Of a stretch of DNA of 64,000 bases, positions 1 to 64,000 are shown piece after piece. A program made the position numbers and the translations under genes. The notes below the pieces were generated by a model, which had not been told where the DNA came from, did not search any database, and saw nothing but the letters and a program-made list of their open reading frames with translations. The stretch covers positions 310,001 through 374,000 of the forward strand of contig NZ_FOQO01000004.1 of assembly GCF_900113765.1 (NCBI RefSeq). Direction: 5' to 3'. Position 1 is the stretch's first letter; each line of letters starts with the position of its first letter. Origin of the DNA: Parapedobacter indicus (GTDB taxonomy: Bacteria > Bacteroidota > Bacteroidia > Sphingobacteriales > Sphingobacteriaceae).

Positions 1-447
1 CATCTTAATCCAGCTTTGGTAAGCGCCGGTCTTTTTCGCCTCCTCTTCTGAAACAGTCTGGTGTACCGATATTCGCGTCTGTTCTCCAACGGCTTCAAAA
101 ATGACAGTGGTGACCGTCTCCTCGGGCCAGTCTTCGGGTTTCCCTGCCTTAACCGACGTAATGGAATTTCCATCCGAGTCTGAGAGCACCATGGTGAAAA
201 CCAGCTTTTCAGGTGGCAGGACCGTTATATACCTTCCCTTAATCCAGCAATCACCGTATATCGGATCGTGAACACAAGAGTGAAAACCGCCACCCGGCGT
301 AACATCAATGGTTTTAAATTCGATGGTGCATCCATCAGGTGCATACCAATGCTTTAATTGCTCAGCATCCGCCCAGGCTTGGAATACGGCCTCCTTAGGA
401 GCATCAACTAGATGCGTGATAAAGAGTTCTTTGTTGCTTGAATTCAT
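1..447 (-). CDS. SRPBCC (AHSA1-like) domain protein, 3' end cut by the window edge
   Basis: The 149 residues visible read as an SRPBCC/Aha1-type ligand-binding fold. The opening ELFITHLVDAPKEAVFQAW and the following HWYAPDGCTIEF are typical of the family, as is the closing NKELF/APKE...QSWIKM arrangement. The start is the ATG at 447, one base after the stop of the ArsR-type regulator upstream on the same strand, so the two are almost certainly co-transcribed. ArsR plus SRPBCC is a very common bacterial pair; the SRPBCC partner usually binds a hydrophobic small molecule, but the ligand is unknown here. The C-terminus lies outside the window. Confidence 0.88.
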   Translation of the reverse strand, partial: MNSSNKELFITHLVDAPKEAVFQAWADAEQLKHWYAPDGCTIEFKTIDVTPGGGFHSCVHDPIYGDCWIKGRYITVLPPEKLVFTMVLSDSDGNSITSVKAGKPEDWPEETVTTVIFEAVGEQTRISVHQTVSEEEAKKTGAYQSWIKM

Positions 448-448
448 A

Positions 449-769
449 CTATCGTTTTTTTGTTTCATTAAGAAATCTATCCAATTTTTCAAATCGTTGG
501 CTCCATAGCTCGCGGGATTTCGCCACCCAATCCATCACCTCCTCTAGTCGCTCAATCCGTGCTTCACAAACCTGTTCGCGACCTTTTTGGGTCATCGAGA
601 TCATACCGCACTCATTTAGAATCTTGATGTGTTTGGCTATCGCCTGCCTGCTCATTTCAAGATCAACCCCAATCTGAGCAATATTTAGCGGCCCACGGGA
701 TAGCTTCTGGATGATTATCCTCCTTGTCGGATCTGCGATTGCCTGGAAAACGTCTCTTCTTTCTACCAT
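449..769 (-). CDS. ArsR-family winged-helix repressor
   Basis: This is a 106-residue winged helix protein. VFQAIADPTRRIIIQKLS near the N-terminus is the classic ArsR opening, and the recognition helix region reads MSRQAIAKHIKILNECG. No Cys pair of the metal-sensing type is visible in the DNA-binding helix, so this is probably the metal-independent subgroup that travels with SRPBCC proteins. A longer frame reaches 820, but it would translate the operator and promoter; the ATG at 769 matches the family start and leaves the promoter upstream. It likely represses itself and the SRPBCC gene through the two inverted repeats at 774-816. Confidence 0.9.
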   Translation of the reverse strand: MVERRDVFQAIADPTRRIIIQKLSRGPLNIAQIGVDLEMSRQAIAKHIKILNECGMISMTQKGREQVCEARIERLEEVMDWVAKSRELWSQRFEKLDRFLNETKKR

Positions 770-773
770 AAAT

Positions 774-821
774 ACAACCAAATGGTTGTCAAATATAAAT
801 ACAACCATTTGGTTGTGCAAA
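774..821 (-). promoter_or_regulatory. Promoter with two ArsR-type operators
   Basis: On the minus strand a -33 TTG (818-820, within TTTGC) is followed after 20 nt by TATATTTG (797 to 790), a perfect TAnnTTTG -7 box. Two near-identical inverted repeats with 7-nt arms (ACAACCA/TGGTTGT, 2-nt centre AA or TT) lie at 774-789 and 801-816. One fills the spacer between the promoter boxes and the other covers the expected transcription start. Their starts are 27 nt apart. Binding at either would block RNA polymerase. This is read directly from sequence; binding by the adjacent ArsR is inferred. Confidence 0.82.
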
Positions 822-934
822 CTTTTTATTATTTTTTTCTTAGGCAGCTGTTTACTAGCATCCTATTTCCGGACGAAGACGTTTTGATTACAATGGCCTA
901 CAGTATTTCAGTAGCCACCGGCAAGGGCACACAT

Positions 935-1702
935 CTATCCGCTGACTCCGTACATTAGGATTCTTTTGAACGGATAAATTGCCGGAAAGGAAATAAAATG
1001 AGTTTGTATTCTTTGTATAAAGACCGACTTCAATAATTCTTGCCCTGCTCTGTCCAATCGCTCCATATAGGGGATAAGCGCCGATCCTGAAATAAAGTTA
1101 TACAGTTCTATTTCACTCGTTGCAATGATCGGATAGACTTTTAATGATACATTCAACCCTTTTAACCCGCAATCAAACAACAGTTTTGTGTAGTCATCTA
1201 TTGTTAACACAGGAGAATTTCGGATAAAACCTCTCAGTAAATCAACAAACGGCTTTTCAGTTACTATTTCAAGCAGGATAGTATTCAAAACATTTTCCGG
1301 CTGAAAGGGCATTTGCACGGCAAATTGTCCTCCTGAATTCAAGTTAGCGATAAGTTTCGGAAACAACACTGCATGATTGTCTGACCATTGAAGAGCCGCG
1401 TTGCTAAAAATTAAATCCCATGTTAATGTGGAATGGGCAAACTCTTCAATGGTAACCCATTCAAAATGTAGGTTATCCTTCGTAAATTGATTGGACTCAT
1501 TAAGCATCTCTTCCGAGGAATCAATTCCCAGAAAATTAACATTTTCAAATTTTTCAGACAGGATTGAAGTCTGTTCACCGGTTCCACAGCCGATGTCTAC
1601 ACAGTTCTTCACATTTTCGGCTGAAATTAAATTCACTAAATCATAGAAGGGTTTGTAACGGATTTGCTTAAACTGATTATATAGCTCTGGATTCCAAGGC
1701 AT
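935..1702 (-). CDS. SAM-dependent methyltransferase, trans-aconitate methyltransferase-like
   Basis: This 255-residue class I methyltransferase starts with MPWNPELYNQF, the pattern seen at the start of Tam proteins. The SAM-binding motif VDIGCGTG lies at residues 35-42, followed by an acidic residue in FLGIDSS after strand 2, and LIFSNAALQW corresponds to motif IV. I chose the ATG at 1702 over 1732 because the family begins at MPW. Tam methylates trans-aconitate to protect the TCA cycle, but many Bacteroidota relatives have untested substrates, so the substrate assignment is tentative. It stands alone, with no partner gene on its strand. Confidence 0.8.
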   Translation of the reverse strand: MPWNPELYNQFKQIRYKPFYDLVNLISAENVKNCVDIGCGTGEQTSILSEKFENVNFLGIDSSEEMLNESNQFTKDNLHFEWVTIEEFAHSTLTWDLIFSNAALQWSDNHAVLFPKLIANLNSGGQFAVQMPFQPENVLNTILLEIVTEKPFVDLLRGFIRNSPVLTIDDYTKLLFDCGLKGLNVSLKVYPIIATSEIELYNFISGSALIPYMERLDRAGQELLKSVFIQRIQTHFISFPAIYPFKRILMYGVSG

Positions 1703-2087
1703 ATGCAAGTGTATTTTTACAATAGTAAGCAAATTCTATTTTATTTAGCCCGGGGCGATAAGGAAACGGACCCGAACAACGATTTATTCTTCCAAGCGAA
1801 GGCGTTGGACGAAAACAACTCATATCCTATGCTGAAGGAGCTCAAAGAGAATTTTCACAAAATATATCCGGTTATTTATGGCGCACTGCTAGCGATTACT
1901 GATGCCTGGTTGAGCGAGGAATTTCCCTTACATATGAATGTCTCTTTTTTTTCCGGAAACTGTACTCAACTTTATTGGTATTTGCATCGGCAGAGAAGAT
2001 TCCCTCTGCGGCCAAATGGGGTTAATGCGTAGGATACTGAATTATCTGGGTATGAAATATGATGTGGATGAACATATAAAATATTGA
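1703..2087 (+). pseudogene. Possible frameshifted gene remnant, function unknown
   Basis: A 109-codon frame (1703-2032) looks protein-like between about 1750 and 1990, with the segment SYPMLKELKENFHKIYPVIYG. It then ends in a basic, low-quality tail. A second frame picks up around 1966 and reads on to a TGA at 2085-2087 with plausible protein composition (GREDSLCGQMGLMRRILNYL). This suggests one gene broken by a frameshift, with its 5' end missing, because the first codons overlap the start of the divergent methyltransferase. I do not recognise the family. It could also be two chance frames. Confidence 0.35.
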
Positions 2088-2212
2088 TAAACGGCATAAG
2101 CGAACATTCCTGTTAGCCAATTGTTGTAACGAAAATTCGTTGGCGTCGAGTACCGGTTAGTACTGGTCAGAGAAGCTATACGTTACAATTTAAATGCGCT
2201 AATTTACTTTTT

Positions 2213-2959
2213 ATGCCGGAAGGACCGTCAATCGTAATATTGAGAGAAGCTGTGGAGTCCCTACACTTGGAAGGACAACAAATCTGTGCAGTGGAAGGCA
2301 ACAGCAAAATAGACCAACATGTACTTCCGGGACAAACCGTGCTTAGCTTCCGTTCCTGGGGCAAGCATTTCTTGATTTGCTTCGAAACCAATACCCTTCG
2401 GATTCACTTTCTTTTATTCGGAAGTTACCGCATCAACAAACGAAAGCCTTCTCCCGTCAGACTAAGCTTACAGTTTATGACCGATGAATTGAACTTTTAT
2501 GCATGCTCGGTAAAGCTTATCGACAAACCTGTGGATGAAGTCTATGATTGGTCCAGCGATATAATGGCCAACGAATGGGATGCCGAAAACACTTTGGAAA
2601 AATTGAAACGCCTGCCCCATATGCTTGCCTGTGATGCATTATTGGATCAAAATGTATTCGCTGGGAGCGGAAATATCATCAAGAATGAAGTGTTGTTCCG
2701 GATTCGGGTACATCCTTTATCTATTTTGGGATCCTTACCAAACACCAAATTAAAAGAAATGGTACGGGAGGTCCGGAGCTATGCGTTTGAATTTCTTCAG
2801 TGGAAAAAGGAATTTACCTTAAGAAAACATTGGTTAGCACATACTAAAAAAACGTGTCCACGCTGCCACATTCCTTTTAGCAAAGCCTACACAGGCAAAA
2901 CCAACCGAAGGAGCTTCTTTTGTGATAACTGTCAGGTGCTTTACAAAGTTCCCGAATAA
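2213..2959 (+). CDS. Fpg/Nei-family DNA glycosylase (endonuclease VIII-like)
   Basis: This is a 248-residue base-excision repair enzyme that removes oxidised bases and nicks the DNA backbone. The mature N-terminus PEG supplies the nucleophile Pro2 and catalytic Glu3. Lys51 in SWGKHF matches the conserved beta-strand lysine. The helix-two-turn-helix segment reads DQNVFAGSGNIIKNE. A C-terminal zinc finger has CPRC and CDNC pairs, with the conserved Arg just before them in TNRRSFF. Substrate preference (Nei-like pyrimidines against Fpg-like purines) cannot be read from the sequence with certainty. It appears to be transcribed alone. Confidence 0.88.
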   Translation: MPEGPSIVILREAVESLHLEGQQICAVEGNSKIDQHVLPGQTVLSFRSWGKHFLICFETNTLRIHFLLFGSYRINKRKPSPVRLSLQFMTDELNFYACSVKLIDKPVDEVYDWSSDIMANEWDAENTLEKLKRLPHMLACDALLDQNVFAGSGNIIKNEVLFRIRVHPLSILGSLPNTKLKEMVREVRSYAFEFLQWKKEFTLRKHWLAHTKKTCPRCHIPFSKAYTGKTNRRSFFCDNCQVLYKVPE

Positions 2960-3106
2960 CAATTCCTCTAGATCATTCGTCTCATTATCTTGCATGTCGT
3001 GATATGCGATAAGTACCTAATCAGCTAGTCGTCGTGGTGCTTATTGCTTAAACTCTTCACGGTTGAATTTATTTTTTTATCTTCGTCTACACAAACTTCT
3101 ACCACC

Positions 3107-4654
3107 ATGAAAAAACACCTCAAAGAGGCGATTACGGATTTCAGCGAACGCCTTGCATGCTTTTCCGGGAAGCCTGACATCGTCATGATCATTACCGACC
3201 AGGAACGGGCCACACAACATTTCCCCGAGAACTGGGAACGTGACAATCTAAAGACACTGACCTTCCTGAAACAAAACGGATTCAGCTTTGACCGGGCATT
3301 TTGCAATACATGCATGTGTTCGCCCAGCAGGTCTACACTGTTGACCGGTCTTTACCCTGCGCAGCATCATGTGACGCAAACCCTTACCGAAGGAGGGAAA
3401 TATTCTCCGGGAGAGGTTACGCTAGACAGTTCGATACCTAATGTGGCGCGTATGCTGATTGACAATGGCTACGATGTGCACTACCGTGGCAAATGGCACG
3501 TAAGCAAGGGTGCAGACGGCGGCAGCCCCGATCCATCGGATATCGCTATGTATGGTTTCAGGGGCTGGGAGGCTCCCGATGCGGGGGAAGACACCGCGCC
3601 CGAGAATTTTGGCGGCGGCTTCGCCAACCACGATGGAGCCTATATAAAACAGGCCATTGACTTCCTGAAAAATGTCAGGGAATTGCGCGCGCAAGGAAAA
3701 GGCAAACCGTATTGCCTAGTTCTCTCCTTGGTTAATCCGCACGATGTGCTGTGTTACCCAAGGGGGTTCAAATATGGCTACAACGATGAGTTCCTCAAGG
3801 GCCCAATAACACTTCCCAAAACGGTAAACGAAGACCTTACTACCAACGGCAAACCTGCTGCGCAAGCACAGGTAAAGACCTCCGCTGCCCTAGGTTTAGG
3901 CTTACTCAATACGCCCGAAAAGCAAACCAATTACCTCAACTTCTACGGTAATTTGCTGCGTCTGATCGACACCGAAATCGGTTTCTTCATCGATGAGCTC
4001 TACCGGGAAGTGGAGGGCAGCAAACTGGCCGACCAAGCGCTGGTGATCCGTCTTGCTGACCACGGCGAAATGGGTATGGCACATGGCGGCATGCGTCAAA
4101 AGGCATTTGTAGCTTATGAAGAAGCAATCCGCATACCGATGGTCTTTTCCAACCCGATACTCTTTCCTGAAACAGCTACCTATAAAAGCACCCGTCAACT
4201 GGCTTCACTGATCGATATCGTGCCGACCATCGCGGCTATCACCGGTTCACTCCCACCGGTAGGAGTGCGAGGTACCAACCTTACGCCTTTGCTGAATGAG
4301 GACAAGCCCGTTCAAGAAGCCATTCTATTCACATTCGACGACACAAAAGCAAGCGCCGCTGATAAACCCAGCGTGGTAAAAGCAGCAAACCGGATACGTT
4401 GCATACGCACAGCGGAGTGGAAATACAGCCGGTACTTCGATGCACTTGGCGGATACCCCGAAGAATTTGAATTGTATGACCTGAGAGATAACGGAGCACT
4501 CGAATATCAAAACCTGGTACACGACCCCGCATATGCGGAGATTAGCGCAAAATTAGACAGGTTGTTGCAACAGCAAATAAGACAAAAATTACACATACAT
4601 CCCGAAGCCTTTGATGAAGCTGAATTTATCGAGTGGTATCAAGAGCAGCGATAA
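3107..4654 (+). CDS. Sulfatase (formylglycine type)
   Basis: This is a 515-residue type I sulfatase. The modification motif C71-S-P-S-R75 is intact; Cys71 would be converted to formylglycine. Metal ligands are suggested by the early IITDQE and by LADHGEMGMAHGG in the middle. GKWHVSKG matches the conserved Lys/His region. The frame opens at 3044, but the extra 21 residues are unlike the family, so the ATG at 3107 is preferred. With that start there is no evident signal peptide, which is unusual for this group. A twin-arginine oxidoreductase follows after 92 nt, suggesting a shared role in sugar or sugar-sulfate use. The substrate is unknown. Confidence 0.87.
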   Translation: MKKHLKEAITDFSERLACFSGKPDIVMIITDQERATQHFPENWERDNLKTLTFLKQNGFSFDRAFCNTCMCSPSRSTLLTGLYPAQHHVTQTLTEGGKYSPGEVTLDSSIPNVARMLIDNGYDVHYRGKWHVSKGADGGSPDPSDIAMYGFRGWEAPDAGEDTAPENFGGGFANHDGAYIKQAIDFLKNVRELRAQGKGKPYCLVLSLVNPHDVLCYPRGFKYGYNDEFLKGPITLPKTVNEDLTTNGKPAAQAQVKTSAALGLGLLNTPEKQTNYLNFYGNLLRLIDTEIGFFIDELYREVEGSKLADQALVIRLADHGEMGMAHGGMRQKAFVAYEEAIRIPMVFSNPILFPETATYKSTRQLASLIDIVPTIAAITGSLPPVGVRGTNLTPLLNEDKPVQEAILFTFDDTKASAADKPSVVKAANRIRCIRTAEWKYSRYFDALGGYPEEFELYDLRDNGALEYQNLVHDPAYAEISAKLDRLLQQQIRQKLHIHPEAFDEAEFIEWYQEQR

Positions 4655-4746
4655 GAAGTTCTTTGTATATTTGCTAAGCTGCATCAAACAAACTATTTAG
4701 ACACCTGGGTGTTAGCTTACTAATTAAAGAACCATTAAACTGTTGA

Positions 4747-5868
4747 ATGATGAACTCACGCCGCGACTTCTTGCAGAAATTAACTGCTTCCGCTATCGCA
4801 ATCCCTTTCCTATCATCCGCTAATGCCTGGGATCAACCGGTCAACCTTGTCCGCAATCCGGACGGCCCCGTGTTGCGGGTAGCACTCATGGGACTGGGTG
4901 GATATGCGTCGATAGTTGCAAAAGCCATGCAGGACTGTAAGCGGGCAAAAATAACAGGCCTTATTAGCGGTACACCTTCCAAACTTTCCGAATGGGGTAC
5001 AAAATATAATGTTCCGGAAAAAAGCAGGTATAACTACGAAAATTTCGACGACATCAAGAATAATCCGGACATCGACGTGGTCTATGTGACCACTCCAAAT
5101 GCACTGCACCACGACCAGGTCATCCGGGTGGCCCGTGCGGGAAAGCATGCAATTAGCGAAAAACCCATGGCGCTCAATGCGAAGGAAGGTCAGGAAATGG
5201 TAGACGCGTGTTCGGAAGCCGGTGTCAAACTATTAGTAGGCTACCGAATGCATTTTGAACCTAAAACGCTTGAAGTGATACGGATGCGCAATGCGGACGA
5301 GTTTGGAAAGATCCTATTCTTTCAAGGCCTAAGCGGTTTCCGGATCGGCGATCCAAACCAATGGCGACTGAACAAGGCGTTAGCAGGTGGTGGCTCGCTC
5401 ATGGACATTGGCATTTATTCCATCAACGGTGCACGTTACATGGTCAATGAAGAACCTATCTGGGTAACCGCTCAGGAAACAAAGACGGATACGGTTAAAT
5501 TTAAAGAGGGTGTCGATGAAACCATTCAATTCCAGCTGGGCTTTCCGAGCGGTGCCGTAGCGTCTTGCTTATCCACCTACAATATGAACTACCTAGATCG
5601 CTTTTTTTTAAACGGCGAAAAGGGATTCGCCGAATTACAGCCTTCCACTGGATACGGCCCAATCAAGGGACGCACAAATAAAGGAGCGCTTACACAACCT
5701 CACGTTACCCACCAAACGCTGCAAATGGACGCCATGGCCGGAATCATCCTCGATGGCGACAGCCCCGTGGTAGCTGTGGATGGAGCTGAAGGGGTAAAAG
5801 ATCTGAAAATCATTGACGCAATCTATGCTGCATGTGCCTCTGGAAAGCGTCACGAATTAAATCTCTGA
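4747..5868 (+). CDS. Gfo/Idh/MocA oxidoreductase with Tat signal, glucose-fructose oxidoreductase-like
   Basis: This 373-residue exported NAD(P)-dependent oxidoreductase has a twin-arginine signal (SRRDFLQK, hydrophobic stretch to about residue 28). The Rossmann motif GLGGYAS follows at 49-55. EKP (138-140) is the conserved catalytic-lysine motif, and GGSLMDIGIYSING (215-228) the typical second-domain signature. The layout resembles periplasmic glucose-fructose oxidoreductase, where the cofactor is folded in before Tat export. The ATG at 4750 is an equally good start. The gene lies downstream of the sulfatase on the same strand. The sugar substrate cannot be inferred. Confidence 0.87.
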   Translation: MMNSRRDFLQKLTASAIAIPFLSSANAWDQPVNLVRNPDGPVLRVALMGLGGYASIVAKAMQDCKRAKITGLISGTPSKLSEWGTKYNVPEKSRYNYENFDDIKNNPDIDVVYVTTPNALHHDQVIRVARAGKHAISEKPMALNAKEGQEMVDACSEAGVKLLVGYRMHFEPKTLEVIRMRNADEFGKILFFQGLSGFRIGDPNQWRLNKALAGGGSLMDIGIYSINGARYMVNEEPIWVTAQETKTDTVKFKEGVDETIQFQLGFPSGAVASCLSTYNMNYLDRFFLNGEKGFAELQPSTGYGPIKGRTNKGALTQPHVTHQTLQMDAMAGIILDGDSPVVAVDGAEGVKDLKIIDAIYAACASGKRHELNL

Positions 5869-5984
5869 TACCTCTCCTCGGTATTTACACACAAATGACA
5901 ATAAACAATTTATTGTAATACAATTTATTGCAGCACATAACCTAAAGTAAATCCATTTTATTTGTTCTTAAACGAATGTTTTAA

Positions 5985-6005
5985 TTAAACGTTTGTTTAA
6001 CTTTG
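5985..6005 (+). promoter_or_regulatory. Operator palindrome over the -7 box of the tetR-efflux operon
   Basis: A perfect inverted repeat, TTAAAC-GTTT-GTTTAA, spans 5985-6000 and runs into TAACTTTG (5998-6005), an exact TAnnTTTG -7 box. A related imperfect copy (TTAAAC near 5968, AATGTTTTAA up to 5984) lies just upstream. Palindromes of this kind are common TetR operators, so autoregulation is likely. No good -33 TTG is present 19-21 nt upstream of the -7 box, which would fit a weak promoter. Confidence 0.65.
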
Positions 6006-6013
6006 CCTCCATT

Positions 6014-6661
6014 ATGACGGAAATGGTGCAATACAACGAAAAACAACAACAAATCATGGCTATTGCGCTCCGTCTCTTTGCCGAAAACGGATACGATAAA
6101 ACCTCTATCCGCGATATCGCGAGGGAAGCGGAGGTAAACGTAGCGATGGTATCCTACTATTTTGGTTCCAAGGATAAATTATTGGAGGCTGTGTTTATCA
6201 ATCATTTTAAATTCATCCGGTCTGCCTTCAAAACCATCCTCAACCAACGCAACGATTCAGCAACTGAAAAAGTAAGTAAAATCATTGACATGTTTGTCGA
6301 CATGCTGGCTGACCGCCAGCTTTTCCACCGGCTGATGATCCGTGAATCCGGTATCCTGAAACAAGGTCCCCTGTTTGACATGATCAAAGAAATGAAAACG
6401 GTAAACAGGCGGCTAGTGGAAAAGGCCGTGAAGAATGGCCAACGGTTGGGCGTTTTCCGTACGGATGTAGATGTATTCTTTATGTCGTCGGTACTGATAG
6501 GCAGCGTACACCAGAATATGGCCAATACACGGTACGAATTGGAACACCGCAATATTACCGAGGAACAAAGGGAAACAATCAAACATGAACGTACGGAGAC
6601 CCTCCGCACGCATCTTAAACGTATGTTTATTGCCTACCTGACCGACCCCAGCAATGTATAA
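6014..6661 (+). CDS. TetR-family transcriptional regulator of the efflux operon
   Basis: The protein has about 215 residues. The N-terminal helix-turn-helix reads ALRLFAENGYDKTSIRDIAR followed by VSYYFGSKDKLL, the standard TetR pattern. The remainder is the helical ligand-binding domain. Starts at 6014 or 6023 both agree with the family; the longer frame from 5993 would translate the operator. It is the first gene of a run with an outer-membrane factor, a periplasmic adaptor and an MFS pump. It therefore most likely represses the operon and releases on binding a pump substrate; the inducer is unknown. Confidence 0.88.
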   Translation: MTEMVQYNEKQQQIMAIALRLFAENGYDKTSIRDIAREAEVNVAMVSYYFGSKDKLLEAVFINHFKFIRSAFKTILNQRNDSATEKVSKIIDMFVDMLADRQLFHRLMIRESGILKQGPLFDMIKEMKTVNRRLVEKAVKNGQRLGVFRTDVDVFFMSSVLIGSVHQNMANTRYELEHRNITEEQRETIKHERTETLRTHLKRMFIAYLTDPSNV

Positions 6662-6693
6662 AACCGCTGTTGGAAAAAGTATAGTATTTTAAA

Positions 6694-8058
6694 ATGAACA
6701 AATCGATCAGTTTTATAAAATCAGGATTCGTAATCGGCAGTTTACTGATCGGAGGAATCGCGCTGGGACAGCAGTCCCGGCCTCTGTCGTTAGCAGATGC
6801 AGTTGCCGCCAGCTTGGCCCATAGCAACGAACTGAAGATAGACGACAGCAAAATCAGCGGGGCAACCGCCGCCGTACAGGAAGCAAAAAATAGCCGATTG
6901 CCCGACATCGATGTTTCGGGACAATACCTCCGGGTCAATGAGCCTCACCTGGAAATAAAGTTTGCCAGCTCCGGTGAAAACAGCAATGACGAAGGGAGCG
7001 CCGCAGGGTCGTTTCCGGCGGTAAACCAAGCTATGTTTGGAATGGCTACCGCATCGCTACCTTTGTTTACCGGAGGCAAAATTAATCAAAGCATTGCGTC
7101 GGCTAAATTCCTTGAAACAGCCACACGGCTGGATGCCCTGCAGGATCGGCAACATATTATTCAAAACACAGTGGCCGCCTATTATAACCTTTACAAAGCT
7201 CAGGCTGCGGTGGAATTGGTAAAGGAAAACCTAAAATCGTCACAACAGCGTGTACGGGATTTCCAAAATCTGGAGGCAAACGGCATCGTTGCCCGCAATG
7301 ACCTCTTGAAAGTACAATTGCAGCAAAGTAACCTGGAGCTCGCGTTGATCAATGCGGAAAACAACGCCAGTGTCTGCAATTATAATGTTAATCTCATGCT
7401 AGGATTGGATAGCCATACCGCGCTGGTTTTGGATACCGTGTCATTAGCGGAGATTCCGTCCACACAATCGGAAGACAAGTGGGAAATCAACGCTTTGGAT
7501 CACCGTGCAGACTACCAAGCACTCGCAAAACGGGAACAAGCCGCACAAGCTGGCGTAAAAATCGCAAAAAGTGCCTATTATCCGGCTTTAGCAATCAGTG
7601 TAAGCTATATGGGAGCTAATATTCCACATGCGCTGACCATTACCAACGCTGTCAATGCTGGATTAGGGTTGAGTTATAACCTTGGCTCACTTTATAAGGC
7701 GAGTGCAAAGGTTAAACAAGCCAAGGCCCAAGAAGAAGAGCTTATGTGGCATCGCCAGCAGTTAAATGAGGGTATAAAAAGTGAAATCCATCAAGCGTAC
7801 CTGAACTATGTACAAAGTTTGAAAAAAATCGAAGTATATCGCAAAGCCACGGAGCAGGCAAATGAAAACTATCGGATAACAAAAAACAAGCACGATAATA
7901 GCCTGGCAACTACCACTGACCTACTCGATGCGGATGTAGCCAAGCTACAGGCGCAATTGGAGTATGCCTATGCCAAAGCAGACGCCGCAGTAGCCTATCA
8001 CAAGCTGCATGAAAGTGCCGGTGTGGAAGCCGAAATCTTTACTGCACAACATAAATAA
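6694..8058 (+). CDS. TolC-family outer-membrane efflux protein
   Basis: This 454-residue outer-membrane factor has a signal peptide ending near IALGQQ and two repeated TolC-type domains rich in long amphipathic helices. Repeat signs include LADAVAASLAHSNEL early and a second copy beginning around ALAKREQAAQAG; QQSNLELALINAENN and KLQAQLEYAYAKADA are matching helix ends. It would form the trimeric exit duct of a tripartite pump with the adaptor and MFS protein encoded next. It lies 32 nt after tetR in the same operon. Confidence 0.9.
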   Translation: MNKSISFIKSGFVIGSLLIGGIALGQQSRPLSLADAVAASLAHSNELKIDDSKISGATAAVQEAKNSRLPDIDVSGQYLRVNEPHLEIKFASSGENSNDEGSAAGSFPAVNQAMFGMATASLPLFTGGKINQSIASAKFLETATRLDALQDRQHIIQNTVAAYYNLYKAQAAVELVKENLKSSQQRVRDFQNLEANGIVARNDLLKVQLQQSNLELALINAENNASVCNYNVNLMLGLDSHTALVLDTVSLAEIPSTQSEDKWEINALDHRADYQALAKREQAAQAGVKIAKSAYYPALAISVSYMGANIPHALTITNAVNAGLGLSYNLGSLYKASAKVKQAKAQEEELMWHRQQLNEGIKSEIHQAYLNYVQSLKKIEVYRKATEQANENYRITKNKHDNSLATTTDLLDADVAKLQAQLEYAYAKADAAVAYHKLHESAGVEAEIFTAQHK

Positions 8059-8087
8059 AACAAACGATATTATCTCAATCATACATC

Positions 8088-9197
8088 ATGCAATCCAATA
8101 ATCAGCAATCAACAACGAAGGAGAAAAAATCAGGCAACAAGGGCTTCGCCATTGTGTTCGGCTTGCTTATCCTTATCGGTGGAACTTACGGCGTGATCAA
8201 ATTCCTACATGCGCAGCGACATGAAGAAACCGATGATGCGCAGATTGTATCGACGATCAGCCCCGTGATACCGCGTGTTGCCGGATATATCCAGGAAGTA
8301 TACGTACAAGACAACCAATTGGTACACAAAGGAGACACGCTGATTGTCTTAGACAACCGCGATTTTCAGGTGAAGCTGGCACAAGCGGAAGCACTGCTGG
8401 CGTCGGCCGAAAGTGGCATCGATGTGGCAGGTGCGGGTATTGCCGTTGCACAGGCCAATATAGACGCATCGCAAACCAGCATTAGCACAGCTGATGCGCA
8501 GATCGAATCGGCAAAAGTCGATCTTTGGCGGGCTCAAAAAGATTTTGAACGCTACCAGAATCTGATCGCTGATCACAGCATCACCCAACAGCAATACGAG
8601 CAGGCGCTGGCTGCCAAACAACTGGCCGAACAACGCTTGGTCGTCTTGGAGTCTCAAAAACAGGCAGCTATACGCCAGGCAAATACCGTGAGCAGACAGA
8701 AGTCCGTAAGCAGCAGTCAAGCATCCGTGGCAGCGGCGACGATCAAGCAACGCGAAGCCGAAGTGGAAGCTGCAACCCTCAATCTTTCTTACACTGTCAT
8801 TACCGCCGCCATCGATGGACAGATTGGCAAGGTAAATCTGCAAGCAGGTCAGTTTCTAAATGCCGGGCAGGCACTGTTTAGCATTGTCCCTACCACCGAT
8901 AAATGGGTAGTGGCTAACTTCAAAGAGACCCAACTTACCAAGATGCACGTGGGACAAAAGGTTTCGATTAAAGTGGATGCCTTTCCCGATTCTACACTTG
9001 AAGGAACAGTCAGTTCGTTCTCCCCCGCCACCGGAGCCGCTCAGTCGTTGCTACCTCCCGACAATGCTTCCGGCAATTTTGTGAAAGTGGTGCAGCGGGT
9101 GCCGGTGCGAATCGATTTCCAGGAGGGTGATCACCCTGCATTCATCGAAAAGATGCGAACCGGAATGAATGTGTTGGTAGACGTCCATTTAAACTAA
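8088..9197 (+). CDS. EmrA/HlyD-type periplasmic adaptor subunit
   Basis: This is a 369-residue membrane-fusion protein. One N-terminal membrane helix (about residues 19-39, GFAIVFGLLILIGGTYGV) is followed by a first lipoyl half (ISPVIPRVAGYIQEVYVQDN). A long alanine-rich coiled coil follows (roughly 100-215), then the second lipoyl half (YTVITAAIDGQIGKVNLQAG) and a beta-barrel domain. HEETDDAQI is typical of EmrA relatives. It bridges the inner-membrane EmrB-like pump and the TolC-like duct. The stop is one base before the start of the pump gene. Confidence 0.92.
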   Translation: MQSNNQQSTTKEKKSGNKGFAIVFGLLILIGGTYGVIKFLHAQRHEETDDAQIVSTISPVIPRVAGYIQEVYVQDNQLVHKGDTLIVLDNRDFQVKLAQAEALLASAESGIDVAGAGIAVAQANIDASQTSISTADAQIESAKVDLWRAQKDFERYQNLIADHSITQQQYEQALAAKQLAEQRLVVLESQKQAAIRQANTVSRQKSVSSSQASVAAATIKQREAEVEAATLNLSYTVITAAIDGQIGKVNLQAGQFLNAGQALFSIVPTTDKWVVANFKETQLTKMHVGQKVSIKVDAFPDSTLEGTVSSFSPATGAAQSLLPPDNASGNFVKVVQRVPVRIDFQEGDHPAFIEKMRTGMNVLVDVHLN

Positions 9198-9198
9198 T

Positions 9199-10776
9199 AT
9201 GGAACCAGACTCTCTGGTAGAATACGGATTTCGTCGCGCAATCGTGACCATCACAGCAGTGTGTTGCGCGTTGCTGGAAATCGTAGACACCACCATCATC
9301 AACGTGGCCCTTAACGATATGCGAGGCAGTATGGGCGCCACGCTAAGCGAAATCGGATGGGTGATTACCGCGTATGCCATTGGCAACGTTATTATCGTCC
9401 CACTTACCAGTTTCCTATCGCAACAATTTGGTCGTACCCACTACTTTGCCGGATCTATTATCCTCTTCACCATTTGTTCATTCCTATGTGGTAATGCCAC
9501 CACCATGTGGGAACTCATCTTATTCCGTTTTCTGCAGGGCCTAGGCGGCGGCGCGTTGCTGGTTACATCACAGACCATCATTACCGAAGTTTACCCCATC
9601 GAAAAAAGAGGGATGGCCCAAGCCATCTACGGGCTGGGCGTCATCGTCGGCCCTACCCTCGGCCCTCCATTGGGAGGATATATTGTCGACAACTTCAGTT
9701 GGCCGTATATTTTTTACATCAATATTCCGGTGGGCGTCATTGCGACCATGTTGACCCTTCGGTTTATCAAAAGTCCCAAATACGGCGAACGTCGAGCGGC
9801 CAACCAAATTGACTGGTGGGGGATCGTCTTTCTCGCCGGTGCCGTGGGGGCATTGCAACTAATTCTTGAACGCGGCCAGGAAGAAGATTGGTTCAGCAGC
9901 TCAATGATTGTGTTTTTCGTCGTTTTATGTGCTGTTTGCTTATACCTATTTATCTGGCGGGAGATGGTGTGCAAAAACCCGATTGTGGAACTGCGCGTAC
10001 TCAAAAATGCCAACCTACGAGTAGGAACCATCCTTTCCTTTATCCTTGGTTTTGGTTTATACGGTTCTACGTTTATCATTCCACTCTATACCCAGAACTC
10101 ATTGGGTTGGACGGCCTATCAGGCCGGATTGCTCATGGTGCCTTCTTCGCTGATGACGGCCTTTATGATGCCCATCATCGGACAAGCTATACAGCGGGGC
10201 GTAAAACAAAAATACCTCGCCGCTACGGGCATGTTCCTGTTTTTTATTTTCTGCATATGGGGATATAAGGTTCTCACACCGGATACAGGAAGTGATGCAT
10301 TTTTCTGGATGCTAATGCTCCGCGGGTTTGGCATGAGTATGCTGTTCATTCCGGTTTCCACCTTGTCACTTTCTACGCTGCAGGGAAAACAAATCGGACA
10401 AGGAGCCGCGTTTACCGGCATGATGCGGCAGTTGGGCGGATCGTTTGGTATTGCGCTGATCACCACATTTATGACACGCCGCAATGCGCTGCACCGAAAC
10501 GATCTCATTACCAACATCACACCGGACAACCCTGCTTTCCAACAGAACTACCAAGGAATGGTTGCCAATTTCATGCATCATGGCATGGCACCTAATCAGG
10601 CACAGGCGGCGGCGCTAAAAGCCCTGGATGGTTCCATCATGGGGCAAGTCGCGGTATTGTCTTATATGGATGTGTTTTTGTACATCGGCATCATGTTCCT
10701 GATCTGCGTACCTTTTATCCTGATGCTGAAAAACAAAACCGGTCAAGAGAAAATAGATGTATCGGCAGCGCATTAA
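9199..10776 (+). CDS. DHA2-family MFS multidrug transporter, EmrB-like
   Basis: This is a 525-residue, 14-helix proton-driven drug exporter. The DHA2 signature appears as LLEIVDTTIINVALNDM in the first helix, and motif A as FLSQQFGRTHYF. Motif C is GLGVIVGPTLGPPLGG in helix 5. It follows the adaptor gene with a one-base gap, completing a tetR-tolC-emrA-emrB set. Drugs exported are unknown. Its last four bases overlap the stop of the convergent ICMT-like gene. Confidence 0.92.
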   Translation: MEPDSLVEYGFRRAIVTITAVCCALLEIVDTTIINVALNDMRGSMGATLSEIGWVITAYAIGNVIIVPLTSFLSQQFGRTHYFAGSIILFTICSFLCGNATTMWELILFRFLQGLGGGALLVTSQTIITEVYPIEKRGMAQAIYGLGVIVGPTLGPPLGGYIVDNFSWPYIFYINIPVGVIATMLTLRFIKSPKYGERRAANQIDWWGIVFLAGAVGALQLILERGQEEDWFSSSMIVFFVVLCAVCLYLFIWREMVCKNPIVELRVLKNANLRVGTILSFILGFGLYGSTFIIPLYTQNSLGWTAYQAGLLMVPSSLMTAFMMPIIGQAIQRGVKQKYLAATGMFLFFIFCIWGYKVLTPDTGSDAFFWMLMLRGFGMSMLFIPVSTLSLSTLQGKQIGQGAAFTGMMRQLGGSFGIALITTFMTRRNALHRNDLITNITPDNPAFQQNYQGMVANFMHHGMAPNQAQAAALKALDGSIMGQVAVLSYMDVFLYIGIMFLICVPFILMLKNKTGQEKIDVSAAH

Positions 10777-11495
10777 GCAGCCGTCCACCTGCCCGATTTT
10801 TTGAGATATCGGACGGTGAGGTAGTATACAGCCAATACCAGCAGCACCAAAACAAACCACCCATTCCGGGTGTCGGCGTCCCATTGCCAATGCGAATACT
10901 TGAAAAACAAAATCACAGCAATACCTGTTAGCCAGATTACCTGCGTATTATACTCTTTAATCAACCACCTTTTCCAAAGAAAATGCATTTCCGACAGTGT
11001 CTTCCCCAATCCGGAAGGATTGATCAGCCAACGATGTACACGGGTTGCATACGCATCAAATTGATCACCGAATTTATTCCGCAGAAAATTTTCCTCCGCC
11101 AACACAATGGCCTGATAGATAAATAGAAACAGCGGAATGAAAACCAACAGATAAAGCAACGAATTAACAAGAATACCTACCCCCACCAGCATTAAAATAT
11201 TACCCACATATAGCGGATTGCGGCAATGTGCGAAAATACCGTTCGTGACCAGCTGTTCCGCATATACTTTCTTATCTTTCCCGCCCCTTACAATATAAGC
11301 CAACGAAATCGTAGCGCCCCGGATGAGTTGACCTGCAATCGTGATACAAAGACCAATAATCAACGGATAAAGATAAAATTTCGGGCCTGCGTTGCCTTCA
11401 CTGAAAATGGGTGGTGAAGGAATAAATAATGCTAAATAAAGGAAGATAAATAGGTAGTTGCGGTACCTAAAGAAAAAATTACCAATCTGGACCAT
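10773..11495 (-). CDS. ICMT/PEMT-like membrane methyltransferase
   Basis: This 240-residue integral membrane protein has about six hydrophobic segments. The segment FAHCRNPLYVGNILMLVGVG and the following EENFLRNKFGDQFDAYATRVHRW are the two halves of the SAM-binding signature of isoprenylcysteine carboxyl methyltransferase and phospholipid methyltransferase relatives. Bacterial members methylate lipids or small molecules; protein prenylation is not expected. It starts 3 nt after the stop of cmoA on the same strand, so the two are co-transcribed. The substrate is unknown. Confidence 0.8.
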   Translation of the reverse strand: MVQIGNFFFRYRNYLFIFLYLALFIPSPPIFSEGNAGPKFYLYPLIIGLCITIAGQLIRGATISLAYIVRGGKDKKVYAEQLVTNGIFAHCRNPLYVGNILMLVGVGILVNSLLYLLVFIPLFLFIYQAIVLAEENFLRNKFGDQFDAYATRVHRWLINPSGLGKTLSEMHFLWKRWLIKEYNTQVIWLTGIAVILFFKYSHWQWDADTRNGWFVLVLLVLAVYYLTVRYLKKSGRWTAA

Positions 11496-11498
11496 ATA

Positions 11499-12233
11499 TC
11501 AGTATTTGACCGCTGTGAATCCCGAAAAATTATACCATTTGAAAAACACCTCGGTATGGCTGAAACCTGCTTCCATTAGTAGCTTGAGATTTTCACTCAG
11601 TTTGTAGGGAATCAGCACATTTTCAAGGGCCTCCCGCTTTTGGGAAATCTCCAGATCACTGTAGTGATTCCGTCGTTTATAGTCGTAGTAATACGTAATG
11701 AAATTACGATTAAACAAGCTGTCTTCCGCCAATATTTTCTCTGAAATGATGAGGACGCCTCCTGGAACGAGGCCGTTATAGATCTTCTTTAACAGCTTCT
11801 CCCGGTATATCGGACGCACAAATTGCATGGTTAGGCACAAAATAACGACCGACGCATTTTCAATTTCAAAATCATCGTGCAAATCAACATTTTTTAATTC
11901 GTATTCCCTGGAAAGCTTTGCTTCCTGAAGTTTGGCTGCACATTTTCCGAGCATGTCTTTCGAATCGTCGATACCAACAAAACGGACCTGTTCATCCACA
12001 TACGGATCCAGGTTAAGAAAGGTGGTTCCCGTTGAACAACCCAAGTCATATACATTGGTGCCCGGTATCGCAAATTCTGCCGCTTGTTCAATGATCATCC
12101 GTTGTATTTCGGTATAAAACGGAACAGACCGCTCCACCATGTCATCAAATGCATTGGCTACCGTGGCACCAAATTTAAAATCCGAAGGTTTTTTAATCAC
12201 TTCGCTGAATACATTATCCTTATTCTTACCCAT
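11499..12233 (-). CDS. cmoA: Carboxy-SAM synthase CmoA
   Basis: This 244-residue protein converts SAM and prephenate to carboxy-S-adenosylmethionine, used for the wobble base cmo5U34 in tRNA. The start of the conserved region reads AFDDMVERSVPFYTEIQ, the SAM loop YDLGCSTG, then ENASVVIL, and near the C-terminus the diagnostic YSDLEISQKREALENV with its conserved arginine. These match CmoA closely rather than a generic methyltransferase. CmoB, the enzyme that uses carboxy-SAM, is not in this window; the next gene in the operon is an ICMT-like methyltransferase. Confidence 0.85.
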   Translation of the reverse strand: MGKNKDNVFSEVIKKPSDFKFGATVANAFDDMVERSVPFYTEIQRMIIEQAAEFAIPGTNVYDLGCSTGTTFLNLDPYVDEQVRFVGIDDSKDMLGKCAAKLQEAKLSREYELKNVDLHDDFEIENASVVILCLTMQFVRPIYREKLLKKIYNGLVPGGVLIISEKILAEDSLFNRNFITYYYDYKRRNHYSDLEISQKREALENVLIPYKLSENLKLLMEAGFSHTEVFFKWYNFSGFTAVKY

Positions 12234-12318
12234 AAAGTTTCCCAGGTCTATTGCCTTGATTGAAGGATGGCCAAAGTAGCGGCAAAATCTGGAAAGAATC
12301 TGGAAACAATTCTTAAAA

Positions 12319-13374
12319 TTAATGCTCTTCTGTAAAATATAAAATATAGTAATTCATACCCTTTTCCTCGTCATACCCTTTCTCAATCAATTCCCGTTTT
12401 CCATGCACGTAGATATGAAAGTTTTTATCCAATTTCAACACACTCTTGTAAGTGGCTTGGGCTTTTTTTACGGCTTGGCCCGAAATCGCAAACTGATCAC
12501 CAAACGGAGACTCAAATTCTTCTTCAAACTGCTGGCGATAGCTATTGAAAAGCCCTGCTGCTTGCGGATTGCCAAGCACCTCTTCTGCAAATTCATCTTG
12601 CTGGAAAGTTTCCTTATTCTTGAAATAATCCATCGAACGATTTAAAAGATCGATTTTATCGGCGCGTTCCAATTCAAAGGTTTCATCCAGTTCTTCGTTC
12701 ACAAATTTCTTGTACACCTTCAGAAAATTTCCCGTCTGGTTGAACGCATCGTTGCGTACCCGTACACCGAGAAAATCATCCTTCCAGTATACGGCCTCCT
12801 GTTGTCGGTTCGTCTGGTCTATAACCAATACTTTGTAACCCTCGTCGGACTCTGAATTAATAATTAGGCATCCTTTATCCAGTTTATTGATATTGATGGC
12901 CTCTTGCTCATAATCCAGTCCAAACGCACCCTGAACCGGTGAAATCTTCAAATATGCTTCCTTGTTTTCAGACTTGAATATTCCGATGGCTTCATGTACC
13001 TCTCCTTCCAATTGAACGTCACGCAGGTGCACAATATACAGCTCCCCACCTTTGATATTGGGATGGTTGGATACCTCAAACAGGTGTTTGGATAGTTGCT
13101 GGCTTAACTCTAGGAATTCCAGTTCACCCGAAAAAAAGGAATTTGAAAAATGAAAAACTTCATTCAGCGAACGTGTATTACTCGGATGGGATAGCCGATA
13201 AACTTCATCTAATTTGGCAAATGGACTCAGAAAATAGTGCATCAGTAATTGGCTGAGCACGCCATCTGATACATCCACAGGCTTTTCACTTAACACATAA
13301 AACTCATCCTGCAATTTATTGCCTACCCGGTGGATGGCCAATTGCTCAATGATAGCATCGGTATAGTAAAACAT
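12319..13374 (-). CDS. Nucleoid-associated protein, NdpA/YejK family
   Basis: This 351-residue protein matches the 37-kDa nucleoid-associated protein family. The N-terminus IIEQLAIHRVGNK and a central YLKISPVQGAFGLDYEQEA are characteristic, as is the C-terminal segment on linear peptide-like sheets (NFHIYVHGKRELIEKG). In Escherichia coli YejK associates with the nucleoid; its precise role is poorly known. The length is close to the family norm (about 335-350). It sits on the same strand as, and 25 nt downstream of, the histone-deacetylase-family gene. Confidence 0.85.
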   Translation of the reverse strand: MFYYTDAIIEQLAIHRVGNKLQDEFYVLSEKPVDVSDGVLSQLLMHYFLSPFAKLDEVYRLSHPSNTRSLNEVFHFSNSFFSGELEFLELSQQLSKHLFEVSNHPNIKGGELYIVHLRDVQLEGEVHEAIGIFKSENKEAYLKISPVQGAFGLDYEQEAININKLDKGCLIINSESDEGYKVLVIDQTNRQQEAVYWKDDFLGVRVRNDAFNQTGNFLKVYKKFVNEELDETFELERADKIDLLNRSMDYFKNKETFQQDEFAEEVLGNPQAAGLFNSYRQQFEEEFESPFGDQFAISGQAVKKAQATYKSVLKLDKNFHIYVHGKRELIEKGYDEEKGMNYYILYFTEEH

Positions 13375-13399
13375 AGTATTTTATAATTAATAAACGTTT

Positions 13400-14302
13400 T
13401 CAATCATATATGCGTACAGCGGTTCGGAACGTCTGGCAGTGTGCATCCACAATATCACGGACGCGAGAAGAATATCCCCCGCCCATACTCACCTGAAGGG
13501 GCACCTGATATGCCCGGCAATATTCGAATACCAACTCATCCCGTCGGCTGCAGCCTGCCCGGGTCAATGCCAACTTTCCCAGTTTATCTGTAGCCAGCAC
13601 ATCAACTCCGGCCTGATAGAACGCAAAGTCAGGCTGTATGCGTTGAAAAATAGACTGCAACTGACGTTTTAGCACAGCAAGATAAGCTTCATCGCCAGTC
13701 CCCTCAGGTAACCCAACATCGACGTCAGAACGCTCCTTACGAAAGGGAAAATTACGTTCGCTATGCATGGAAAACGTGAATACACGGCGATCGTTGGCAA
13801 AGATCTGCGCCGTTCCATTCCCTTGGTGTACATCTAAATCAATGATCAGTACTTGTTGAAAACCCCTGCGGTGAACCAGATAAGCTGCGGCGATCGCCTG
13901 ATCGTTTAGCAAGCAAAATCCTTCGCCCCAGTCGCGCCCTGCATGGTGAGTCCCTCCTGCTATATTAAAAGCGATTCCGTATTGATTTGCAAATGCACAT
14001 CCGTCTATCGTACCCTGAACGATGCGGAGCTCACGTGTCACCAATGCGGCCGACATCGGAAAACCGATACGCCTGACCATCGCCGCCGAAAGCGTCAAAT
14101 CAACTAACCGTTGGCAATAATCGACTTCATGTGCCAATATAATGGTCTCAAAATCGGCCACTGCAGGTTCAAAAAAACTATCAGCCTGTACCGTGCCCTC
14201 ATAAAGTAACTGAGCAGGAATCAATTCATACTTCTCCATGGGAAAACGATGACCGTCCGGCAACGGATGCGAATAGCTCGGATGATAGGCGATTTTCAAC
14301 AC
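13400..14302 (-). CDS. Histone-deacetylase-family (AcuC-like) deacetylase
   Basis: Numbering from the GTG at 14302 gives 300 residues. The catalytic His pair is H119-H120 in GGTHHAGRDWGEG; zinc ligands would be D157 and H159 in DLDVHQGNG and D239 in ATDKLG; the active-site tyrosine is Y277 in MGGGYSS. All expected residues are present, so this is a zinc deacetylase of acetyl-lysine or an acetylated small molecule. The frame opens at 14398, which would clash with the divergent yceH start at 14397; family members begin at LKIAYHP, so the GTG is preferred, with the ATG at 14359 as an alternative. Confidence 0.85.
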   Translation of the reverse strand: MLKIAYHPSYSHPLPDGHRFPMEKYELIPAQLLYEGTVQADSFFEPAVADFETIILAHEVDYCQRLVDLTLSAAMVRRIGFPMSAALVTRELRIVQGTIDGCAFANQYGIAFNIAGGTHHAGRDWGEGFCLLNDQAIAAAYLVHRRGFQQVLIIDLDVHQGNGTAQIFANDRRVFTFSMHSERNFPFRKERSDVDVGLPEGTGDEAYLAVLKRQLQSIFQRIQPDFAFYQAGVDVLATDKLGKLALTRAGCSRRDELVFEYCRAYQVPLQVSMGGGYSSRVRDIVDAHCQTFRTAVRIYD

Positions 14303-14396
14303 AGGGCGAAGATAGCAAACAACAAAGACCGGCTTGCTTATTTCTGATAAAAATATCATTTTTGGCAACTGACAAGTAATATATAAACCCAAAATC

Positions 14397-15044
14397 ATGG
14401 ATACGACACCGCCACTTCCTATTTTATCTGCCGAAGAGCAGCGTATTTTAGGGGCACTGATGGAGAAAGCAAAGGCAACGCCCGAATATTATCCGCTTAC
14501 ATTAAACGCGCTGGTTGCCGCATGCAATCAAAAAACATCGAGGAAACCCGTGGTAAATTATGACGATAATACCATCATCACCACCCTGGATTTACTCCGC
14601 AAAAAGGGATTGGTGTCGACTGTAACAGGCGGCTCAAGCCGCGTGACCAAGTATAAACACAATTTCGCGGTTGTATATCCCGTTATTCCAGTAGAAGTAA
14701 CAATCATCTGCCTGCTGCTTCTGCGTGGTCCGCAGACCCCGGGTGAGTTAAACACCAATGCAGGCAGGATGTATGAATTTGAATCGCTCGAAGAGGTCCA
14801 GTCGGTATTGGACAACCTGGCCAACACAGAACAACCTTATGTCAGGCAATTAGCCAAGCGTCCGGGACAAAAAGAAGCCCGTTATATGCACCTTTTGGGC
14901 GGTGGGGAACTCCCGGAAGATGATGAGGTAGATTTTGCAGACGCGGGGGCATCGGCTGACCTGGCCAACCGTCTGGCGAAGGTAGAAACTGAATTAGCAG
15001 CGCTTCGGGCTGAATTTGACAAGCTCATGCAGGAATTGACGTAA
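14397..15044 (+). CDS. YceH family (DUF480) protein
   Basis: This 215-residue protein carries the YceH duplicated winged-helix signature: ILGALMEKAKATPEYYPLTLNALVAACNQ at the start, and RGPQTPGELNTNAGRMYEF in the second half. The C-terminal coiled-coil tail runs NRLAKVETELAALRAEFDKL. The family is widespread and without a firm function, although the fold is that of a transcription regulator. It is divergent from the deacetylase gene, with start codons close enough to share a control region. Confidence 0.87.
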   Translation: MDTTPPLPILSAEEQRILGALMEKAKATPEYYPLTLNALVAACNQKTSRKPVVNYDDNTIITTLDLLRKKGLVSTVTGGSSRVTKYKHNFAVVYPVIPVEVTIICLLLLRGPQTPGELNTNAGRMYEFESLEEVQSVLDNLANTEQPYVRQLAKRPGQKEARYMHLLGGGELPEDDEVDFADAGASADLANRLAKVETELAALRAEFDKLMQELT

Positions 15045-15130
15045 GGGAGAAATCGCTAATTTATCGCATGCCAAAAAAACTAAATTTGACAAATAGTTGT
15101 TATCTTTACATGTGGTAAAGACTCAACCCC

Positions 15131-15607
15131 ATGGTTATGGAAACAAAACCCGTAAAGTATCAACGCATACTCATTGCCACTGATGACAGTGAATGCTCAA
15201 AAAAAGCGTTGCAGCATGGCTATAGCCTTGCTAAAAACATGGAATCTTCGGTAGCATTAATCCATGTGATCGAACCCGCTTCACCGACCAATTACGGTGC
15301 AGATCCACTCATGGGACAGCAACCCATTATCATTCCGGAAACGACGGAGATACAGGAAGAAAATTCGAAAAAATTGTTGGACGAGATCAGCAGGAAATTT
15401 CTCGACGTAAAAGAGGTATTTACATTTAGCCGCATCGGCACACCCAAGCAGGAAATACTCACCGTAGCCAGTGAATGGGCAGCAGATCTCATCATCATGG
15501 GCACACACGGACGTACCGGTTTTGACCATTTTATATCGGGCAGTGTATCCGAAAGTGTCATAAGAAGAGCTTCGTGCCCAGTGTTGGTTATTCCCAGTAA
15601 ATGTTAA
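15131..15607 (+). CDS. Universal stress protein, UspA family
   Basis: This 158-residue single Usp domain opens with YQRILIATDDSECSKKAL and contains the ATP-binding motif GTHGRTGFDHFISGSVSES near the C-terminus, so it belongs to the nucleotide-binding branch. The ATG at 15137 is an alternative start. Upstream is a weak -7-like TATCTTTA (15101-15108) without a well-placed -33. The gene ends at a strong bidirectional terminator shared with the convergent ferredoxin gene. The stress it answers to cannot be inferred. Confidence 0.9.
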   Translation: MVMETKPVKYQRILIATDDSECSKKALQHGYSLAKNMESSVALIHVIEPASPTNYGADPLMGQQPIIIPETTEIQEENSKKLLDEISRKFLDVKEVFTFSRIGTPKQEILTVASEWAADLIIMGTHGRTGFDHFISGSVSESVIRRASCPVLVIPSKC

Positions 15608-15630
15608 GCGTTGCATGTTATGCATTGCAC

Positions 15631-15675
15631 CAAATAAAAGGCCTTCCGTCGTTTGGACGGAAGGCCTTTTATTTG
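15631..15675. terminator. Bidirectional terminator between uspA and ferredoxin genes
   Basis: A perfect 20-bp inverted repeat (arms 15631-15650 and 15656-15675, loop GTTTG) carries A-rich and T-rich ends on both sides, so it can stop transcription from both convergent genes. Confidence 0.93.
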
Positions 15676-15698
15676 ATTCTCGTAGAAAGTAACCGCCC

Positions 15699-16049
15699 TT
15701 ACTCCCCGTGCAGCCAAGCTTTTTTGGCCAATAATTCATCCTCGGTCTCGCGAACATCCTCATCGTCCACACAACAGTCTACCGGGCAAACAGCGGCGCA
15801 TTGGGGCTCATCATGAAATCCCACACACTCTGTGCATTTGTCCGAAACAATATAGTAAACCTCGTCTGAAATTGCGGCCTGTTCTTCCTCAGCATCAAGC
15901 GTTGTTCCGTCACCGAAATCTATAACTCCCTTGAGCTCAGTACCCTCCGAAAATCGCCAGCTCACTCCCGCATCATAAATTGCGTTGTTTGGGCATTCCG
16001 GTTCACAGGCCCCGCAATTGATACATTCATCTGTTATCTTTATTGCCAT
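15699..16049 (-). CDS. 2[4Fe-4S] ferredoxin
   Basis: This is a 116-residue electron carrier. The first cluster motif has C9, C12, C15 and C19 ([12 protein letters not shown]). The second has C72, C75, C84 and C88 ([18 protein letters not shown]), with the 8-residue insertion between its second and third cysteines that is usual in this dicluster group. The loop between them is acidic. It is divergent from the acyl-CoA reductase gene, with 97 nt between starts; a redox link is possible but not shown. Confidence 0.92.
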
Positions 16050-16146
16050 CTAACTCTTACCGTGTATTGATAAAATAAAAAACCTATTTTTGCGACCTAA
16101 TTCATGCAAAATTTCACTACAAAGTTAGTAGTCTTTTTGCTAATTA

Positions 16147-17223
16147 TTGCAATTCCCTGCAAATATACAACAATATTGTCTAAATACAGGCGCTAAGATT
16201 GACATTTTGACAAAGAAACAACGCATCGACGCATTCGTCTCACTGGGAGAATACTTGCTCTCCGACCACATAGAGCTGCAACAGGCCGGTAAACAGGCAC
16301 ACCATCACAATGCTTGGTTTACGCCATCCAATATAGCAAAAGCATTTACCACTATCGGGCGGTCATTATCCGAACCCAGTTTAACCAACTGGTTGACCCC
16401 CTATTCTTTCGATCATGAAACAGACAAAACCGTCGGATTGATTTTAGCTGGTAACATTCCCTTGGTAGGATTTCATGATATTTTGTGCGCACTTTGCGCC
16501 GGATTCAATATTGAGGTAAAGGCTTCGGCTAATGACCCGGTTCTGACCACACACCTGCTGGACCGATTAACAGAAATTGAACCCCGGTTTTCCCGAAAAA
16601 TAACAGTCAGTGAGCGGCTTAAAAACTTCGATTTGGTAATCGCCACCGGAAACGATAATAGTTCCCGGTATTTTTCTTATTATTTTGGTCAAAAGCCACA
16701 TATCATTCGGAAAAACCGAAACAGCGCTGCGGTGCTAACAGGCAGGGAAACACAAAAGGATCTTCAACTGCTTGGCAACGATATCTTCGATTATTTCGGC
16801 CTTGGATGTCGTAGCGTTTCCAAATTGTTTATACCCCAAAGTTATGACATCTCCGCATTTTTCGAAGCGATAGCTCAATTTTCCGGGATAATCAATCATC
16901 ATAAGTATGCCAATAATTACGATTATAACAAGTCTATTTATCTCGTCAACGGCGATACACATTATGACAATGGTTTTTTGTTGGTCAAGTCCGATCAACG
17001 CATGGCTTCTCCGTTAGCTGTCGTGTTTGTCGAAGAATACGGCAATCCAAAGACATTGACAGATCGATTGACCGCGTTGGCCCCTCAACTGCAATGCATA
17101 GTAAGTAGTGAGCTACTCCCCCTTACGACGCCCGTGGTTGCGCCCGGCCAAAGCCAGGAACCCGCATTAGACGATTATGCTGATGGTGTGAATACGCTTG
17201 ATTTTTTGGCGGAACACCAATGA
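16147..17223 (+). CDS. Acyl-CoA reductase, LuxC-like
   Basis: This 358-residue protein has the aldehyde-dehydrogenase fold of LuxC enzymes, which reduce acyl-CoA to the aldehyde with NADPH. Supporting segments are VGLILAGNIPLVGFHD and the catalytic-cysteine region YFGLGCRSVSKLFIP with Cys221. There is no ATG start: TTG at 16147 or, better matched to relatives, TTG at 16207. A TATTTTTG box at 16085-16092 would serve as its -7. No luxD, luxE or luciferase gene is nearby. The aldehyde product is unknown. Confidence 0.8.
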   Translation: MQFPANIQQYCLNTGAKIDILTKKQRIDAFVSLGEYLLSDHIELQQAGKQAHHHNAWFTPSNIAKAFTTIGRSLSEPSLTNWLTPYSFDHETDKTVGLILAGNIPLVGFHDILCALCAGFNIEVKASANDPVLTTHLLDRLTEIEPRFSRKITVSERLKNFDLVIATGNDNSSRYFSYYFGQKPHIIRKNRNSAAVLTGRETQKDLQLLGNDIFDYFGLGCRSVSKLFIPQSYDISAFFEAIAQFSGIINHHKYANNYDYNKSIYLVNGDTHYDNGFLLVKSDQRMASPLAVVFVEEYGNPKTLTDRLTALAPQLQCIVSSELLPLTTPVVAPGQSQEPALDDYADGVNTLDFLAEHQ

Positions 17224-17250
17224 AGCCTTTCGCTTTCACCCAATTAATGC

Positions 17251-17258
17251 TAACTTTG
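17251..17258 (+). promoter_or_regulatory. -7 box TAACTTTG seven bases before a start codon
   Basis: An exact TAnnTTTG box ends 7 nt before the ATG at 17266. No TTG occurs at the right distance upstream; CTTTCG near 17228 is the nearest candidate. The arrangement would give an mRNA with almost no leader. Confidence 0.5.
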
Positions 17259-17265
17259 CCACACG

Positions 17266-17478
17266 ATGTATGTCATGAAGGTCAAGGGCGTGGCTAAAAT
17301 ACCGGACTATGTCCAATTACGTGACGACGCGTTTACGTTACTTGCCTATTTCCGGGTTGACCGTCCCGACAAGTCCCTTGAAAAGTTAGGACTGGGCGAT
17401 CACGCGGAACAGATTATGGAGGTTGTCAGGAAAATGCCTTTCGGACAAATTAAAAAACTAGAAATCACAAATTTATGA
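17266..17478 (+). CDS. Small conserved hypothetical protein upstream of ftsE-like gene
   Basis: This is a 70-residue protein without signal or membrane segment (MKVKGVAKIPDYVQLRDDAF, then LEKLGLGDHAEQIMEVV). The last 4 nt overlap the start of the ATPase gene, so the pair is translationally coupled. Composition and coupling argue for a real gene. I do not recognise a domain with a known function; it may be a small partner or regulator of the ATPase. Confidence 0.7.
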   Translation: MYVMKVKGVAKIPDYVQLRDDAFTLLAYFRVDRPDKSLEKLGLGDHAEQIMEVVRKMPFGQIKKLEITNL

Positions 17479-18155
17479 TCGGTGATACGGTAATTACACT
17501 CAAAAATGTTGACATCTACCAACCTAAGCATTTAGTGTTGTCAAATGTAAATCTCAAAATCGACAAAGGTGAATTTGTGTTTCTCATTGGCCAAACCGGA
17601 AGTGGCAAGAGCAGTCTGTTGAAAATCATCTATGGAGACCTCCACATCGCCAGCGGAGAAGGAATGGTGGCGGATTTCGACCTAAAAAAGCTCAGTGAAC
17701 GTGAAGTTCCTTATTTGAGACGGAAATTAGGTATTGTCTTTCAGGACTTCCACCTGCTTACCGACCGTACCGTGGAAAAAAATCTGGAATTTGCCCTCCG
17801 GGCTACCGGATGGAAAGACAAAGCGCTAATCAACAATCGGATGCTGGATGTCCTCGAAAAAGTGGGACTTCGCTCGAAGCTAAAAAAAATGCCGCATGAA
17901 CTATCGGGAGGTGAGCAACAACGGGTAGTCATTGCCCGTGCGTTATTGAACAATCCCGAAGTCATCCTCGCAGATGAGCCCACGGGAAATCTAGATCCCG
18001 AAACATCCGAGGAAATTGTATTGCTATTAAAAGAAATCAGCCGCTCTGGCACTGCCATTCTCATGGCAACACACGATTACCAAATCATCCGCAACATGCC
18101 TTCAAGAATCGTCAAAACAATTGACGGCGCCTTACAGGACAACGTTACAATATAG
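17475..18155 (+). CDS. FtsE-like ABC transporter ATP-binding protein
   Basis: This is a 226-residue ABC ATPase with Walker A (GQTGSGKSSL), the signature LSGGEQQR and Walker B (VILADEPTGNLDPE). The N-terminus VITLKNVDIYQPKHLVLSNV and overall length fit the FtsE/LolD group. FtsE works with the membrane protein FtsX at the division site, coupling ATP use to cell-wall hydrolases. No ftsX lies next to it; in Bacteroidota the two are often apart, so the FtsE call is likely but not certain. grpE and dnaJ follow on the same strand. Confidence 0.82.
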   Translation: MIGDTVITLKNVDIYQPKHLVLSNVNLKIDKGEFVFLIGQTGSGKSSLLKIIYGDLHIASGEGMVADFDLKKLSEREVPYLRRKLGIVFQDFHLLTDRTVEKNLEFALRATGWKDKALINNRMLDVLEKVGLRSKLKKMPHELSGGEQQRVVIARALLNNPEVILADEPTGNLDPETSEEIVLLLKEISRSGTAILMATHDYQIIRNMPSRIVKTIDGALQDNVTI

Positions 18156-18293
18156 CGCTCCGACAGAATCTGCCACACAACACGCCAATTTGTATGCTTG
18201 GCTGCTAAAAAAACTGACAGGCTGGCGGTCTTTCGGTAATGGCAATGAAATTGCGACGGCAACAGGATGGTTGATTAGGCAATAAGACAACTT

Positions 18294-18881
18294 ATGACAA
18301 AACACAAGAAGAGAAAAAATCAGGATAACAACGATATAATGGAAGAGAATCAATCTACTGCACCGGAAACACAGGCGGCGAACACAACGGCTAAAGTCGA
18401 AAAAAAATCCGAGGCTACCCCGGAAGGACCAACGCCCGAACAGCAACAGGCGGCAGAGTTGGCTGCAGCCAATGACAAGTACCTTCGTTTATATGCAGAA
18501 TTTGACAATTACAAACGCCGGGTAGCAAAAGAACGGATTGAGCTGATGCAAACAGCTGGAAAAGAAATAATTGCAAACCTATTGCCTGTAATTGATGACT
18601 TCGATCGAGCACTAAAGGCCTTCGAAACAGCGACGGAACTTGAGCCGGTGAAAGAAGGCGTATCATTGGTCGGACAAAAACTAAAGAGCATATTAACAAA
18701 TCAAGGCTTGAAGGAAATGGAATCGGTAGGCAAACCTTTCGATGCCGAATTGCAGGAAGCGATCACCAGTATACCCGCCCAAAGCGACGACCTCAAAGGC
18801 ACAGTAATTGACGAAATTGAAAAAGGGTACTTTTTACATGGTAAGGTATTGCGCCATGCGAAAGTTGTTGTTGGCAGTTAA
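18294..18881 (+). CDS. grpE: GrpE nucleotide exchange factor
   Basis: This 195-residue co-chaperone of DnaK has an acidic, polar N-terminus (to about residue 55), the long dimerisation helix (AAANDKYLRLYAEFDNYKRR), and the C-terminal beta domain with NQGLKEMESVGKPFDAELQEA. It releases ADP from DnaK in the cytoplasm. dnaJ starts 12 nt after its stop, giving the usual grpE-dnaJ pair; dnaK itself is elsewhere. No CIRCE-like element is visible upstream. Confidence 0.95.
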   Translation: MTKHKKRKNQDNNDIMEENQSTAPETQAANTTAKVEKKSEATPEGPTPEQQQAAELAAANDKYLRLYAEFDNYKRRVAKERIELMQTAGKEIIANLLPVIDDFDRALKAFETATELEPVKEGVSLVGQKLKSILTNQGLKEMESVGKPFDAELQEAITSIPAQSDDLKGTVIDEIEKGYFLHGKVLRHAKVVVGS

Positions 18882-18893
18882 TCCATAAATCGC

Positions 18894-20042
18894 ATGTCAA
18901 AAAGAGATTATTACGATGTATTGGGTGTTTCGCGCAATGCAGATCAAGCAGAGATAAAATCTGCCTATCGGAAACTGGCAATCAAGTACCACCCCGACAA
19001 AAATCCAAACAACACTGAAGCGGAGGATAAATTCAAGGAGGCCGCTGAGGCTTATGAAATACTTAGCAACCCCGAAAAGCGGCAGCGTTACGATCGATTC
19101 GGCCATTCTGGGGGCGGTGCGGGCGGTTTCGGCGGCGGCGGCATGAATATGGAGGATATATTCAGCCAATTCGGCGATATATTCGGCGGGGGCGGCAGCC
19201 CTTTTGAAAGTTTTTTCGGGGGCGGCGGCCAACGCGGTGGACGGCGGGTAACTAAAGGCTCTAACCTTCGCATCAAGGTGAAGCTTACCCTTCAGGAAAT
19301 CGCCAAGGGATCTGAGAAAAAAATCAAAGTAAACAAACAGGTGGTTTGTACAACCTGCGACGGAAGTGGTGCAAAGGACAAATCATCGTTTCACAATTGC
19401 CGGACATGCGGTGGCACCGGAACGGTCAGAAGGGTAACGAACACCATCCTGGGTCAGATGCAGACAACCAGCACCTGCCCTACCTGCAACGGTGAAGGCG
19501 TGGAAATATCCGCCAAATGCCCGGTTTGCCATGGCGACGGGTTGGTGCGCGGCGAAGAAACCATCAGCATCAACATTCCTGCTGGTGTGAGCGAAGGCAT
19601 GCAGCTGTCTATGAGTGGAAAAGGAAACGCCGCACCACGTGGCGGGGTACCAGGCGACTTGATCATTCTCATCGAAGAGATCCCCCATGAAACACTTAAA
19701 AGAGATGGTACAAATGTCATCTACGACTTATATATTAATTTTGTAGATGCGACGTTGGGCACCAGTGCAGAAATCCCGACCATCGATGGTAAAGCCAAAA
19801 TCAAAATCGAACCGGGTACTCAGGGTGGTAAAATTCTGCGGCTTAAAGGAAAGGGAGTGCCTGAGGTAAATTCATATCATAAAGGCGACCAATTGGTGTA
19901 TGTAAATGTATGGACACCTAAGGCTATATCTTCCGAAGAAAAGGAATTATTAGAACGTCTCCGCACTTCGCCAAACTTCAAACCCCAACCTGGCAAAAAC
20001 GAGAAAACCTTCTTCGAGCGGATAAAAGAATATTTCGAATAG
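18894..20042 (+). CDS. dnaJ: Chaperone DnaJ
   Basis: This 382-residue full-length DnaJ has an N-terminal J domain with the HPD motif (KYHPDKNP), then a Gly/Phe-rich linker (about residues 70-120, many GGGG runs). Four CxxCxGxG zinc repeats follow ([36 protein letters not shown]), then the C-terminal substrate-binding domains. It stimulates DnaK and delivers unfolded clients. Followed by a strong terminator. Confidence 0.97.
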
Positions 20043-20069
20043 TCCCCTTATCCGTTGAAAACATAATCA

Positions 20070-20105
20070 GCAGAATCCGGAGAAATTATTTCCTCCGGAT
20101 TCTGC
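20070..20105 (+). terminator. Terminator after dnaJ
   Basis: A 13-bp perfect stem (GCAGAATCCGGAG, 20070-20082, with 20093-20105) around a 10-nt loop, followed by ATTTT. Confidence 0.85.
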
Positions 20106-20435
20106 ATTTTAAATATAGCCATTTTTGACACTATTCATCAACTGACAATTAATGTTAAAAAGTCAACTATAAATATCTACCCCGTCATATTGACTTGAAT
20201 CCGTGCATTACCTGAATCGCGTGTTTAATTTTTCTCGAATAAAAGCTTCAAAATTTACATTAATCAAACAAAAAGGTAAATCAAGGGCGATTTATTCTAA
20301 AACAGACATAAGCATGACACACGCTAGACCTAAGGGCTGAATTTTGGCACTGGTATTGCATATTGACTTTTAAAGTCAGATAGTCCAACTGTAGCGGACG
20401 AACTGATAAATGGTTTAATTAAATAAATACAAAAA
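20106..20435 (+). other. Intergenic region upstream of the small barrel protein
   Basis: This 330-nt AT-rich stretch has no convincing ORF. It contains a palindrome TGACTTT-t-AAAGTCA at 20364-20378 and, just after it, GTCC...GGAC arms near 20383-20399. These could be an operator or a 5' UTR hairpin for the following gene. I see no TAnnTTTG box within it. Confidence 0.5.
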
Positions 20436-21020
20436 ATGAAAAAATTATTTTTAACCTTATCTGCTGCTATTGCCGTTACGTTTGCTGCCAATGCACAAAC
20501 GGAAAAAGGAAAGACCATCCTTGGAGGAAATGTTTCTTACGATTATACCAAAGTGAAAGATGATGACGGAAGCCTTCAAGGTTTTTCTGTTTTACCTAGC
20601 GTCGGTGTTTTTGTTAGCGACAATTTAGCCGTCGGCTTAGGGTTTGGTTACACTTGGAACCAAGAAGATGATGGAACTGATAAAACTAAGGTTGGTGAGT
20701 TTTCAGCAGCGCCGTATGCTAGGCTTTATAAAGGCGACGGCAATTTCAAGTTTTTTGGCCAGCTTTCTGTACCAATGGGTTGGGGAACTTCTAAAGAAAA
20801 TGATACCAAATTAGGAAATACGGAACGTTATGGTGCTGAATTGTCACCCGGTTTTGCTTACTTTCCGACCAGCAAAATTGGTATCGAATTTTCAGTTAGA
20901 GGCTTGTATTACCAAAACACTTCATTGAAACTAGAAGGAGGCGAGAAAGTTTCTACAAATTCATTCGGTTTGAATGCTAATTCATTAGCACCACGCATAG
21001 GTATTCAATTTTATTTCTAA
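20436..21020 (+). CDS. Small outer-membrane beta-barrel protein
   Basis: This 194-residue protein has a signal peptide ending at ANAQ, followed by alternating beta strands and a final aromatic-ended strand (RIGIQFYF), as expected for an OmpW/OmpX-size barrel (outer membrane beta-barrel family). GKTILGGNVSYDYTK and VFVSDNLAVGLGFGYTW recur in its paralogue at 58571. Function unknown; such proteins are often surface or envelope-stress proteins. A strong terminator follows. Confidence 0.82.
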   Translation: MKKLFLTLSAAIAVTFAANAQTEKGKTILGGNVSYDYTKVKDDDGSLQGFSVLPSVGVFVSDNLAVGLGFGYTWNQEDDGTDKTKVGEFSAAPYARLYKGDGNFKFFGQLSVPMGWGTSKENDTKLGNTERYGAELSPGFAYFPTSKIGIEFSVRGLYYQNTSLKLEGGEKVSTNSFGLNANSLAPRIGIQFYF

Positions 21021-21034
21021 AAAGAGTTAATCTG

Positions 21035-21070
21035 AAAAAACCGCTTTGGTGTTTACCAAAGCGGTTTTTT
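21035..21070 (+). terminator. Terminator after the small barrel gene
   Basis: A 16-bp stem (A-run plus CCGCTTTGGT against ACCAAAGCGG plus T-run) with a GTTT loop; the 3' arm continues into eight T. Confidence 0.93.
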
Positions 21071-21104
21071 TTATTTCCTAACTTACTACACACTACAATT
21101 CTCC

Positions 21105-21173
21105 TAAAAACGAAAGGTTTCCAAACGGGGAGAATGGAAACCTTTACTAACCAATTATAAACCTAAATTATGA
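21105..21173 (-). ncRNA. Candidate small RNA downstream of nuoD
   Basis: On the minus strand a well-formed promoter (see 21179-21210) would start RNA near 21173. About 28 nt later comes a hairpin with 11-bp perfect arms (AAAGGTTTCCA at 21113-21123 in plus orientation, TGGAAACCTTT at 21135-21145) and an 11-nt loop, followed by CGTTTTTAGG. This is a complete start-to-terminator unit of roughly 65-70 nt with no reading frame. The plus strand of the same piece instead resembles an outer-membrane-gene leader (TTTACTAACCAATTATAAAC then ATG), so a relict leader is the alternative. No match to a named RNA family is claimed. Confidence 0.45.
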
Positions 21174-21178
21174 TGCCG

Positions 21179-21210
21179 CAAAGGTATGCATCATTTATTA
21201 CAAATCAAAA
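21179..21210 (-). promoter_or_regulatory. Strong Bacteroidota promoter beyond nuoD
   Basis: Minus strand TTTTG (21210-21206), then a 19-nt spacer, then TACCTTTG (21186-21179): both boxes match the consensus. The start of the -33 box is only 10 bases from the nuoD stop, and no coding gene follows on this strand before the convergent barrel gene. Confidence 0.7.
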
Positions 21211-21219
21211 TTTATTTTC

Positions 21220-22419
21220 TTAACGATCAACCTCACCTAATACGATATCAATTGATCCCAAAATCGCAACCAAGTCTGCTATTAATATCCCTTTTACCAA
21301 TTCAGGTAATACGGATAGGTTATTAAAACTTGGCCCCCTCGCTTTCACCCGCTTCGGAATATCACTTTTCTCTTGCGTCACAAAATAAAATCCGAGTTCA
21401 CCTTTAGGGTTCTCGGCCCTTACATAGTAATCCTGCGATTTTAAATTCACCTTTTTTGGCACCAATGCACGGGGATCGAAATCCACCGTTCGTTTTAATT
21501 CCTTGGTCAACCGTGCAAGACATTGTTCAATAATCCTTACGGACTCCCTAATTTCATCGACGCGAACCTTAAAGCGGTCCCAGCAATCGCCAGGACTCCC
21601 CTGCTCGCCTTTACCTATGGGAATATCAAACTCAATCTCCGGATAAACGGAATAATTATCCGTCCGTCTTAAATCCCACCTAATGCCCGATGCGCGGAGC
21701 ATTGGACCGGAACAGCCATAATTAATCGCCACATCAGCAGGCAATATTCCAATATTTGCCGTACGCGAAATAAAGATTTGATTCCCGGTAAGAAGCTCAT
21801 CCAATTCGACCAGCTTCGGTTTGAAATAATTTATAAATTCAGCACAGCGGGATTCAAAATCTACCGGCAGGTCATAAAACAGCCCCCCAACCCAAATGTA
21901 ATTATACAGCATCCGTGAACCGGATGCCCACTCCAGCATATTCATAATATGTTCCCGATCCCGGAAACACCACATAAAAGGTGTAAATGCACCGATATCG
22001 ATACCATACGTACCTATGGCTATCAAATGAGAGGCAATACGATTTAACTCGCACACCAATACGCGGATGTATTCAACCCGCTTGGGAATCTGATGATCGA
22101 TGCCCAACATGCGCTCAACACCCATTACAAACGCGTGACTGTTGTTCATCGAAGCCAGATAGTCCATCCGATCGGTAAACGGAATGGTTTTTCCATAGTT
22201 CATGGATTCAGCATGTTTTTCAAAGCAACGGTGCAGATAACCGATATGTGGAATCACCTCTTTTACCAATTCGCCATCGGTAATTAATTGCAACCTGAGC
22301 ACTCCATGGGTGGATGGGTGCTGAGGCCCCATATTAATAACCATTTCCTCGGCGCTTATGGCAGTTAACCGCTCCTCATAGGCTCGCTGTGCCTGTTGAT
22401 AGGTTTTATCTATTACCAT
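21220..22419 (-). CDS. nuoD: NADH-quinone oxidoreductase subunit D
   Basis: This is the 399-residue 49-kDa-type subunit of complex I, part of the quinone-binding peripheral arm. It has [16 protein letters not shown] near the N-terminus, [13 protein letters not shown], and the C-terminal [23 protein letters not shown], all family hallmarks. It is separate from NuoC, unlike the fused NuoCD of enterobacteria. nuoC lies 7 nt upstream on the same strand. The rest of the nuo genes are not in the window, although they usually flank it. Confidence 0.96.
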
Positions 22420-22426
22420 TACTTAT

Positions 22427-22927
22427 CTACTTAATCGGAATACCATGGTACATTTCGGCATCTTCATAGTCCTTTCGCAGCGGATATCCTTCCCAGTCTT
22501 CTGGCAGTAAGATCCGCCGCAAATCCGGGTGTCCTTCAAAATAGATCCCCATCAGATCAAATGCTTCCCGCTCATGCCAGTCAGCTGTCCGCCACACCGA
22601 GCTCACACTGGGCACGGAAGGCAAATTGTCCAGCCGCCGGTCGTTCGGCACGATCACCTTAAGTGTAAGTTGATAATTATACGGAATGGACGCCAAATGA
22701 TAAACGACAGTGAAGGTACCTGCCGGCACACCATCATCGACTGCACTGATGCAGGAAAGAAAATCAAAATAGGTATCCACATGGTCGCGGAGAAACAAAC
22801 ACACTTGTCGTAATAGCAATGATTCGACTACCAATGCAGGTTGCAAGCCCGACGATTCAATAGTGGCTGCTTCGTCCCCGAATTGTGCCGCCAGAAGTGT
22901 TTTCACACGTATGATCAGTTCTTCCAT
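22427..22927 (-). CDS. nuoC: NADH-quinone oxidoreductase subunit C
   Basis: This is the 166-residue 30-kDa-type complex I subunit. Signature: WHEREAFDLMGIYFEGHPDLRRILLPEDWEGYPLRKDY. It pairs with NuoD in the peripheral arm. It lies between pdxH (stop 19 nt upstream) and nuoD on one strand, so a pdxH-nuoC-nuoD transcript is likely. No nuoB or nuoA precedes it. Confidence 0.95.
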   Translation of the reverse strand: MEELIIRVKTLLAAQFGDEAATIESSGLQPALVVESLLLRQVCLFLRDHVDTYFDFLSCISAVDDGVPAGTFTVVYHLASIPYNYQLTLKVIVPNDRRLDNLPSVPSVSSVWRTADWHEREAFDLMGIYFEGHPDLRRILLPEDWEGYPLRKDYEDAEMYHGIPIK

Positions 22928-22946
22928 CTTTGTATAGGGTTAAGGA

Positions 22947-23597
22947 TTAAGGGGCCAACCGGGTTATTCCCCACTCGTTATCCTGCTTCTTGTAGCGCAA
23001 CCGATCATGCAGCCTGCCACTCCGACCCTGCCAGAACTCCACTTCGTGCGGAACAAGCCAGTATCCTCCCCAATGAGCGGGTCTGGGTAGTGAATCCAAA
23101 TTCTTATATTGTTCTTCTAAGGTGCTCAAAGCAACATCAAGTACATTTCGATCGGCGATCTCTTGGCTTTGTGGAGAAACGATAGCACCGAGTTGGCTAC
23201 CTTTCGGTCTGGATACAAAATATGCATCAGACAGTTCCGGCGACATTTTCACTACGCGCCCCACCACACGGACTTGCCGCTGAAGTTCGGGCCAGAAAAA
23301 TAAGATCGCTGCATGGGGATTTCCCGCCAGCTCAAGACCTTTCCGGCTTTGGTAATTCGTGAAAAAACCAAATCCAGATTCGCCCACATGTTTTAACAGT
23401 ACAATCCTTGAAGACGGACATCCTGAAGCGGATACAGTAGACAACGTCATGGCATTGGGTTCCATAACCTGCTTTTCAATCGCATCACCGAACCACGCCT
23501 GGAATTGCTTAATCGGGTCCTCAACTACCTCTTCTTCGTGCAGTTGCCCCATTTTATATTCCGTACGGATGTCCGTGATATCGGTCTTGTTCAACAT
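22947..23597 (-). CDS. pdxH: Pyridoxamine 5'-phosphate oxidase
   Basis: This 216-residue FMN enzyme oxidises pyridoxamine/pyridoxine phosphate to pyridoxal phosphate, the last step of B6 salvage. Segments TLSTVSASGCPSSRIVLLKH, FFTNYQSRKGLEL and the C-terminal RLHDRLRYKKQDNEWGITRLAP match PdxH throughout, including the basic substrate-binding C-terminus. A TATGTTTG -7 box lies at 23624-23631 on the minus strand, with no good -33. Followed closely by nuoC. Confidence 0.95.
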   Translation of the reverse strand: MLNKTDITDIRTEYKMGQLHEEEVVEDPIKQFQAWFGDAIEKQVMEPNAMTLSTVSASGCPSSRIVLLKHVGESGFGFFTNYQSRKGLELAGNPHAAILFFWPELQRQVRVVGRVVKMSPELSDAYFVSRPKGSQLGAIVSPQSQEIADRNVLDVALSTLEEQYKNLDSLPRPAHWGGYWLVPHEVEFWQGRSGRLHDRLRYKKQDNEWGITRLAP

Positions 23598-23623
23598 CTT
23601 TTCGTATGTTTCTTAACGATGTA

Positions 23624-23631
23624 CAAACATA
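23624..23631 (-). promoter_or_regulatory. -7 box for the pdxH-nuoCD transcript
   Basis: TATGTTTG on the minus strand, 26 nt before the pdxH start. No TTG is correctly spaced upstream. Confidence 0.45.
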
Positions 23632-23651
23632 CGAAAAACTGGAAGTATATG

Positions 23652-24464
23652 CTACTTCTTATAATAACCCATCGCTTCGGGAATCAGCTTTTGGATATTG
23701 CTGATGCGACGTGCATCGCTTGGGTGCGTGCTCAGGAATTCGGGCGGCGCACCTCCTCCCTGTGATTGTTTTGCCTGCGCCATGCGCTCCCAAAATCCAA
23801 CCGCTTCATTCGGGTTATATCCAGCCATTGCCATAAAGACTAACCCCAGCCTGTCTGCCTCACTCTCCTGATTGCGCGAATAGCTCAGTAAGGCAAGCTG
23901 TCCGCCCAAACCGTAGGCGGTGTTAAGTACCGCTCTCGTGGTATTTGACTTCTCTGCTGTAGCTACATCAACCGCCACGCCTCCCGCCTGCGCAATAATC
24001 GATTGTGACATGCGTTCGGCCGAATGCTTGGCTATCGCATGTGCCACTTCATGCCCCATTACGGTTGCCAGACCTGCTTCATTTTTTGTAATCGGCAAAA
24101 TACCTGTATACACAGCAACCTTACCTCCCGGCATGCACCAAGCATTGATTTGGTCTTCTTGAATCAGGTTAAACTCCCAGTTAAAATCATATTGATCGCC
24201 ATACCCATTTTCCTGCAAAAATCGGGTTACGGCCCCGGCAATGTTTTTACCAACCCGCTGCACCAGTTGGGCATTGGAATTGCCTTTGATTACTTTCGTC
24301 TTGGAGTCGCTAAGCAAATCCTGGTAGACAAGCGCTGCCTGCTGCTGGATTTCCGCTTCATTTACCAAGCTCAGTTGCCGCCGACCGGTGAGTGGCACCG
24401 TTGCACAAGACACAACGATTCCAAAAATCAGCAGCCAGCAGGTACGTTTTACCATTGCTTTCAT
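23652..24464 (-). CDS. M48-family metallopeptidase lipoprotein (LoiP/BepA-like)
   Basis: This 270-residue envelope protease has a lipobox (IVVSC, Cys20) that predicts a lipid anchor. The zinc motif HEVAH lies in ATVMGHEVAHAIAKHSAE, with a downstream ESEADRLGLVFMAMAGYNP that supplies the third ligand Glu. ProbablE partners are outer-membrane assembly or quality control factors, as known for BepA and LoiP. No TPR domain is attached. Likely monocistronic. Confidence 0.9.
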   Translation of the reverse strand: MKAMVKRTCWLLIFGIVVSCATVPLTGRRQLSLVNEAEIQQQAALVYQDLLSDSKTKVIKGNSNAQLVQRVGKNIAGAVTRFLQENGYGDQYDFNWEFNLIQEDQINAWCMPGGKVAVYTGILPITKNEAGLATVMGHEVAHAIAKHSAERMSQSIIAQAGGVAVDVATAEKSNTTRAVLNTAYGLGGQLALLSYSRNQESEADRLGLVFMAMAGYNPNEAVGFWERMAQAKQSQGGGAPPEFLSTHPSDARRISNIQKLIPEAMGYYKK

Positions 24465-24538
24465 TACAGTACAAATTAATTACATGGATTGACAACTATT
24501 CGGTGGAAATTAAAGCAATATACATGCCGAATTTCACT

Positions 24539-25198
24539 TCAGGTCTTTGCCCGTTTTCTAAACAAATATACCTTGGATTCTTTTCCCTTCAACAATCGTT
24601 CGATATTCTTTTGATGTGTGATCAATATCAACACACAGATACACATCCCATAAAGCAGCACAGATTTTACGGATGTATGGAACATAAAGACAATACTAAA
24701 AGGAAATGCAAACCCGGCACTGATCGAACTCAAAGATACATAGTGGGTAAGCAGTAATACCACAATAAATACCGAAACGCATACCAATGCGGCCTGAAAA
24801 TGCACCGCCAATATCATCCCGAAAAGCGTAGCAACCCCTTTCCCTCCTCTGAAACCGGCAAAAATAGGAAATAGATGGCCAACCACAGCGATTACGCCTA
24901 AGGCCAATTGAAAATTAACAAATTGTGCCGCTGCCTGGGGGCCGGTAACCGATGGGCCAATAAAATAAGCCAAGTTAGTTGCCGTCCACCCTTTCAGAAT
25001 ATCAATCAGCATCACTGCCACGCCAGCCCTAGTTCCCAACACCCGAAATGTGTTGGTTGCTCCGGCATTTCCGCTCCCATATTCCCTGACATCAACCCCA
25101 TAAAAAGACTGCCCCAACCATACAGCTGTGGGTATGGAACCAAACAAATAAGCCAGTATGACTGCGCCGACTAAATAACCCGATATCATGAATCGCAA
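24539..25198 (-). CDS. plsY: Acyl-phosphate glycerol-3-phosphate acyltransferase
   Basis: This 219-residue integral membrane enzyme makes lysophosphatidate from acyl-phosphate, the first step of phospholipid synthesis. The three conserved loops are present: YLFGSIPTAVWLG, EYGSGNAGATNTFRVLG and FRGGKGVATLFG. The C-terminus has a basic tail. The start (25198 or 25189) overlaps the end of nadC, so the two are translationally coupled. Confidence 0.93.
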   Translation of the reverse strand: MRFMISGYLVGAVILAYLFGSIPTAVWLGQSFYGVDVREYGSGNAGATNTFRVLGTRAGVAVMLIDILKGWTATNLAYFIGPSVTGPQAAAQFVNFQLALGVIAVVGHLFPIFAGFRGGKGVATLFGMILAVHFQAALVCVSVFIVVLLLTHYVSLSSISAGFAFPFSIVFMFHTSVKSVLLYGMCICVLILITHQKNIERLLKGKESKVYLFRKRAKT

Positions 25199-26055
25199 GA
25201 TACGGTTTTTGCCTTTAAACTCATATCCAAGCTTTTTACCGAATGAGTGAGCGCACCCATGGAAATGTAATCCACGCCGGCCTCGGCATATTCACGTACA
25301 TTTTCCTCAGTGATTCCCCCCGAAGCTTCCGTCACAAATCGCCCATTGATAAGTGCCACTGCCTCACGTATCTCTTCGGGTCTAAAATTATCGAGCATGA
25401 TCCGTTCTATTCCTCCCACATTCAACACATCGGCGACCTCTCCCTGATTACGTACTTCTATTTCAATGTCAATAGGTTTATCCATTTTTTTACGGTAACG
25501 GTTAGCCTGCTCAATCGCTTCCCTGATCCCTCCGGCATAGTCCACATGATTATCTTTGATCAGTATCATATCATATAGGCCGAAGCGATGGTTTATGCCA
25601 CCGCCTACGCGTACCGCTTTCTTTTCAAGAAACCGGAGCAATGGGGTTGTTTTTCGTGTGTCCAATACCTGAGTTCTCGTGCCTGCCAAGGTATTGACAA
25701 TTCTTCGAGTGGCCGTAGCAATGCCACTCATGCGTTGCATGATATTAAGCAAAAGTCTTTCGGCCAACAAAATGCTGTGAATACGCCCGGTTACGCACAT
25801 CACAATATCCCCTGCGTGTACTGACTCCCCGTCTGATAAGAACACTTCCGCTTCCAATTCCTTGTCGACCTCATTAAGAACAGCCAACGCCTCTTCGATA
25901 CCAGCTACGGTTCCTGATTCCTTAATGATCAATTGAGCAACTCCTTTCTTCCCTTCGGGAATGGTAGATCGCGATGTATGGTCGCCATCCCCTACGTCTT
26001 CCGCCAGTGCCGCTTTAATGAAGTGGGTCAGCTCTCCTTTTTCTTTCTCAGTCAT
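25186..26055 (-). CDS. nadC: Nicotinate-nucleotide pyrophosphorylase (quinolinate phosphoribosyltransferase)
   Basis: This 289-residue enzyme turns quinolinate and PRPP into nicotinate mononucleotide in NAD synthesis. Recognisable parts are ALAEDVGDGDHTSRSTIP, the active-site TRKTTPLLRFLEKKAVRVGG, HRFGLYDMILIKDNH and the phosphate-binding ASGGITEENV. nadA and nadB are not adjacent. It overlaps plsY by 13 nt. Confidence 0.95.
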   Translation of the reverse strand: MTEKEKGELTHFIKAALAEDVGDGDHTSRSTIPEGKKGVAQLIIKESGTVAGIEEALAVLNEVDKELEAEVFLSDGESVHAGDIVMCVTGRIHSILLAERLLLNIMQRMSGIATATRRIVNTLAGTRTQVLDTRKTTPLLRFLEKKAVRVGGGINHRFGLYDMILIKDNHVDYAGGIREAIEQANRYRKKMDKPIDIEIEVRNQGEVADVLNVGGIERIMLDNFRPEEIREAVALINGRFVTEASGGITEENVREYAEAGVDYISMGALTHSVKSLDMSLKAKTVSCDS

Positions 26056-26186
26056 TGGTTATGGATTATATACTAAGGTAGCCAGCACTACATCTGAATG
26101 TAGCGATGGTCTCAAGTAATTAAAACGCTGCTAAGATGCCTATTTAAAACAAAAAACAGCGAATAAAAATAAAATTTGGTTAAACG

Positions 26187-26603
26187 TTAGTAGATAGGCT
26201 CTATACGGAACTCCGTAACCTGAAACGTATTGTCGTTGTTGGTGAGTTTGTAAGAGACGCGAAATGAGTCTTTAGACGTCTCCAAATTAAGTACGACATA
26301 CCTGAAATTCGGATTGGAATCCAGCCGGTGCGATATTTTCACGTTCGTGGGTGTATTTCTTCCGAAAAAATCACGCAGAATAATTTCAGCCTGTACGCGC
26401 GAATAAATGCCCTCGTCGTTCAATAAAGTCATGCTTACGGTCGAAGAAAAATATTTGGATAACTCCTTCGTATTAGCACTTTTGATACAGGATGAAATGT
26501 CATCGATGACATCATTCACATTGGCAACGCTCGTCACCGCAAATAAACACATCATCCCCATCAACTTTACTCTATTAATCAATCTGATTCGATTCGCTTT
26601 CAC
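26187..26603 (-). CDS. DUF4783 domain protein
   Basis: This 138-residue secreted protein has a hydrophobic N-terminus (LMGMMCLFAVTSVAN). The mature part is of the small cystatin/NTF2-like fold size typical of DUF4783: INDVIDDISSCIKSANTKEL-like opening, then FFGRNTPTNVKISH. The family is restricted mainly to Bacteroidota and usually sits upstream of nadC, as here. Function unknown. Confidence 0.82.
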   Translation of the reverse strand: MKANRIRLINRVKLMGMMCLFAVTSVANVNDVIDDISSCIKSANTKELSKYFSSTVSMTLLNDEGIYSRVQAEIILRDFFGRNTPTNVKISHRLDSNPNFRYVVLNLETSKDSFRVSYKLTNNDNTFQVTEFRIEPIY

Positions 26604-26816
26604 AGTACTAGTTTATTCAAATGTTACCGTATTAAGTTTTATCAATTCTATATGGGCCTTTCGGGGGAGCAAATTTTTCATCTTTAGAAAAAGTTTTTCC
26701 TCCGAAAAAATTTATAGCTAAAAACATGCCATATTTAAAATGGCCGTTTCGAAATTGCAAAATTGCAGAAATCGAGAGCTGCAAAATTGAGCATCATCGA
26801 CTTTGCGCTTCCGCAC

Positions 26817-26849
26817 TTTTGCGACTTTACTGCAATTTAGCTAAGTTTG
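26817..26849 (+). promoter_or_regulatory. Promoter directly abutting the gpmI start codon
   Basis: TTTTG (26817-26821), a 20-nt spacer, and TAAGTTTG (26842-26849): both boxes fit the consensus. The GTG start follows after only five bases. Confidence 0.75.
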
Positions 26850-26854
26850 TATCC

Positions 26855-28384
26855 GTGAATACCAAGAAGAAAGTTGCGCTCATAATCCTGGATGGATTGG
26901 GTTATGGCAAGGAAGATCGCTCAAATGCCGTCTTAGCGGCAAATACCCCCTACCTGGACGAGCTGCTCGCTCGATACCCTCATTCAAAATTAGAAGCTTC
27001 AGGTGAAGCTGTGGGATTGCCGGAAGGCCAAATGGGCAATTCGGAAGTCGGCCACATGAACCTGGGCGCCGGAAGAGTCGTTTACCAAGAGTTAGGCAGG
27101 ATACACAAAGCTGTGAAGGACGGCGAGTTTGATCGTAATGAACCGTTACAAGCAGCCTTTCAGTACGCCAAAGCTAACGGCAAGGCCGTACATTTCATTG
27201 GCTTGTTATCCGACGGTGGCGTCCACGCACATACACGACACCTCAGGGGCTTATGCGTTGCTGCAAAAAACGCCGGAATACAAAGTGATCAAGTGTTTGT
27301 ACATGCTTTTTTAGATGGTCGCGATACAGATCCGAATTCAGGCATTGGCTACGTGACCGATTTGGAGCAGTTCCTGCGGGCAAATGGTGGCCAACTAGCT
27401 TCAGTAATAGGGAGATATTATGCCATGGACCGCGACAATCGCTGGGAGCGCGTAAAGCAGGCTTATGATTTGCTCGTACACGGCATTGGGACGCCAAGTC
27501 AGCAGCTCACCAATTCCATCGAGCAATCGTATCGCGATGGGGTTACGGATGAATTCGTCAAACCGATTGTTAAAACGGATGCTTTCGGAACGCCAATAGC
27601 AACGATAAAAAGCGGCGATGTAGTGGTTTGCTTTAACTTCCGGACAGATAGGGGGCGCGAAATTACGATGGCACTCACACAACGTGACTTCCCTGAATAT
27701 GACATGCATCCCTTGAAATTGCGTTACCTCACCATGACCACCTATGATGAAACCTTCCACGGAGTTGACGTATTATTTCTTAAAGAAAATCTGACAAATA
27801 CGCTCGGTGAAGTACTGGAAGCCAACGGCAAGACACAAACTCGTATTGCCGAAACAGAAAAATACCCGCACGTGACCTTCTTTTTTTCCGGGGGGCGCGA
27901 AAAAGAATTTGTTGGCGAAAACCGGATACTTATTCCCTCACCCAAAGTAGCTACTTACGATCTACAGCCCGAAATGAGTGCCCAAGGTGTAGCGGACGCA
28001 ATATGCGAGGATATTGTCACCCGTCAGCCAGATTTCATCTGCCTGAATTTTGCCAATCCAGATATGGTTGGTCACACGGGCGTGTTCGATGCGGTTGTCA
28101 AAGCCGTGGAAACAGTCGACCGATGCCTTCGCCAAGTCGTTGAATGCGGTCTGAATCTGGGATATACCTTTATCATTATCGCCGACCACGGCAATGCGGA
28201 ATTTATGGTCAACGACGACGGTTCTGTCAATACCGCTCACACCACCAATTTAGTCCCTTGTATCTTGATCGATCGTACACATGCTACGTTATCGGATGGA
28301 AAATTGGGCGATATCGGGCCAACCATTTTGAAGCTCATGGAATTACCCATCCCACATGAAATGAACGGCAATGTATTGGTCTAA
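26855..28384 (+). CDS. gpmI: 2,3-bisphosphoglycerate-independent phosphoglycerate mutase
   Basis: This is a 509-residue manganese-dependent glycolytic enzyme interconverting 3- and 2-phosphoglycerate. Metal-binding ILDGLG near the N-terminus (Asp13), phosphorylated Ser63 in MGNSEVGHMNLG and the C-terminal HGNAEFMV and AHTTNLVPCI are all present. The frame opens at an ATG at 26726, but the 43 extra residues are unlike any GpmI and contain the promoter; the GTG at 26855 restores the family length (about 510). The mRNA should be leaderless or nearly so. Confidence 0.95.
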   Translation: MNTKKKVALIILDGLGYGKEDRSNAVLAANTPYLDELLARYPHSKLEASGEAVGLPEGQMGNSEVGHMNLGAGRVVYQELGRIHKAVKDGEFDRNEPLQAAFQYAKANGKAVHFIGLLSDGGVHAHTRHLRGLCVAAKNAGIQSDQVFVHAFLDGRDTDPNSGIGYVTDLEQFLRANGGQLASVIGRYYAMDRDNRWERVKQAYDLLVHGIGTPSQQLTNSIEQSYRDGVTDEFVKPIVKTDAFGTPIATIKSGDVVVCFNFRTDRGREITMALTQRDFPEYDMHPLKLRYLTMTTYDETFHGVDVLFLKENLTNTLGEVLEANGKTQTRIAETEKYPHVTFFFSGGREKEFVGENRILIPSPKVATYDLQPEMSAQGVADAICEDIVTRQPDFICLNFANPDMVGHTGVFDAVVKAVETVDRCLRQVVECGLNLGYTFIIIADHGNAEFMVNDDGSVNTAHTTNLVPCILIDRTHATLSDGKLGDIGPTILKLMELPIPHEMNGNVLV

Positions 28385-28390
28385 CGACAT

Positions 28391-28948
28391 ATGGTACAGC
28401 GCAACAGACTTTTTCATACCACTTTGCTTTTCTTTTGGTTGATAGGAGGATCATCTTGCACAAGTTCCGATAGCACCAAACCGACATTGGTGACAACAGG
28501 TTCCTATTTCAGTCTGGAAGACTTTTTCCTAAAGGAAGCCAACCGTTTGGCAAAATTGGCACCGACTGTGGATAAGACCGTATCTAGGAATGGTGCGCCC
28601 GAGAATAAGCGTGTGCAAATTGATGACTGGGAAAACGAATTGGCGTTATTTATCGCTTCAGATATAAATAAACCGGCATGGCAGAACAGTTACCGGGCAG
28701 ACAGCACGGAAGGCTCACTTATTTACACCAGCATTGATCCTGAACTCCGTACCCAAAAAATCATTATAGATAAGCACAGAAACGGAAACATAAAGCATAT
28801 TGCCATTAGTAATAGCACCGGCAATATGCTTTACAAAACCACCGAACACCTTGATTATTATCCCGATTCACTTTATCAGATCAACAAACAACAACAAGTC
28901 CGCGTCATCGGTGACAGCCAGTATTCGATAAGGGGTATCCTACAATAA
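28391..28948 (+). CDS. Conserved lipoprotein of unknown function
   Basis: This 185-residue protein begins 7 nt after the gpmI stop. The N-terminus has a hydrophobic stretch ending in a lipobox (GGSSC, Cys23), so it is probably anchored in the outer or inner membrane. The body contains regular polar strands (KIIIDKHRNGNIKHIAISNS) suggesting a beta-rich fold. I do not recognise a domain. Co-transcription with gpmI is likely from spacing alone. Confidence 0.72.
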   Translation: MVQRNRLFHTTLLFFWLIGGSSCTSSDSTKPTLVTTGSYFSLEDFFLKEANRLAKLAPTVDKTVSRNGAPENKRVQIDDWENELALFIASDINKPAWQNSYRADSTEGSLIYTSIDPELRTQKIIIDKHRNGNIKHIAISNSTGNMLYKTTEHLDYYPDSLYQINKQQQVRVIGDSQYSIRGILQ

Positions 28949-28966
28949 AAGGAGAATATCGTTACG

Positions 28967-29650
28967 TTATTTGAGGTTATCCCGGTATACTTTTGCCTTT
29001 TTGACTTCCGTCTGAATATCCTTCTTACCAGGTGTCATTGTCAATACCTGCTCGAAATCGGCTATGCTTTTATCATATGCTTCAGTAGCCAATGCTTTAT
29101 CGTAATTTGCCGTTCCTGAAGTCCCCCGCAAAATTCCCAAATCGCGATAAGCAATGCCACGATTCTGATAATATTTTACATCACCGGCGTTCAACTCGAT
29201 CGCTTTCGTATAATCTGCCAACGCTTCATTCAACATCTTTTCACGGCTGCTGGAACTGATTTTTAAATCGGTTTGAACCGCTAATATATTATTCGCTTTT
29301 CCGCGATAATAATAAGCCGATTCGTGGTCTGGGCGTAACTGGATAACTTTACCAAATGACGCTAGCGCTTTCTTATATTCACCGATTTGGTATTGCGAAT
29401 ATCCGAGCATATACATGACATCCGGATCGCCGCTCTCGGCTGGCAATGCTTTTTGTAAATGGTTGGCCGCAGCTTTAAAATCACCGTCGATCAACGCTTT
29501 CTGTCCTAACCGTACATTGGGGTTGCTGGGCGCCGTCTCGGTGGTCTGTGCCTGCGCTGTAAATATTGCTAAGCATAACATTCCACCGATAATCCCTCGT
29601 TTCGATTTTCCTAAAAAAAAGCTCAATTCATTTCTTTTCATCACTTTCAT
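28967..29650 (-). CDS. Tetratricopeptide-repeat protein with signal peptide
   Basis: This 227-residue exported protein has a signal sequence ending at FTAQAQ. TPR units follow, for example VMYMLGYSQYQIGEYKKALASFG and ALADYTKAIELNAGDVKYYQN. The frame extends to 29755, but a clear promoter at 29700-29730 lies inside the extension, so the start is the ATG at 29650 (or 29641). TPR proteins act as scaffolds; the partner is unknown. It is convergent with the lipoprotein gene. Confidence 0.82.
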   Translation of the reverse strand: MKVMKRNELSFFLGKSKRGIIGGMLCLAIFTAQAQTTETAPSNPNVRLGQKALIDGDFKAAANHLQKALPAESGDPDVMYMLGYSQYQIGEYKKALASFGKVIQLRPDHESAYYYRGKANNILAVQTDLKISSSSREKMLNEALADYTKAIELNAGDVKYYQNRGIAYRDLGILRGTSGTANYDKALATEAYDKSIADFEQVLTMTPGKKDIQTEVKKAKVYRDNLK

Positions 29651-29699
29651 ATTAAACAAAATTCCTACCTGACTGACCATCCCTGCAATTTCCGTGCTA

Positions 29700-29730
29700 C
29701 AAACATAACCATAATTGCACGCAAATACAA
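29700..29730 (-). promoter_or_regulatory. Promoter of the TPR gene
   Basis: Minus strand TTG (29730-29728), 20-nt spacer, TATGTTTG (29707-29700). It fixes the start of the gene downstream of 29700. Confidence 0.65.
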
Positions 29731-30021
29731 TTTGTCCTTCTGTGTTAAACTCCAAAAAGCTCCCTTTATTATTTCTGATCTTGCTTTTCCAATAATTTTT
29801 CTATTTTAGCTGATAGTTTGCGAGGGAGCAACCAAGCCGTCCTGTTCCGATAGCTGACTTTTTTTCAGCTGGAGTACCATGAGGGTATTACTTTATAATG
29901 AAATTCAGGAAAAACTTGCTATTGGCATAGGCATTGCACTTGTCTAAAAAAGCAGATTTTTAAGTTACGCAATGATTAACGGCTGCCAATATGGCGCCGG
30001 TATAGAAGAAACAAGATATTC

Positions 30022-32472
30022 ATGAGCAATTTCGATCCGTTTGATTTTAACCAAGCAATCCCCATTATAAATGAAGACACGGAGTTTTTCCCGTTATTAA
30101 GTCAGCAAGATGAAGATGAAATGCGCAACGCTGATCTTCCGGAATCACTTTCCATTCTGCCGCTGCGCAATACGGTATTATTTCCAGGTGTTGTCATACC
30201 GATTACCGTGGGCAGAGACAAGTCTATTAAATTAGTCAAGGAGGCGTACAAAGGCGACCGGATCATCGGTGTCGTGTCCCAACAGAACATGGCCATAGAG
30301 GATCCGACATTTGAGCAACTTAACAAGGTCGGCACCGTAGCTATGATCATCAAAATCTTGCAGATGCCTGATGGGAATACTACGGTTATTATTCAGGGAA
30401 AACAGCGTTTTAGATTACGTGAACTCATTCAGAGCGAACCCTATATTAAGGCATACATCGAGCGCTTTGAGGAGAAAAAACACAAAGGCAGCCGGGAGTT
30501 CAATGCATTGATTTCTTCCATTAAGGAAATGGCGCTTCAAATTATTCAGCTTTCCCCACACATTCCGAGCGAAGCCGGCATTGCCATCAAAAACATCGAA
30601 AGTCCGGGGTTTCTTATCAATTTCATTTCCTCCAACCTCAATGCAGATCTGTCCTTCAAACAGCAACTGTTGGAAATTGCCGATCTCGACAAACGTGCTG
30701 CTAAGGTGTTGGAACAACTGGACGTGGAACTACAGCTGCTTGAGTTAAAAACCCAGATACAAAATAAGGTCCGGGGCGATCTCGATAAGCAACAACGGGA
30801 TTATTTTCTCAACCAGCAGTTAAAAACCATTCAAGAAGAGCTGGGCGGTAATACGCCCGACCTCGAAATAGAAGACCTGCGCAAGCGCGCAAAGGCAAAG
30901 AAATGGCCCACCGAAGTGCGTGGGCATTTTGACAAGGAGCTTGATAAACTAGCCCGAATCAATCCCGCCGCTGCTGACTATTCGGTACAAGTCAACTACC
31001 TCGAATTGTTATTAGAGCTTCCCTGGAATGAATTTACCAAAGACAATTTCGATCTCAAGCGAGCCAAACGGGTGCTGGACCGGGATCACTATGGCCTGGA
31101 TAAAGTAAAACAACGGATCATCGAATACCTCGCCATCTTAACACTCAAGCGCGATATGAAAGCCCCTATTCTCTGTTTAGTAGGGCCGCCGGGAGTAGGA
31201 AAAACATCACTTGGAAAATCCATAGCCAAAGCCTTGGGGCGTAAATATACGCGTATGGCGCTGGGCGGAATACGCGACGAAGCCGAAATACGGGGTCATC
31301 GTAAGACATATATCGGTGCCATGCCGGGTCGCATCATCCAGTCGCTCAAAAAGGCAGGCGCCTCAAATCCGGTATTCGTATTAGACGAAATCGATAAAGT
31401 AGGCAGCGATTTTCGTGGCGATCCGTCGTCAGCATTGCTTGAAGTACTAGATCCCGAGCAGAATAATGCATTCTACGACCACTATGTGGAATTGGATTAC
31501 GACTTATCAAACGTCATGTTCATCGCAACTGCCAATTCTTTGAATAATATCCAGCCTGCCCTGCTCGACCGCATGGAAATCATTGAGGTCAATGGATATA
31601 CCATCGAAGAAAAAATAGAAATCGCCAAAAAACATTTGATTCCCAAACAACGTGAGGCACACGGATTGGCGGCCAAAGATTTTTCCCTTCGGGCTAAGGT
31701 CATCGAAAAAATTATCGATGAATACACCCGCGAGTCTGGTGTACGCGGTTTGGAGAAGAAAATCGGATCCATCATTCGCGGCGTCGCAACACATATGGTG
31801 ATGAACGATCCGCTGCCTCAGCCTGTTGATGGGGAGATCGCAGAAAAAATTCTGGGTGCCCCCATATTTGATAAAGAATTTTATGAAGGAAACGAAGTTG
31901 CGGGCGTAGTTACCGGTCTGGCATGGACACAGGTGGGCGGCGATATTCTGTATATCGAATCGAGCCTCAGTCCCGGCAAAGGAAAACTGACGCTGACGGG
32001 CAATCTGGGAGATGTGATGAAAGAATCTGCCAGCATTGCGTTAGCCTATCTCCGCGCCAATGCTACGCAATTTGGTATCGACTATAGCGTATTCGATAAA
32101 TGGGACGTACATATCCATGTGCCGGCCGGGGCGACTCCCAAAGATGGTCCGTCAGCGGGCATAACCATGCTTACTGCATTGGCATCTAGTTTCACCCAGC
32201 GGAAAGTAAAAGAAAAATTGGCCATGACGGGAGAAATTACGTTGCGGGGAAAGGTGCTTCCAGTAGGCGGTATCAAGGAAAAAATATTGGCCGCCAAACG
32301 GGCCAATATCAAAGAGGTGATCCTATCAAAGGCCAATAAAAAGGACATTGTGGAAATCAAGGAAGATTACATTAAAGACCTGACGTTCCATTATGTCGCA
32401 GAAATGCATGAAGTCGTTAATCTCGCCTTACTCAAACAACGGGTGAAAAACGCTAAGAAATTGTTAAATTAA
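30022..32472 (+). CDS. lon: ATP-dependent protease La (Lon)
   Basis: This 816-residue soluble quality-control protease has the N-terminal substrate-binding LON domain (LPLRNTVLFPGVVIPITVGR), a helical linker, the AAA+ domain with Walker A GPPGVGKTS from residue 388 and FVLDEIDK as Walker B, and the C-terminal protease domain. The protease domain has catalytic Ser711 (KDGPSAGI) and the partner lysine in GGIKEK. Full-length LonA. The 266 nt upstream hold no gene; I saw no exact TAnnTTTG box there, and no HAIR/HrcA-type element. Confidence 0.97.
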   Translation: MSNFDPFDFNQAIPIINEDTEFFPLLSQQDEDEMRNADLPESLSILPLRNTVLFPGVVIPITVGRDKSIKLVKEAYKGDRIIGVVSQQNMAIEDPTFEQLNKVGTVAMIIKILQMPDGNTTVIIQGKQRFRLRELIQSEPYIKAYIERFEEKKHKGSREFNALISSIKEMALQIIQLSPHIPSEAGIAIKNIESPGFLINFISSNLNADLSFKQQLLEIADLDKRAAKVLEQLDVELQLLELKTQIQNKVRGDLDKQQRDYFLNQQLKTIQEELGGNTPDLEIEDLRKRAKAKKWPTEVRGHFDKELDKLARINPAAADYSVQVNYLELLLELPWNEFTKDNFDLKRAKRVLDRDHYGLDKVKQRIIEYLAILTLKRDMKAPILCLVGPPGVGKTSLGKSIAKALGRKYTRMALGGIRDEAEIRGHRKTYIGAMPGRIIQSLKKAGASNPVFVLDEIDKVGSDFRGDPSSALLEVLDPEQNNAFYDHYVELDYDLSNVMFIATANSLNNIQPALLDRMEIIEVNGYTIEEKIEIAKKHLIPKQREAHGLAAKDFSLRAKVIEKIIDEYTRESGVRGLEKKIGSIIRGVATHMVMNDPLPQPVDGEIAEKILGAPIFDKEFYEGNEVAGVVTGLAWTQVGGDILYIESSLSPGKGKLTLTGNLGDVMKESASIALAYLRANATQFGIDYSVFDKWDVHIHVPAGATPKDGPSAGITMLTALASSFTQRKVKEKLAMTGEITLRGKVLPVGGIKEKILAAKRANIKEVILSKANKKDIVEIKEDYIKDLTFHYVAEMHEVVNLALLKQRVKNAKKLLN

Positions 32473-32488
32473 TTTTTATCTTAGCTTC

Positions 32489-33784
32489 ATGCTTACTGAG
32501 TCGCTGATAATCTTGGCGTTGATCCTGTTGAATGGCATTTTTTCAGCTTCCGAAATCGCGATTGTATCCAGTCGGAAAGCTCGATTACAGGTGCTGGTTG
32601 ACCGGAAAAACGCCGCCGCCAAACAAGTACTTAAACTCAAGGACTCCCCCAACCAATTCCTTTCTACCGTGCAGATCGGCATTACGTTGATCGGGATTCT
32701 GACGGGTATTTTCGGTGGTGCAACCCTAGCTCAACGGCTGGATGTCTACCTTTCAGAAATCACCTGGATGGACGGATACAGCTCCCAGGTTTCTGTGCTC
32801 ATTGTCGTAATCGTTATTACGTTTCTTACCCTCGTCTTGGGGGAGTTGGTCCCCAAACGAATCGGATTGGCCATGCCCGAAAAATATGCGACGATTATCG
32901 CATTTCCAATGAATATCCTTAGCAGGATCGTAGCGCCGTTTGTCTGGCTGCTTAGCGTGACTACCGAAGGGATTGTCAGATTGCTGAATATAAAAACGTC
33001 GCAAAATGCCGTAACGGAAGAGGAAATTAAAGCATTGGTTGACGAGGGGGCGGATACAGGTGCCATCGAGCATATTGAGCACGAAATTGTCGACCGGGTT
33101 TTCAGTCTGGGCGACAAGCGTGCCGTTAACCTGATGACCCATCGCAGTAATATCGTTTGGTTAGACATAAACGATGGATATGACATCCATAAGCAAATTA
33201 TACTGAAAAATGGACATACCGTATATCCGGTATGTCAGGGCGGATTGGACAACGTTATAGGGGTTGTTCATATCAAATCGTTGCTCAAACAATACCTTAT
33301 TGCTCAACCCATCCAGCTTGAGCAATTGACGCATCCGCTCAACTATGTACATGAAAATAGTTCGGCATATAGTATACTAAATAAGTTTAAGACATCTAAG
33401 ATACATCAAGCCATCGTGCTCGATGAGTACGGCGCACTACAAGGTATTGTGACCATCAACGATATACTGAGCAGTTTGGTTGGTGATATTTCTGACAGTG
33501 ATACTGCCGAGCGACCTGAAATCATCAGACGGGAAGACGGCAGCTTGCTGATTGACGGGCAATACCAAATTGACGATCTTTTTACCGCGCTGAATATCGA
33601 TATTTCGGAAGAGGAAGAAGTCGGGTTAGCGAGTATCAATACCATTGCCGGACTGGTATTGTTGAAGTTGGGTCATATGCCCACAGCAGGCGAACGCATG
33701 CAATGGAAAGATCATGAGTTTGAAGTCGTGGATATGGATGGCAATCGGATCGACAAGATTTTGGTCAAATTCTTGGGCACCTGA
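32489..33784 (+). CDS. CNNM/CorC-type membrane protein (hemolysin C family)
   Basis: This is a 431-residue protein. An N-terminal DUF21 domain with about four membrane helices (to around residue 170) includes LNGIFSASEIAIVSSRKARL. A pair of CBS domains follows (LMTHRSNIVWLD..., then IHQAIVLDEYGALQGIVT), then the C-terminal CorC/HlyC domain (EEEEVGLASINTIAGLVL). Members are linked to magnesium and cobalt efflux; early names such as TlyC refer to a doubtful haemolysin role. It begins 17 nt after lon. Confidence 0.88.
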   Translation: MLTESLIILALILLNGIFSASEIAIVSSRKARLQVLVDRKNAAAKQVLKLKDSPNQFLSTVQIGITLIGILTGIFGGATLAQRLDVYLSEITWMDGYSSQVSVLIVVIVITFLTLVLGELVPKRIGLAMPEKYATIIAFPMNILSRIVAPFVWLLSVTTEGIVRLLNIKTSQNAVTEEEIKALVDEGADTGAIEHIEHEIVDRVFSLGDKRAVNLMTHRSNIVWLDINDGYDIHKQIILKNGHTVYPVCQGGLDNVIGVVHIKSLLKQYLIAQPIQLEQLTHPLNYVHENSSAYSILNKFKTSKIHQAIVLDEYGALQGIVTINDILSSLVGDISDSDTAERPEIIRREDGSLLIDGQYQIDDLFTALNIDISEEEEVGLASINTIAGLVLLKLGHMPTAGERMQWKDHEFEVVDMDGNRIDKILVKFLGT

Positions 33785-33797
33785 TCCCGCTTACTTA

Positions 33798-34631
33798 CTA
33801 GACAACCCCTCTTGCAACAAGCTCTCGCTCCATCTGTTGCTGTAAAATATGCGCTTCCTGCCGCGCCCGCTCCGCAAAATCGGTCCCATTGGACGCGTAG
33901 ATGATAGAACGTGTTGCATTTACCAGTAAACCACAGTCGGCCGTCATGCCATACTTGCATACTTCCTGAAGGTCCCCACCCTGTGCCCCCACACCCGGCA
34001 CCAATAAAAAATGATCCGGCGCATGCTTCCTAACCGATTCAAATGCCTGCCCCCGGGTGGCACCGACAACGTACATCAGATTTGCTGTATTACCCCAAGT
34101 ATTGGCTTTTTGAATAACCCGTTCAAAAAGCGGCACCCCCCCCGCATCAGTGATGGCCTGAAAATCCATCCCGCCCGTGTTTGAAGTCAATGCTAGAATA
34201 ATTGTCCACTTTCCCTGAAACTGGAGAAAAGGTTGAACCGAATCGTGCCCCATATATGGGGCTACGGTAATGGCGTCGAAGCCAAGTCCGGAATGTTGCT
34301 GATCGAAAAAAGCTTTCGCATATCGTTCTGAAGTGTTGCCGATATCACCACGTTTGGCATCCGCTATGCTGAAGCAATCTTTGGGTAAAATACCCCACGT
34401 TTTCCGAAGACTTTCCCAGCCAGCGCCCCCCATACTCTCGTAAAATGCAATATTGGGTTTGTAAGCTACGCACAGGTCCGCAGTAGCCTCGATAATCTGA
34501 CGATTGAATTCAAAAACAGGATCCTCGTAATCAAGTAAATGGGTAGGTATTTTTTGGATATCTGTATCTAGCCCCACACAGAGAAAAGAACGTTTGACTT
34601 TGATTTGATGGATGAGCTCATTTCGTGTCAT
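33798..34631 (-). CDS. pyrF: Orotidine 5'-phosphate decarboxylase
   Basis: This 277-residue enzyme makes UMP, the last step of de novo pyrimidine synthesis. The N-terminus [10 protein letters not shown] and the catalytic D91-A-K93-R-G-D96 are intact, so this is the longer 'type 2' family. The frame begins at 34673, but the ATG at 34631 matches relatives and clears the divergent gene. Other pyr genes are absent here. Confidence 0.94.
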
Positions 34632-34720
34632 ATCTTGCCGGCTGCTTTTTTGATTTCTGCAAACGTAAGACAAAAATTACGGTTAAAAAACAAAAACCGT
34701 ATATTTACGCTGCAATTACG

Positions 34721-35704
34721 ATGAAAATATTTGTTACCCGAGCATTACCCGAGATCATTAAACAGTCGTTGGCGAACGAGGGCCATATCGTTTCTGAATG
34801 GACCGAAAAACGGGACCTTTCACCCGCCGAGTTGACTGATTATAGCCTAGCTAATGATGCGCTATTCAGCATAGGCAAAAATCAAATCGACAAACATTTT
34901 TTAACAGCATGTTCTCACCTCCGCGTCATTGCCCTGTGCAGCGTAGGCTATGATCATGTGGATGTCGATGAAGCTACCAAATTTGGTATTCCCATCGGCA
35001 ACACACCTGGAGTCCTCAGCAAGGCAACAGCAGATACAGCCTTTCTATTGATACAGAATGTGGCCCGAAAAGCCATTTATAATCATAAGGAAATTCTGCG
35101 GGGCAATTGGGGATTCTTCGATCCAATGGCCAATCTGGGCATCGAATTACACGGCAAAACCTTGGGGATCTATGGATTGGGACGCATTGGCTTTGAATTG
35201 GCTCGGAGTTGTCGCTATGCCTTTGACATGCCCGTCATCTATTATAACCGCAGCCATAACGAACGTGCGGAGCATGAATTAAATGCACGCCGGGTATCTT
35301 TCGATGAGCTGTTGCAGCAAAGCGATGTGCTTAGTGTACATGCCAATCTCAGTGAAGAGACGGAAGGTATCTTCGACCGTCATGCTTTTTCAAAAATGAA
35401 AGCTTCTTCCATCTTCATCAATACTGCCAGAGGTGCCATCCATAACGAGACCGATCTCCAGTTGGCGCTCGAAGAAGGTCAGATTTGGGGTGCAGGTCTG
35501 GACGTAACGCATCCCGAACCCATGGCGCCCGGTAATCCATTGCTGGCGATGCCCACTGTGGCCATATTACCGCACATTGGATCAGCGACCATCGAAACGC
35601 GGATGAAAATGATGCAGCTAACAGTAGAAAACATACTTGCGGGCCTAAATGGTCAACGCTTACCCTATTGCGTCAATCCAAAGGTATACGGAGTGGAGCA
35701 CTGA
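34721..35704 (+). CDS. D-2-hydroxyacid dehydrogenase (glyoxylate/hydroxypyruvate reductase-like)
   Basis: This 327-residue NAD(P)-dependent enzyme reduces 2-keto acids. The nucleotide loop GLGRIG sits at residues 152-157; the catalytic arginine is in NTARGAIHNE and the catalytic histidine in LPHIGSAT. The ATG at 34721 matches relatives; the frame from 34625 would read through pyrF's control region. The motif SVGYDHVDVDEA is typical of the glyoxylate-reductase branch, though substrate cannot be proven. A TATATTTA box sits just upstream (34700-34707). Confidence 0.88.
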   Translation: MKIFVTRALPEIIKQSLANEGHIVSEWTEKRDLSPAELTDYSLANDALFSIGKNQIDKHFLTACSHLRVIALCSVGYDHVDVDEATKFGIPIGNTPGVLSKATADTAFLLIQNVARKAIYNHKEILRGNWGFFDPMANLGIELHGKTLGIYGLGRIGFELARSCRYAFDMPVIYYNRSHNERAEHELNARRVSFDELLQQSDVLSVHANLSEETEGIFDRHAFSKMKASSIFINTARGAIHNETDLQLALEEGQIWGAGLDVTHPEPMAPGNPLLAMPTVAILPHIGSATIETRMKMMQLTVENILAGLNGQRLPYCVNPKVYGVEH

Positions 35705-35709
35705 TCCGG

Positions 35710-36306
35710 TTATTCCGCGGCGATCAATTGATTGATAAATGCGGCCACTTCCGGCCGACTGTAATCCGCCATTCCTTCGTGCTTCGCTGCAATCTGCCCC
35801 TTTTTGTCTAGAATCAGGGTGGTGGGAATCGCGTTGCCCAACCAACCGGCTGGAATCTCTCCCGAAACGACATGTACCGGAAGCCCCAGTTTCTTGCTGT
35901 CCATAAACTGTTTGGATTTGTCATATTGGCCATCCACATCTACGATTGCAAAAACAACAGCTTCATTGTCCTTAAACTGTTGGTACAGTTTATCAATGGA
36001 AGGCAATTCCGCAATACAGGGAGGACACCAGGTAGCCCAGAAATTAATGAACACTACCTTACCCGTCTGGTTGGCCACGTCAATGGGGTTTCCCTTGCCA
36101 TCACTGACAAACATGGGTGGCTTACCAATGGTTCCCGCCGACACGGCAGGAGAATCTTGTACAGGATGTTCCAGATCCGGCTTGAAAAGACCGATCTTCA
36201 TTAATCCTCTGCTCACCCAGGCCTTCATGTCCGGACTGAAAAGCATAGCCACGACAAATGCACCCAAAATAACCGTAATAATCGTCGAAATTTTAATTTT
36301 CTTCAT
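35710..36306 (-). CDS. TlpA-like thiol-disulfide oxidoreductase
   Basis: This 198-residue membrane-anchored thioredoxin has one N-terminal helix (about residues 8-22), a short linker, then a thioredoxin fold with W-C94-P-P-C97. PPC between the cysteines resembles TlpA/ResA proteins, which act in the periplasm in cytochrome c maturation or general thiol reduction. IPTTLILDKKGQI is the cis-proline region. It sits on the strand opposite the dehydrogenase and is followed downstream by none of the haem maturation genes. Confidence 0.88.
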   Translation of the reverse strand: MKKIKISTIITVILGAFVVAMLFSPDMKAWVSRGLMKIGLFKPDLEHPVQDSPAVSAGTIGKPPMFVSDGKGNPIDVANQTGKVVFINFWATWCPPCIAELPSIDKLYQQFKDNEAVVFAIVDVDGQYDKSKQFMDSKKLGLPVHVVSGEIPAGWLGNAIPTTLILDKKGQIAAKHEGMADYSRPEVAAFINQLIAAE

Positions 36307-36316
36307 ACCAAACAGT

Positions 36317-37222
36317 TTATAATTCTCCCTCCACCCCTAACCCAAATAAAGCGAAATCATATCGTACCGGGTCATCTGCATCTAGCTTACGCAGGTTTTC
36401 TGTCAATTCACAGGCTGTTTTCCAATCGGACTGCTTCCGCCGGATCAACCCAAGTTTTCTCGCCACGCGCTCCACGTGGACGTCACAAGGGCAGATTAAT
36501 TGCGATGGCACCATCCGCCGCCACAGTCCAAAGTCCACTCCTCTATCATCACGCCGTACCATCCAGCGTAAAAACATCGTTAACCGCTTGCAGGCAGAAT
36601 TTTGCAAAGGGGAACTGACGTGCTTCCGCGTACGCAAAGGTGCATCCGGCAGGGTGAAAAAATAATTCCGGAAATAATTCAATGCCTGTTCTATGGTAAA
36701 ATTGGATTGCCCCAGATTGCCCAACATGCATGCCGAGGAAGCATAGGTACCGGCGTCCGGAAAAGACGTATATGACGCTGCGTACTCCATCCTGAATTCG
36801 GCGTTGGCAGCCGCCGGCGGTAGAAAAGCATCTTCCAGCGAATCGTATCGCATATAATGCGCCCGGAAAAAGCTGACGAAATAAAGCAGGTCCGTATCGT
36901 TGAACGTGCGGTGCTTGAAGCCCAACAACTGTTTCAAATCTCCTTCCCGATGGTTCCTGACGAAATCAAAAGGCTTGTCATCCATGCGTGCAAGCAATTC
37001 TGTGCATTTATTGATGATCGTCTTCCGCTGCCCCCAAGCCAGTACGGCCGCAAAAAATGCTGCAATCTCCCGGTCCTGCCTATCTGCAAACCGGTGAGGA
37101 ATACAAATCGGATCGTTTTCAATAAACCCTGGCCGATTATATTCATCGACCTTGCGGTCCAGAAAGCCCTTAATGCCATCCTGCCGATCAGTGAGAATCC
37201 GTTCAATCTGTGTCATCCGCAT
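36317..37222 (-). CDS. TIGR02757 family protein
   Basis: This 301-residue conserved protein is found widely in Bacteroidota and some other phyla and has no settled role. Recognisable segments are YNRPGFIENDPICIPHRF at the N-terminus, the middle FAAVLAWGQRKTIINKC and LICPCDVHVERVARKLGL near the C-terminus. The last two lend it a resemblance to helix-hairpin-helix DNA glycosylases, but I see no proven catalytic residue. It starts 8 nt after the gamma-synthase stop and ends 10 nt before the TlpA gene, within a minus-strand run. Confidence 0.85.
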   Translation of the reverse strand: MRMTQIERILTDRQDGIKGFLDRKVDEYNRPGFIENDPICIPHRFADRQDREIAAFFAAVLAWGQRKTIINKCTELLARMDDKPFDFVRNHREGDLKQLLGFKHRTFNDTDLLYFVSFFRAHYMRYDSLEDAFLPPAAANAEFRMEYAASYTSFPDAGTYASSACMLGNLGQSNFTIEQALNYFRNYFFTLPDAPLRTRKHVSSPLQNSACKRLTMFLRWMVRRDDRGVDFGLWRRMVPSQLICPCDVHVERVARKLGLIRRKQSDWKTACELTENLRKLDADDPVRYDFALFGLGVEGEL

Positions 37223-37230
37223 CCCATCAC

Positions 37231-38376
37231 CTAACCAAGTGCCTGCTCCAGGTCGGCTAGCAAGTCATCGATATCTTCGACCCCCACACTGATGCGAATC
37301 AGGTTATCTACCACACCTACCTTTTCCCGCACTTCCCGGGGAATGGAGCCGTGGGTCATCGTCGCCGGATGATTGATCAGCGATTCCACACCGCCAAGGG
37401 ATTCAGCCAGTGTGAACACTTTAAATGAAGCCGCCACATTAAATGTATCTTCGAGTGATGCGCCCTTCAATACGATGGATACCATTCCGCCGAAATCGCG
37501 CATCTGTTTTCGGGCAATGTTATGCCCTGGATGCGTTTCAAAACCAGGCCAATAAATCGTTTCGATACGGGGATGATCTTTTAAATATTCAGCTACCCTT
37601 CTGCCGTTCTCGCAATGCGCCTTCATCCGCAGGTGTAGGGTTTTGATACCCCGCAATACCAGAAAACTGTCCTGTGGACCCGGAGTACCCCCGCAGGCAT
37701 TGTAGTAAAAAAATAACTGATCGTACAACGCCTTGTCGTTCATGACCAACGCACCCATCACCACGTCTGAGTGGCCACCGATATATTTAGTCACGGAGTG
37801 CATCACGATATCCGCACCCAAATCCAATGGATTTTGCAGATAAGGAGAAGCAAACGTATTGTCCACCGCAAAAAGTACTCCTGTATGCTTTGCCACCTGC
37901 CCGATTGCTTCGATATCCGCGAGCTTCAATGTCGGATTCGTAGGGGTTTCCACCCAGATCAGGCGGGTTGCAGGAGATATCTTTTCAGCGATCCGATCCG
38001 GTTCTGACGTATCAACAAAATGAAACTTGATGCCGTAGTGTTCAAAAACCTTCGTAAAAATCCGGTACGACCCACCATACAAATCGTCACCGGTAATTAC
38101 TTCATCGCCGGGTCTCAATAATTTCAGTACGGTCTCCGTAGCCGCCATACCGCTGGAAAAAGCCAGCCCATATTTTCCATTTTCCAAAGCAGCCAGGCAA
38201 TCTTCCAATGCTTTGCGAGTGGGATTGGTGCCGCGCGAATACTCATAGCCCTTATGGTTGCCCGGTGCAGCTTGTTGGTAGGTGGATGTTTGATAGATCG
38301 GCGTCATTACCGCTCCCGTAGTCGGGTCGGCCTGTTGCCCAGCATGAATAGCTTTCGTCGCAAATTTATATCCCAT
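37231..38376 (-). CDS. Cystathionine gamma-synthase / gamma-lyase family, PLP enzyme
   Basis: This is a 381-residue PLP enzyme. The Schiff-base Lys197 lies in [13 protein letters not shown], and SSGMAATE and TNPTRKALE are family signatures. It joins or cleaves cystathionine in methionine/cysteine metabolism; the direction (MetB, MetC or lyase) cannot be decided from sequence alone. Its stop lies 8 nt before the next minus-strand gene. Confidence 0.9.
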
Positions 38377-38427
38377 GATAGTCAGGTAATTTAATAAGGA
38401 AATGTCGTAAAGTTATGAAATCCTCTC

Positions 38428-39216
38428 CTAAAACTGAAGTGGTGAGCGGTAAACAAACGAATAATCCAAATCTGCCATCAATCGTTTGGGCGATACCATT
38501 TTGGTAGTTTGATCGGTGGCTGTAAACGAAGCTGGCAGGCCGTATCCATATTTGGCAGCAGACGCCGTGATGACGTCCTTTTTCAGCGGGTGTTCAGGAC
38601 AAACCACGTTGTATGTCTTACTCTGAACTTCCTTTTCCATCATCAGCCGGATAATTGCGTAAATATCTTCCACATGCACAAAATTGGCTGTTTGGTAGCC
38701 AATTTCGCAAACTTTGTCAACAAAATACTTAGCTAGGGTCCGTTCAAAACCAAACAACCCTCCCAGCCGTAAAACGTTCAATTTGGAAAAAGCTGAGCGC
38801 AGCATAGACTCCCCCGTCCATAGTTTTTGGTCCAGTTCATCCGCTGCAAAGGTATCTTCAACGATCACCCCACTCACTTTCGGGTAAATGCCCACTGAGC
38901 CAAAAAACAGTAACTGTCCGAAAGATAAATTCCTCAAAAACGAAACGAGTCGTTCGAAACGGATTGTCACCGTTTCAAACGCATCTTTATGAGTAATGGG
39001 TATACTGATGATAACGACATCAAATGTGGTTTCATTCAAATGCCCAACGGCATCGTCGCGATCAAAATCAACTACATACGATCGAAGCCCTATGAAGTCC
39101 AGTTCCAGCGCTTTTTTAGGTGTCCTGCAAGTTGCCCATATGCGATGCCCTTCGTCCCGCAGGCAAGATGCCACGTAAGTGCCTACCCATCCACATCCCA
39201 CGATGAGTACCTTCAT
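38428..39216 (-). CDS. NAD-dependent epimerase/dehydratase-like SDR protein
   Basis: This 262-residue extended-type Rossmann protein starts MKVLIVGCGWVGTYVAS, a GxGxxG NAD(P) loop. LLFFGSVGIYP holds the serine and tyrosine region seen in SDRs, but the usual YxxxK is not plain, so the activity is uncertain. Similar small proteins act on nucleotide sugars or as putative nucleoside-diphosphate-sugar epimerases. It lies between proS and the gamma-synthase on the minus strand. Confidence 0.8.
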   Translation of the reverse strand: MKVLIVGCGWVGTYVASCLRDEGHRIWATCRTPKKALELDFIGLRSYVVDFDRDDAVGHLNETTFDVVIISIPITHKDAFETVTIRFERLVSFLRNLSFGQLLFFGSVGIYPKVSGVIVEDTFAADELDQKLWTGESMLRSAFSKLNVLRLGGLFGFERTLAKYFVDKVCEIGYQTANFVHVEDIYAIIRLMMEKEVQSKTYNVVCPEHPLKKDVITASAAKYGYGLPASFTATDQTTKMVSPKRLMADLDYSFVYRSPLQF

Positions 39217-39238
39217 CTGCTTTCCTCGTACTATTTAG

Positions 39239-40711
39239 TTAATAAGCTCGTGCAAACAGTACTCGCTGTATAGACGGCTTTCCCGTACGGATACACGCAC
39301 CCTGTTCGAAAGGATTGTCCAGCGGTATACACCGAATGGTTGCTTTCGTTTCCTCCTTAATCAACCGTTCAGTCTCCGCAGTTCCATCCCAATGGGCCGA
39401 GATAAAGCCCCCTTTTTCCTCAAGCACTTGTTTAAACTCTTCGTAGCTGTCTACCCTTATCGTGTTAGCTTCCTGGAATACCGCTGCCTTCTGATAGATT
39501 TGCTGCTGGATATCCGTTAACAACAGTTCGATCCGGTCTGCTAATCCGACCTGAGATACGGTTTCTTTCGTTTGGGTATCGCGGCGTGCAATCTCTACCG
39601 TTCCATGCTGCATATCCCGGGTACCTACTGCAATACGGACGGGCACCCCTTTCAACTCCCACTCGGCAAATTTGAATCCCGGACGTTGGGTATCACGATC
39701 GTCGTACTTAACGGAAATACCTTTCGACTTCAGTTCGCCGATCAGCGTATCGGCTAAGTCTCCAATTGCCGTACGTTCATCCTCTGTCTTAAAAATCGGA
39801 ATGATAACCACCTGAATCGGAGCTAATTTCGGGGGCAACACCAATCCTTGATCATCGGAATGCGCCATAATCAATGCCCCCATTAACCGTGTAGATACAC
39901 CCCAAGAGGTTGCCCAAACATAGTCAAGTTTCCCATCCTTTGCCGTAAATTTAACATCGAAGGCCTTCGCAAAATTCTGTCCTAGGAAATGTGATGTTCC
40001 GGCTTGAAGCGCCTTCCCGTCTTGCATAAGCGCCTCAATGCACAGGGTATCTAACGCACCCGCAAATCGCTCATTTTCTGTCTTACGACCACGCACCACC
40101 GGCAACGCCAGCCAATTCTCCGCAAAATCGGCATAAACGGCCAACATTTGTTGGGCTTCTGCAATCGCTTCTTTTTTCGTCGCATGCGCCGTATGGCCCT
40201 CTTGCCACAGAAATTCTGCCGTGCGCAAAAATAAGCGGGTTCGCATCTCCCAGCGTACTACATTGGCCCATTGATTTACCAAAATAGGCAAATCTCTATA
40301 AGACTCAATCCACCCTTTATAGGTATTCCAGATTATCGTTTCGGACGTAGGCCTTACGATGAGCTCTTCTTCCAATTTTGCCTCTTCATCAACCACAATA
40401 TTACCCGTTCCATCGTTCTTCAACCGATAATGAGTAACCACCGCACATTCCGTTGCAAAGCCTTCCACGTGGGATGCCTCTTTTGAAAAGAACGATTTGG
40501 GGATAAACAACGGAAAATACGCGTTGCTATGGCCGGTATCCTTGAACATTTTATCCAACGCAGCCTGCATTTTCTCCCAAATGGCATACCCATAAGGTTT
40601 GATCACCATACAACCCCGTACTGCCGAATGCTCCGCAAGGTCAGCTTTCACAACCAATTCATTGTACCACTGGGAATAATCTGTTTCACGGCTTGTAATT
40701 CCTTTGCTCAT
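39239..40711 (-). CDS. proS: Prolyl-tRNA synthetase, archaeal/eukaryotic-type (ProS type 3)
   Basis: This 490-residue cytoplasmic enzyme charges tRNA-Pro. It lacks the editing insertion of enterobacterial Pro[23 protein letters not shown] and [15 protein letters not shown] are the standard beginning of the short type 3 form. The class II motifs ([26 protein letters not shown]) are in order, and the zinc-binding-like C-terminal module ends [10 protein letters not shown]. Bacteroidota commonly carry this type. Confidence 0.96.
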
Positions 40712-40773
40712 AGTTGATCGTCGATAAAATTAGTATAACATTTGCGATTGGATACGTATTGATATTTGTCCAG

Positions 40774-40781
40774 CAAAGGTA
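40774..40781 (-). promoter_or_regulatory. -7 box for proS
   Basis: TACCTTTG (40781-40774, minus), which would give a leader of about 57 nt before proS. A -33 TTG is not found at the usual spacing. Confidence 0.5.
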
Positions 40782-40895
40782 GGTGGTTTTAGCAAATTAC
40801 CGAATAAAAAATTGTATAGCACAATTAAACCAAACGTTCAAAAAAGCGTCTATACAAGAAAGCGTTGGGTTTAGCCAGACGAAAGGACAGTTAAG

Positions 40896-42035
40896 ATGAA
40901 AAGCAATAGATTAATAGTCAGTACAGTAGCTGTAGGAAGCATTTTGTTTCTGGGGTCATGTAGCACCTCAAGGCAGACAGCTTTCCGCGACGACGTCTAT
41001 AATAATCAAGCCCGGGCGGTGGAAGAAAGCTACCAAAGCCCGGATTATTATTACGATGAGGAAACAGCTCCAGACGAGCAATATTCAGACGAAGGCTATT
41101 ATGCCGACCAATATACGGATGAAGCCTATGCAGGCGACTACTATTCAGACGAATATAGCGACAGCGAATATGCCAACCGGATAAACCGGTTTTATTACAA
41201 TTCTCCGGGTATGAGCTATTACGATCCATGGTTTGACCCTTGGTATGGATTCAATTCATGGTACAACCCCGGCTGGGGTTGGGGTAGTGCCTGGAGCCTT
41301 GGTTTTGGCTGGGGTGGCTGGGGTCTCGGTTGGGGCAGCAGTTGGTATAATCCTTACTATAGTCCTTACTATGGCGGCTATTGGGGTTGGGGATCACCTT
41401 ATTACGGTGGTGGCTTCGGAGGCCCCTATGCCTACAACCGTTGGGGTTGGGGCGGATGGGGTGGTTACTACCCGGGTACTATTATTGTAGACAATCGTAC
41501 AAGAGGTGTTCGATCTGCGTCGCGCTCTCGCATGGATGTAAGAACCGGCCGCTCAAGTCGGTCAGCAGGCACGACGCGTACTGCATCCCGGACAGCGATA
41601 AGCCGTGACGCAAACGGCCGTATTTCTACACGTTCCGTGGCAACTCGTGGTACTGCAGGTAGTACACGCACATCTGTGACACGCGGCAATACCGGCACCC
41701 GTACAAGGGAAGCAATTCGACCAAGCAGCACGTCTCGTAGACCCAGTGGAGAAGCTGTTAGACCGGGAAGCTCAAGGCAGCCATCGAATGGCGTCAGGCC
41801 ATCGTCCTCACGACGCCCATCCGGCAGCAGCGCCCGTCCCGCACGCCCGTCAAGCTCACGACCCAGTGCAGCACCGTCTCGCCCCTCACGGCCAAGCAGC
41901 GTAGCACCCCGCTCATCGGGAAGTAGTTCCCGCGGCTCCGTATCGCCACCATCCCGTTCCTCTGGTTCGTCATCCGGAAGCAGCAGTCGTGGAAGCAGCG
42001 GCGGAAGTAGCCGTGGCGGCGGAAGAGGCAGATAA
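40896..42035 (+). CDS. Three-zone Trp/Gly/Tyr-rich lipoprotein
   Basis: This 379-residue protein starts with a lipoprotein signal (LFLGSC, Cys22). The mature chain divides into three parts of very different composition: an acidic Tyr/Asp/Glu zone (about residues 45-95), a zone rich in Trp, Gly and Tyr (about 105-190, with GWGWGSAW and YYGGYWGWG type repeats), and a strongly basic Arg/Ser/Thr zone rich in SSRRPSG-like repeats (about 200-379). No enzyme domain is visible. It is probably a surface or periplasmic structural protein. It lies 80 nt before an OmpP1-type barrel gene. Confidence 0.72.
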   Translation: MKSNRLIVSTVAVGSILFLGSCSTSRQTAFRDDVYNNQARAVEESYQSPDYYYDEETAPDEQYSDEGYYADQYTDEAYAGDYYSDEYSDSEYANRINRFYYNSPGMSYYDPWFDPWYGFNSWYNPGWGWGSAWSLGFGWGGWGLGWGSSWYNPYYSPYYGGYWGWGSPYYGGGFGGPYAYNRWGWGGWGGYYPGTIIVDNRTRGVRSASRSRMDVRTGRSSRSAGTTRTASRTAISRDANGRISTRSVATRGTAGSTRTSVTRGNTGTRTREAIRPSSTSRRPSGEAVRPGSSRQPSNGVRPSSSRRPSGSSARPARPSSSRPSAAPSRPSRPSSVAPRSSGSSSRGSVSPPSRSSGSSSGSSSRGSSGGSSRGGGRGR

Positions 42036-42114
42036 CAAAATTCAATTGACAGGTCAGCTTCAGTCTGTAAGGCAGATTGGCTGACCTTCTTCATAAACTA
42101 CACGTTAACTACAT

Positions 42115-43659
42115 ATGACAAAATCAGCGTATATACCCCTTTCCTTGTTGTTATTAAGTTGCTCACTTACATACGTTAAAGCCCAGTCACTTGATGAATT
42201 TCTCCGGTTTACTCAGCCCGAGCAGGGCGCATCCGCCCGTTTTAAAGCATTGGGCAATGCGCAAACAGCGCTCGGAGGCGACCTAAGTTCCATTTCCGGC
42301 AATCCCGCTGGTCTCGGCTTTTTCAGCCAATCAGACATTGGCCTCTCGTTTGATTTCAGCAGTGACATGAACAAAGCGCTATACTTCGGCACAAACAGCA
42401 AAAACAATGTCGATAAATTAGGGATAAATCAAGCTGCAGCGGTATTCCACATTCCTATGCGGAAGGCACAGGGCAGCAACCTTTCATCCGGTTGGTTAAA
42501 TTTCAACATTGGCATTGGATACCACCGCACGAACAACTTCAATTCCACCATGGGCTTTACGGGCGTAAATAATGAAAGCAGTTATAGTGATTTTATGGTG
42601 TTGGAAGATGGATTCCTAGCGGGGGATATTGGTTGGCAATTTGGTATGGTCGATGAAAATGCTGCAGGTGAGTTAGTACCCATGACTACACTTGATAACT
42701 TACAAACCGCCTTTTATCGAGAGGAGGGCCATCAATCCGAAACAAACCTTTCCTTCGGTGCAAACTATGGAAACAAATTTTACATTGGTGCAAGCATTGG
42801 CTTCACACGGGTCAATTACCGGATGAATCGACTGTTCACCGAAGAAGGCAGTATCGAAAATTATGGTTATATTTTTTCCCAGAATCCGAATAGCCGATTT
42901 GTAAACCCAGCTACGGATGGCTATGACACCTATAATCCGTTACTTGAATCTGATTTTGTATTCGATGACGAGTCTTGGTCAAATACCTCCGGAAACGGTG
43001 TCAATGCAAAACTCGGAGTAATTTTTAAACCTGTCCCTCAATTAAACATTGGCGTTACGGCTATGACCCCGACTTGGTATAATCTTACAAATGACTACAA
43101 GGACTATTTCGGCATAACCAATTACCTAACAGATGGAACAGACAATTCGGACGAAAGCCCCAGCGATCCCGTTTATTACGATTATAATTTGCGGACCCCG
43201 TATAAACTTAGCGCAGGATTGGCTTATATCTTCGAAGCTGGCGGCCTACTGAGCGCAGATATTGACTACGTCGACTATGCGAGCATGTCCATGTCATCGT
43301 CCGACGCGTCCTACGATCAGGATTTTAACGACGGGATTGCCGATACCTATACCAACGCTGTCAATGTAAGGGTAGGTGGTGAATACATGATTGCTCCCCA
43401 ATTCATGGTGCGAGCTGGATACGGATATATGGGAAGTCCCTACAGCGATGAAAGTATCGATTACAGCGGACAAACCGTTTCCGGTGGGCTTGGATATCGG
43501 ATCAACAACGTATATGTTGATCTGACTTACCAGAATTTCCAGCGAAGCTACAACATGATTCCTTACTTGTTGGATGATGCAGCAGGTCAATACAGCCCCG
43601 TTGTGGAGGTGAAAAACCAACGGCACAACGTATTGTTGTCAGTGGGCCTTAAATTTTGA
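42115..43659 (+). CDS. OmpP1/FadL-type outer-membrane protein
   Basis: This 514-residue protein has a signal peptide (LLLLSCSLTYVKAQ) and the FadL-type hatch sequence TALGGDLSSISGNPAGLGFF near the mature N-terminus, followed by many amphipathic strands. The C-terminus LLSVGLKF ends in Phe as in barrels. Such proteins let hydrophobic molecules cross the outer membrane; the cargo is unknown. A convergent terminator follows. Confidence 0.87.
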   Translation: MTKSAYIPLSLLLLSCSLTYVKAQSLDEFLRFTQPEQGASARFKALGNAQTALGGDLSSISGNPAGLGFFSQSDIGLSFDFSSDMNKALYFGTNSKNNVDKLGINQAAAVFHIPMRKAQGSNLSSGWLNFNIGIGYHRTNNFNSTMGFTGVNNESSYSDFMVLEDGFLAGDIGWQFGMVDENAAGELVPMTTLDNLQTAFYREEGHQSETNLSFGANYGNKFYIGASIGFTRVNYRMNRLFTEEGSIENYGYIFSQNPNSRFVNPATDGYDTYNPLLESDFVFDDESWSNTSGNGVNAKLGVIFKPVPQLNIGVTAMTPTWYNLTNDYKDYFGITNYLTDGTDNSDESPSDPVYYDYNLRTPYKLSAGLAYIFEAGGLLSADIDYVDYASMSMSSSDASYDQDFNDGIADTYTNAVNVRVGGEYMIAPQFMVRAGYGYMGSPYSDESIDYSGQTVSGGLGYRINNVYVDLTYQNFQRSYNMIPYLLDDAAGQYSPVVEVKNQRHNVLLSVGLKF

Positions 43660-43690
43660 AATTGACTTTTTGAAACATCAGGTACTAAAA

Positions 43691-43729
43691 CAAAATGGGT
43701 AGCAGTGTTAAACACTACTACCCATTTTG
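43691..43729. terminator. Bidirectional terminator between OmpP1-type gene and dps
   Basis: A 12-bp perfect outer stem (CAAAATGGGTAG, 43691-43702, with 43718-43729) encloses a further 6-bp stem separated by a C/A mismatch, with T-rich ends on both strands. Confidence 0.88.
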
Positions 43730-43750
43730 TTTTTATAACCTAAAGAAATA

Positions 43751-44230
43751 CTAAGCTTTATTCACAAATGCACGCAACATCCAATTCTGTTTCTCGTTAA
43801 ATTGCATAAACGCATTGATCATATCATTAGTCCCTTCATCCTCTGCTTCGGAAGTAATCTCGAGCAGATCCCGCTGCATGGCAATCAGCGCCTCCAGGTC
43901 CTCAATAATAGCCTTTACCATATCGATATCTTTCATACCAATTGTGTCTACCTCGTTGATTTCCGAATGTGATACGTAATCTTTAAACGTACTGAAAGGA
44001 GACTTTCCCAATGTCAAAATGCGTTCCGCCAACTCGTCGATGGTGGTCAATGCGTTGGTATAGAGCTCTTCAAATTTGGCATGCAAGGTAAAGAAATGAT
44101 TTCCCCGTACGTTCCAATGGCATCCTCTCAGCTTTTGGTAATGAATATGATAGTTCGCTAACAAGTCATTTAAGTGATCAACAACAGGTCTTAATTTTTT
44201 TTCTTCTAAACTGATTACTTTTGGGTTCAT
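43751..44230 (-). CDS. dps: Dps-family ferritin-like DNA protection protein
   Basis: This 159-residue protein stores iron and protects DNA under starvation and peroxide stress. Ferroxidase ligands at the expected spacing are His38, His50, Asp65 and Glu69 (HWNVRGNHFF..., IDELAERI). I chose the ATG at 44230 over 44254 because relatives begin here. A lysine-rich N-terminal tail for DNA contact is short. It appears to be a single-gene unit with its own terminator. Confidence 0.92.
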   Translation of the reverse strand: MNPKVISLEEKKLRPVVDHLNDLLANYHIHYQKLRGCHWNVRGNHFFTLHAKFEELYTNALTTIDELAERILTLGKSPFSTFKDYVSHSEINEVDTIGMKDIDMVKAIIEDLEALIAMQRDLLEITSEAEDEGTNDMINAFMQFNEKQNWMLRAFVNKA

Positions 44231-44289
44231 GATATTCGATTTTAATACAACCATAAAACAGTTAAAGCTATAAAAAGTTTATCGCAGCA

Positions 44290-45648
44290 TCAGGAAATAC
44301 GCTTTTTTCTGACAAAAAGATTATAGTTCTCATGCTTCTCCACATAAATATCTTCTCCGATATCGATAAAACCATCCAATGCCACCGCATCGTACCATTT
44401 CCCATCAATTTCCACTTTGCCCGACGGGCGAAGGACCGTTTTTGCCACCCCTTCCTTACTTACCAGCTCTGTATTCCGCCGCGAAGAAGTGTACCCTTCT
44501 TCAGATCGCTGCTCATCCTGTAGCACCAGGCGTTTAAACGCTTTAGTTTTGAGGATATTTTTACCAAAAATAACCATTAGGATTGTCGCTGTCACCATCG
44601 AAGCAATAACCAACAAAAACGAGTTGAACAACCTACCGGGTTCAGAGATGGAGAAGTTAAAATAATCATTGACCACCATACTAAATGCCAACCCACAAAC
44701 CAGGCAAATAATACCCAATATTCCCGCAACACCAAAGCCTGGAATCACAAACAGTTCCAGCAGAATCAATACGATACCCGCAATAAACAAAGCGATTTCC
44801 CAATTGTCTGCCAACCCTTGGATATACAGCGGAGCAAAAAACAACATAGCAGCGATGACCGCAACAACTAGGGCAAACCCAATACCCGGCGTTTGCATTT
44901 CAAAGTAAATCCCTCCAATGATCAACAAGATTAGGATACCGCTAACCGCCGGGTTGATAAGGAACGAAATAATCCGGTCAATCACCGTAATCTGATGTAT
45001 GGTAATTTGCGGATTACTGATTTCCTCGGCCTTTAACAAATCGGCCGTTGACGCAACCTCCGCTTCCGCTAATCCGATTTTTACTGCCTCCGACGAGGTA
45101 AGTGTCAGAATTTTACCTGCAGGCTTGATCGCTGGCAGATCGATATCCCCGTCCACAAACGCTTCGGCAATCTTAGGATCACGCCCCTTGGCCTCCGCTG
45201 TAGCCCGCATCAGGCCTCGCATATATGATTGGTGTTTTTCTGGCAGCACCTGGCCCGACTGATCTACCACACTGGCCGCCCCGATACCGGACCCCTTACT
45301 CATGTAAATGCGATCACATGCCAGCGCAATAAGCGCACCCGCTGAAGCTGCATTGTGATTAATAAAGACAACCGTCTCCAAGGGCGAATCCAATATTCGG
45401 CTGCGGATGGAATCCGCAAAATTGACCATCCCTCCGAATGTATTCATCTTAATCAACACCAAATCCACATCGGCACCCTCTGCTTTCAAATAAGCATTTT
45501 TAACCGTGCGCCACGAACCGGGACCGATATCTCCTTCTAAATCAAATTGGTAAACATGCTGGGCCTCCGCCGCAAAGACAGACAGGATCCAACCGACTAT
45601 CAGTGCTGACCGGAGCATTGACATCTTTCCTCGCTTTTTTTTGTGCAT
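44290..45648 (-). CDS. NfeD-like membrane protease (ClpP-class serine protease fused to NfeD)
   Basis: This is a 452-residue protein. After a signal peptide (MHKKKRGKMSMLRSALIVGW...AEAQ) comes a serine-protease-like domain with IKMNTFGGMV and NHNAASAGALIALACDRIYM, then four to five hydrophobic helices and a C-terminal OB-fold NfeD domain (KTVLRPSGKVEIDGKWYDAV). The long frame to 46002 is not used: it would run across the divergent gene start. Such proteins partner with stomatin-like SPFH proteins, which are not adjacent here. Confidence 0.88.
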   Translation of the reverse strand: MHKKKRGKMSMLRSALIVGWILSVFAAEAQHVYQFDLEGDIGPGSWRTVKNAYLKAEGADVDLVLIKMNTFGGMVNFADSIRSRILDSPLETVVFINHNAASAGALIALACDRIYMSKGSGIGAASVVDQSGQVLPEKHQSYMRGLMRATAEAKGRDPKIAEAFVDGDIDLPAIKPAGKILTLTSSEAVKIGLAEAEVASTADLLKAEEISNPQITIHQITVIDRIISFLINPAVSGILILLIIGGIYFEMQTPGIGFALVVAVIAAMLFFAPLYIQGLADNWEIALFIAGIVLILLELFVIPGFGVAGILGIICLVCGLAFSMVVNDYFNFSISEPGRLFNSFLLVIASMVTATILMVIFGKNILKTKAFKRLVLQDEQRSEEGYTSSRRNTELVSKEGVAKTVLRPSGKVEIDGKWYDAVALDGFIDIGEDIYVEKHENYNLFVRKKRIS

Positions 45649-45672
45649 ATCGTTCAAAACGTTATAATTTTG
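45641..45672 (+). promoter_or_regulatory. Promoter of the DUF4905 gene
   Basis: TTTTG ending at 45643, 21-nt spacer, TAATTTTG (45665-45672) as the -7 box; the ATG at 45683 follows after 10 nt. It lies within the short gap to the divergent nfeD start. Confidence 0.65.
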
Positions 45673-45682
45673 AGGCCAAACA

Positions 45683-46438
45683 ATGGATAAATATACATTA
45701 AAAACCGCATTCAGAAAAAGTTTTTTAGGGGTGGTTTGGCGGATCGAGGCTGACATCACGGCAGGTATACTGGCCATCGAAACACGGGATTCAGACACAG
45801 GTAGCCCTTCGTTTTCAGTGATCGAATACAAAACCGGCATATCGTTCGTCAATGAAAAACGATATGGCGACCGGAATTGGTCACTGGCAGGAATCATTAG
45901 CGAAAAATTGATTTTGCGCGCATGGGGCCAAAACACGCCCGAAGGTGCAGGCGTCGTCTGTATTGATGCTGTAACCGGTGGAGTCTTATGGGAACAGTTC
46001 AATTATACACTGGTTTCCTTCGAAAACCAGCTGCTCGTAGTGAGGCATCGCAATTTTGCCAGTGGTTACGAACAATACCTAAACCCGCTCAACGGACATT
46101 TAACAGAAAAAAACAACCTGCCCAATAAACCTACCGGGCCGGACATCGTCTTACCTCAACGGTATGTGGGTGATATCCCCCCGTTTTTGGAAAGTTATGA
46201 TGTGAGAGGTGACTTATTCTGTTGCCAGGTGGAAGACCGGACTGTTTGGGCGTTTCACGAGACTACCGACGATACATACCGCATTAGATTGATCGTGTCA
46301 CGTGGGTTAAAATTGCTGACAGAAAGGATTATCATATCCGATCTAGCCAAAGCGGCACCAGAGCTGTTCTTTATAATCAGTAACCAGCTTTTCTTTATCG
46401 GTGATAATAAACGGGAAATTGTAGCGTATTTAGTATAA
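45683..46438 (+). CDS. DUF4905 domain protein
   Basis: This 251-residue protein reads as repeated beta-strand units, for instance GAGVVCIDAVTGGVLWEQ and DLFCCQVEDRTVWAFHE, like the blades of PQQ-type propellers. It fits DUF4905, a Bacteroidota family of unknown role. There is no clear signal peptide. It lies 19 nt before the LysM gene, so co-transcription is likely. Confidence 0.75.
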   Translation: MDKYTLKTAFRKSFLGVVWRIEADITAGILAIETRDSDTGSPSFSVIEYKTGISFVNEKRYGDRNWSLAGIISEKLILRAWGQNTPEGAGVVCIDAVTGGVLWEQFNYTLVSFENQLLVVRHRNFASGYEQYLNPLNGHLTEKNNLPNKPTGPDIVLPQRYVGDIPPFLESYDVRGDLFCCQVEDRTVWAFHETTDDTYRIRLIVSRGLKLLTERIIISDLAKAAPELFFIISNQLFFIGDNKREIVAYLV

Positions 46439-46457
46439 TTGGAAACGAAATTTTGAC

Positions 46458-47351
46458 ATGAGCATCATATATCAAGCCTATCTATATCGGACATCTTTTT
46501 TCATCCTATTGTTAGGTTGTTGCGCTGTATCCAAAGCCATCGCAACACCATTGGATTCAATTGGGGTAAAATATGAGAACGGCAAAAAAATTATCATTCA
46601 TCAATTGGAAGCCAAGGAGACTTATTTTGGACTAAGTCGTCATTATGGTATCCCCGTAAAACAGATTATTGCCGCAAACGGAAATAAACCCCTGAAAGTG
46701 GGTGACACCGTGCAAATTCCGATGGGCTCATACGAGTCGGTTACGGCCGCAAATACCTCTGCTAGCGCTGCGCAGCAACAGCCTTCACAGTCCCCTGTAT
46801 TAGCCCAGGGTGAGTATACGACATATAAAGTGGGAAAACGTGAAACGCTATTTACTATTTCAAAGCGATTCATCATATCCGTCGAAAGCATCAAGCGGGC
46901 AAATGGACTCACCGGCGACTCATTGAAAATAGGTCAAATCCTGAAGATTCCTAACGAAGAGCTTCCTCCTCCTCCCAAAATGAGTGAAATCATCGTGCCA
47001 GACACCGCCGATACGGACGCGGAGGGAGAAAATATGGAAATTCCAACAAACCGGTATGGCATCCGTGAAATGACAGAAAAAGGGATCGGTGTATGGATAG
47101 ACGACCTGAATCAGGAAAGTGGAAGCATGTTGGCGCTGCATAAAACTGCTCCTATCGGCACGGTAATAAAAATCACCAACCCAATGACCAACCGCACGAC
47201 CTTCGCCAAAGTTGTCGGCAAATTTGCCGACACCGCGGAAACCAAAAATGCTGTTATTGTCATTTCCAAATCTGCTGCATCCCTTATTGGTGTGCTAGAT
47301 AGACGCTTCCAAGTTGAAATCGCATACGGTGCCCCCAATGAAGGCAATTGA
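46458..47351 (+). CDS. LysM-RlpA-type peptidoglycan-binding protein
   Basis: This is a 297-residue exported protein. After a hydrophobic signal (FILLLGCCAVSKA) come two LysM modules (about 46-88, ETYFGLSRHYGIPVKQIIAAN; and 121-166, ETLFTISKRFIISVESIKRANG), a linker, and a C-terminal double-psi barrel of the RlpA kind (GIGVWIDDLN, KTAPIGTVIKITNPMTNRTT). LysM binds peptidoglycan sugars; RlpA-like domains sometimes cut bare glycan strands, though the catalytic residues are not established here. It overlaps the kinase gene by 14 nt. Confidence 0.83.
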   Translation: MSIIYQAYLYRTSFFILLLGCCAVSKAIATPLDSIGVKYENGKKIIIHQLEAKETYFGLSRHYGIPVKQIIAANGNKPLKVGDTVQIPMGSYESVTAANTSASAAQQQPSQSPVLAQGEYTTYKVGKRETLFTISKRFIISVESIKRANGLTGDSLKIGQILKIPNEELPPPPKMSEIIVPDTADTDAEGENMEIPTNRYGIREMTEKGIGVWIDDLNQESGSMLALHKTAPIGTVIKITNPMTNRTTFAKVVGKFADTAETKNAVIVISKSAASLIGVLDRRFQVEIAYGAPNEGN

Positions 47352-47994
47352 GCCCTACGTAGTCGGCATCGCCGGAAGCAGCGGATCGGGCAAAACGTTT
47401 TTTCTTAATTGCTTTATCAACCATTTTTCCAAGCACGAGGTGGCCCTGGTTTCACAGGACGATTACTATATACCCGCCCACACCAAAACTCAGGAGGAAA
47501 ACAAGCTTTATAATTTCGATCTGCCAACCGCTATCGACCGAGATGCTTTTTATAGGGATATCCGTTTGCTTTTCGAAGGACAGACGGTATACCGCGAAGA
47601 ATATACCTTCAATAATCCTGCCTTGAAGCCAAAAATAATGGAAATCAAGCCCGCCCCTGTCTTGATAGTCGAAGGTTTGTTCATTTTCTTCTACGAGGAA
47701 ATCAACGACTTACTCAATCACCGGATATTCTTGCATGCTGAAGAGGATATTGCCCTGCAGCGGCGATTAAAACGGGACTTTATTGAACGTGGGTATCTCG
47801 AAGAAGACGTACGGTATAAATGGGTAAATCACGTAATGCCAGCGTACCGTCAATACCTCCTCCCGTTTCGGGAACAATGCGACCGCATCCTCATCAACAA
47901 TACCGATGACCCAGCTCCGATTATCGCCATCACCGATGAAATATCCGCTGAACTGAGAACCCTTGTGCCGGGACTAAGCCCGTCAACCTCCTAA
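47338..47994 (+). CDS. Uridine-kinase-like P-loop protein
   Basis: This 218-residue nucleoside/phosphoribulokinase-fold kinase has the P-loop GIAGSSGSGKTFFL. SQDDYYIP matches the substrate-binding segment of uridine kinases and NFDLPTAIDRDAFYRDI follows it. A lid region LQRRLKRDFIERGYLEEDVRYKW completes the pattern. Likely phosphorylates uridine/cytidine, although the sugar or nucleoside is not proven. The ATG at 47338 agrees with relatives. Its end overlaps the convergent scoB gene by 12 nt. Confidence 0.83.
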   Translation: MKAIEPYVVGIAGSSGSGKTFFLNCFINHFSKHEVALVSQDDYYIPAHTKTQEENKLYNFDLPTAIDRDAFYRDIRLLFEGQTVYREEYTFNNPALKPKIMEIKPAPVLIVEGLFIFFYEEINDLLNHRIFLHAEEDIALQRRLKRDFIERGYLEEDVRYKWVNHVMPAYRQYLLPFREQCDRILINNTDDPAPIIAITDEISAELRTLVPGLSPSTS

Positions 47995-48648
47995 CTGCAT
48001 TTCGGGCACGTTGTCTGCTGCAGAAAAACGCCCCGCTGTCGCATTCCGTATTTCGTTTACACTCACACCCGGAGCACGTTCAATCAGCTGAAACCCGCCA
48101 TTTTCAATATCGATTTCAAAAACTGCCATTTCGGTCACTACCTTGCGGATACAGCGTATGCCAGTCAGCGGCAAGGTACAATTCCGGAGCAACTTGCTAT
48201 CACCCGACTTGCTCACCTGCTGCATAGCCACAATGATATTCTTCGCAGAAGCCACCAGATCCATTGCTCCGCCCATTCCTTTTACCAATTTACCGGGAAT
48301 CTTCCAGTTGGCGATATCCCCGTATTCCGATACCTCCATCGCACCTAATATCGTGAGGTCTACTTTCTGCGCCCGGATCATGCCAAAACTCATCGCTGAA
48401 TCGAAAACCGCGGAACCGGGCAGCATGGTAATGGTCTGCTTCCCCGCGTTGATAAGGTCTGAATCTTCTTCCCCTTCGTAAGGAAAAGGCCCCATACCCA
48501 GCAGACCATTTTCCGACTGAAGCACCACATGGGTATCCTCAGGAATGTAATTGGCCACCAAAGTCGGAATACCGATTCCAAGATTAACGTAATAACCATC
48601 TTTGATTTCCTTCGCGATCCGTCTCGCAATTCCGTCTTTATCCAGCAT
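47983..48648 (-). CDS. scoB: 3-oxoacid CoA-transferase subunit B
   Basis: This 221-residue beta subunit of succinyl-CoA:3-ketoacid CoA-transferase carries the catalytic glutamate in [11 protein letters not shown], and [16 protein letters not shown] near the start. The enzyme activates acetoacetate with CoA for ketone or butyrate-type metabolism. It overlaps scoA by 11 nt; the two are translationally coupled. Confidence 0.9.
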
Positions 48649-49375
48649 AATCTTCTGCTTTGGTTACGTCCAAACCTTCGTATTTGCGGACTGTTCGCTG
48701 TTCGATCCGCTTTTCGTAGTTCGCCCCCTGAAAAATCCGGTGAACATAGATACCCGGTGTATGGATGTGATCCGGGTTCAGCGTGCCTGCTGGAACCAGT
48801 TCCTCCACTTCGGCCACTGTCACCTTGCCCGCCATCGCCATAACCGGATTGAAATTACGGGCCGTTTGCCGATAGATGAGATTGCCCGCCGTATCTCCCC
48901 GCCAAGCTTTTACCAAGGCGAAGTCGGCCTCAAAGGCCATTTCCAGCAAGTAGTCCTTACCACCAAAATTTCGTACTTCTTTCCCTTCTGCCACTTCGGT
49001 CCCTACCCCCGCTGGCGTAAAAATAGCTGGCATCCCATACCCCGCCGCGAGACAGCGGGTGGCCAATGTGCCTTGAGGGATCAGCTCCACTTCCAACTCC
49101 CCGCTCAACAATTGCCGTTCAAATTCAGCATTTTCGCCAACATAGGAAGCAATCATCTTTTTTACCTGACGCTGCTGTAGTAACAACCCGATACCAAAGT
49201 CATCCACTCCCGCATTGTTTGAAATACAGGTCAGGCTCGAAACGCCCTTCTTTACCAATTCATTGATACAGTTCTCGGGAATACCACACAAACCAAACCC
49301 ACCCAACATCAATGTCATCCCGTCGATAACGTCAACAAGGGCCTCTTCCGCATCCGTTACTACTTTATTGATCAT
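48638..49375 (-). CDS. scoA: 3-oxoacid CoA-transferase subunit A
   Basis: This is the 245-residue alpha subunit. [19 protein letters not shown] near the N-terminus and [24 protein letters not shown]-type segments are typical (here [19 protein letters not shown]). It lies upstream of scoB in the same operon; both are needed for transfer of CoA between succinate and acetoacetate. Confidence 0.9.
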
Positions 49376-49485
49376 GTGTTTTCATCCTTTATAACAGGTC
49401 ATTCCCGCCGGGATATTCGACAAGATACAAAAGTTGCTCCTACCCCGCAAGTTAAAATAAGAAATGCAAAATTTACAGCCCTTAA

Positions 49486-49516
49486 TTGGACTTCTTCTAA
49501 ATAAATACTATATTTG
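49486..49516 (+). promoter_or_regulatory. Promoter of the Cys/Lys-rich mini-gene
   Basis: TTG (49486-49488), a 20-nt spacer and TATATTTG (49509-49516), an exact consensus -7. The ATG at 49524 follows after 7 nt. Confidence 0.75.
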
Positions 49517-49523
49517 TCGCGTG

Positions 49524-49700
49524 ATGTTTGAGGAAATTCCTTTTTTTGTTGAAGAACAATCGACAAGCCCTTTCCGGCCGGTCGACCCACAAAATTTCAA
49601 AGGATTGAACCCTTACCGAGAGGGCTGCGGATGCGATTTCAAGAAATGCTGTAAAAAGTATAAACGCGGAAAGCAGTGTAAAAAATGCCCAAAGCGGTAA
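49524..49700 (+). CDS. Small Cys/Lys-rich hypothetical protein
   Basis: This 58-residue protein has an acidic N-terminal half (MFEEIPFFVEEQ) and a C-terminus with six cysteines and many lysines (GCGCDFKKCCKKYKRGKQC, then KKCPKR). I do not recognise the family. The cysteine spacing could bind zinc or copper, or a basic Cys-rich tail could bind nucleic acid; neither is shown. A clear promoter precedes it and its stop abuts the stop of the convergent MFS gene. The longer frame from 49464 includes the promoter. Confidence 0.72.
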   Translation: MFEEIPFFVEEQSTSPFRPVDPQNFKGLNPYREGCGCDFKKCCKKYKRGKQCKKCPKR

Positions 49701-50930
49701 TCAACGTTCCACAAAATCCAAATCCCTGTCAAAACTTTCCTTTAGTTGGCTAAGCGCAAATATCGCAACGCCGGTGAGCACAAAAACCATGATATAAGCA
49801 GCCGTAACAATATTCGAATGCCTGACGAAAAACTCAAACAGTAACGTAGAAGGAATCAAGGCACCCCGCACGAAATTAGGCGCCGTAGTGGTTACCGTGG
49901 CCCGAAGGTTGGTACCAAATTGCTCGGACGCGATGGTTACAAATGTGGCCCAATATCCGATGGCGATTCCCATAAAGAACGCTATCCAGTGAAACCGTTG
50001 CTCGGTAAGCCCCTCGCTGCTTAGGTACCACACCGATGTCGCGATAATGAGCACCTGAAATAGAAACACGGCCAATCTCCGTGATCTGGTCAGCTGAGCA
50101 AATAAACCTGCGAATACATCACCAAACGACAACCCCAGGTAGGTAAACAAGATCCCTTTACCGGCGCTCAACGTCACCGGTGCGCCCAGCGCCTTCCCGA
50201 ATTCCGGCGCCTGCGTAACTAATATACCCACCACAAACCAGATGGGCAATCCAATCAGCAGGCAGTAGACATAACGCTTAAACCGTTCTTTATCGGCAAA
50301 TAACATGCTCAGCTTTCCCTTTTCTACCTGTTTGCTGACCACGCCGTTAAATAGGTTCGATTCAAAGGCACCTACCCGTAGAATGAGCAGCAATAATCCC
50401 ATTCCTCCACCCGCAAAATAAGCGCTACGCCAATCGAAAAATTCCGACACATAGTATGCCGCGATGGCTCCAAGCACGCCCACGGACGCCACCACCATGG
50501 TGCCATAACCGCGCTTATCTTTCTGCATACTTTCACTCACCAGGGTTATGCCCGCCCCCAGTTCACCCGCCAACCCGATTCCGGCTACGAGACGAATCAC
50601 GGCATACGAATGGATGTCGTGCACAAATCCGTTGGCAATGTTGGCCAGCGAATACATCAGGATGGAGCCGAATAACACTTTAATTCGCCCAAAACGATCA
50701 CCCAGTACCCCCCAGAGCATGCCTCCCACTAACAATCCACCCATCTGCATATTGAGCACATATTCACCATCCATACGCATGTCGGACTCCGGTATACCGA
50801 TGTCCTGAAAACTCTGCACACGAACGATCGAAAATATCACCAAGTCATAAATATCAACGAAGTAACCCAAGGCAGCCACGAGTACCAACAACCAGGTATT
50901 TTTGGTTTCTGATAGGTTCTTTTTGGTCAT
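49701..50930 (-). CDS. MFS transporter, metabolite:proton symporter type
   Basis: This is a 409-residue, 12-helix major facilitator. GVLGDRFGRIKVLFGS is motif A in loop 2-3, with GIGLAGELGAGITLVSE in helix 4 of the sugar/metabolite:H+ type. LRATVTTTAPNFVRG is in the second half. Transport of an organic acid or aromatic acid is plausible from similarity, but the substrate is not readable. It is divergent from the AlbA_2 gene. Confidence 0.85.
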   Translation of the reverse strand: MTKKNLSETKNTWLLVLVAALGYFVDIYDLVIFSIVRVQSFQDIGIPESDMRMDGEYVLNMQMGGLLVGGMLWGVLGDRFGRIKVLFGSILMYSLANIANGFVHDIHSYAVIRLVAGIGLAGELGAGITLVSESMQKDKRGYGTMVVASVGVLGAIAAYYVSEFFDWRSAYFAGGGMGLLLLILRVGAFESNLFNGVVSKQVEKGKLSMLFADKERFKRYVYCLLIGLPIWFVVGILVTQAPEFGKALGAPVTLSAGKGILFTYLGLSFGDVFAGLFAQLTRSRRLAVFLFQVLIIATSVWYLSSEGLTEQRFHWIAFFMGIAIGYWATFVTIASEQFGTNLRATVTTTAPNFVRGALIPSTLLFEFFVRHSNIVTAAYIMVFVLTGVAIFALSQLKESFDRDLDFVER

Positions 50931-51014
50931 GAATTTGAGAATTTACGCCGCTAAATTAAGCTTTTCATTGGATTCTACTTTTTTTTTCATGCAAAGTTCG
51001 CAAAGTTTTTATTT

Positions 51015-51671
51015 ATGGCTAATTTAGTGGTCGTGACCATCAAATCGTTGATATTGCAAGGTGAAGGCGAACAGCTTGATTTTAAAAACAAAATCAGCAG
51101 CTGTGAAAAAATCGCGAAAACACTGGTGGCATTTGCCAACAACAAAGGTGGGAAACTGCTGGTGGGGGTGGCCGACAACGGTTCCATCAAGGGGGTAAAA
51201 AACGAAGACGAAGAAAAGTACATGCTCCAACGCGCCGGGCATCAGTATTGCCGCCCGGCAATAGATATCCGTTTTGAAGAAATTTATGTAGATGATAAAT
51301 TGGTATTGCTGGCCGAAATTACTGAAAGCGATTCCAAGCCGCATTATGCCCTCGGCGAAGACCAAAAATGGTGGGTATACATCCGTATTCAGGATAAAAG
51401 TATTTTGGCAAGTAAAGTGGTTGTCGACGTGCTGCATCAAAGCAGCCAGCTCAATGGGGTCCTGATCAATTATACAGACAAAGCCAAAGAATTGCTGGAA
51501 TACCTGCAAGTTCACTCCAACCCTCGACTTCCGGAACTAGCTAAACATCTCCGCTTATCCAGGCGGAAAACCCAGCGAATCCTTGTCAACCTAATCGTTG
51601 CGGGCGTTATCGAGGTGCATAGCGGCGACCGGGAAGAATATTTTTCCCTATCTTTGTCTGGCAACCCATAA
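51015..51671 (+). CDS. AlbA_2 domain plus helix-turn-helix protein
   Basis: This 218-residue protein has an N-terminal AlbA_2/Schlafen-type domain (GEGEQLDFKNKISSCEKIAKTLVAFAN), in which ATP or nucleic acid binding has been suggested, with the motif GGKLLVGVADNG. The C-terminus has a winged helix (LPELAKHLRLSRRKTQRILVNLIVAGVIEV). It may act as a transcription regulator, but its target is unknown. It is followed 11 nt later by a lipoprotein gene on the same strand. Confidence 0.83.
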   Translation: MANLVVVTIKSLILQGEGEQLDFKNKISSCEKIAKTLVAFANNKGGKLLVGVADNGSIKGVKNEDEEKYMLQRAGHQYCRPAIDIRFEEIYVDDKLVLLAEITESDSKPHYALGEDQKWWVYIRIQDKSILASKVVVDVLHQSSQLNGVLINYTDKAKELLEYLQVHSNPRLPELAKHLRLSRRKTQRILVNLIVAGVIEVHSGDREEYFSLSLSGNP

Positions 51672-51681
51672 TAGGAGTACT

Positions 51682-52125
51682 ATGAAACATACAATCTTAC
51701 CGATCAGTATCGGCTTACTACTGATGGCAGCATGCAACAATGGCAACCATGAAACCGGTGAAATCGACCGGCTTCGGGAGGAAGCAATTGCCGTGCACGA
51801 CGAAATTATGCCCCAGATCAGTGCATTTGATCGCAACACCATAAAGATCGACTCGATATTGGCTAATTTACCCCAATTGCAGAAAACCCAACCCGATATA
51901 GATACGGCTCAAACCCGCACAGACTTATCAGGACTAAAAAATCGGCTGGAGCTGGCCACTGACTCCATGATGAACTGGATGACAGCTTTCGATGTAGACC
52001 CTCAAGACAAATCTGATGCGGAAATAGAGGCATACTACAAGAAAGAAGTTGAGAAAGTAACGGAGATGAAACAGTTGTTTGACGAGGTATCAAAAGAGGC
52101 CACCGATAAACTGGCAAAATTTTAA
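51682..52125 (+). CDS. Small coiled-coil lipoprotein next to SCO
   Basis: This 147-residue lipoprotein (LLMAAC, Cys17) is largely helical and acidic (EIDRLREEAIAVHDEIMPQ, then EAYYKKEVEKVTEMKQL). The ATG at 51682 is preceded by AGGAG, one of the few good ribosome-binding sites in the window. It lies 6 nt before the SCO start, with a cytochrome c gene after it, suggesting a joint role in copper handling or respiration. No known domain recognised. Confidence 0.75.
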   Translation: MKHTILPISIGLLLMAACNNGNHETGEIDRLREEAIAVHDEIMPQISAFDRNTIKIDSILANLPQLQKTQPDIDTAQTRTDLSGLKNRLELATDSMMNWMTAFDVDPQDKSDAEIEAYYKKEVEKVTEMKQLFDEVSKEATDKLAKF

Positions 52126-52131
52126 GTGGCC

Positions 52132-52776
52132 ATGCGTAAAAGTCTTTTCTTATTGGTGGGCGTTTGTGTACTAGCCTATGTGGCGGGATGCAACAGCAAG
52201 ACGTCAAAAACGCTTCCCATCTTGGGATCCCGGGATCCTATAACAAAAGTTGTGGACGGGAAAACCATCACAGATACATTATACCATAGTATACCAGATT
52301 TCCAATTGCTCAATCAAGACAGCGTACTGATTACCAATGAGCTATTTAGCAAGGGTGTATACATTGCCAATTTTTTCTTCACACACTGTCCCAGTATTTG
52401 CCCTACTATGCAGCGCAACCTGCTGAAGGTGTATGAAAAATATAAAGGCGACGAGCGCGTAAAATTCCTATCGCATAGCATTGACTTCCGGCACGATTCA
52501 CCGTCGGTGCTTAAATCCTACGCCGAAAAGCTCGGTGTTACCAACGATCAGTGGCAATTTGTTACCGGCAGCAAGGCGGCCGTATATGGCCTGTCCGATA
52601 GCTATATGGTATATACCAAAGAAGACAGCAATATCCCCGGCGGCTACGACCACTCCGGATACCTGCTACTAATAGACAGCAACCGGCATATCCGCGGAGC
52701 CTATGACGGCACAAACGACGAGCAAATACAGCTGCTGCTCGATGAATTGGCAATTCTGTTGAAAGAATATGAATGA
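52132..52776 (+). CDS. SCO1/SenC-family copper chaperone
   Basis: This 214-residue envelope protein has the lipobox (YVAGC, Cys20), the metal or redox motif FTHCPSICPT with Cys86 and Cys90, and His174 in YDHSGYLL as third ligand. SCO proteins insert copper into cytochrome oxidase subunit II or keep its thiols reduced. The ATG at 52132 is preferred; a GTG at 52126 is also possible. It overlaps the cytochrome c gene by 4 nt. Confidence 0.9.
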   Translation: MRKSLFLLVGVCVLAYVAGCNSKTSKTLPILGSRDPITKVVDGKTITDTLYHSIPDFQLLNQDSVLITNELFSKGVYIANFFFTHCPSICPTMQRNLLKVYEKYKGDERVKFLSHSIDFRHDSPSVLKSYAEKLGVTNDQWQFVTGSKAAVYGLSDSYMVYTKEDSNIPGGYDHSGYLLLIDSNRHIRGAYDGTNDEQIQLLLDELAILLKEYE

Positions 52777-53165
52777 CGCGTAATACATCCCTATATACAG
52801 GTGTAGCGCTGCTCGTGATTTACCTGCTCTTCCACGCCTGTCAAAGTGAACAAGCAATCCGGACGGCACAATATACGGTGAATGGGCAAAAGCTGTTTAC
52901 TGCCCATTGTCAAAATTGCCACGGTGCAAAAGGTGAAGGACTGGGTACGCTTTATCCTCCGCTAACCGACAGCACGTTCTTGCTTAAGCATCGGGAACAG
53001 CTGCCCTGCATCGTCAAAAATGGTGGTTCCGAGATGCCTCCCAATCCGCAGCTTACCCCCATTGAGGTAGCATATGTCCTTACGTACATCGGCAACTCGT
53101 TTGGCAATGAAATGGGTATTTTTACTTTGGAGGAAGTGCAACAAGCTTTGGCGGTGTGTGATTAA
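52773..53165 (+). CDS. Class I cytochrome c, lipid-anchored
   Basis: This 130-residue protein has a lipobox-like FHAC (Cys23) after a hydrophobic stretch, then one haem site C46-Q-N-C49-H50 with Met88 (SEMPPN) as the probable sixth ligand. It is a single-haem electron carrier exposed to the periplasm. Its location after a SCO gene suggests work with a terminal oxidase; the oxidase genes are elsewhere. Confidence 0.9.
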   Translation: MTRNTSLYTGVALLVIYLLFHACQSEQAIRTAQYTVNGQKLFTAHCQNCHGAKGEGLGTLYPPLTDSTFLLKHREQLPCIVKNGGSEMPPNPQLTPIEVAYVLTYIGNSFGNEMGIFTLEEVQQALAVCD

Positions 53166-53197
53166 ATATAATGAACCAAAACCTCCGGTTTATCTAT

Positions 53198-53581
53198 CTA
53201 CAATACCAGCGTGTTAAACAGGTGATCAAGTGTCCGGTTTGCGTCCATGCAAAGTCCCGGGTGCACGGCGGATAACTGCATAACTGTACTCCTCTTAGCT
53301 GTGAGCCAACGGAACCGTTCCGGCGGCGGTAACGCAGCAATGGATCCGCCGGCCTGCTCGCCCTTGCAGATCAAGTGAAACGCTGCCAAACAGGATGCCA
53401 ATTCATCCCGATCATACGTCGGGCAAAAAGCCTGCAGCTTACCGGAAGGCAATGCATACTTCATATCCAGAAAACGCTGGCTCCGGCAATAAAGCACCAC
53501 CCCAACGTTGACAAATTCTTCGCGTTCCACCCGCGGTACCCAGCGGATCACGGCATACTCAAATAATTCTTTCCCTGGCAT
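53198..53581 (-). CDS. DUF3037 domain protein
   Basis: This 127-residue protein begins ELFEYAVIRWVPRVEREEFV and NVGVVLYC, the DUF3037 signature. Function unknown. Its start lies within the last 23 nt of the HipA-like gene, so the two are translationally coupled; the same pairing occurs in many bacteria. Confidence 0.82.
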   Translation of the reverse strand: MPGKELFEYAVIRWVPRVEREEFVNVGVVLYCRSQRFLDMKYALPSGKLQAFCPTYDRDELASCLAAFHLICKGEQAGGSIAALPPPERFRWLTAKRSTVMQLSAVHPGLCMDANRTLDHLFNTLVL

Positions 53582-54353
53582 CTTGTGCTTCTTTAACGAA
53601 AATCCCCGACGCAGATGCCCGCATCTTCAAAAACTGTATATATACCCCCCGGGCTTCTCCAGGTGATACGCCTTCCCTACCATCGAGCCAATCATCCGGT
53701 ATCGCCTGCACAATGCGCTCAATCACCGATTCGGTAAGCTTGCCCTTCAACTCGCTTTCTACATCTTCCAACCGCGATGCCCACCGCAACAAGACATGAT
53801 CCTTCACCTGAACGAACGGCTTAGCGGCCTGTTCCTGCCAGTTGTCCCAGGTATGGTGAAAATATAGCGCCGCTCCGTGGTCAATCAGCCACAACTCCTT
53901 ATGCCACATTAGCATGTTGGTATTCCTGACCGTCCGGTCGACATTCGTAAGCAGGCAGTCCAGCCATACAATGCGCGAAGCCAAGTCTTCGCCCAATTTA
54001 TTGACCACCGGATCAAATGTAATCGCGCCCGAAAGGTAATGCAGAGCGAGGTTCAGCCCCTTACTCGCCCGCAGCAAGTCTTGTATCTCTTCATCCGGTT
54101 CGGTGCGGCCGAAGGCTTCATCCAATTCCGCGAATACGATTTCGGGTACACGAAAACCCAATGCACGGGCAATCTCACCTCCCAGTAATTCCGCTATTAA
54201 GGCTTTACTTCCCTGCCCTGCGCCCCGGAATTTGAGGGCATACAAAAATCCGTCATCCGCCTCGGCAATGGCCGGCAACGATCCTCCTTCCCGCAGCGGC
54301 GTGACATAACGCGTCACTTGTACGGTTCGTAATGTTGAATTATCCACGCCCAA
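53559..54353 (-). CDS. HipA-like kinase family protein
   Basis: This is a 264-residue protein of the HipA/PI3-4-kinase-like fold. YALKFRG (Lys41) matches the ATP lysine, Glu60 the helix partner, and LTNVDRTVRNTNML (Asp139, Asn144) the catalytic loop; LIDHGAAL (Asp158) corresponds to the metal-binding aspartate. It lacks a HipB antitoxin neighbour and the HipA N-terminal domain. Instead it is coupled to DUF3037, so this is unlikely to be a classical toxin. Target unknown. Confidence 0.8.
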   Translation of the reverse strand: MGVDNSTLRTVQVTRYVTPLREGGSLPAIAEADDGFLYALKFRGAGQGSKALIAELLGGEIARALGFRVPEIVFAELDEAFGRTEPDEEIQDLLRASKGLNLALHYLSGAITFDPVVNKLGEDLASRIVWLDCLLTNVDRTVRNTNMLMWHKELWLIDHGAALYFHHTWDNWQEQAAKPFVQVKDHVLLRWASRLEDVESELKGKLTESVIERIVQAIPDDWLDGREGVSPGEARGVYIQFLKMRASASGIFVKEAQDARERII

Positions 54354-54477
54354 ACTTAGACATCTTGCATCTCAATTGCAAACAATTGTTGGCTCATACA
54401 GACCGTATTGACACTTCAAGAAAAGGGGCTTCGTGTGCAGGAAAATAACTTGAACATATTGATAAGACAAATCTTCT

Positions 54478-54485
54478 TATATTTG
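54478..54485 (+). promoter_or_regulatory. -7 box before the DUF1599 gene
   Basis: TATATTTG, an exact consensus box, with 7 nt to the ATG. TTG occurs at 54459-54461 (16-nt gap) and 54450-54452 (25-nt gap), neither ideal. Confidence 0.55.
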
Positions 54486-54492
54486 CTCCTAC

Positions 54493-55035
54493 ATGGATAC
54501 TTCAGCACAATACGACCGCATCATCGAGCACTGCCAGCAACTATTTGAAAAGAAAACAACCGATTACGGCACCGCGTGGCGCATTATGCGGCTGCCTTCC
54601 ATCACAGACCAACTTTACATCAAGGCCCAGCGCATACGTACGCTCGAAGAGAAACGCGTATCCAAAGTAGGCGACGGCGTGCAGGAAGAATACATCGGCA
54701 TTGTGAACTATTGCGTGATCGCTATCATGCAATTGACTATGGCTGACAACCGGAACGAAAGCCTCCCGCTGAATGAAGTGATGGAAAAGTATAACCAAGT
54801 GGTCGCAGAAACCAAGGAGTTGATGTTTGCAAAAAACCACGATTACGGGGAAGCCTGGCGGGAAATGCGGCTCACCTCGCTCACCGATCTAATCCTGACA
54901 AAAATCTATCGAGTAAAGCAAATCGAAAACAACGAGGGGCTGACCGTTGTTTCCGAAGGTGTGAAAGCTAACTATCAGGATATGCTCAATTATGCTGTTT
55001 TTGCCCTCATTAAATTGGGATTATCCAATAGATAA
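54493..55035 (+). CDS. DUF1599 domain protein (tandem repeat)
   Basis: This 180-residue protein is built of two similar halves. YDRIIEHCQQLFEKKTTDYGTAWRIMR in the first and YNQVVAETKELMFAKNHDYGEAWREMR in the second share the pattern HDYG.AWR.MR, followed in each by S.TD.....K..R. The family is known as DUF1599 and the histidine/aspartate-rich helical repeat recalls all-alpha NTP pyrophosphatases, but I cannot see all their metal ligands. It lies 23 nt before the DoxX gene. Confidence 0.8.
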   Translation: MDTSAQYDRIIEHCQQLFEKKTTDYGTAWRIMRLPSITDQLYIKAQRIRTLEEKRVSKVGDGVQEEYIGIVNYCVIAIMQLTMADNRNESLPLNEVMEKYNQVVAETKELMFAKNHDYGEAWREMRLTSLTDLILTKIYRVKQIENNEGLTVVSEGVKANYQDMLNYAVFALIKLGLSNR

Positions 55036-55058
55036 TCATTCTTTAAAGCAGACCATAG

Positions 55059-56249
55059 ATGCAAACTACCCAAACGTATACACGTACCAATTACTTGCTG
55101 ATAATTTCCCGGATTGTCACCGGAATGCTATTTATCTTCTCCGGTTTTATCAAAGCCAATGATCCGACTGGATTCGGGTATAAATTGGAAGAATATTTTC
55201 ACGTTTTCGGCACCCATTTCCTCAATGATTATGCCATCGCCCTCGCAGTGGTCATCTGTGGTCTGGAAATCTTACTCGGCGCGCTTCTACTGCTTGGGTT
55301 TTGGGGCCGAACGGTGGCCTGGGGTCTATTACTATTGATTCTGTTCTTCACTTTCCTTACCTTCTACTCCGCATTTTTTGAGGTGGTAACTTCTTGTGGT
55401 TGCTTCGGCGACGCCATTCCGCTCACCCCGTGGCAATCGTTTGGTAAAGACCTCGTGTTGCTGCTGCTGATTCTAGTGATCTTTGTCAACCGGAATCAGA
55501 TTAATCCACTTATTTCAGGTTGGTTCACTCAGTCGATCATTACCGTGATGGTGGTCGTAGTTTCCTTGGGAATAGGTATTTATACCCTCAACTTTCTTCC
55601 ATTTATTGATTTCTTACCTTATAAAAAGGGAAATAACTTGCCCAGATTGATGACCCTACCAGCAGGAGAGGTGGGTGATCAATATGAGATTATCTACACG
55701 TTGAAAAATAAGGCGTCGGGAGAAGAAAAAAAGGTGTCCGACAAAGTTTACCTTGCCGAAGAATTGTGGAAAGATGAAAATTGGGAAATCATCGGCGATC
55801 CGGAAAGCAAACTTGTCAAAAAAGGGTATCAGATTCCGATATCCGATCTGCTGATTAGCGATGCCAACGGAGATGACATGACCCATGAACTAATTGAAAA
55901 TCCATATTACAACCTCATAGTAGTAGCTTGGGACTTGGAAAAGACCAACTTAGAGGCCCTTCGCAAAATCAACGCATTGGTCATGAATGCAGCCGAAGCT
56001 TATAACATACGTTCTGTCTTGCTTACTGCCAGTAGTACGCAGGAGGCCGAGCAGATCAGTGACGAACTGAATCTACTCGCGGAAATATTTTATGCCGACG
56101 CTGTGCCCCTTAAGAGCATGGTCCGGGCAAATCCGGGCATCCTATTGATGCAAAATGGCACCGTGATCGACAAATGGCACTACAATACATTACCCGGTTT
56201 CGATACATTAGATAAACTGTATTTTAGCAAAGCATACCAAAATGAATGA
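55059..56249 (+). CDS. BT_3928-type DoxX membrane protein with thioredoxin-like C-terminus
   Basis: This is a 396-residue protein. The N-terminal DoxX-type four-helix domain (about 10-150) contains FIFSGFIKANDPTGFGYKLEEYF and VTSCGCFGDAIPL. A further helix near 165 leads to a soluble domain (about 200-396), with DKWHYNTLPGFDTLD near its end, resembling a thioredoxin fold but without a CxxC pair. Function unknown; conserved in Bacteroidota. It overlaps aroK by 8 nt. Confidence 0.82.
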   Translation: MQTTQTYTRTNYLLIISRIVTGMLFIFSGFIKANDPTGFGYKLEEYFHVFGTHFLNDYAIALAVVICGLEILLGALLLLGFWGRTVAWGLLLLILFFTFLTFYSAFFEVVTSCGCFGDAIPLTPWQSFGKDLVLLLLILVIFVNRNQINPLISGWFTQSIITVMVVVVSLGIGIYTLNFLPFIDFLPYKKGNNLPRLMTLPAGEVGDQYEIIYTLKNKASGEEKKVSDKVYLAEELWKDENWEIIGDPESKLVKKGYQIPISDLLISDANGDDMTHELIENPYYNLIVVAWDLEKTNLEALRKINALVMNAAEAYNIRSVLLTASSTQEAEQISDELNLLAEIFYADAVPLKSMVRANPGILLMQNGTVIDKWHYNTLPGFDTLDKLYFSKAYQNE

Positions 56250-56754
56250 GATGAAGCCCGTGTTTCTGATAGGTTTTATGGGAAGCGGGAAGACCACTTG
56301 GGGGCGAAAACTCGCTACCAAAACCGAACGGACATTCGTCGACTTGGATGAGGTTATCGTTCATGAAATCGGCATGCCCATCGCCGAATATTTCACCAAA
56401 TATGGCGAAGCGGCATTCAGACAAGTCGAAAGCCGAACGTTAAAAAACCTACCGCTGAGCGAACCGACAGTGATTTCCACCGGTGGTGGTACGCCCTGTT
56501 ATTTTGATAATATGGCGTGGATGAATGAAACAGGTACGACTGTCTATTTCTACCTACCCCCTAAAGCATTATGGGACAGACTCGTCCAAACCGATATTGC
56601 TTCACGTCCGGCCTTAAAAGGATTATCTGGGCAAGAGTTATTAGCGGATATCACGTCGAAACTTGCGGACCGCACATCCTATTATGAACAGGCGACACAC
56701 ATCGTCAATCATTTATCGCTGCAATTGGATGAATTGGTAGACTTGATACGTTGA
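56242..56754 (+). CDS. aroK: Shikimate kinase
   Basis: This is a 170-residue enzyme phosphorylating shikimate in aromatic amino-acid synthesis. P-loop GFMGSGKTTWG (from residue 11), Asp34/Asp36 in VDLDE, Arg60 in EAAFRQVES and the substrate loop GGG (81-83) in STGGGTPCYF are all present. An ATG at 56251 would avoid the overlap with the upstream gene and is a fair alternative. Confidence 0.95.
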   Translation: MNEMKPVFLIGFMGSGKTTWGRKLATKTERTFVDLDEVIVHEIGMPIAEYFTKYGEAAFRQVESRTLKNLPLSEPTVISTGGGTPCYFDNMAWMNETGTTVYFYLPPKALWDRLVQTDIASRPALKGLSGQELLADITSKLADRTSYYEQATHIVNHLSLQLDELVDLIR

Positions 56755-56780
56755 ATTCCGCACGGAATTCGCTACCTTTA
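56751..56780 (+). promoter_or_regulatory. Promoter with a palindrome in the spacer
   Basis: TTG (56751-56753), a 19-nt spacer and TACCTTTA (56773-56780, 7 of 8 matches). The palindrome GAATTCCG-CA-CGGAATTC (56753-56770) lies within the spacer, an ideal place for an operator of the following GDPD gene. Part of it lies over the stop codon of aroK. Confidence 0.5.
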
Positions 56781-56812
56781 TAGCCGTTTACCATTTTAGC
56801 AAAATTTCCCTT

Positions 56813-57757
56813 ATGATGGTGTGGCGCACTATCCCGCTCTTGATCGTATCTTTATTGGTTTCGCTTTTCGTGGCCTGCTTGCCATCAAATATAGGAGGCG
56901 ACTTTCGGTACAATAATCATCGGATAGATCTCATCTCGGTCGATGAATTGTACCGTTTCCTCACCTATCACGAAAAGCGTTATCCTTTGATCAGTGTGCA
57001 TCGGGGCGGAGCTTCCAAAGGCTTTCCGGAAAATGCACTGGAAACCTTTGAAAACAACTTTCGCCAACAACCCATCATCATTGAGTGTGATATACGTGCG
57101 ACCAAAGATGGTGTGTTGGTGCTTATGCACGATGAAACCCTCGACCGAACAACCACCGGAACCGGACAGGTACAAGATGTGGAATTTTCTGCATTAAAAA
57201 AACTGAAACTGAAAGACATAGAAGGCAACGTTACCCCCTACCGAATACCCACTTTGGATGAAACGCTCCAATGGGGTGCAGGGAAGGTGATTTTTACGCT
57301 GGATGTCAAACGTGGTGTGTCTTATGCTTCGGTCATTGATGCCATCCGCCGAAATAAAGCCGAAGCCTACAGCGTAGTTATCACGTACAGTGCAGATCAA
57401 GCGGCTGTCGTTCACCAGCTCGCACCCAACGTCATGATTTCCGCATCTATCCAGTCGGCCGGCGACCTGCTTAGATTGAATGACCACAGTATTCCCGATA
57501 ACCGCCTCGTCGCCTTTGTCGGCACACGTGAGGCAGACAAGGAACTCTACGATCTGCTCCACGGACACGGCATTCTTTGCATTCTGGGCACCTTGGGCAA
57601 CCTGGATAAACAGGCTGCCGTGCGTGGAGATACAGTTTACACCGCATTGATAGAGCGAGGCGCAGATATTCTGTCGACCGATCGGCCCCTCGAAGCGGGT
57701 AAGGCCTTACAGGCCTACCGCATTAAACATAAAATAACGTCCCGTTTTATTAAATAA
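56813..57757 (+). CDS. Glycerophosphodiester phosphodiesterase
   Basis: This is a 314-residue protein. An N-terminal hydrophobic stretch with a lipobox-like VAC (Cys22) suggests membrane or lipid anchoring. The GDPD signature is complete: H63-R64 (HRGGASKGFPENALETFE), Glu73, Glu91 and Asp93 (IIECDIRATKDGVLVLMHDE), with catalytic His106 following. It hydrolyses deacylated phospholipids to glycerol-3-phosphate. The transporter gene gldA follows 6 nt later. Confidence 0.9.
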   Translation: MMVWRTIPLLIVSLLVSLFVACLPSNIGGDFRYNNHRIDLISVDELYRFLTYHEKRYPLISVHRGGASKGFPENALETFENNFRQQPIIIECDIRATKDGVLVLMHDETLDRTTTGTGQVQDVEFSALKKLKLKDIEGNVTPYRIPTLDETLQWGAGKVIFTLDVKRGVSYASVIDAIRRNKAEAYSVVITYSADQAAVVHQLAPNVMISASIQSAGDLLRLNDHSIPDNRLVAFVGTREADKELYDLLHGHGILCILGTLGNLDKQAAVRGDTVYTALIERGADILSTDRPLEAGKALQAYRIKHKITSRFIK

Positions 57758-57763
57758 ATACAG

Positions 57764-58489
57764 ATGTCCATCGAGGTTACCACGCTCCACAAGTCTTACG
57801 GTACGAATGCCGCGGTAAAAGGCATTTCCTTTCGTGCCAAGCCGGGACGGGTACTGGGATTTTTGGGACCTAACGGTGCGGGCAAATCCACCACATTGAA
57901 AATTCTGTCGGGCAGCATTCCTCCCACTTCCGGCCATGCGTCTGTATATGGCTTCGACGTATACCAAGACAGCTTGACTGCTCGTCAACACATTGGCTAT
58001 CTGCCGGAACATAATCCACTCTATCTGGACATGTATGTGCACGAAATGTTGGCCTTCGCCGCAGGAATCCATCGCATTACCCGTGCTCGTGAACGAATAG
58101 CTGAAGTTATTTCCCTAACCGGACTGGAATCCCAACAATATAAAAAAATTAATGAACTGTCCAAGGGCTACCGGCAACGCGTTGGGTTGGCGCAAACCAT
58201 TTTGCACGACCCTAAAGTACTGATTTTAGATGAACCTACATCAGGGCTGGATCCCAACCAGTTACAGGATATTCGCTCCCTTATCAAACAGCTGGGTATT
58301 CAGAAAACTGTTCTGCTGTCCACCCATATTATGCAGGAAGTGGAAGCCGTTTGTGACGACGTGATCATCATCCATCAGGGCCACATCGTTGCTGATTTTC
58401 CGTTGGAAGAACTGGCTGTGAGATACCCCGACTTGGACCTGGAATCACTCTTCATGCGGCTTACTACTCCCTCTTCTCCCATCATTTAA
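57764..58489 (+). CDS. gldA: Gliding-motility ABC transporter ATPase GldA
   Basis: This 241-residue ATPase has Walker A GPNGAGKST, the signature LSKGYRQR and Walker B VLILDEPTSGLDPNQ. The start MSIEVTTLHKSYGTNAAVKGISF and C-terminal LESLFMRLT fit the GldA subgroup rather than other ABC ATPases. GldF and GldG, its membrane partners, are fused in a gene a kilobase downstream. In Flavobacterium the trio is needed for gliding; in other Bacteroidota gliding may be absent, so the role here is an inference. Confidence 0.83.
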   Translation: MSIEVTTLHKSYGTNAAVKGISFRAKPGRVLGFLGPNGAGKSTTLKILSGSIPPTSGHASVYGFDVYQDSLTARQHIGYLPEHNPLYLDMYVHEMLAFAAGIHRITRARERIAEVISLTGLESQQYKKINELSKGYRQRVGLAQTILHDPKVLILDEPTSGLDPNQLQDIRSLIKQLGIQKTVLLSTHIMQEVEAVCDDVIIIHQGHIVADFPLEELAVRYPDLDLESLFMRLTTPSSPII

Positions 58490-58517
58490 ACAATATGGCA
58501 TGTTTTGTGTTAATATC

Positions 58518-58539
58518 AATGTAGTTAAAAAACTACATT
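58518..58539 (+). other. Hairpin between gldA and the barrel gene
   Basis: AATGTAGTT (58518-58526) and AACTACATT (58531-58539) form a 9-bp stem with an AAAA loop. No T-run follows on the plus strand, so it is more likely a 5' UTR element or operator of the barrel gene than a terminator. Confidence 0.5.
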
Positions 58540-58570
58540 AAAATCAGATTTAACACTAAAAGCGAAAACC

Positions 58571-59146
58571 ATGAAACATGTATTTTTATTTTCAGCACTA
58601 TTTTTAGCTGGGGTCTTTGCAGTGAATGCCCAAGACATCAATAAACCCCAAACCTCTGCCAACGTAGGAATGACCCCTGTTCAAAAGGGCAATTGGATTG
58701 TCGGCGGAAGTTTAGGTAGTTTGGGATACAGTTTTGAAGGGGAAAATTTCAACATTATGTTGAATCCTCGGGCAGGATATTTCATTTCAGACGGTGTTGC
58801 AATCGGGTTGGGATTGATCGGCTCGTTGGCCACCGTACCTGATGAAGATGACGTATGGGGATACGGTGTCTCACCCTTTGTTCGTTATTACTTCCCGCAA
58901 GGTTCCAGTGCAACGGGCCGTTTTTTTGCACAGGGTGACGTTGGTATTTCCGGTAGCTCACCTGGATCTGGTGCCTCACTGGCACTTGGTGCTAATGTAG
59001 GTTATGCCCATTTTATTACCAGTAGTGTAGCACTTGAAGTGACTGCCGGCTATAACTATAGCAAAGCCACCGTTTCGGGTTCAACCGGCCAAAGTGGCTT
59101 GGGTGTAGCCTTGGGGTTCCAGGTTTATCTTCCCGGACAGCGATAA
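58571..59146 (+). CDS. Small outer-membrane beta-barrel protein (paralogue)
   Basis: This 191-residue protein has a signal ending at VNAQ and a barrel with GNWIVGGSLGSLGYSFEGEN and RAGYFISDGVAIGLGLIG. These segments match those of the barrel encoded at 20436, so the two are paralogues. The protein ends LGFQVYLPGQR, an unusual tail beyond the last strand. Function unknown. The position between gldA and gldFG is odd. Confidence 0.8.
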   Translation: MKHVFLFSALFLAGVFAVNAQDINKPQTSANVGMTPVQKGNWIVGGSLGSLGYSFEGENFNIMLNPRAGYFISDGVAIGLGLIGSLATVPDEDDVWGYGVSPFVRYYFPQGSSATGRFFAQGDVGISGSSPGSGASLALGANVGYAHFITSSVALEVTAGYNYSKATVSGSTGQSGLGVALGFQVYLPGQR

Positions 59147-59172
59147 AATCTACATAATTAAAGTTAACCACG

Positions 59173-59206
59173 AAAGCGCGGATGATCTTTGTCCGCGCTT
59201 TTTTTT
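59173..59206 (+). terminator. Terminator after the barrel gene
   Basis: Ten-base arms (AAAGCGCGGA with TCCGCGCTTT) around a 9-nt loop, followed by an uninterrupted T-run. Confidence 0.9.
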
Positions 59207-59440
59207 AAATCTATTCACCCCATTTCAAAGATGTTTCCGAATTAAAATTTAGACAAAAAAATTTGATTATATTGATTTAAGCTTATTTTATAGTCTTTTT
59301 ATAGCGTAAATACAGTAAAAAAGTCTATAAAGACAATGGTTATAATATAAATCATTGGATTTTATAAAACTTAATCTGTTTATTTATTCTATTGATTTAG
59401 GACATTGCTCCGAAACTTCTCAAGCACTTCCCGTCCGCTG
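59207..59440. other. AT-rich intergenic stretch with repeated TATAG/GTCT motifs
   Basis: About 230 nt, very AT-rich. It contains TATAGTCTTTTTATAG and, about 20 bases on, GTCTATAAAGAC, which are near-inverted copies of one another, plus several ATTGATTTA-type repeats. No ORF or RNA gene is visible. It could be a regulatory or protein-binding region of gldFG, or simply relaxed intergenic DNA. Confidence 0.5.
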
Positions 59441-59471
59441 TTTGTTTCGTAAACGTTTTTCCCTATTTTCG
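59441..59471 (+). promoter_or_regulatory. Promoter of gldFG
   Basis: TTTG (59441-59444), 19-nt spacer and TATTTTCG (59464-59471, 7 of 8). The first base of the TTG start is 22 nt further. Confidence 0.55.
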
Positions 59472-59492
59472 GGGCATTAAATCGCCAACGAT

Positions 59493-61898
59493 TTGCTGAG
59501 TATCTACAAAAAGGAAATAGCGGCCTACTTCAATTCGCTCACGGGCTATTTGGCAATTGGCCTATTCCTACTGATGACCGGTCTCCTTTTATGGGTTTTT
59601 CCGGATACGAGTATCCTCGATTACGGATATGCAACGCTTGAGAGCTTTTTCCAGCTCAGCCCCTACCTGTTTATGTTTCTTATTCCGGCGATTACCATGC
59701 GAAGTATTGCCGGTGAAAAGGCCGAAGGAACCTGGGAACTCCTACTTACGCGGCCCGTACGGATGTGGCACCTGATACTTGGCAAATACTTTGGCAGCCT
59801 TACCGTCGTACTGTTAGCGTTGCTTCCCACGTTGATATATGTGGTCACTGTTTATCAGTTAGCGCTTCCCCAGGGGAATATAGATACCGGTGCAATGGTA
59901 GGATCTTACCTCGGCTTGGTATGTTTGGGCGCCGCTTTTGTGGCCATTGGTCTATTCACCTCTGCACTCAGCCGCAATCCGATCGTTTCCTTTTTGCTCG
60001 CGATGCTGCTGTCTTTTTTGCTGTTTTATGCATTTGATGCACTCAGCAGGATGCCTTTTTTTAACTCCTACAGCTATTTGACTTCCCGCTTGGGTGCCCA
60101 AGCCCATTACGATGCCATCAGCCGGGGTGTATTGGATAGTCGCGATGCCTTGTACTTCATCAGCGTGATAACGGTATTTCTCGGATGTACCCATGTCATA
60201 TTAAACAGAAATCGGAATACGTGGAAAAAAATAGCAATCATTGAGCTCGCTTTTATCGGGGGATTAATATTGATCAATATCCTCGGGTCTTTCTATTTTT
60301 CCCGTATTGATTTTACCGCCGAAAAACGGTTTACGCTATCGGTACTTGCAAAACATACCGTAAGCAATCTCCAGGAGCAGGCACACATTATCCTATTGCT
60401 CGATGGCAAGCTCCCCTCCGGTTTTGAGCGGTTGAAAAGATCCACTGTGGATTTAATGAATGATTTAGCTACTTATTCCGCTGGCAAGCTGACCTTCGAA
60501 GTTGTGAACCCATTGGATGTAGATATACAGCAACAACAAACCAATACGGAAGCCCTTGCTGACAGGGGCATCACGCCAACCAACCTCAATGTACGTACCG
60601 GGACAGGATTTTCCCAACAATTGATCTTCCCTGCGGCATTAATTACTTATGGGGATCATGAAATCCCTATAAATTTGCTGCTAAGCCGCATCGGGGCCTC
60701 CCATGAAACCGTACTGAACAATTCCATCCAAAACTTGGAATATGCCGTGGTATCTGCGCTGCGCAAAGTCAGTTCGGGCGGACGCCCCCTGATTGGGTTT
60801 ACCGAAGGGCACGGCGAATTGGACAACCTAGCGCTTTTTGATGCCATCCAGACCCTTACAACCGGATTTCAGGTAGGTTTTGTCAACCTGGACAGCATCA
60901 CGTTTGAAGGGCTTAACCAACTGGCAGCACTTGTCATAGCCAAGCCAACTCAGGCATTTACCGAAACTGAAAAATTCAAGATTGATCAATTTGTCATGAA
61001 TGGCGGAAGTGTACTGTGGGCGATCGACCAAACGGATGCTGAACTGGACAGCATGCGTACAACCGGCGACCAGACGGTGATCACCAGGCAGTTGAACCTT
61101 GACGACCTATTGTTTACCTACGGGATACGATTCAACTATGACCTCCTCGCCGATATGAATTGTGCACAGATACCGCTCGCAATGGGACGCTTAGGAAACC
61201 AAGCGCAGATTGAACTCGCTCCGTGGCTGTTCTATCCGGTTTTTATGCCAGTGACGTCGCACCCGGTCCTAAAGAATCTGGAGGGTATCCGTAGTGAATT
61301 TGCAGGCACAGTGGATACGATCACTGTAGCGGGTATACGCAAATCTGTCGTCCTCCAATCGTCCCCGTTTTCACGGTTGCTAAATCTCCCGGCAACGATC
61401 TCCCTGCAAATGGTTGAAGAGTCTCCCGATCCCGCAGCGTTTAAAAACAAACCCTATGCAGTAGCAGCACTGCTGGAAGGACCTTTCCCATCCGCGTTTT
61501 TAAACCGGCCGGCACCTCCTGGAATCAAAGCACCCATCAAGATACCTGAACGGGGAAAACCCGCAAAAATGATTGCTATTGCGGACGGCGATGTATTCAA
61601 AGGACAGGTCAATCCGAACGACGGATCGCCCTACCCCCTAGGTTGGGACCGATATACCGAGCAGCAGTATGGCAACAAGTCCTTCCTGCTCAACGCGATC
61701 GACTACCTGACCGACGATGCGGGCATCATTGCACTCCGAGGAAAAGAAATCAAGTTGCGTTTGTTGAATCAGGTAAAGATCAACGAAGAACGCCAGTATT
61801 GGCAGCTCCTCAATGTCGCTTTGCCACCTGCGCTGTTGTTGCTGTTCGGGTTCGCACGAGGGTATTTGAGAAAACGGCGTTATACGTCACTGCGGTGA
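59493..61898 (+). CDS. Fused GldF-GldG gliding ABC transporter protein
   Basis: This is an 801-residue fusion. Residues 1 to about 240 form an ABC-2 permease with six helices (MLSIYKKEIAAYFNSLTGYLA start, AGEKAEGTWELLLTRPVRMW in the first loop). A membrane segment near 250 leads into a GldG-type extracytoplasmic domain (about 280-740, starting RIDFTAEKRFTLS) with a C-terminal helix (LPPALLLLFGFARGYL). In Flavobacterium these are separate. The TTG at 59493 is the only reasonable start. It should work with GldA, encoded about 1 kb upstream. Fusions occur in Sphingobacteriaceae. Confidence 0.88.
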   Translation: MLSIYKKEIAAYFNSLTGYLAIGLFLLMTGLLLWVFPDTSILDYGYATLESFFQLSPYLFMFLIPAITMRSIAGEKAEGTWELLLTRPVRMWHLILGKYFGSLTVVLLALLPTLIYVVTVYQLALPQGNIDTGAMVGSYLGLVCLGAAFVAIGLFTSALSRNPIVSFLLAMLLSFLLFYAFDALSRMPFFNSYSYLTSRLGAQAHYDAISRGVLDSRDALYFISVITVFLGCTHVILNRNRNTWKKIAIIELAFIGGLILINILGSFYFSRIDFTAEKRFTLSVLAKHTVSNLQEQAHIILLLDGKLPSGFERLKRSTVDLMNDLATYSAGKLTFEVVNPLDVDIQQQQTNTEALADRGITPTNLNVRTGTGFSQQLIFPAALITYGDHEIPINLLLSRIGASHETVLNNSIQNLEYAVVSALRKVSSGGRPLIGFTEGHGELDNLALFDAIQTLTTGFQVGFVNLDSITFEGLNQLAALVIAKPTQAFTETEKFKIDQFVMNGGSVLWAIDQTDAELDSMRTTGDQTVITRQLNLDDLLFTYGIRFNYDLLADMNCAQIPLAMGRLGNQAQIELAPWLFYPVFMPVTSHPVLKNLEGIRSEFAGTVDTITVAGIRKSVVLQSSPFSRLLNLPATISLQMVEESPDPAAFKNKPYAVAALLEGPFPSAFLNRPAPPGIKAPIKIPERGKPAKMIAIADGDVFKGQVNPNDGSPYPLGWDRYTEQQYGNKSFLLNAIDYLTDDAGIIALRGKEIKLRLLNQVKINEERQYWQLLNVALPPALLLLFGFARGYLRKRRYTSLR

Positions 61899-61993
61899 TT
61901 TGAATAACCCTGCACCAGAGATGAGTACGGACAGGCGTTGCCTCCTACCAAAAATCCTCTGGAAGAATACTGATTATAACAGAAAATAGGGCA

Positions 61994-62463
61994 TTACATT
62001 CCACCGTCAATAAAAATGACATCAAGTTTATCCGTCATTACCTGTCCCCTTAGGTCCCTGGCGATAATTTTGCCATCAGGGTCCAGCAAAAAGTTAGCTG
62101 ATATCATGGTTATGCCATACAGGACAGCCGCCTCGTTTTTCGTGCCCCTGAGATCGGAAACTTGTGCCCAGGGTGAGCCCGTCTGCCTCTATGGCTTCCA
62201 GCCAGGCATCGCGCTGGCCCGGGTTATCCATGGAAACGCCCAGGATTTCGAACCCCTTGTCCTTATATTGATCATAAGCTTTGACCAGATTTGGATTTCC
62301 CCCCGTCAAGGACCGCACCAACTAGCCAGAAATCTAGAAGCAGGTATTTACCCCTGAAATCGGAAAGCCTTATTGTGTCCCCCTTCGGTGTCTGTTGCCG
62401 AAAGTCCGGTGCAATTTGCCCTATCTGCGTTTTATCTTGGGACGCTAGCAGAACTAACGCCAA
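61994..62463 (-). pseudogene. Decayed thioredoxin-like (AhpC/TSA-TlpA type) gene
   Basis: On the minus strand the fragments read IGQIAPDFRQQTPKGDTIRL, then LVKAYDQYKDKGFEILGVS, then after a shift WAQVSDLRGTKNEAAVLYGI and NFLLDPDGKIIARDLRGQ to a stop at 61994. Together they match a redoxin-domain thiol protein. The gene is broken by a frame loss before SWCGP (near 62325), a TGA (62306-62308) replacing the second active-site cysteine, a second shift just after it, and an extra C near the TWAQ segment. The 5' end is missing. Confidence 0.85.
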
Positions 62464-62599
62464 GCGTCGTATCTAGTTTTGGCTCTTTCCTAAGGGTCAA
62501 ATACAACAAAAAACCAATGAGTGTCAAATCTCAAGAAAGAAATAAAAAAAAGAGGAATCCCAGAATTAGGACTGGATTATTCCTCTTTTACTGTATCAG

Positions 62600-62685
62600 T
62601 ACCTGGAGCGGGAATCGAACCCGCACTCGCTTTAGGGCGAACAGGATTTTAAGTCCTGCGTGTCTACCAGTTCCACCATCCAGGC
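62600..62685 (-). tRNA. tRNA-Leu (anticodon TAA)
   Basis: On the minus strand an 86-nt class II tRNA with acceptor arms GCCTGGA/TCCAGGT, the anticodon loop CTTAAAA (anticodon TAA) inside a CAGGA/TCCTG stem, a long variable arm and T-loop GGTTCGATTCC. CCA is not encoded. Confidence 0.95.
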
Positions 62686-62745
62686 TTGGGTGGTCTTTTA
62701 ACAATAAATCCCTTTTTCTCTTTGCAAGAAGAAGGGATCTCTTGG

Positions 62746-62818
62746 AGCGAAAGACGAGGTTCGAACTCGCGACCTCAACCTTGGCAAGGTTGCGCTCTAC
62801 CAACTGAGCTACTTTCGC
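62746..62818 (-). tRNA. tRNA-Gly (anticodon GCC)
   Basis: On the minus strand a 73-nt tRNA with acceptor arms GCGAAAG/CTTTCGC, D-arm AGCTCAGTTGGTAGAGC, anticodon stem CAACC/GGTTG with loop TTGCCAA (anticodon GCC), and T-loop GTTCGAAC. CCA is not encoded. Confidence 0.95.
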
Positions 62819-62882
62819 TTGCTGTTTGTGGATGCAAATATAGTGCAGTTTTCCACTTCTGTCAACATTTTTTTAAAAAAAT

Positions 62883-63338
62883 TCACAATTCGTTGTCATT
62901 CAAGAGTTCAAGAATCAGTTCGCTCTCATACCCTTTACTCAATGCATATTGAAACAGTTTATTTTTCCGCTTATGGGGTTGCTTTTCTTTTTCCAACCGT
63001 GCCTTTGCGCACAGAATGGCAAATAGTTTCTCCCGGTATTCCCATTCATCCAAGCTGGACAATGCCGTCCCTATGAGTGGCGCAGACACCGATTTCAGAA
63101 TCAAACCCTGCTTAATCTTATACCTTCCCCATCCTTTCATACGAAATCTGCCCGATGCATAAGCCAGCGCAAATCGTTCTTCGTTGAGGAAATTATCCGC
63201 AATCAAGTCGGCAATGACCGCTTCCACATCTCCCTGATGAAGTCCCCAGCTATAAAGCTTGTCGCGCACTTCCTGCTGCGACCGTTCCTGATAAGCACAA
63301 TAGGCTTCCGCCTTCATTTTTGCAGCCATACGCTCCAT
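62883..63338 (-). CDS. recX: RecX-family regulator
   Basis: This 151-residue protein is made of repeated three-helix units (AYCAYQERSQQEVRDKLYSWG, FLNEERFALAYASGRFRMKGWG) typical of RecX, which inhibits RecA filaments. KIKQGLILKSVS marks the second repeat. recA is not adjacent. The ATG at 63329 is an alternative start. Confidence 0.88.
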   Translation of the reverse strand: MERMAAKMKAEAYCAYQERSQQEVRDKLYSWGLHQGDVEAVIADLIADNFLNEERFALAYASGRFRMKGWGRYKIKQGLILKSVSAPLIGTALSSLDEWEYREKLFAILCAKARLEKEKQPHKRKNKLFQYALSKGYESELILELLNDNEL

Positions 63339-63394
63339 TTAGCCAAAATGGCAAAAAATTAGATCAGTACCTAAAAAATGTTGAAATTCGTGCC

Positions 63395-64000
63395 ATGGAT
63401 ATAGACGAACGGCTTTACACCATCCGGCAGATCTCGGCACTTATACCGACTGTCCGCATTTCCATCGCGGACGACACGGCAACCGTGGCTACGCTGCTCT
63501 TTGACAGCAGAAAACTATCGGACACCGTGCATGGGTTGTTTTTTGCGTTGGAGGGACGGCGTGATGGCCACGTATATATCAGCGATGCATATGCGCAAGG
63601 GGTACGGAATTTTGTGGTAGCCGAAAGTAAAGTCGACGTATCCGCTTTTCCGGATGCGAACTTTTTAGTAGTTCAAGATACATTAGAAGCACTCCAAACG
63701 TTGGCCGCTCGTCATCGTGATCGTTTTATGCACCCCGTAATCGGCATCACCGGAAGCAACGGAAAGACGGTTGTCAAAGAATGGCTAGTCCAATTGCTGT
63801 CGCCCGAATACCACATTGCCCGCAGCCCCAAAAGCTACAATTCCCAAATTGGAGTCGCGTTATCATTGTGGCAGCTTGATGGCACCTCCGATCTGGCGAT
63901 TATCGAAGCCGGTATCAGCCGGCCGAACGAAATGGGTGCCTTGCAGCGCATGATTCGACCGGATATTGCTGTATTGACGAACATCGGATCCGCCCACGAC
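63395..64000 (+). CDS. murF: MurF-type UDP-MurNAc-tripeptide ligase (N-terminal part; likely fused to alanine racemase)
   Basis: The 202 visible residues have the Mur-ligase layout: an N-terminal nucleotide-sugar domain (DSRKLSDTVHGLFFALEG) and the ATP-binding loop GITGSNGKT at residues 117-125. The middle follows with IIEAGISRPNEMG and VLTNIGSAHD. It adds D-Ala-D-Ala to the muramyl tripeptide in peptidoglycan synthesis. In Bacteroidota this protein is commonly fused to alanine racemase; that part is beyond the window edge, so it is not shown here. Confidence 0.87.
   Translation, partial: MDIDERLYTIRQISALIPTVRISIADDTATVATLLFDSRKLSDTVHGLFFALEGRRDGHVYISDAYAQGVRNFVVAESKVDVSAFPDANFLVVQDTLEALQTLAARHRDRFMHPVIGITGSNGKTVVKEWLVQLLSPEYHIARSPKSYNSQIGVALSLWQLDGTSDLAIIEAGISRPNEMGALQRMIRPDIAVLTNIGSAHD

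Follow-up and report, generated by a model that had tools for sequence, protein, structure and literature searches.

The window analysed here, a stretch of 64,000 nucleotides from Parapedobacter indicus, contains paired nuoD- and nuoC-type genes (PF00346 and PF00329) at 21220-22927, with a convergent barrel gene (PF13505, plus strand) directly downstream and no further nuo genes there. A predicted small RNA (sRNA) unit lies just behind nuoD, with the following features:

21220-22419, minus strand: nuoD-type gene (Complex1_49kDa, PF00346, E 5.1e-88), upstream of the sRNA on the same strand
21206-21210, minus strand: -33 element TTTTG, read from the sequence, with a 19-nt spacer to the -7 box
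21179-21186, minus strand: -7 element TACCTTTG (TAnnTTTG), read from the sequence, its position kept in 32 of 56 copies and its form that of the F. psychrophilum sigma-A consensus
21106-21174, minus strand: predicted sRNA of 69 nt, its start inferred from the -7 box and its end from the T-run
21146-21173, minus strand: predicted single-stranded 5' seed UCAUAAUUUAGGUUUAUAAUUGGUUAGU, antisense to a leader with start codon, nearly invariant in 57 copies, its complement enriched at receptor gene starts
21113-21145, minus strand: terminator-like hairpin of 11 bp with loop UUCUCCCCGUU, supported by folding and covariation
21106-21112, minus strand: T-run CGTTTTT, from the sequence and the alignment of copies

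These elements agree with the initial annotation, which had proposed a candidate sRNA here: the nuoD-type ORF upstream ends at 21220 on the same strand, the promoter (TTTTG, 19 nt, TACCTTTG) was found at its place, the 11-bp hairpin (21145-21113) is followed by the T-run down to 21106, and no ORF of at least 60 amino acids is present between 21020 and 21220. In F. psychrophilum, the sigma-A consensus is TAnnTTTG at positions -12 to -5 (PMC9723704), so the start of the RNA can be placed at 21174, 46 nt past the nuoD stop codon, which gives a length of 69 nt. Folded as a single sequence, the predicted sRNA leaves its 5' part open and closes the hairpin (-14.7 kcal/mol), a result only mildly better than that of shuffled sequences (z -1.23; 25/200 shuffles equally good), and a generic scan for promoters and terminators, which expects hexamers of the TTGACA/TATAAT type and hairpin loops of 3-8 nt, reported neither at the unit. 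No Rfam family (Rfam 15) exceeds its threshold at the sRNA locus, with only two tRNAs reaching gathering level in the window, and the best weak matches (L10_leader and similar) fall on an adjoining hairpin at 21034-21071. The latter is terminator-like for the barrel gene, and on inspection by eye the strand of nuoD and the sRNA carries a T-run there as well. A pseudoknot between AUUCUCC in the loop and GGAGAAU just past the T-run, seen by eye in the window copy, was discarded, being absent from the other aligned copies. That the unit is more than a chance arrangement follows from comparative evidence, namely its copies, the covariation of its stem, the position of its promoter box and its synteny with nuoD.

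The plus-strand 24-mer AACCAATTATAAACCTAAATTATG occurs at 15 places of the genome with at most three mismatches (13 exact; reversed control, none), and at all 15 a hairpin follows on the other strand, usually with a T-rich run. A covariance model built from 15 own-genome copies (R1) recovers 16 strong matches at E ≤ 8e-8 from this genome, plus two weak matches (E 0.17 and 0.19); the window copy, one of the sequences used to build it, is matched at E 2.0e-14 (window 21101-21176, equivalent to C8:331101-331176). The own-genome copies have a common body and differing upstream DNA. A regulatory role towards the end of the nuoCD transcript, which had been suggested as an alternative, is unsupported, given that the same body is found in 15 other strong copies elsewhere in the genome. 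The conserved block extends from the predicted +1 to about the T-run, flanks and promoters vary, and the seed, which reads TCATAATTTAGGTTTATAATTGGTTAGT in this family, hardly changes across the 57 copies. On one 39.7-kb contig of P. indicus (C9, 6981-25587), five strong copies with mixed upstream types lie within 19 kb.

Beyond P. indicus, R1 matches 223 of 301 sampled genomes of the GTDB family, representing 19 of 25 genera (E ≤ 0.001), with 1 to 15 copies per positive genome among the at most 15 candidates scored in each. Matches become rare in the class sample (14/395 genomes), where ten belong to the same family and the other four are weak (E 1.2e-4 to 9.7e-4). An exact 39-mer is present in 25 stretches of named genomes, comprising 21 from Parapedobacter, two from Sphingobacterium psychroaquaticum and one each from Olivibacter sitiensis and Sphingobacteriaceae bacterium DW12. 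Within the genus, a search with the nuoD end and the unit, in which the loci were read, shows nuoD followed by the sRNA, both on one strand, in 8/9 genomes, P. indicus included; the stretch read from genus genome G003 has nuoD without the sRNA and, by eye, a G+C-rich hairpin instead. Four copies in genus g14 (L197, L199, L202 and L212) stand directly behind a T-arm-like GGTTCGACnCC noted by eye; a tRNA is not claimed there, as ARAGORN and Rfam find none. In G029, a family genome of which 400 kb were read, UUUUCAUAAUUAGUUUUAACCUUAA followed by a strong hairpin at L241:1251-1316 (minus strand) is a weak R1 candidate of a third type (E 0.061). No description of this sRNA family was found in a literature search confined to open-licence PMC papers, and the family is apparently undescribed.

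Conservation of the hairpin, which the initial annotation had set as a test, is borne out. In 45 aligned copies from P. indicus and related genomes (57 copies minus 13 with another loop length or an arm gap, plus L135), 98.8% of stem cells are paired and nine of the 11 pairs have changed on both sides. The covariation score of 0.514 compares with 0.243 ± 0.015 in 500 shuffles, none of which scores as high, and with 0.27-0.29 in a control in which the partners were slid by one column; the copies are related and not independent. Two stem types dominate, GGUUUCC/GGAAACC (with GGUUUUC and GGUUCCC variants) and GCCCCG/CGGGGC, and enclose the loop AUUCUCCCCGUUU. These sequence comparisons indicate selection on the hairpin at the RNA level. 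The loop (window 21123-21135) is itself nearly invariant in the 45 aligned copies without known reason, while other copies have other loops. Its use as a second seed for receptors was considered and rejected, with loop-complement 6-mers rare in the receptor leaders defined below (0 or 1 of 104 each).

Conservation of the promoter, also set as a test, holds for part of the copies. TAnnTTTG lies 12-13 nt ahead of UCAUAAUUUAGG in 32 of the 56 copies with a readable anchor, compared with nine occurrences at all other offsets in the 80 nt upstream (counted from the listing), and by eye it is present in all eight nuoD-linked copies. However, it is in place in only 6/16 copies of the own genome. Four own-genome copies without the box carry, by eye, TGTAAC and CGTT at sigma-ECF-like spacing, together with a common 5' extension, GTCUUUUCAU. 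An inverted repeat of approximately AGTGTA-N5-TACACT, which looks like an operator, is located in the spacer at -28 to -30, between the -33 and -7 boxes, in 17/56 copies and at -41 in four, and is absent from the window copy; C9:6955-6971 and C19:19671-19687 of the own genome are examples. In its exact form the repeat occurs at two places of the own genome, both of them copy promoters, and the reversed control at one. Given that promoter types differ among copies (-7 box versus ECF-like), several inputs seem to drive one sRNA output.

The reverse complement of the seed, ACTAACCAATTATAAACCTAAATTATGA, resembles a leader with start codon, and the likeness of the opposite strand to an outer-membrane gene leader, which the initial annotation had left to be explained, reflects this complementarity. 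Of 194 PF13715 candidates in the own genome, 150 matches were scored. Gene starts were taken by a simple ORF rule from 60 own-genome stretches (1.17 Mb) rich in PF13715 genes, yielding 104 PF13715-bearing starts (labelled TBDT on this match alone, without plug or barrel criterion) and 689 others. The four most enriched of 1126 TBDT-leader 7-mers (TAACCAA, ACCAATT, AACCAAT and AATTATG) all lie in the seed complement. A perfect seed complement of at least 9 nt at -60 to +25 is present at 24/104 TBDT and 31/689 other starts (p 4.8e-9), whereas dinucleotide-shuffled seeds reach a mean of 3.2/104 and none of 500 attains 24. Among genes with free upstream DNA only, the counts are 21/91 and 15/305 (shuffles, mean 2.9/91, 0/500 as high); the non-receptor genes of this set are likewise above shuffles (15/305 vs a mean of 5.1). 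With the FopS seed of Bacteroides, the own genome shows no signal (2/104). Starts reading ATGAAAA make up 17/104 TBDT and 45/689 other starts in the own genome (p 0.0013), and 7/43 and 39/200 in G207, a genome of another genus of the family that has the sRNA. Examples of receptor start regions with TAACCAATTA, at -21 and -24, are C16:194002-197106 and C26:174911-175528 of the own genome. Two non-receptor genes of P. indicus, C19:62572-63159 and C23:322152-322733, have seed complements of 10-11 nt at -18/-17; by eye they look like ECF sigma factor genes, and regulators of receptor operons may be targets too.

This link is statistical, with individual pairings of only 9-12 nt, and no long single target was found: beyond the copies themselves, the scan gave three matches of 15-18 points, one of them at a TBDT start. 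Word ranks in the own genome weaken when only genes with free upstream DNA are counted (1/500 at k = 6, 17/500 at k = 7), and CCAAAC and ATCCAAA, which lie outside the seed complement, then rank equal or higher. Duplex energy does not separate the seed (AUC 0.601) from the reversed seed (0.606), with 40 shuffles at 0.41 ± 0.037; the top 40 duplexes include eight TBDT genes, where shuffles have a mean of 3.9 and a maximum of 9.

The same counts were made in three further genomes. In G207, the seed complement is found at 9/43 TBDT and 10/200 other starts, which 2/500 shuffles reach, and word ranks for all genes are 6, 0 and 90 of 500 at k = 5, 6 and 7; with free upstream DNA, the counts are 6/35 and 5/96 (p 0.039; reached by 9/500 shuffles) and the ranks 21 and 221/500 at k = 6 and 7. 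G029, which has no R1 match at E ≤ 0.001, gives 5/37 and 5/240 (17/500 shuffles), and the Bacteroides-type genome G372 gives 3/35 and 6/248 for the sphingobacterial seed (79/500 shuffles). Free-upstream word ranks in G029 (20 and 30/500) and G372 (17 and 27/500) are not clearly different, and the four genomes examined have similar ratios of TBDT to other starts. Given these ratios and the signal in G029, the consensus of receptor leaders may be independent of the sRNA, though G029, given its candidate at E 0.061, may be no clean negative. As a positive control, the FopS seed was counted in the FopS-bearing G372 and gave no signal (word ranks 38-116/500; 9-nt count 1/35 vs 8/248); either the method missed the one known case or few such FopS targets are present among the 35 G372 genes read.

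Copies of the sRNA are also present in viral sequences. The exact core AATTTAGGTTTATAATTGGTTAG is contained in 26 IMG/VR contigs (L323-L348), all of which R1 matches (E ≤ 2e-7), with stems unlike the host type. Neighbouring genes were read in two of these: the L330 copy (3138-3210) is flanked by portal and head-morphogenesis genes, with 4 nt separating it from a tRNA-Asp upstream (3061-3133), and the L332 copy (2585-2662) is flanked by integrase and terminase genes. ARAGORN places a tRNA within 10 nt upstream in 3/26 contigs (L330, L341 and L342), the latter two with an unassigned anticodon. Some viral-contig copies could sit in host DNA at contig edges, and blastn returned no match among INPHARED phages or PLSDB plasmids. 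It is possible that phages silence receptors with their sRNA copies.

There is very little doubt that these sequences constitute a genuine sRNA gene family, conserved and present in many copies: the family itself, its structure, the position of its promoter box, its spread and the statistical link of its seed to receptor leaders are all demonstrated. The independent sRNA first proposed at this locus gains support from its promoter boxes, from a 5' part that is conserved and predicted to be single-stranded, and from its covarying terminator-like hairpin, its many paralogues and its conserved place, in the absence of transcript evidence. The best explanation, which is considered probable but well short of settled, is a self-standing Sphingobacteriaceae sRNA gene, counterpart of FopS, that pairs with receptor mRNA starts. 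Transcription would begin near 21174 from a promoter of the Bacteroidota housekeeping type and stop at the hairpin, producing an RNA of about 69 nt made up of a nearly invariant, predicted single-stranded 28-nt 5' seed and a terminator hairpin, and the differing DNA upstream of other copies may feed several signals into this one output. The seed would pair with the start consensus of SusC/TonB-receptor-type mRNAs (ACUAACCAAUUAUAAACCUAAAUUAUGA), to which it is antisense, and such pairing is inferred to block ribosome entry and lower receptor synthesis, as with FopS in Bacteroides, which would probably adjust the set of receptors produced by the cell. Without RNA data, transcription, pairing, repression and the signals driving each copy all remain inferences.

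A less likely reading, still to be taken seriously, keeps the paralogous sRNA family but looks for its main targets outside receptor mRNAs, either at many or other gene starts or in a protein held via the loop AUUCUCCCCGUUU. The shortness of the individual pairings, the excess of non-receptor genes over shuffled seeds, the failure of duplex energy to set the seed apart from its reverse and the unexplained near-invariance of the loop in 45 copies would all be compatible with it. Against it stand the AUG within the seed complement and the position of seed-complement words at the head of the receptor-class list in the own genome, and the loop is no better candidate for a receptor seed, its complement words being found in at most one of 104 receptor leaders.

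The multiplicity of copies in a genome, the cluster of five strong ones on 19 kb of C9 and the copies in viral contigs would suit a short mobile DNA repeat of the MITE or REP kind with an incidental palindrome, but the block has transcript-like boundaries at the predicted +1 and near the T-run, with variable flanks and promoters, stems vary by paired changes and the orthologous place behind nuoD is kept, which together make such a repeat very improbable. Slightly harder still to credit is that the unit is merely the terminator or 3' UTR of nuoCD. Although it comes right after nuoD, in the same orientation, and would end nuoCD transcripts, its body recurs at 15 other strong places, it has promoter boxes of its own, nuoD occurs without it in G003, and the second terminator-like hairpin at 21034-21071 has, by eye, a T-run on the minus strand. 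Least credible is a function of the plus strand, as a relic of a receptor leader or as a short peptide gene from the ATG at 21170: the leader-like sequence with its ATG invites this reading, but the copies differ from one another in sequence and length beyond the ATG, and the order of T-run, promoter boxes and hairpin suits the minus strand.

Extending the preferred reading of a receptor-directed sRNA, a wider and distinctly tentative hypothesis, which we regard as doubtful at present, is that each Bacteroidota lineage has its own multi-copy sRNA antisense to its receptor leader and start codon, with FopS in Bacteroidaceae, the present type in Sphingobacteriaceae and a third hinted at in G029. 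Sphingobacterial copies, some of them placed immediately after tRNA genes, would have been acquired by phages, of which at least one has an integrase gene, and would serve to silence outer-membrane receptors in the course of infection and so exclude rival phages; no RRM-type protein would be needed. If the preferred reading is right, a single sRNA output under several kinds of promoter would preside over a large receptor repertoire (the 150 PF13715 matches scored), the FopS principle would be neither a Bacteroidaceae speciality nor RbpB-dependent, and the viral copies would offer a directly testable case of phages borrowing a host sRNA seed.

Among known systems, FopS of Bacteroides thetaiotaomicron is described as 14 paralogues of 65-70 nt with sigma-ABfr promoters and a single-stranded 5' seed plus terminator, conserved across Bacteroidaceae and also found in a single phage; it blocks translation at SusC start regions and is countered by the RRM protein RbpB (PMC11697453). 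The FopS model (RF04319) aligns to the window RNA over model positions 12-71 with 12.7 bits against a gathering threshold of 56 (E 6.6), has no match in the own genome at E ≤ 0.01, and matches 18/295 genomes of the class, eight of them over threshold. Seed letters also differ, FopS having GTGTTTTTCATGGTATTAGATTTAAGGTTAAT plus a hairpin where the sphingobacterial family has TCATAATTTAGGTTTATAATTGGTTAGT, a departure from the FopS R1' seed, and the sphingobacterial sRNA is further distinguished by its conserved 13-nt loop region and by many copies without a -7 box. A search for RRM_1 proteins (PF00076), the RbpB type, found none in the own genome, G016 and G029 and three in G372; a partner protein of another type is not excluded. 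Two other Bacteroides sRNA families are longer than the present sRNA and far under threshold on it: BTnc231 (RF04180; 19.1 vs 80.4 bits), the consensus of which starts ACGUUUUUUUCAUAGAGAUUUAGAUUUAAGGUUAG on a similar 5' plan, and GibS (RF04182; 18.3 vs 115 bits), which the FopS report credits with an R1 seed in common with FopS and a second seed, R2 (PMC11697453). Rfp18 of Flavobacterium, also a conserved Bacteroidota sRNA, has a third stem-loop predicted to pair with metalloprotease mRNAs (PMC9723704). By the tests made, the sphingobacterial sRNA is not a FopS, and common ancestry is open; as far as anatomy shows, it is FopS-like. Its 16 strong own-genome copies agree with the copy number of FopS, 12-15 paralogues per genome, and the canonical sigma-ABfr promoter is present at the window copy (-7 box in 32/56 copies overall, 6/16 own). 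UUUUCAU in the seed, opposite AUGAAAA, occurs in many sphingobacterial copies and in FopS sequences, and SusC start regions are targets of both, by experiment for FopS and by inference for the sphingobacterial sRNA. The two have in common multiple copies of about 65-70 nt, a sigma-ABfr-type promoter, a 5' seed, a 3' terminator hairpin and copies in phage DNA or viral contigs.
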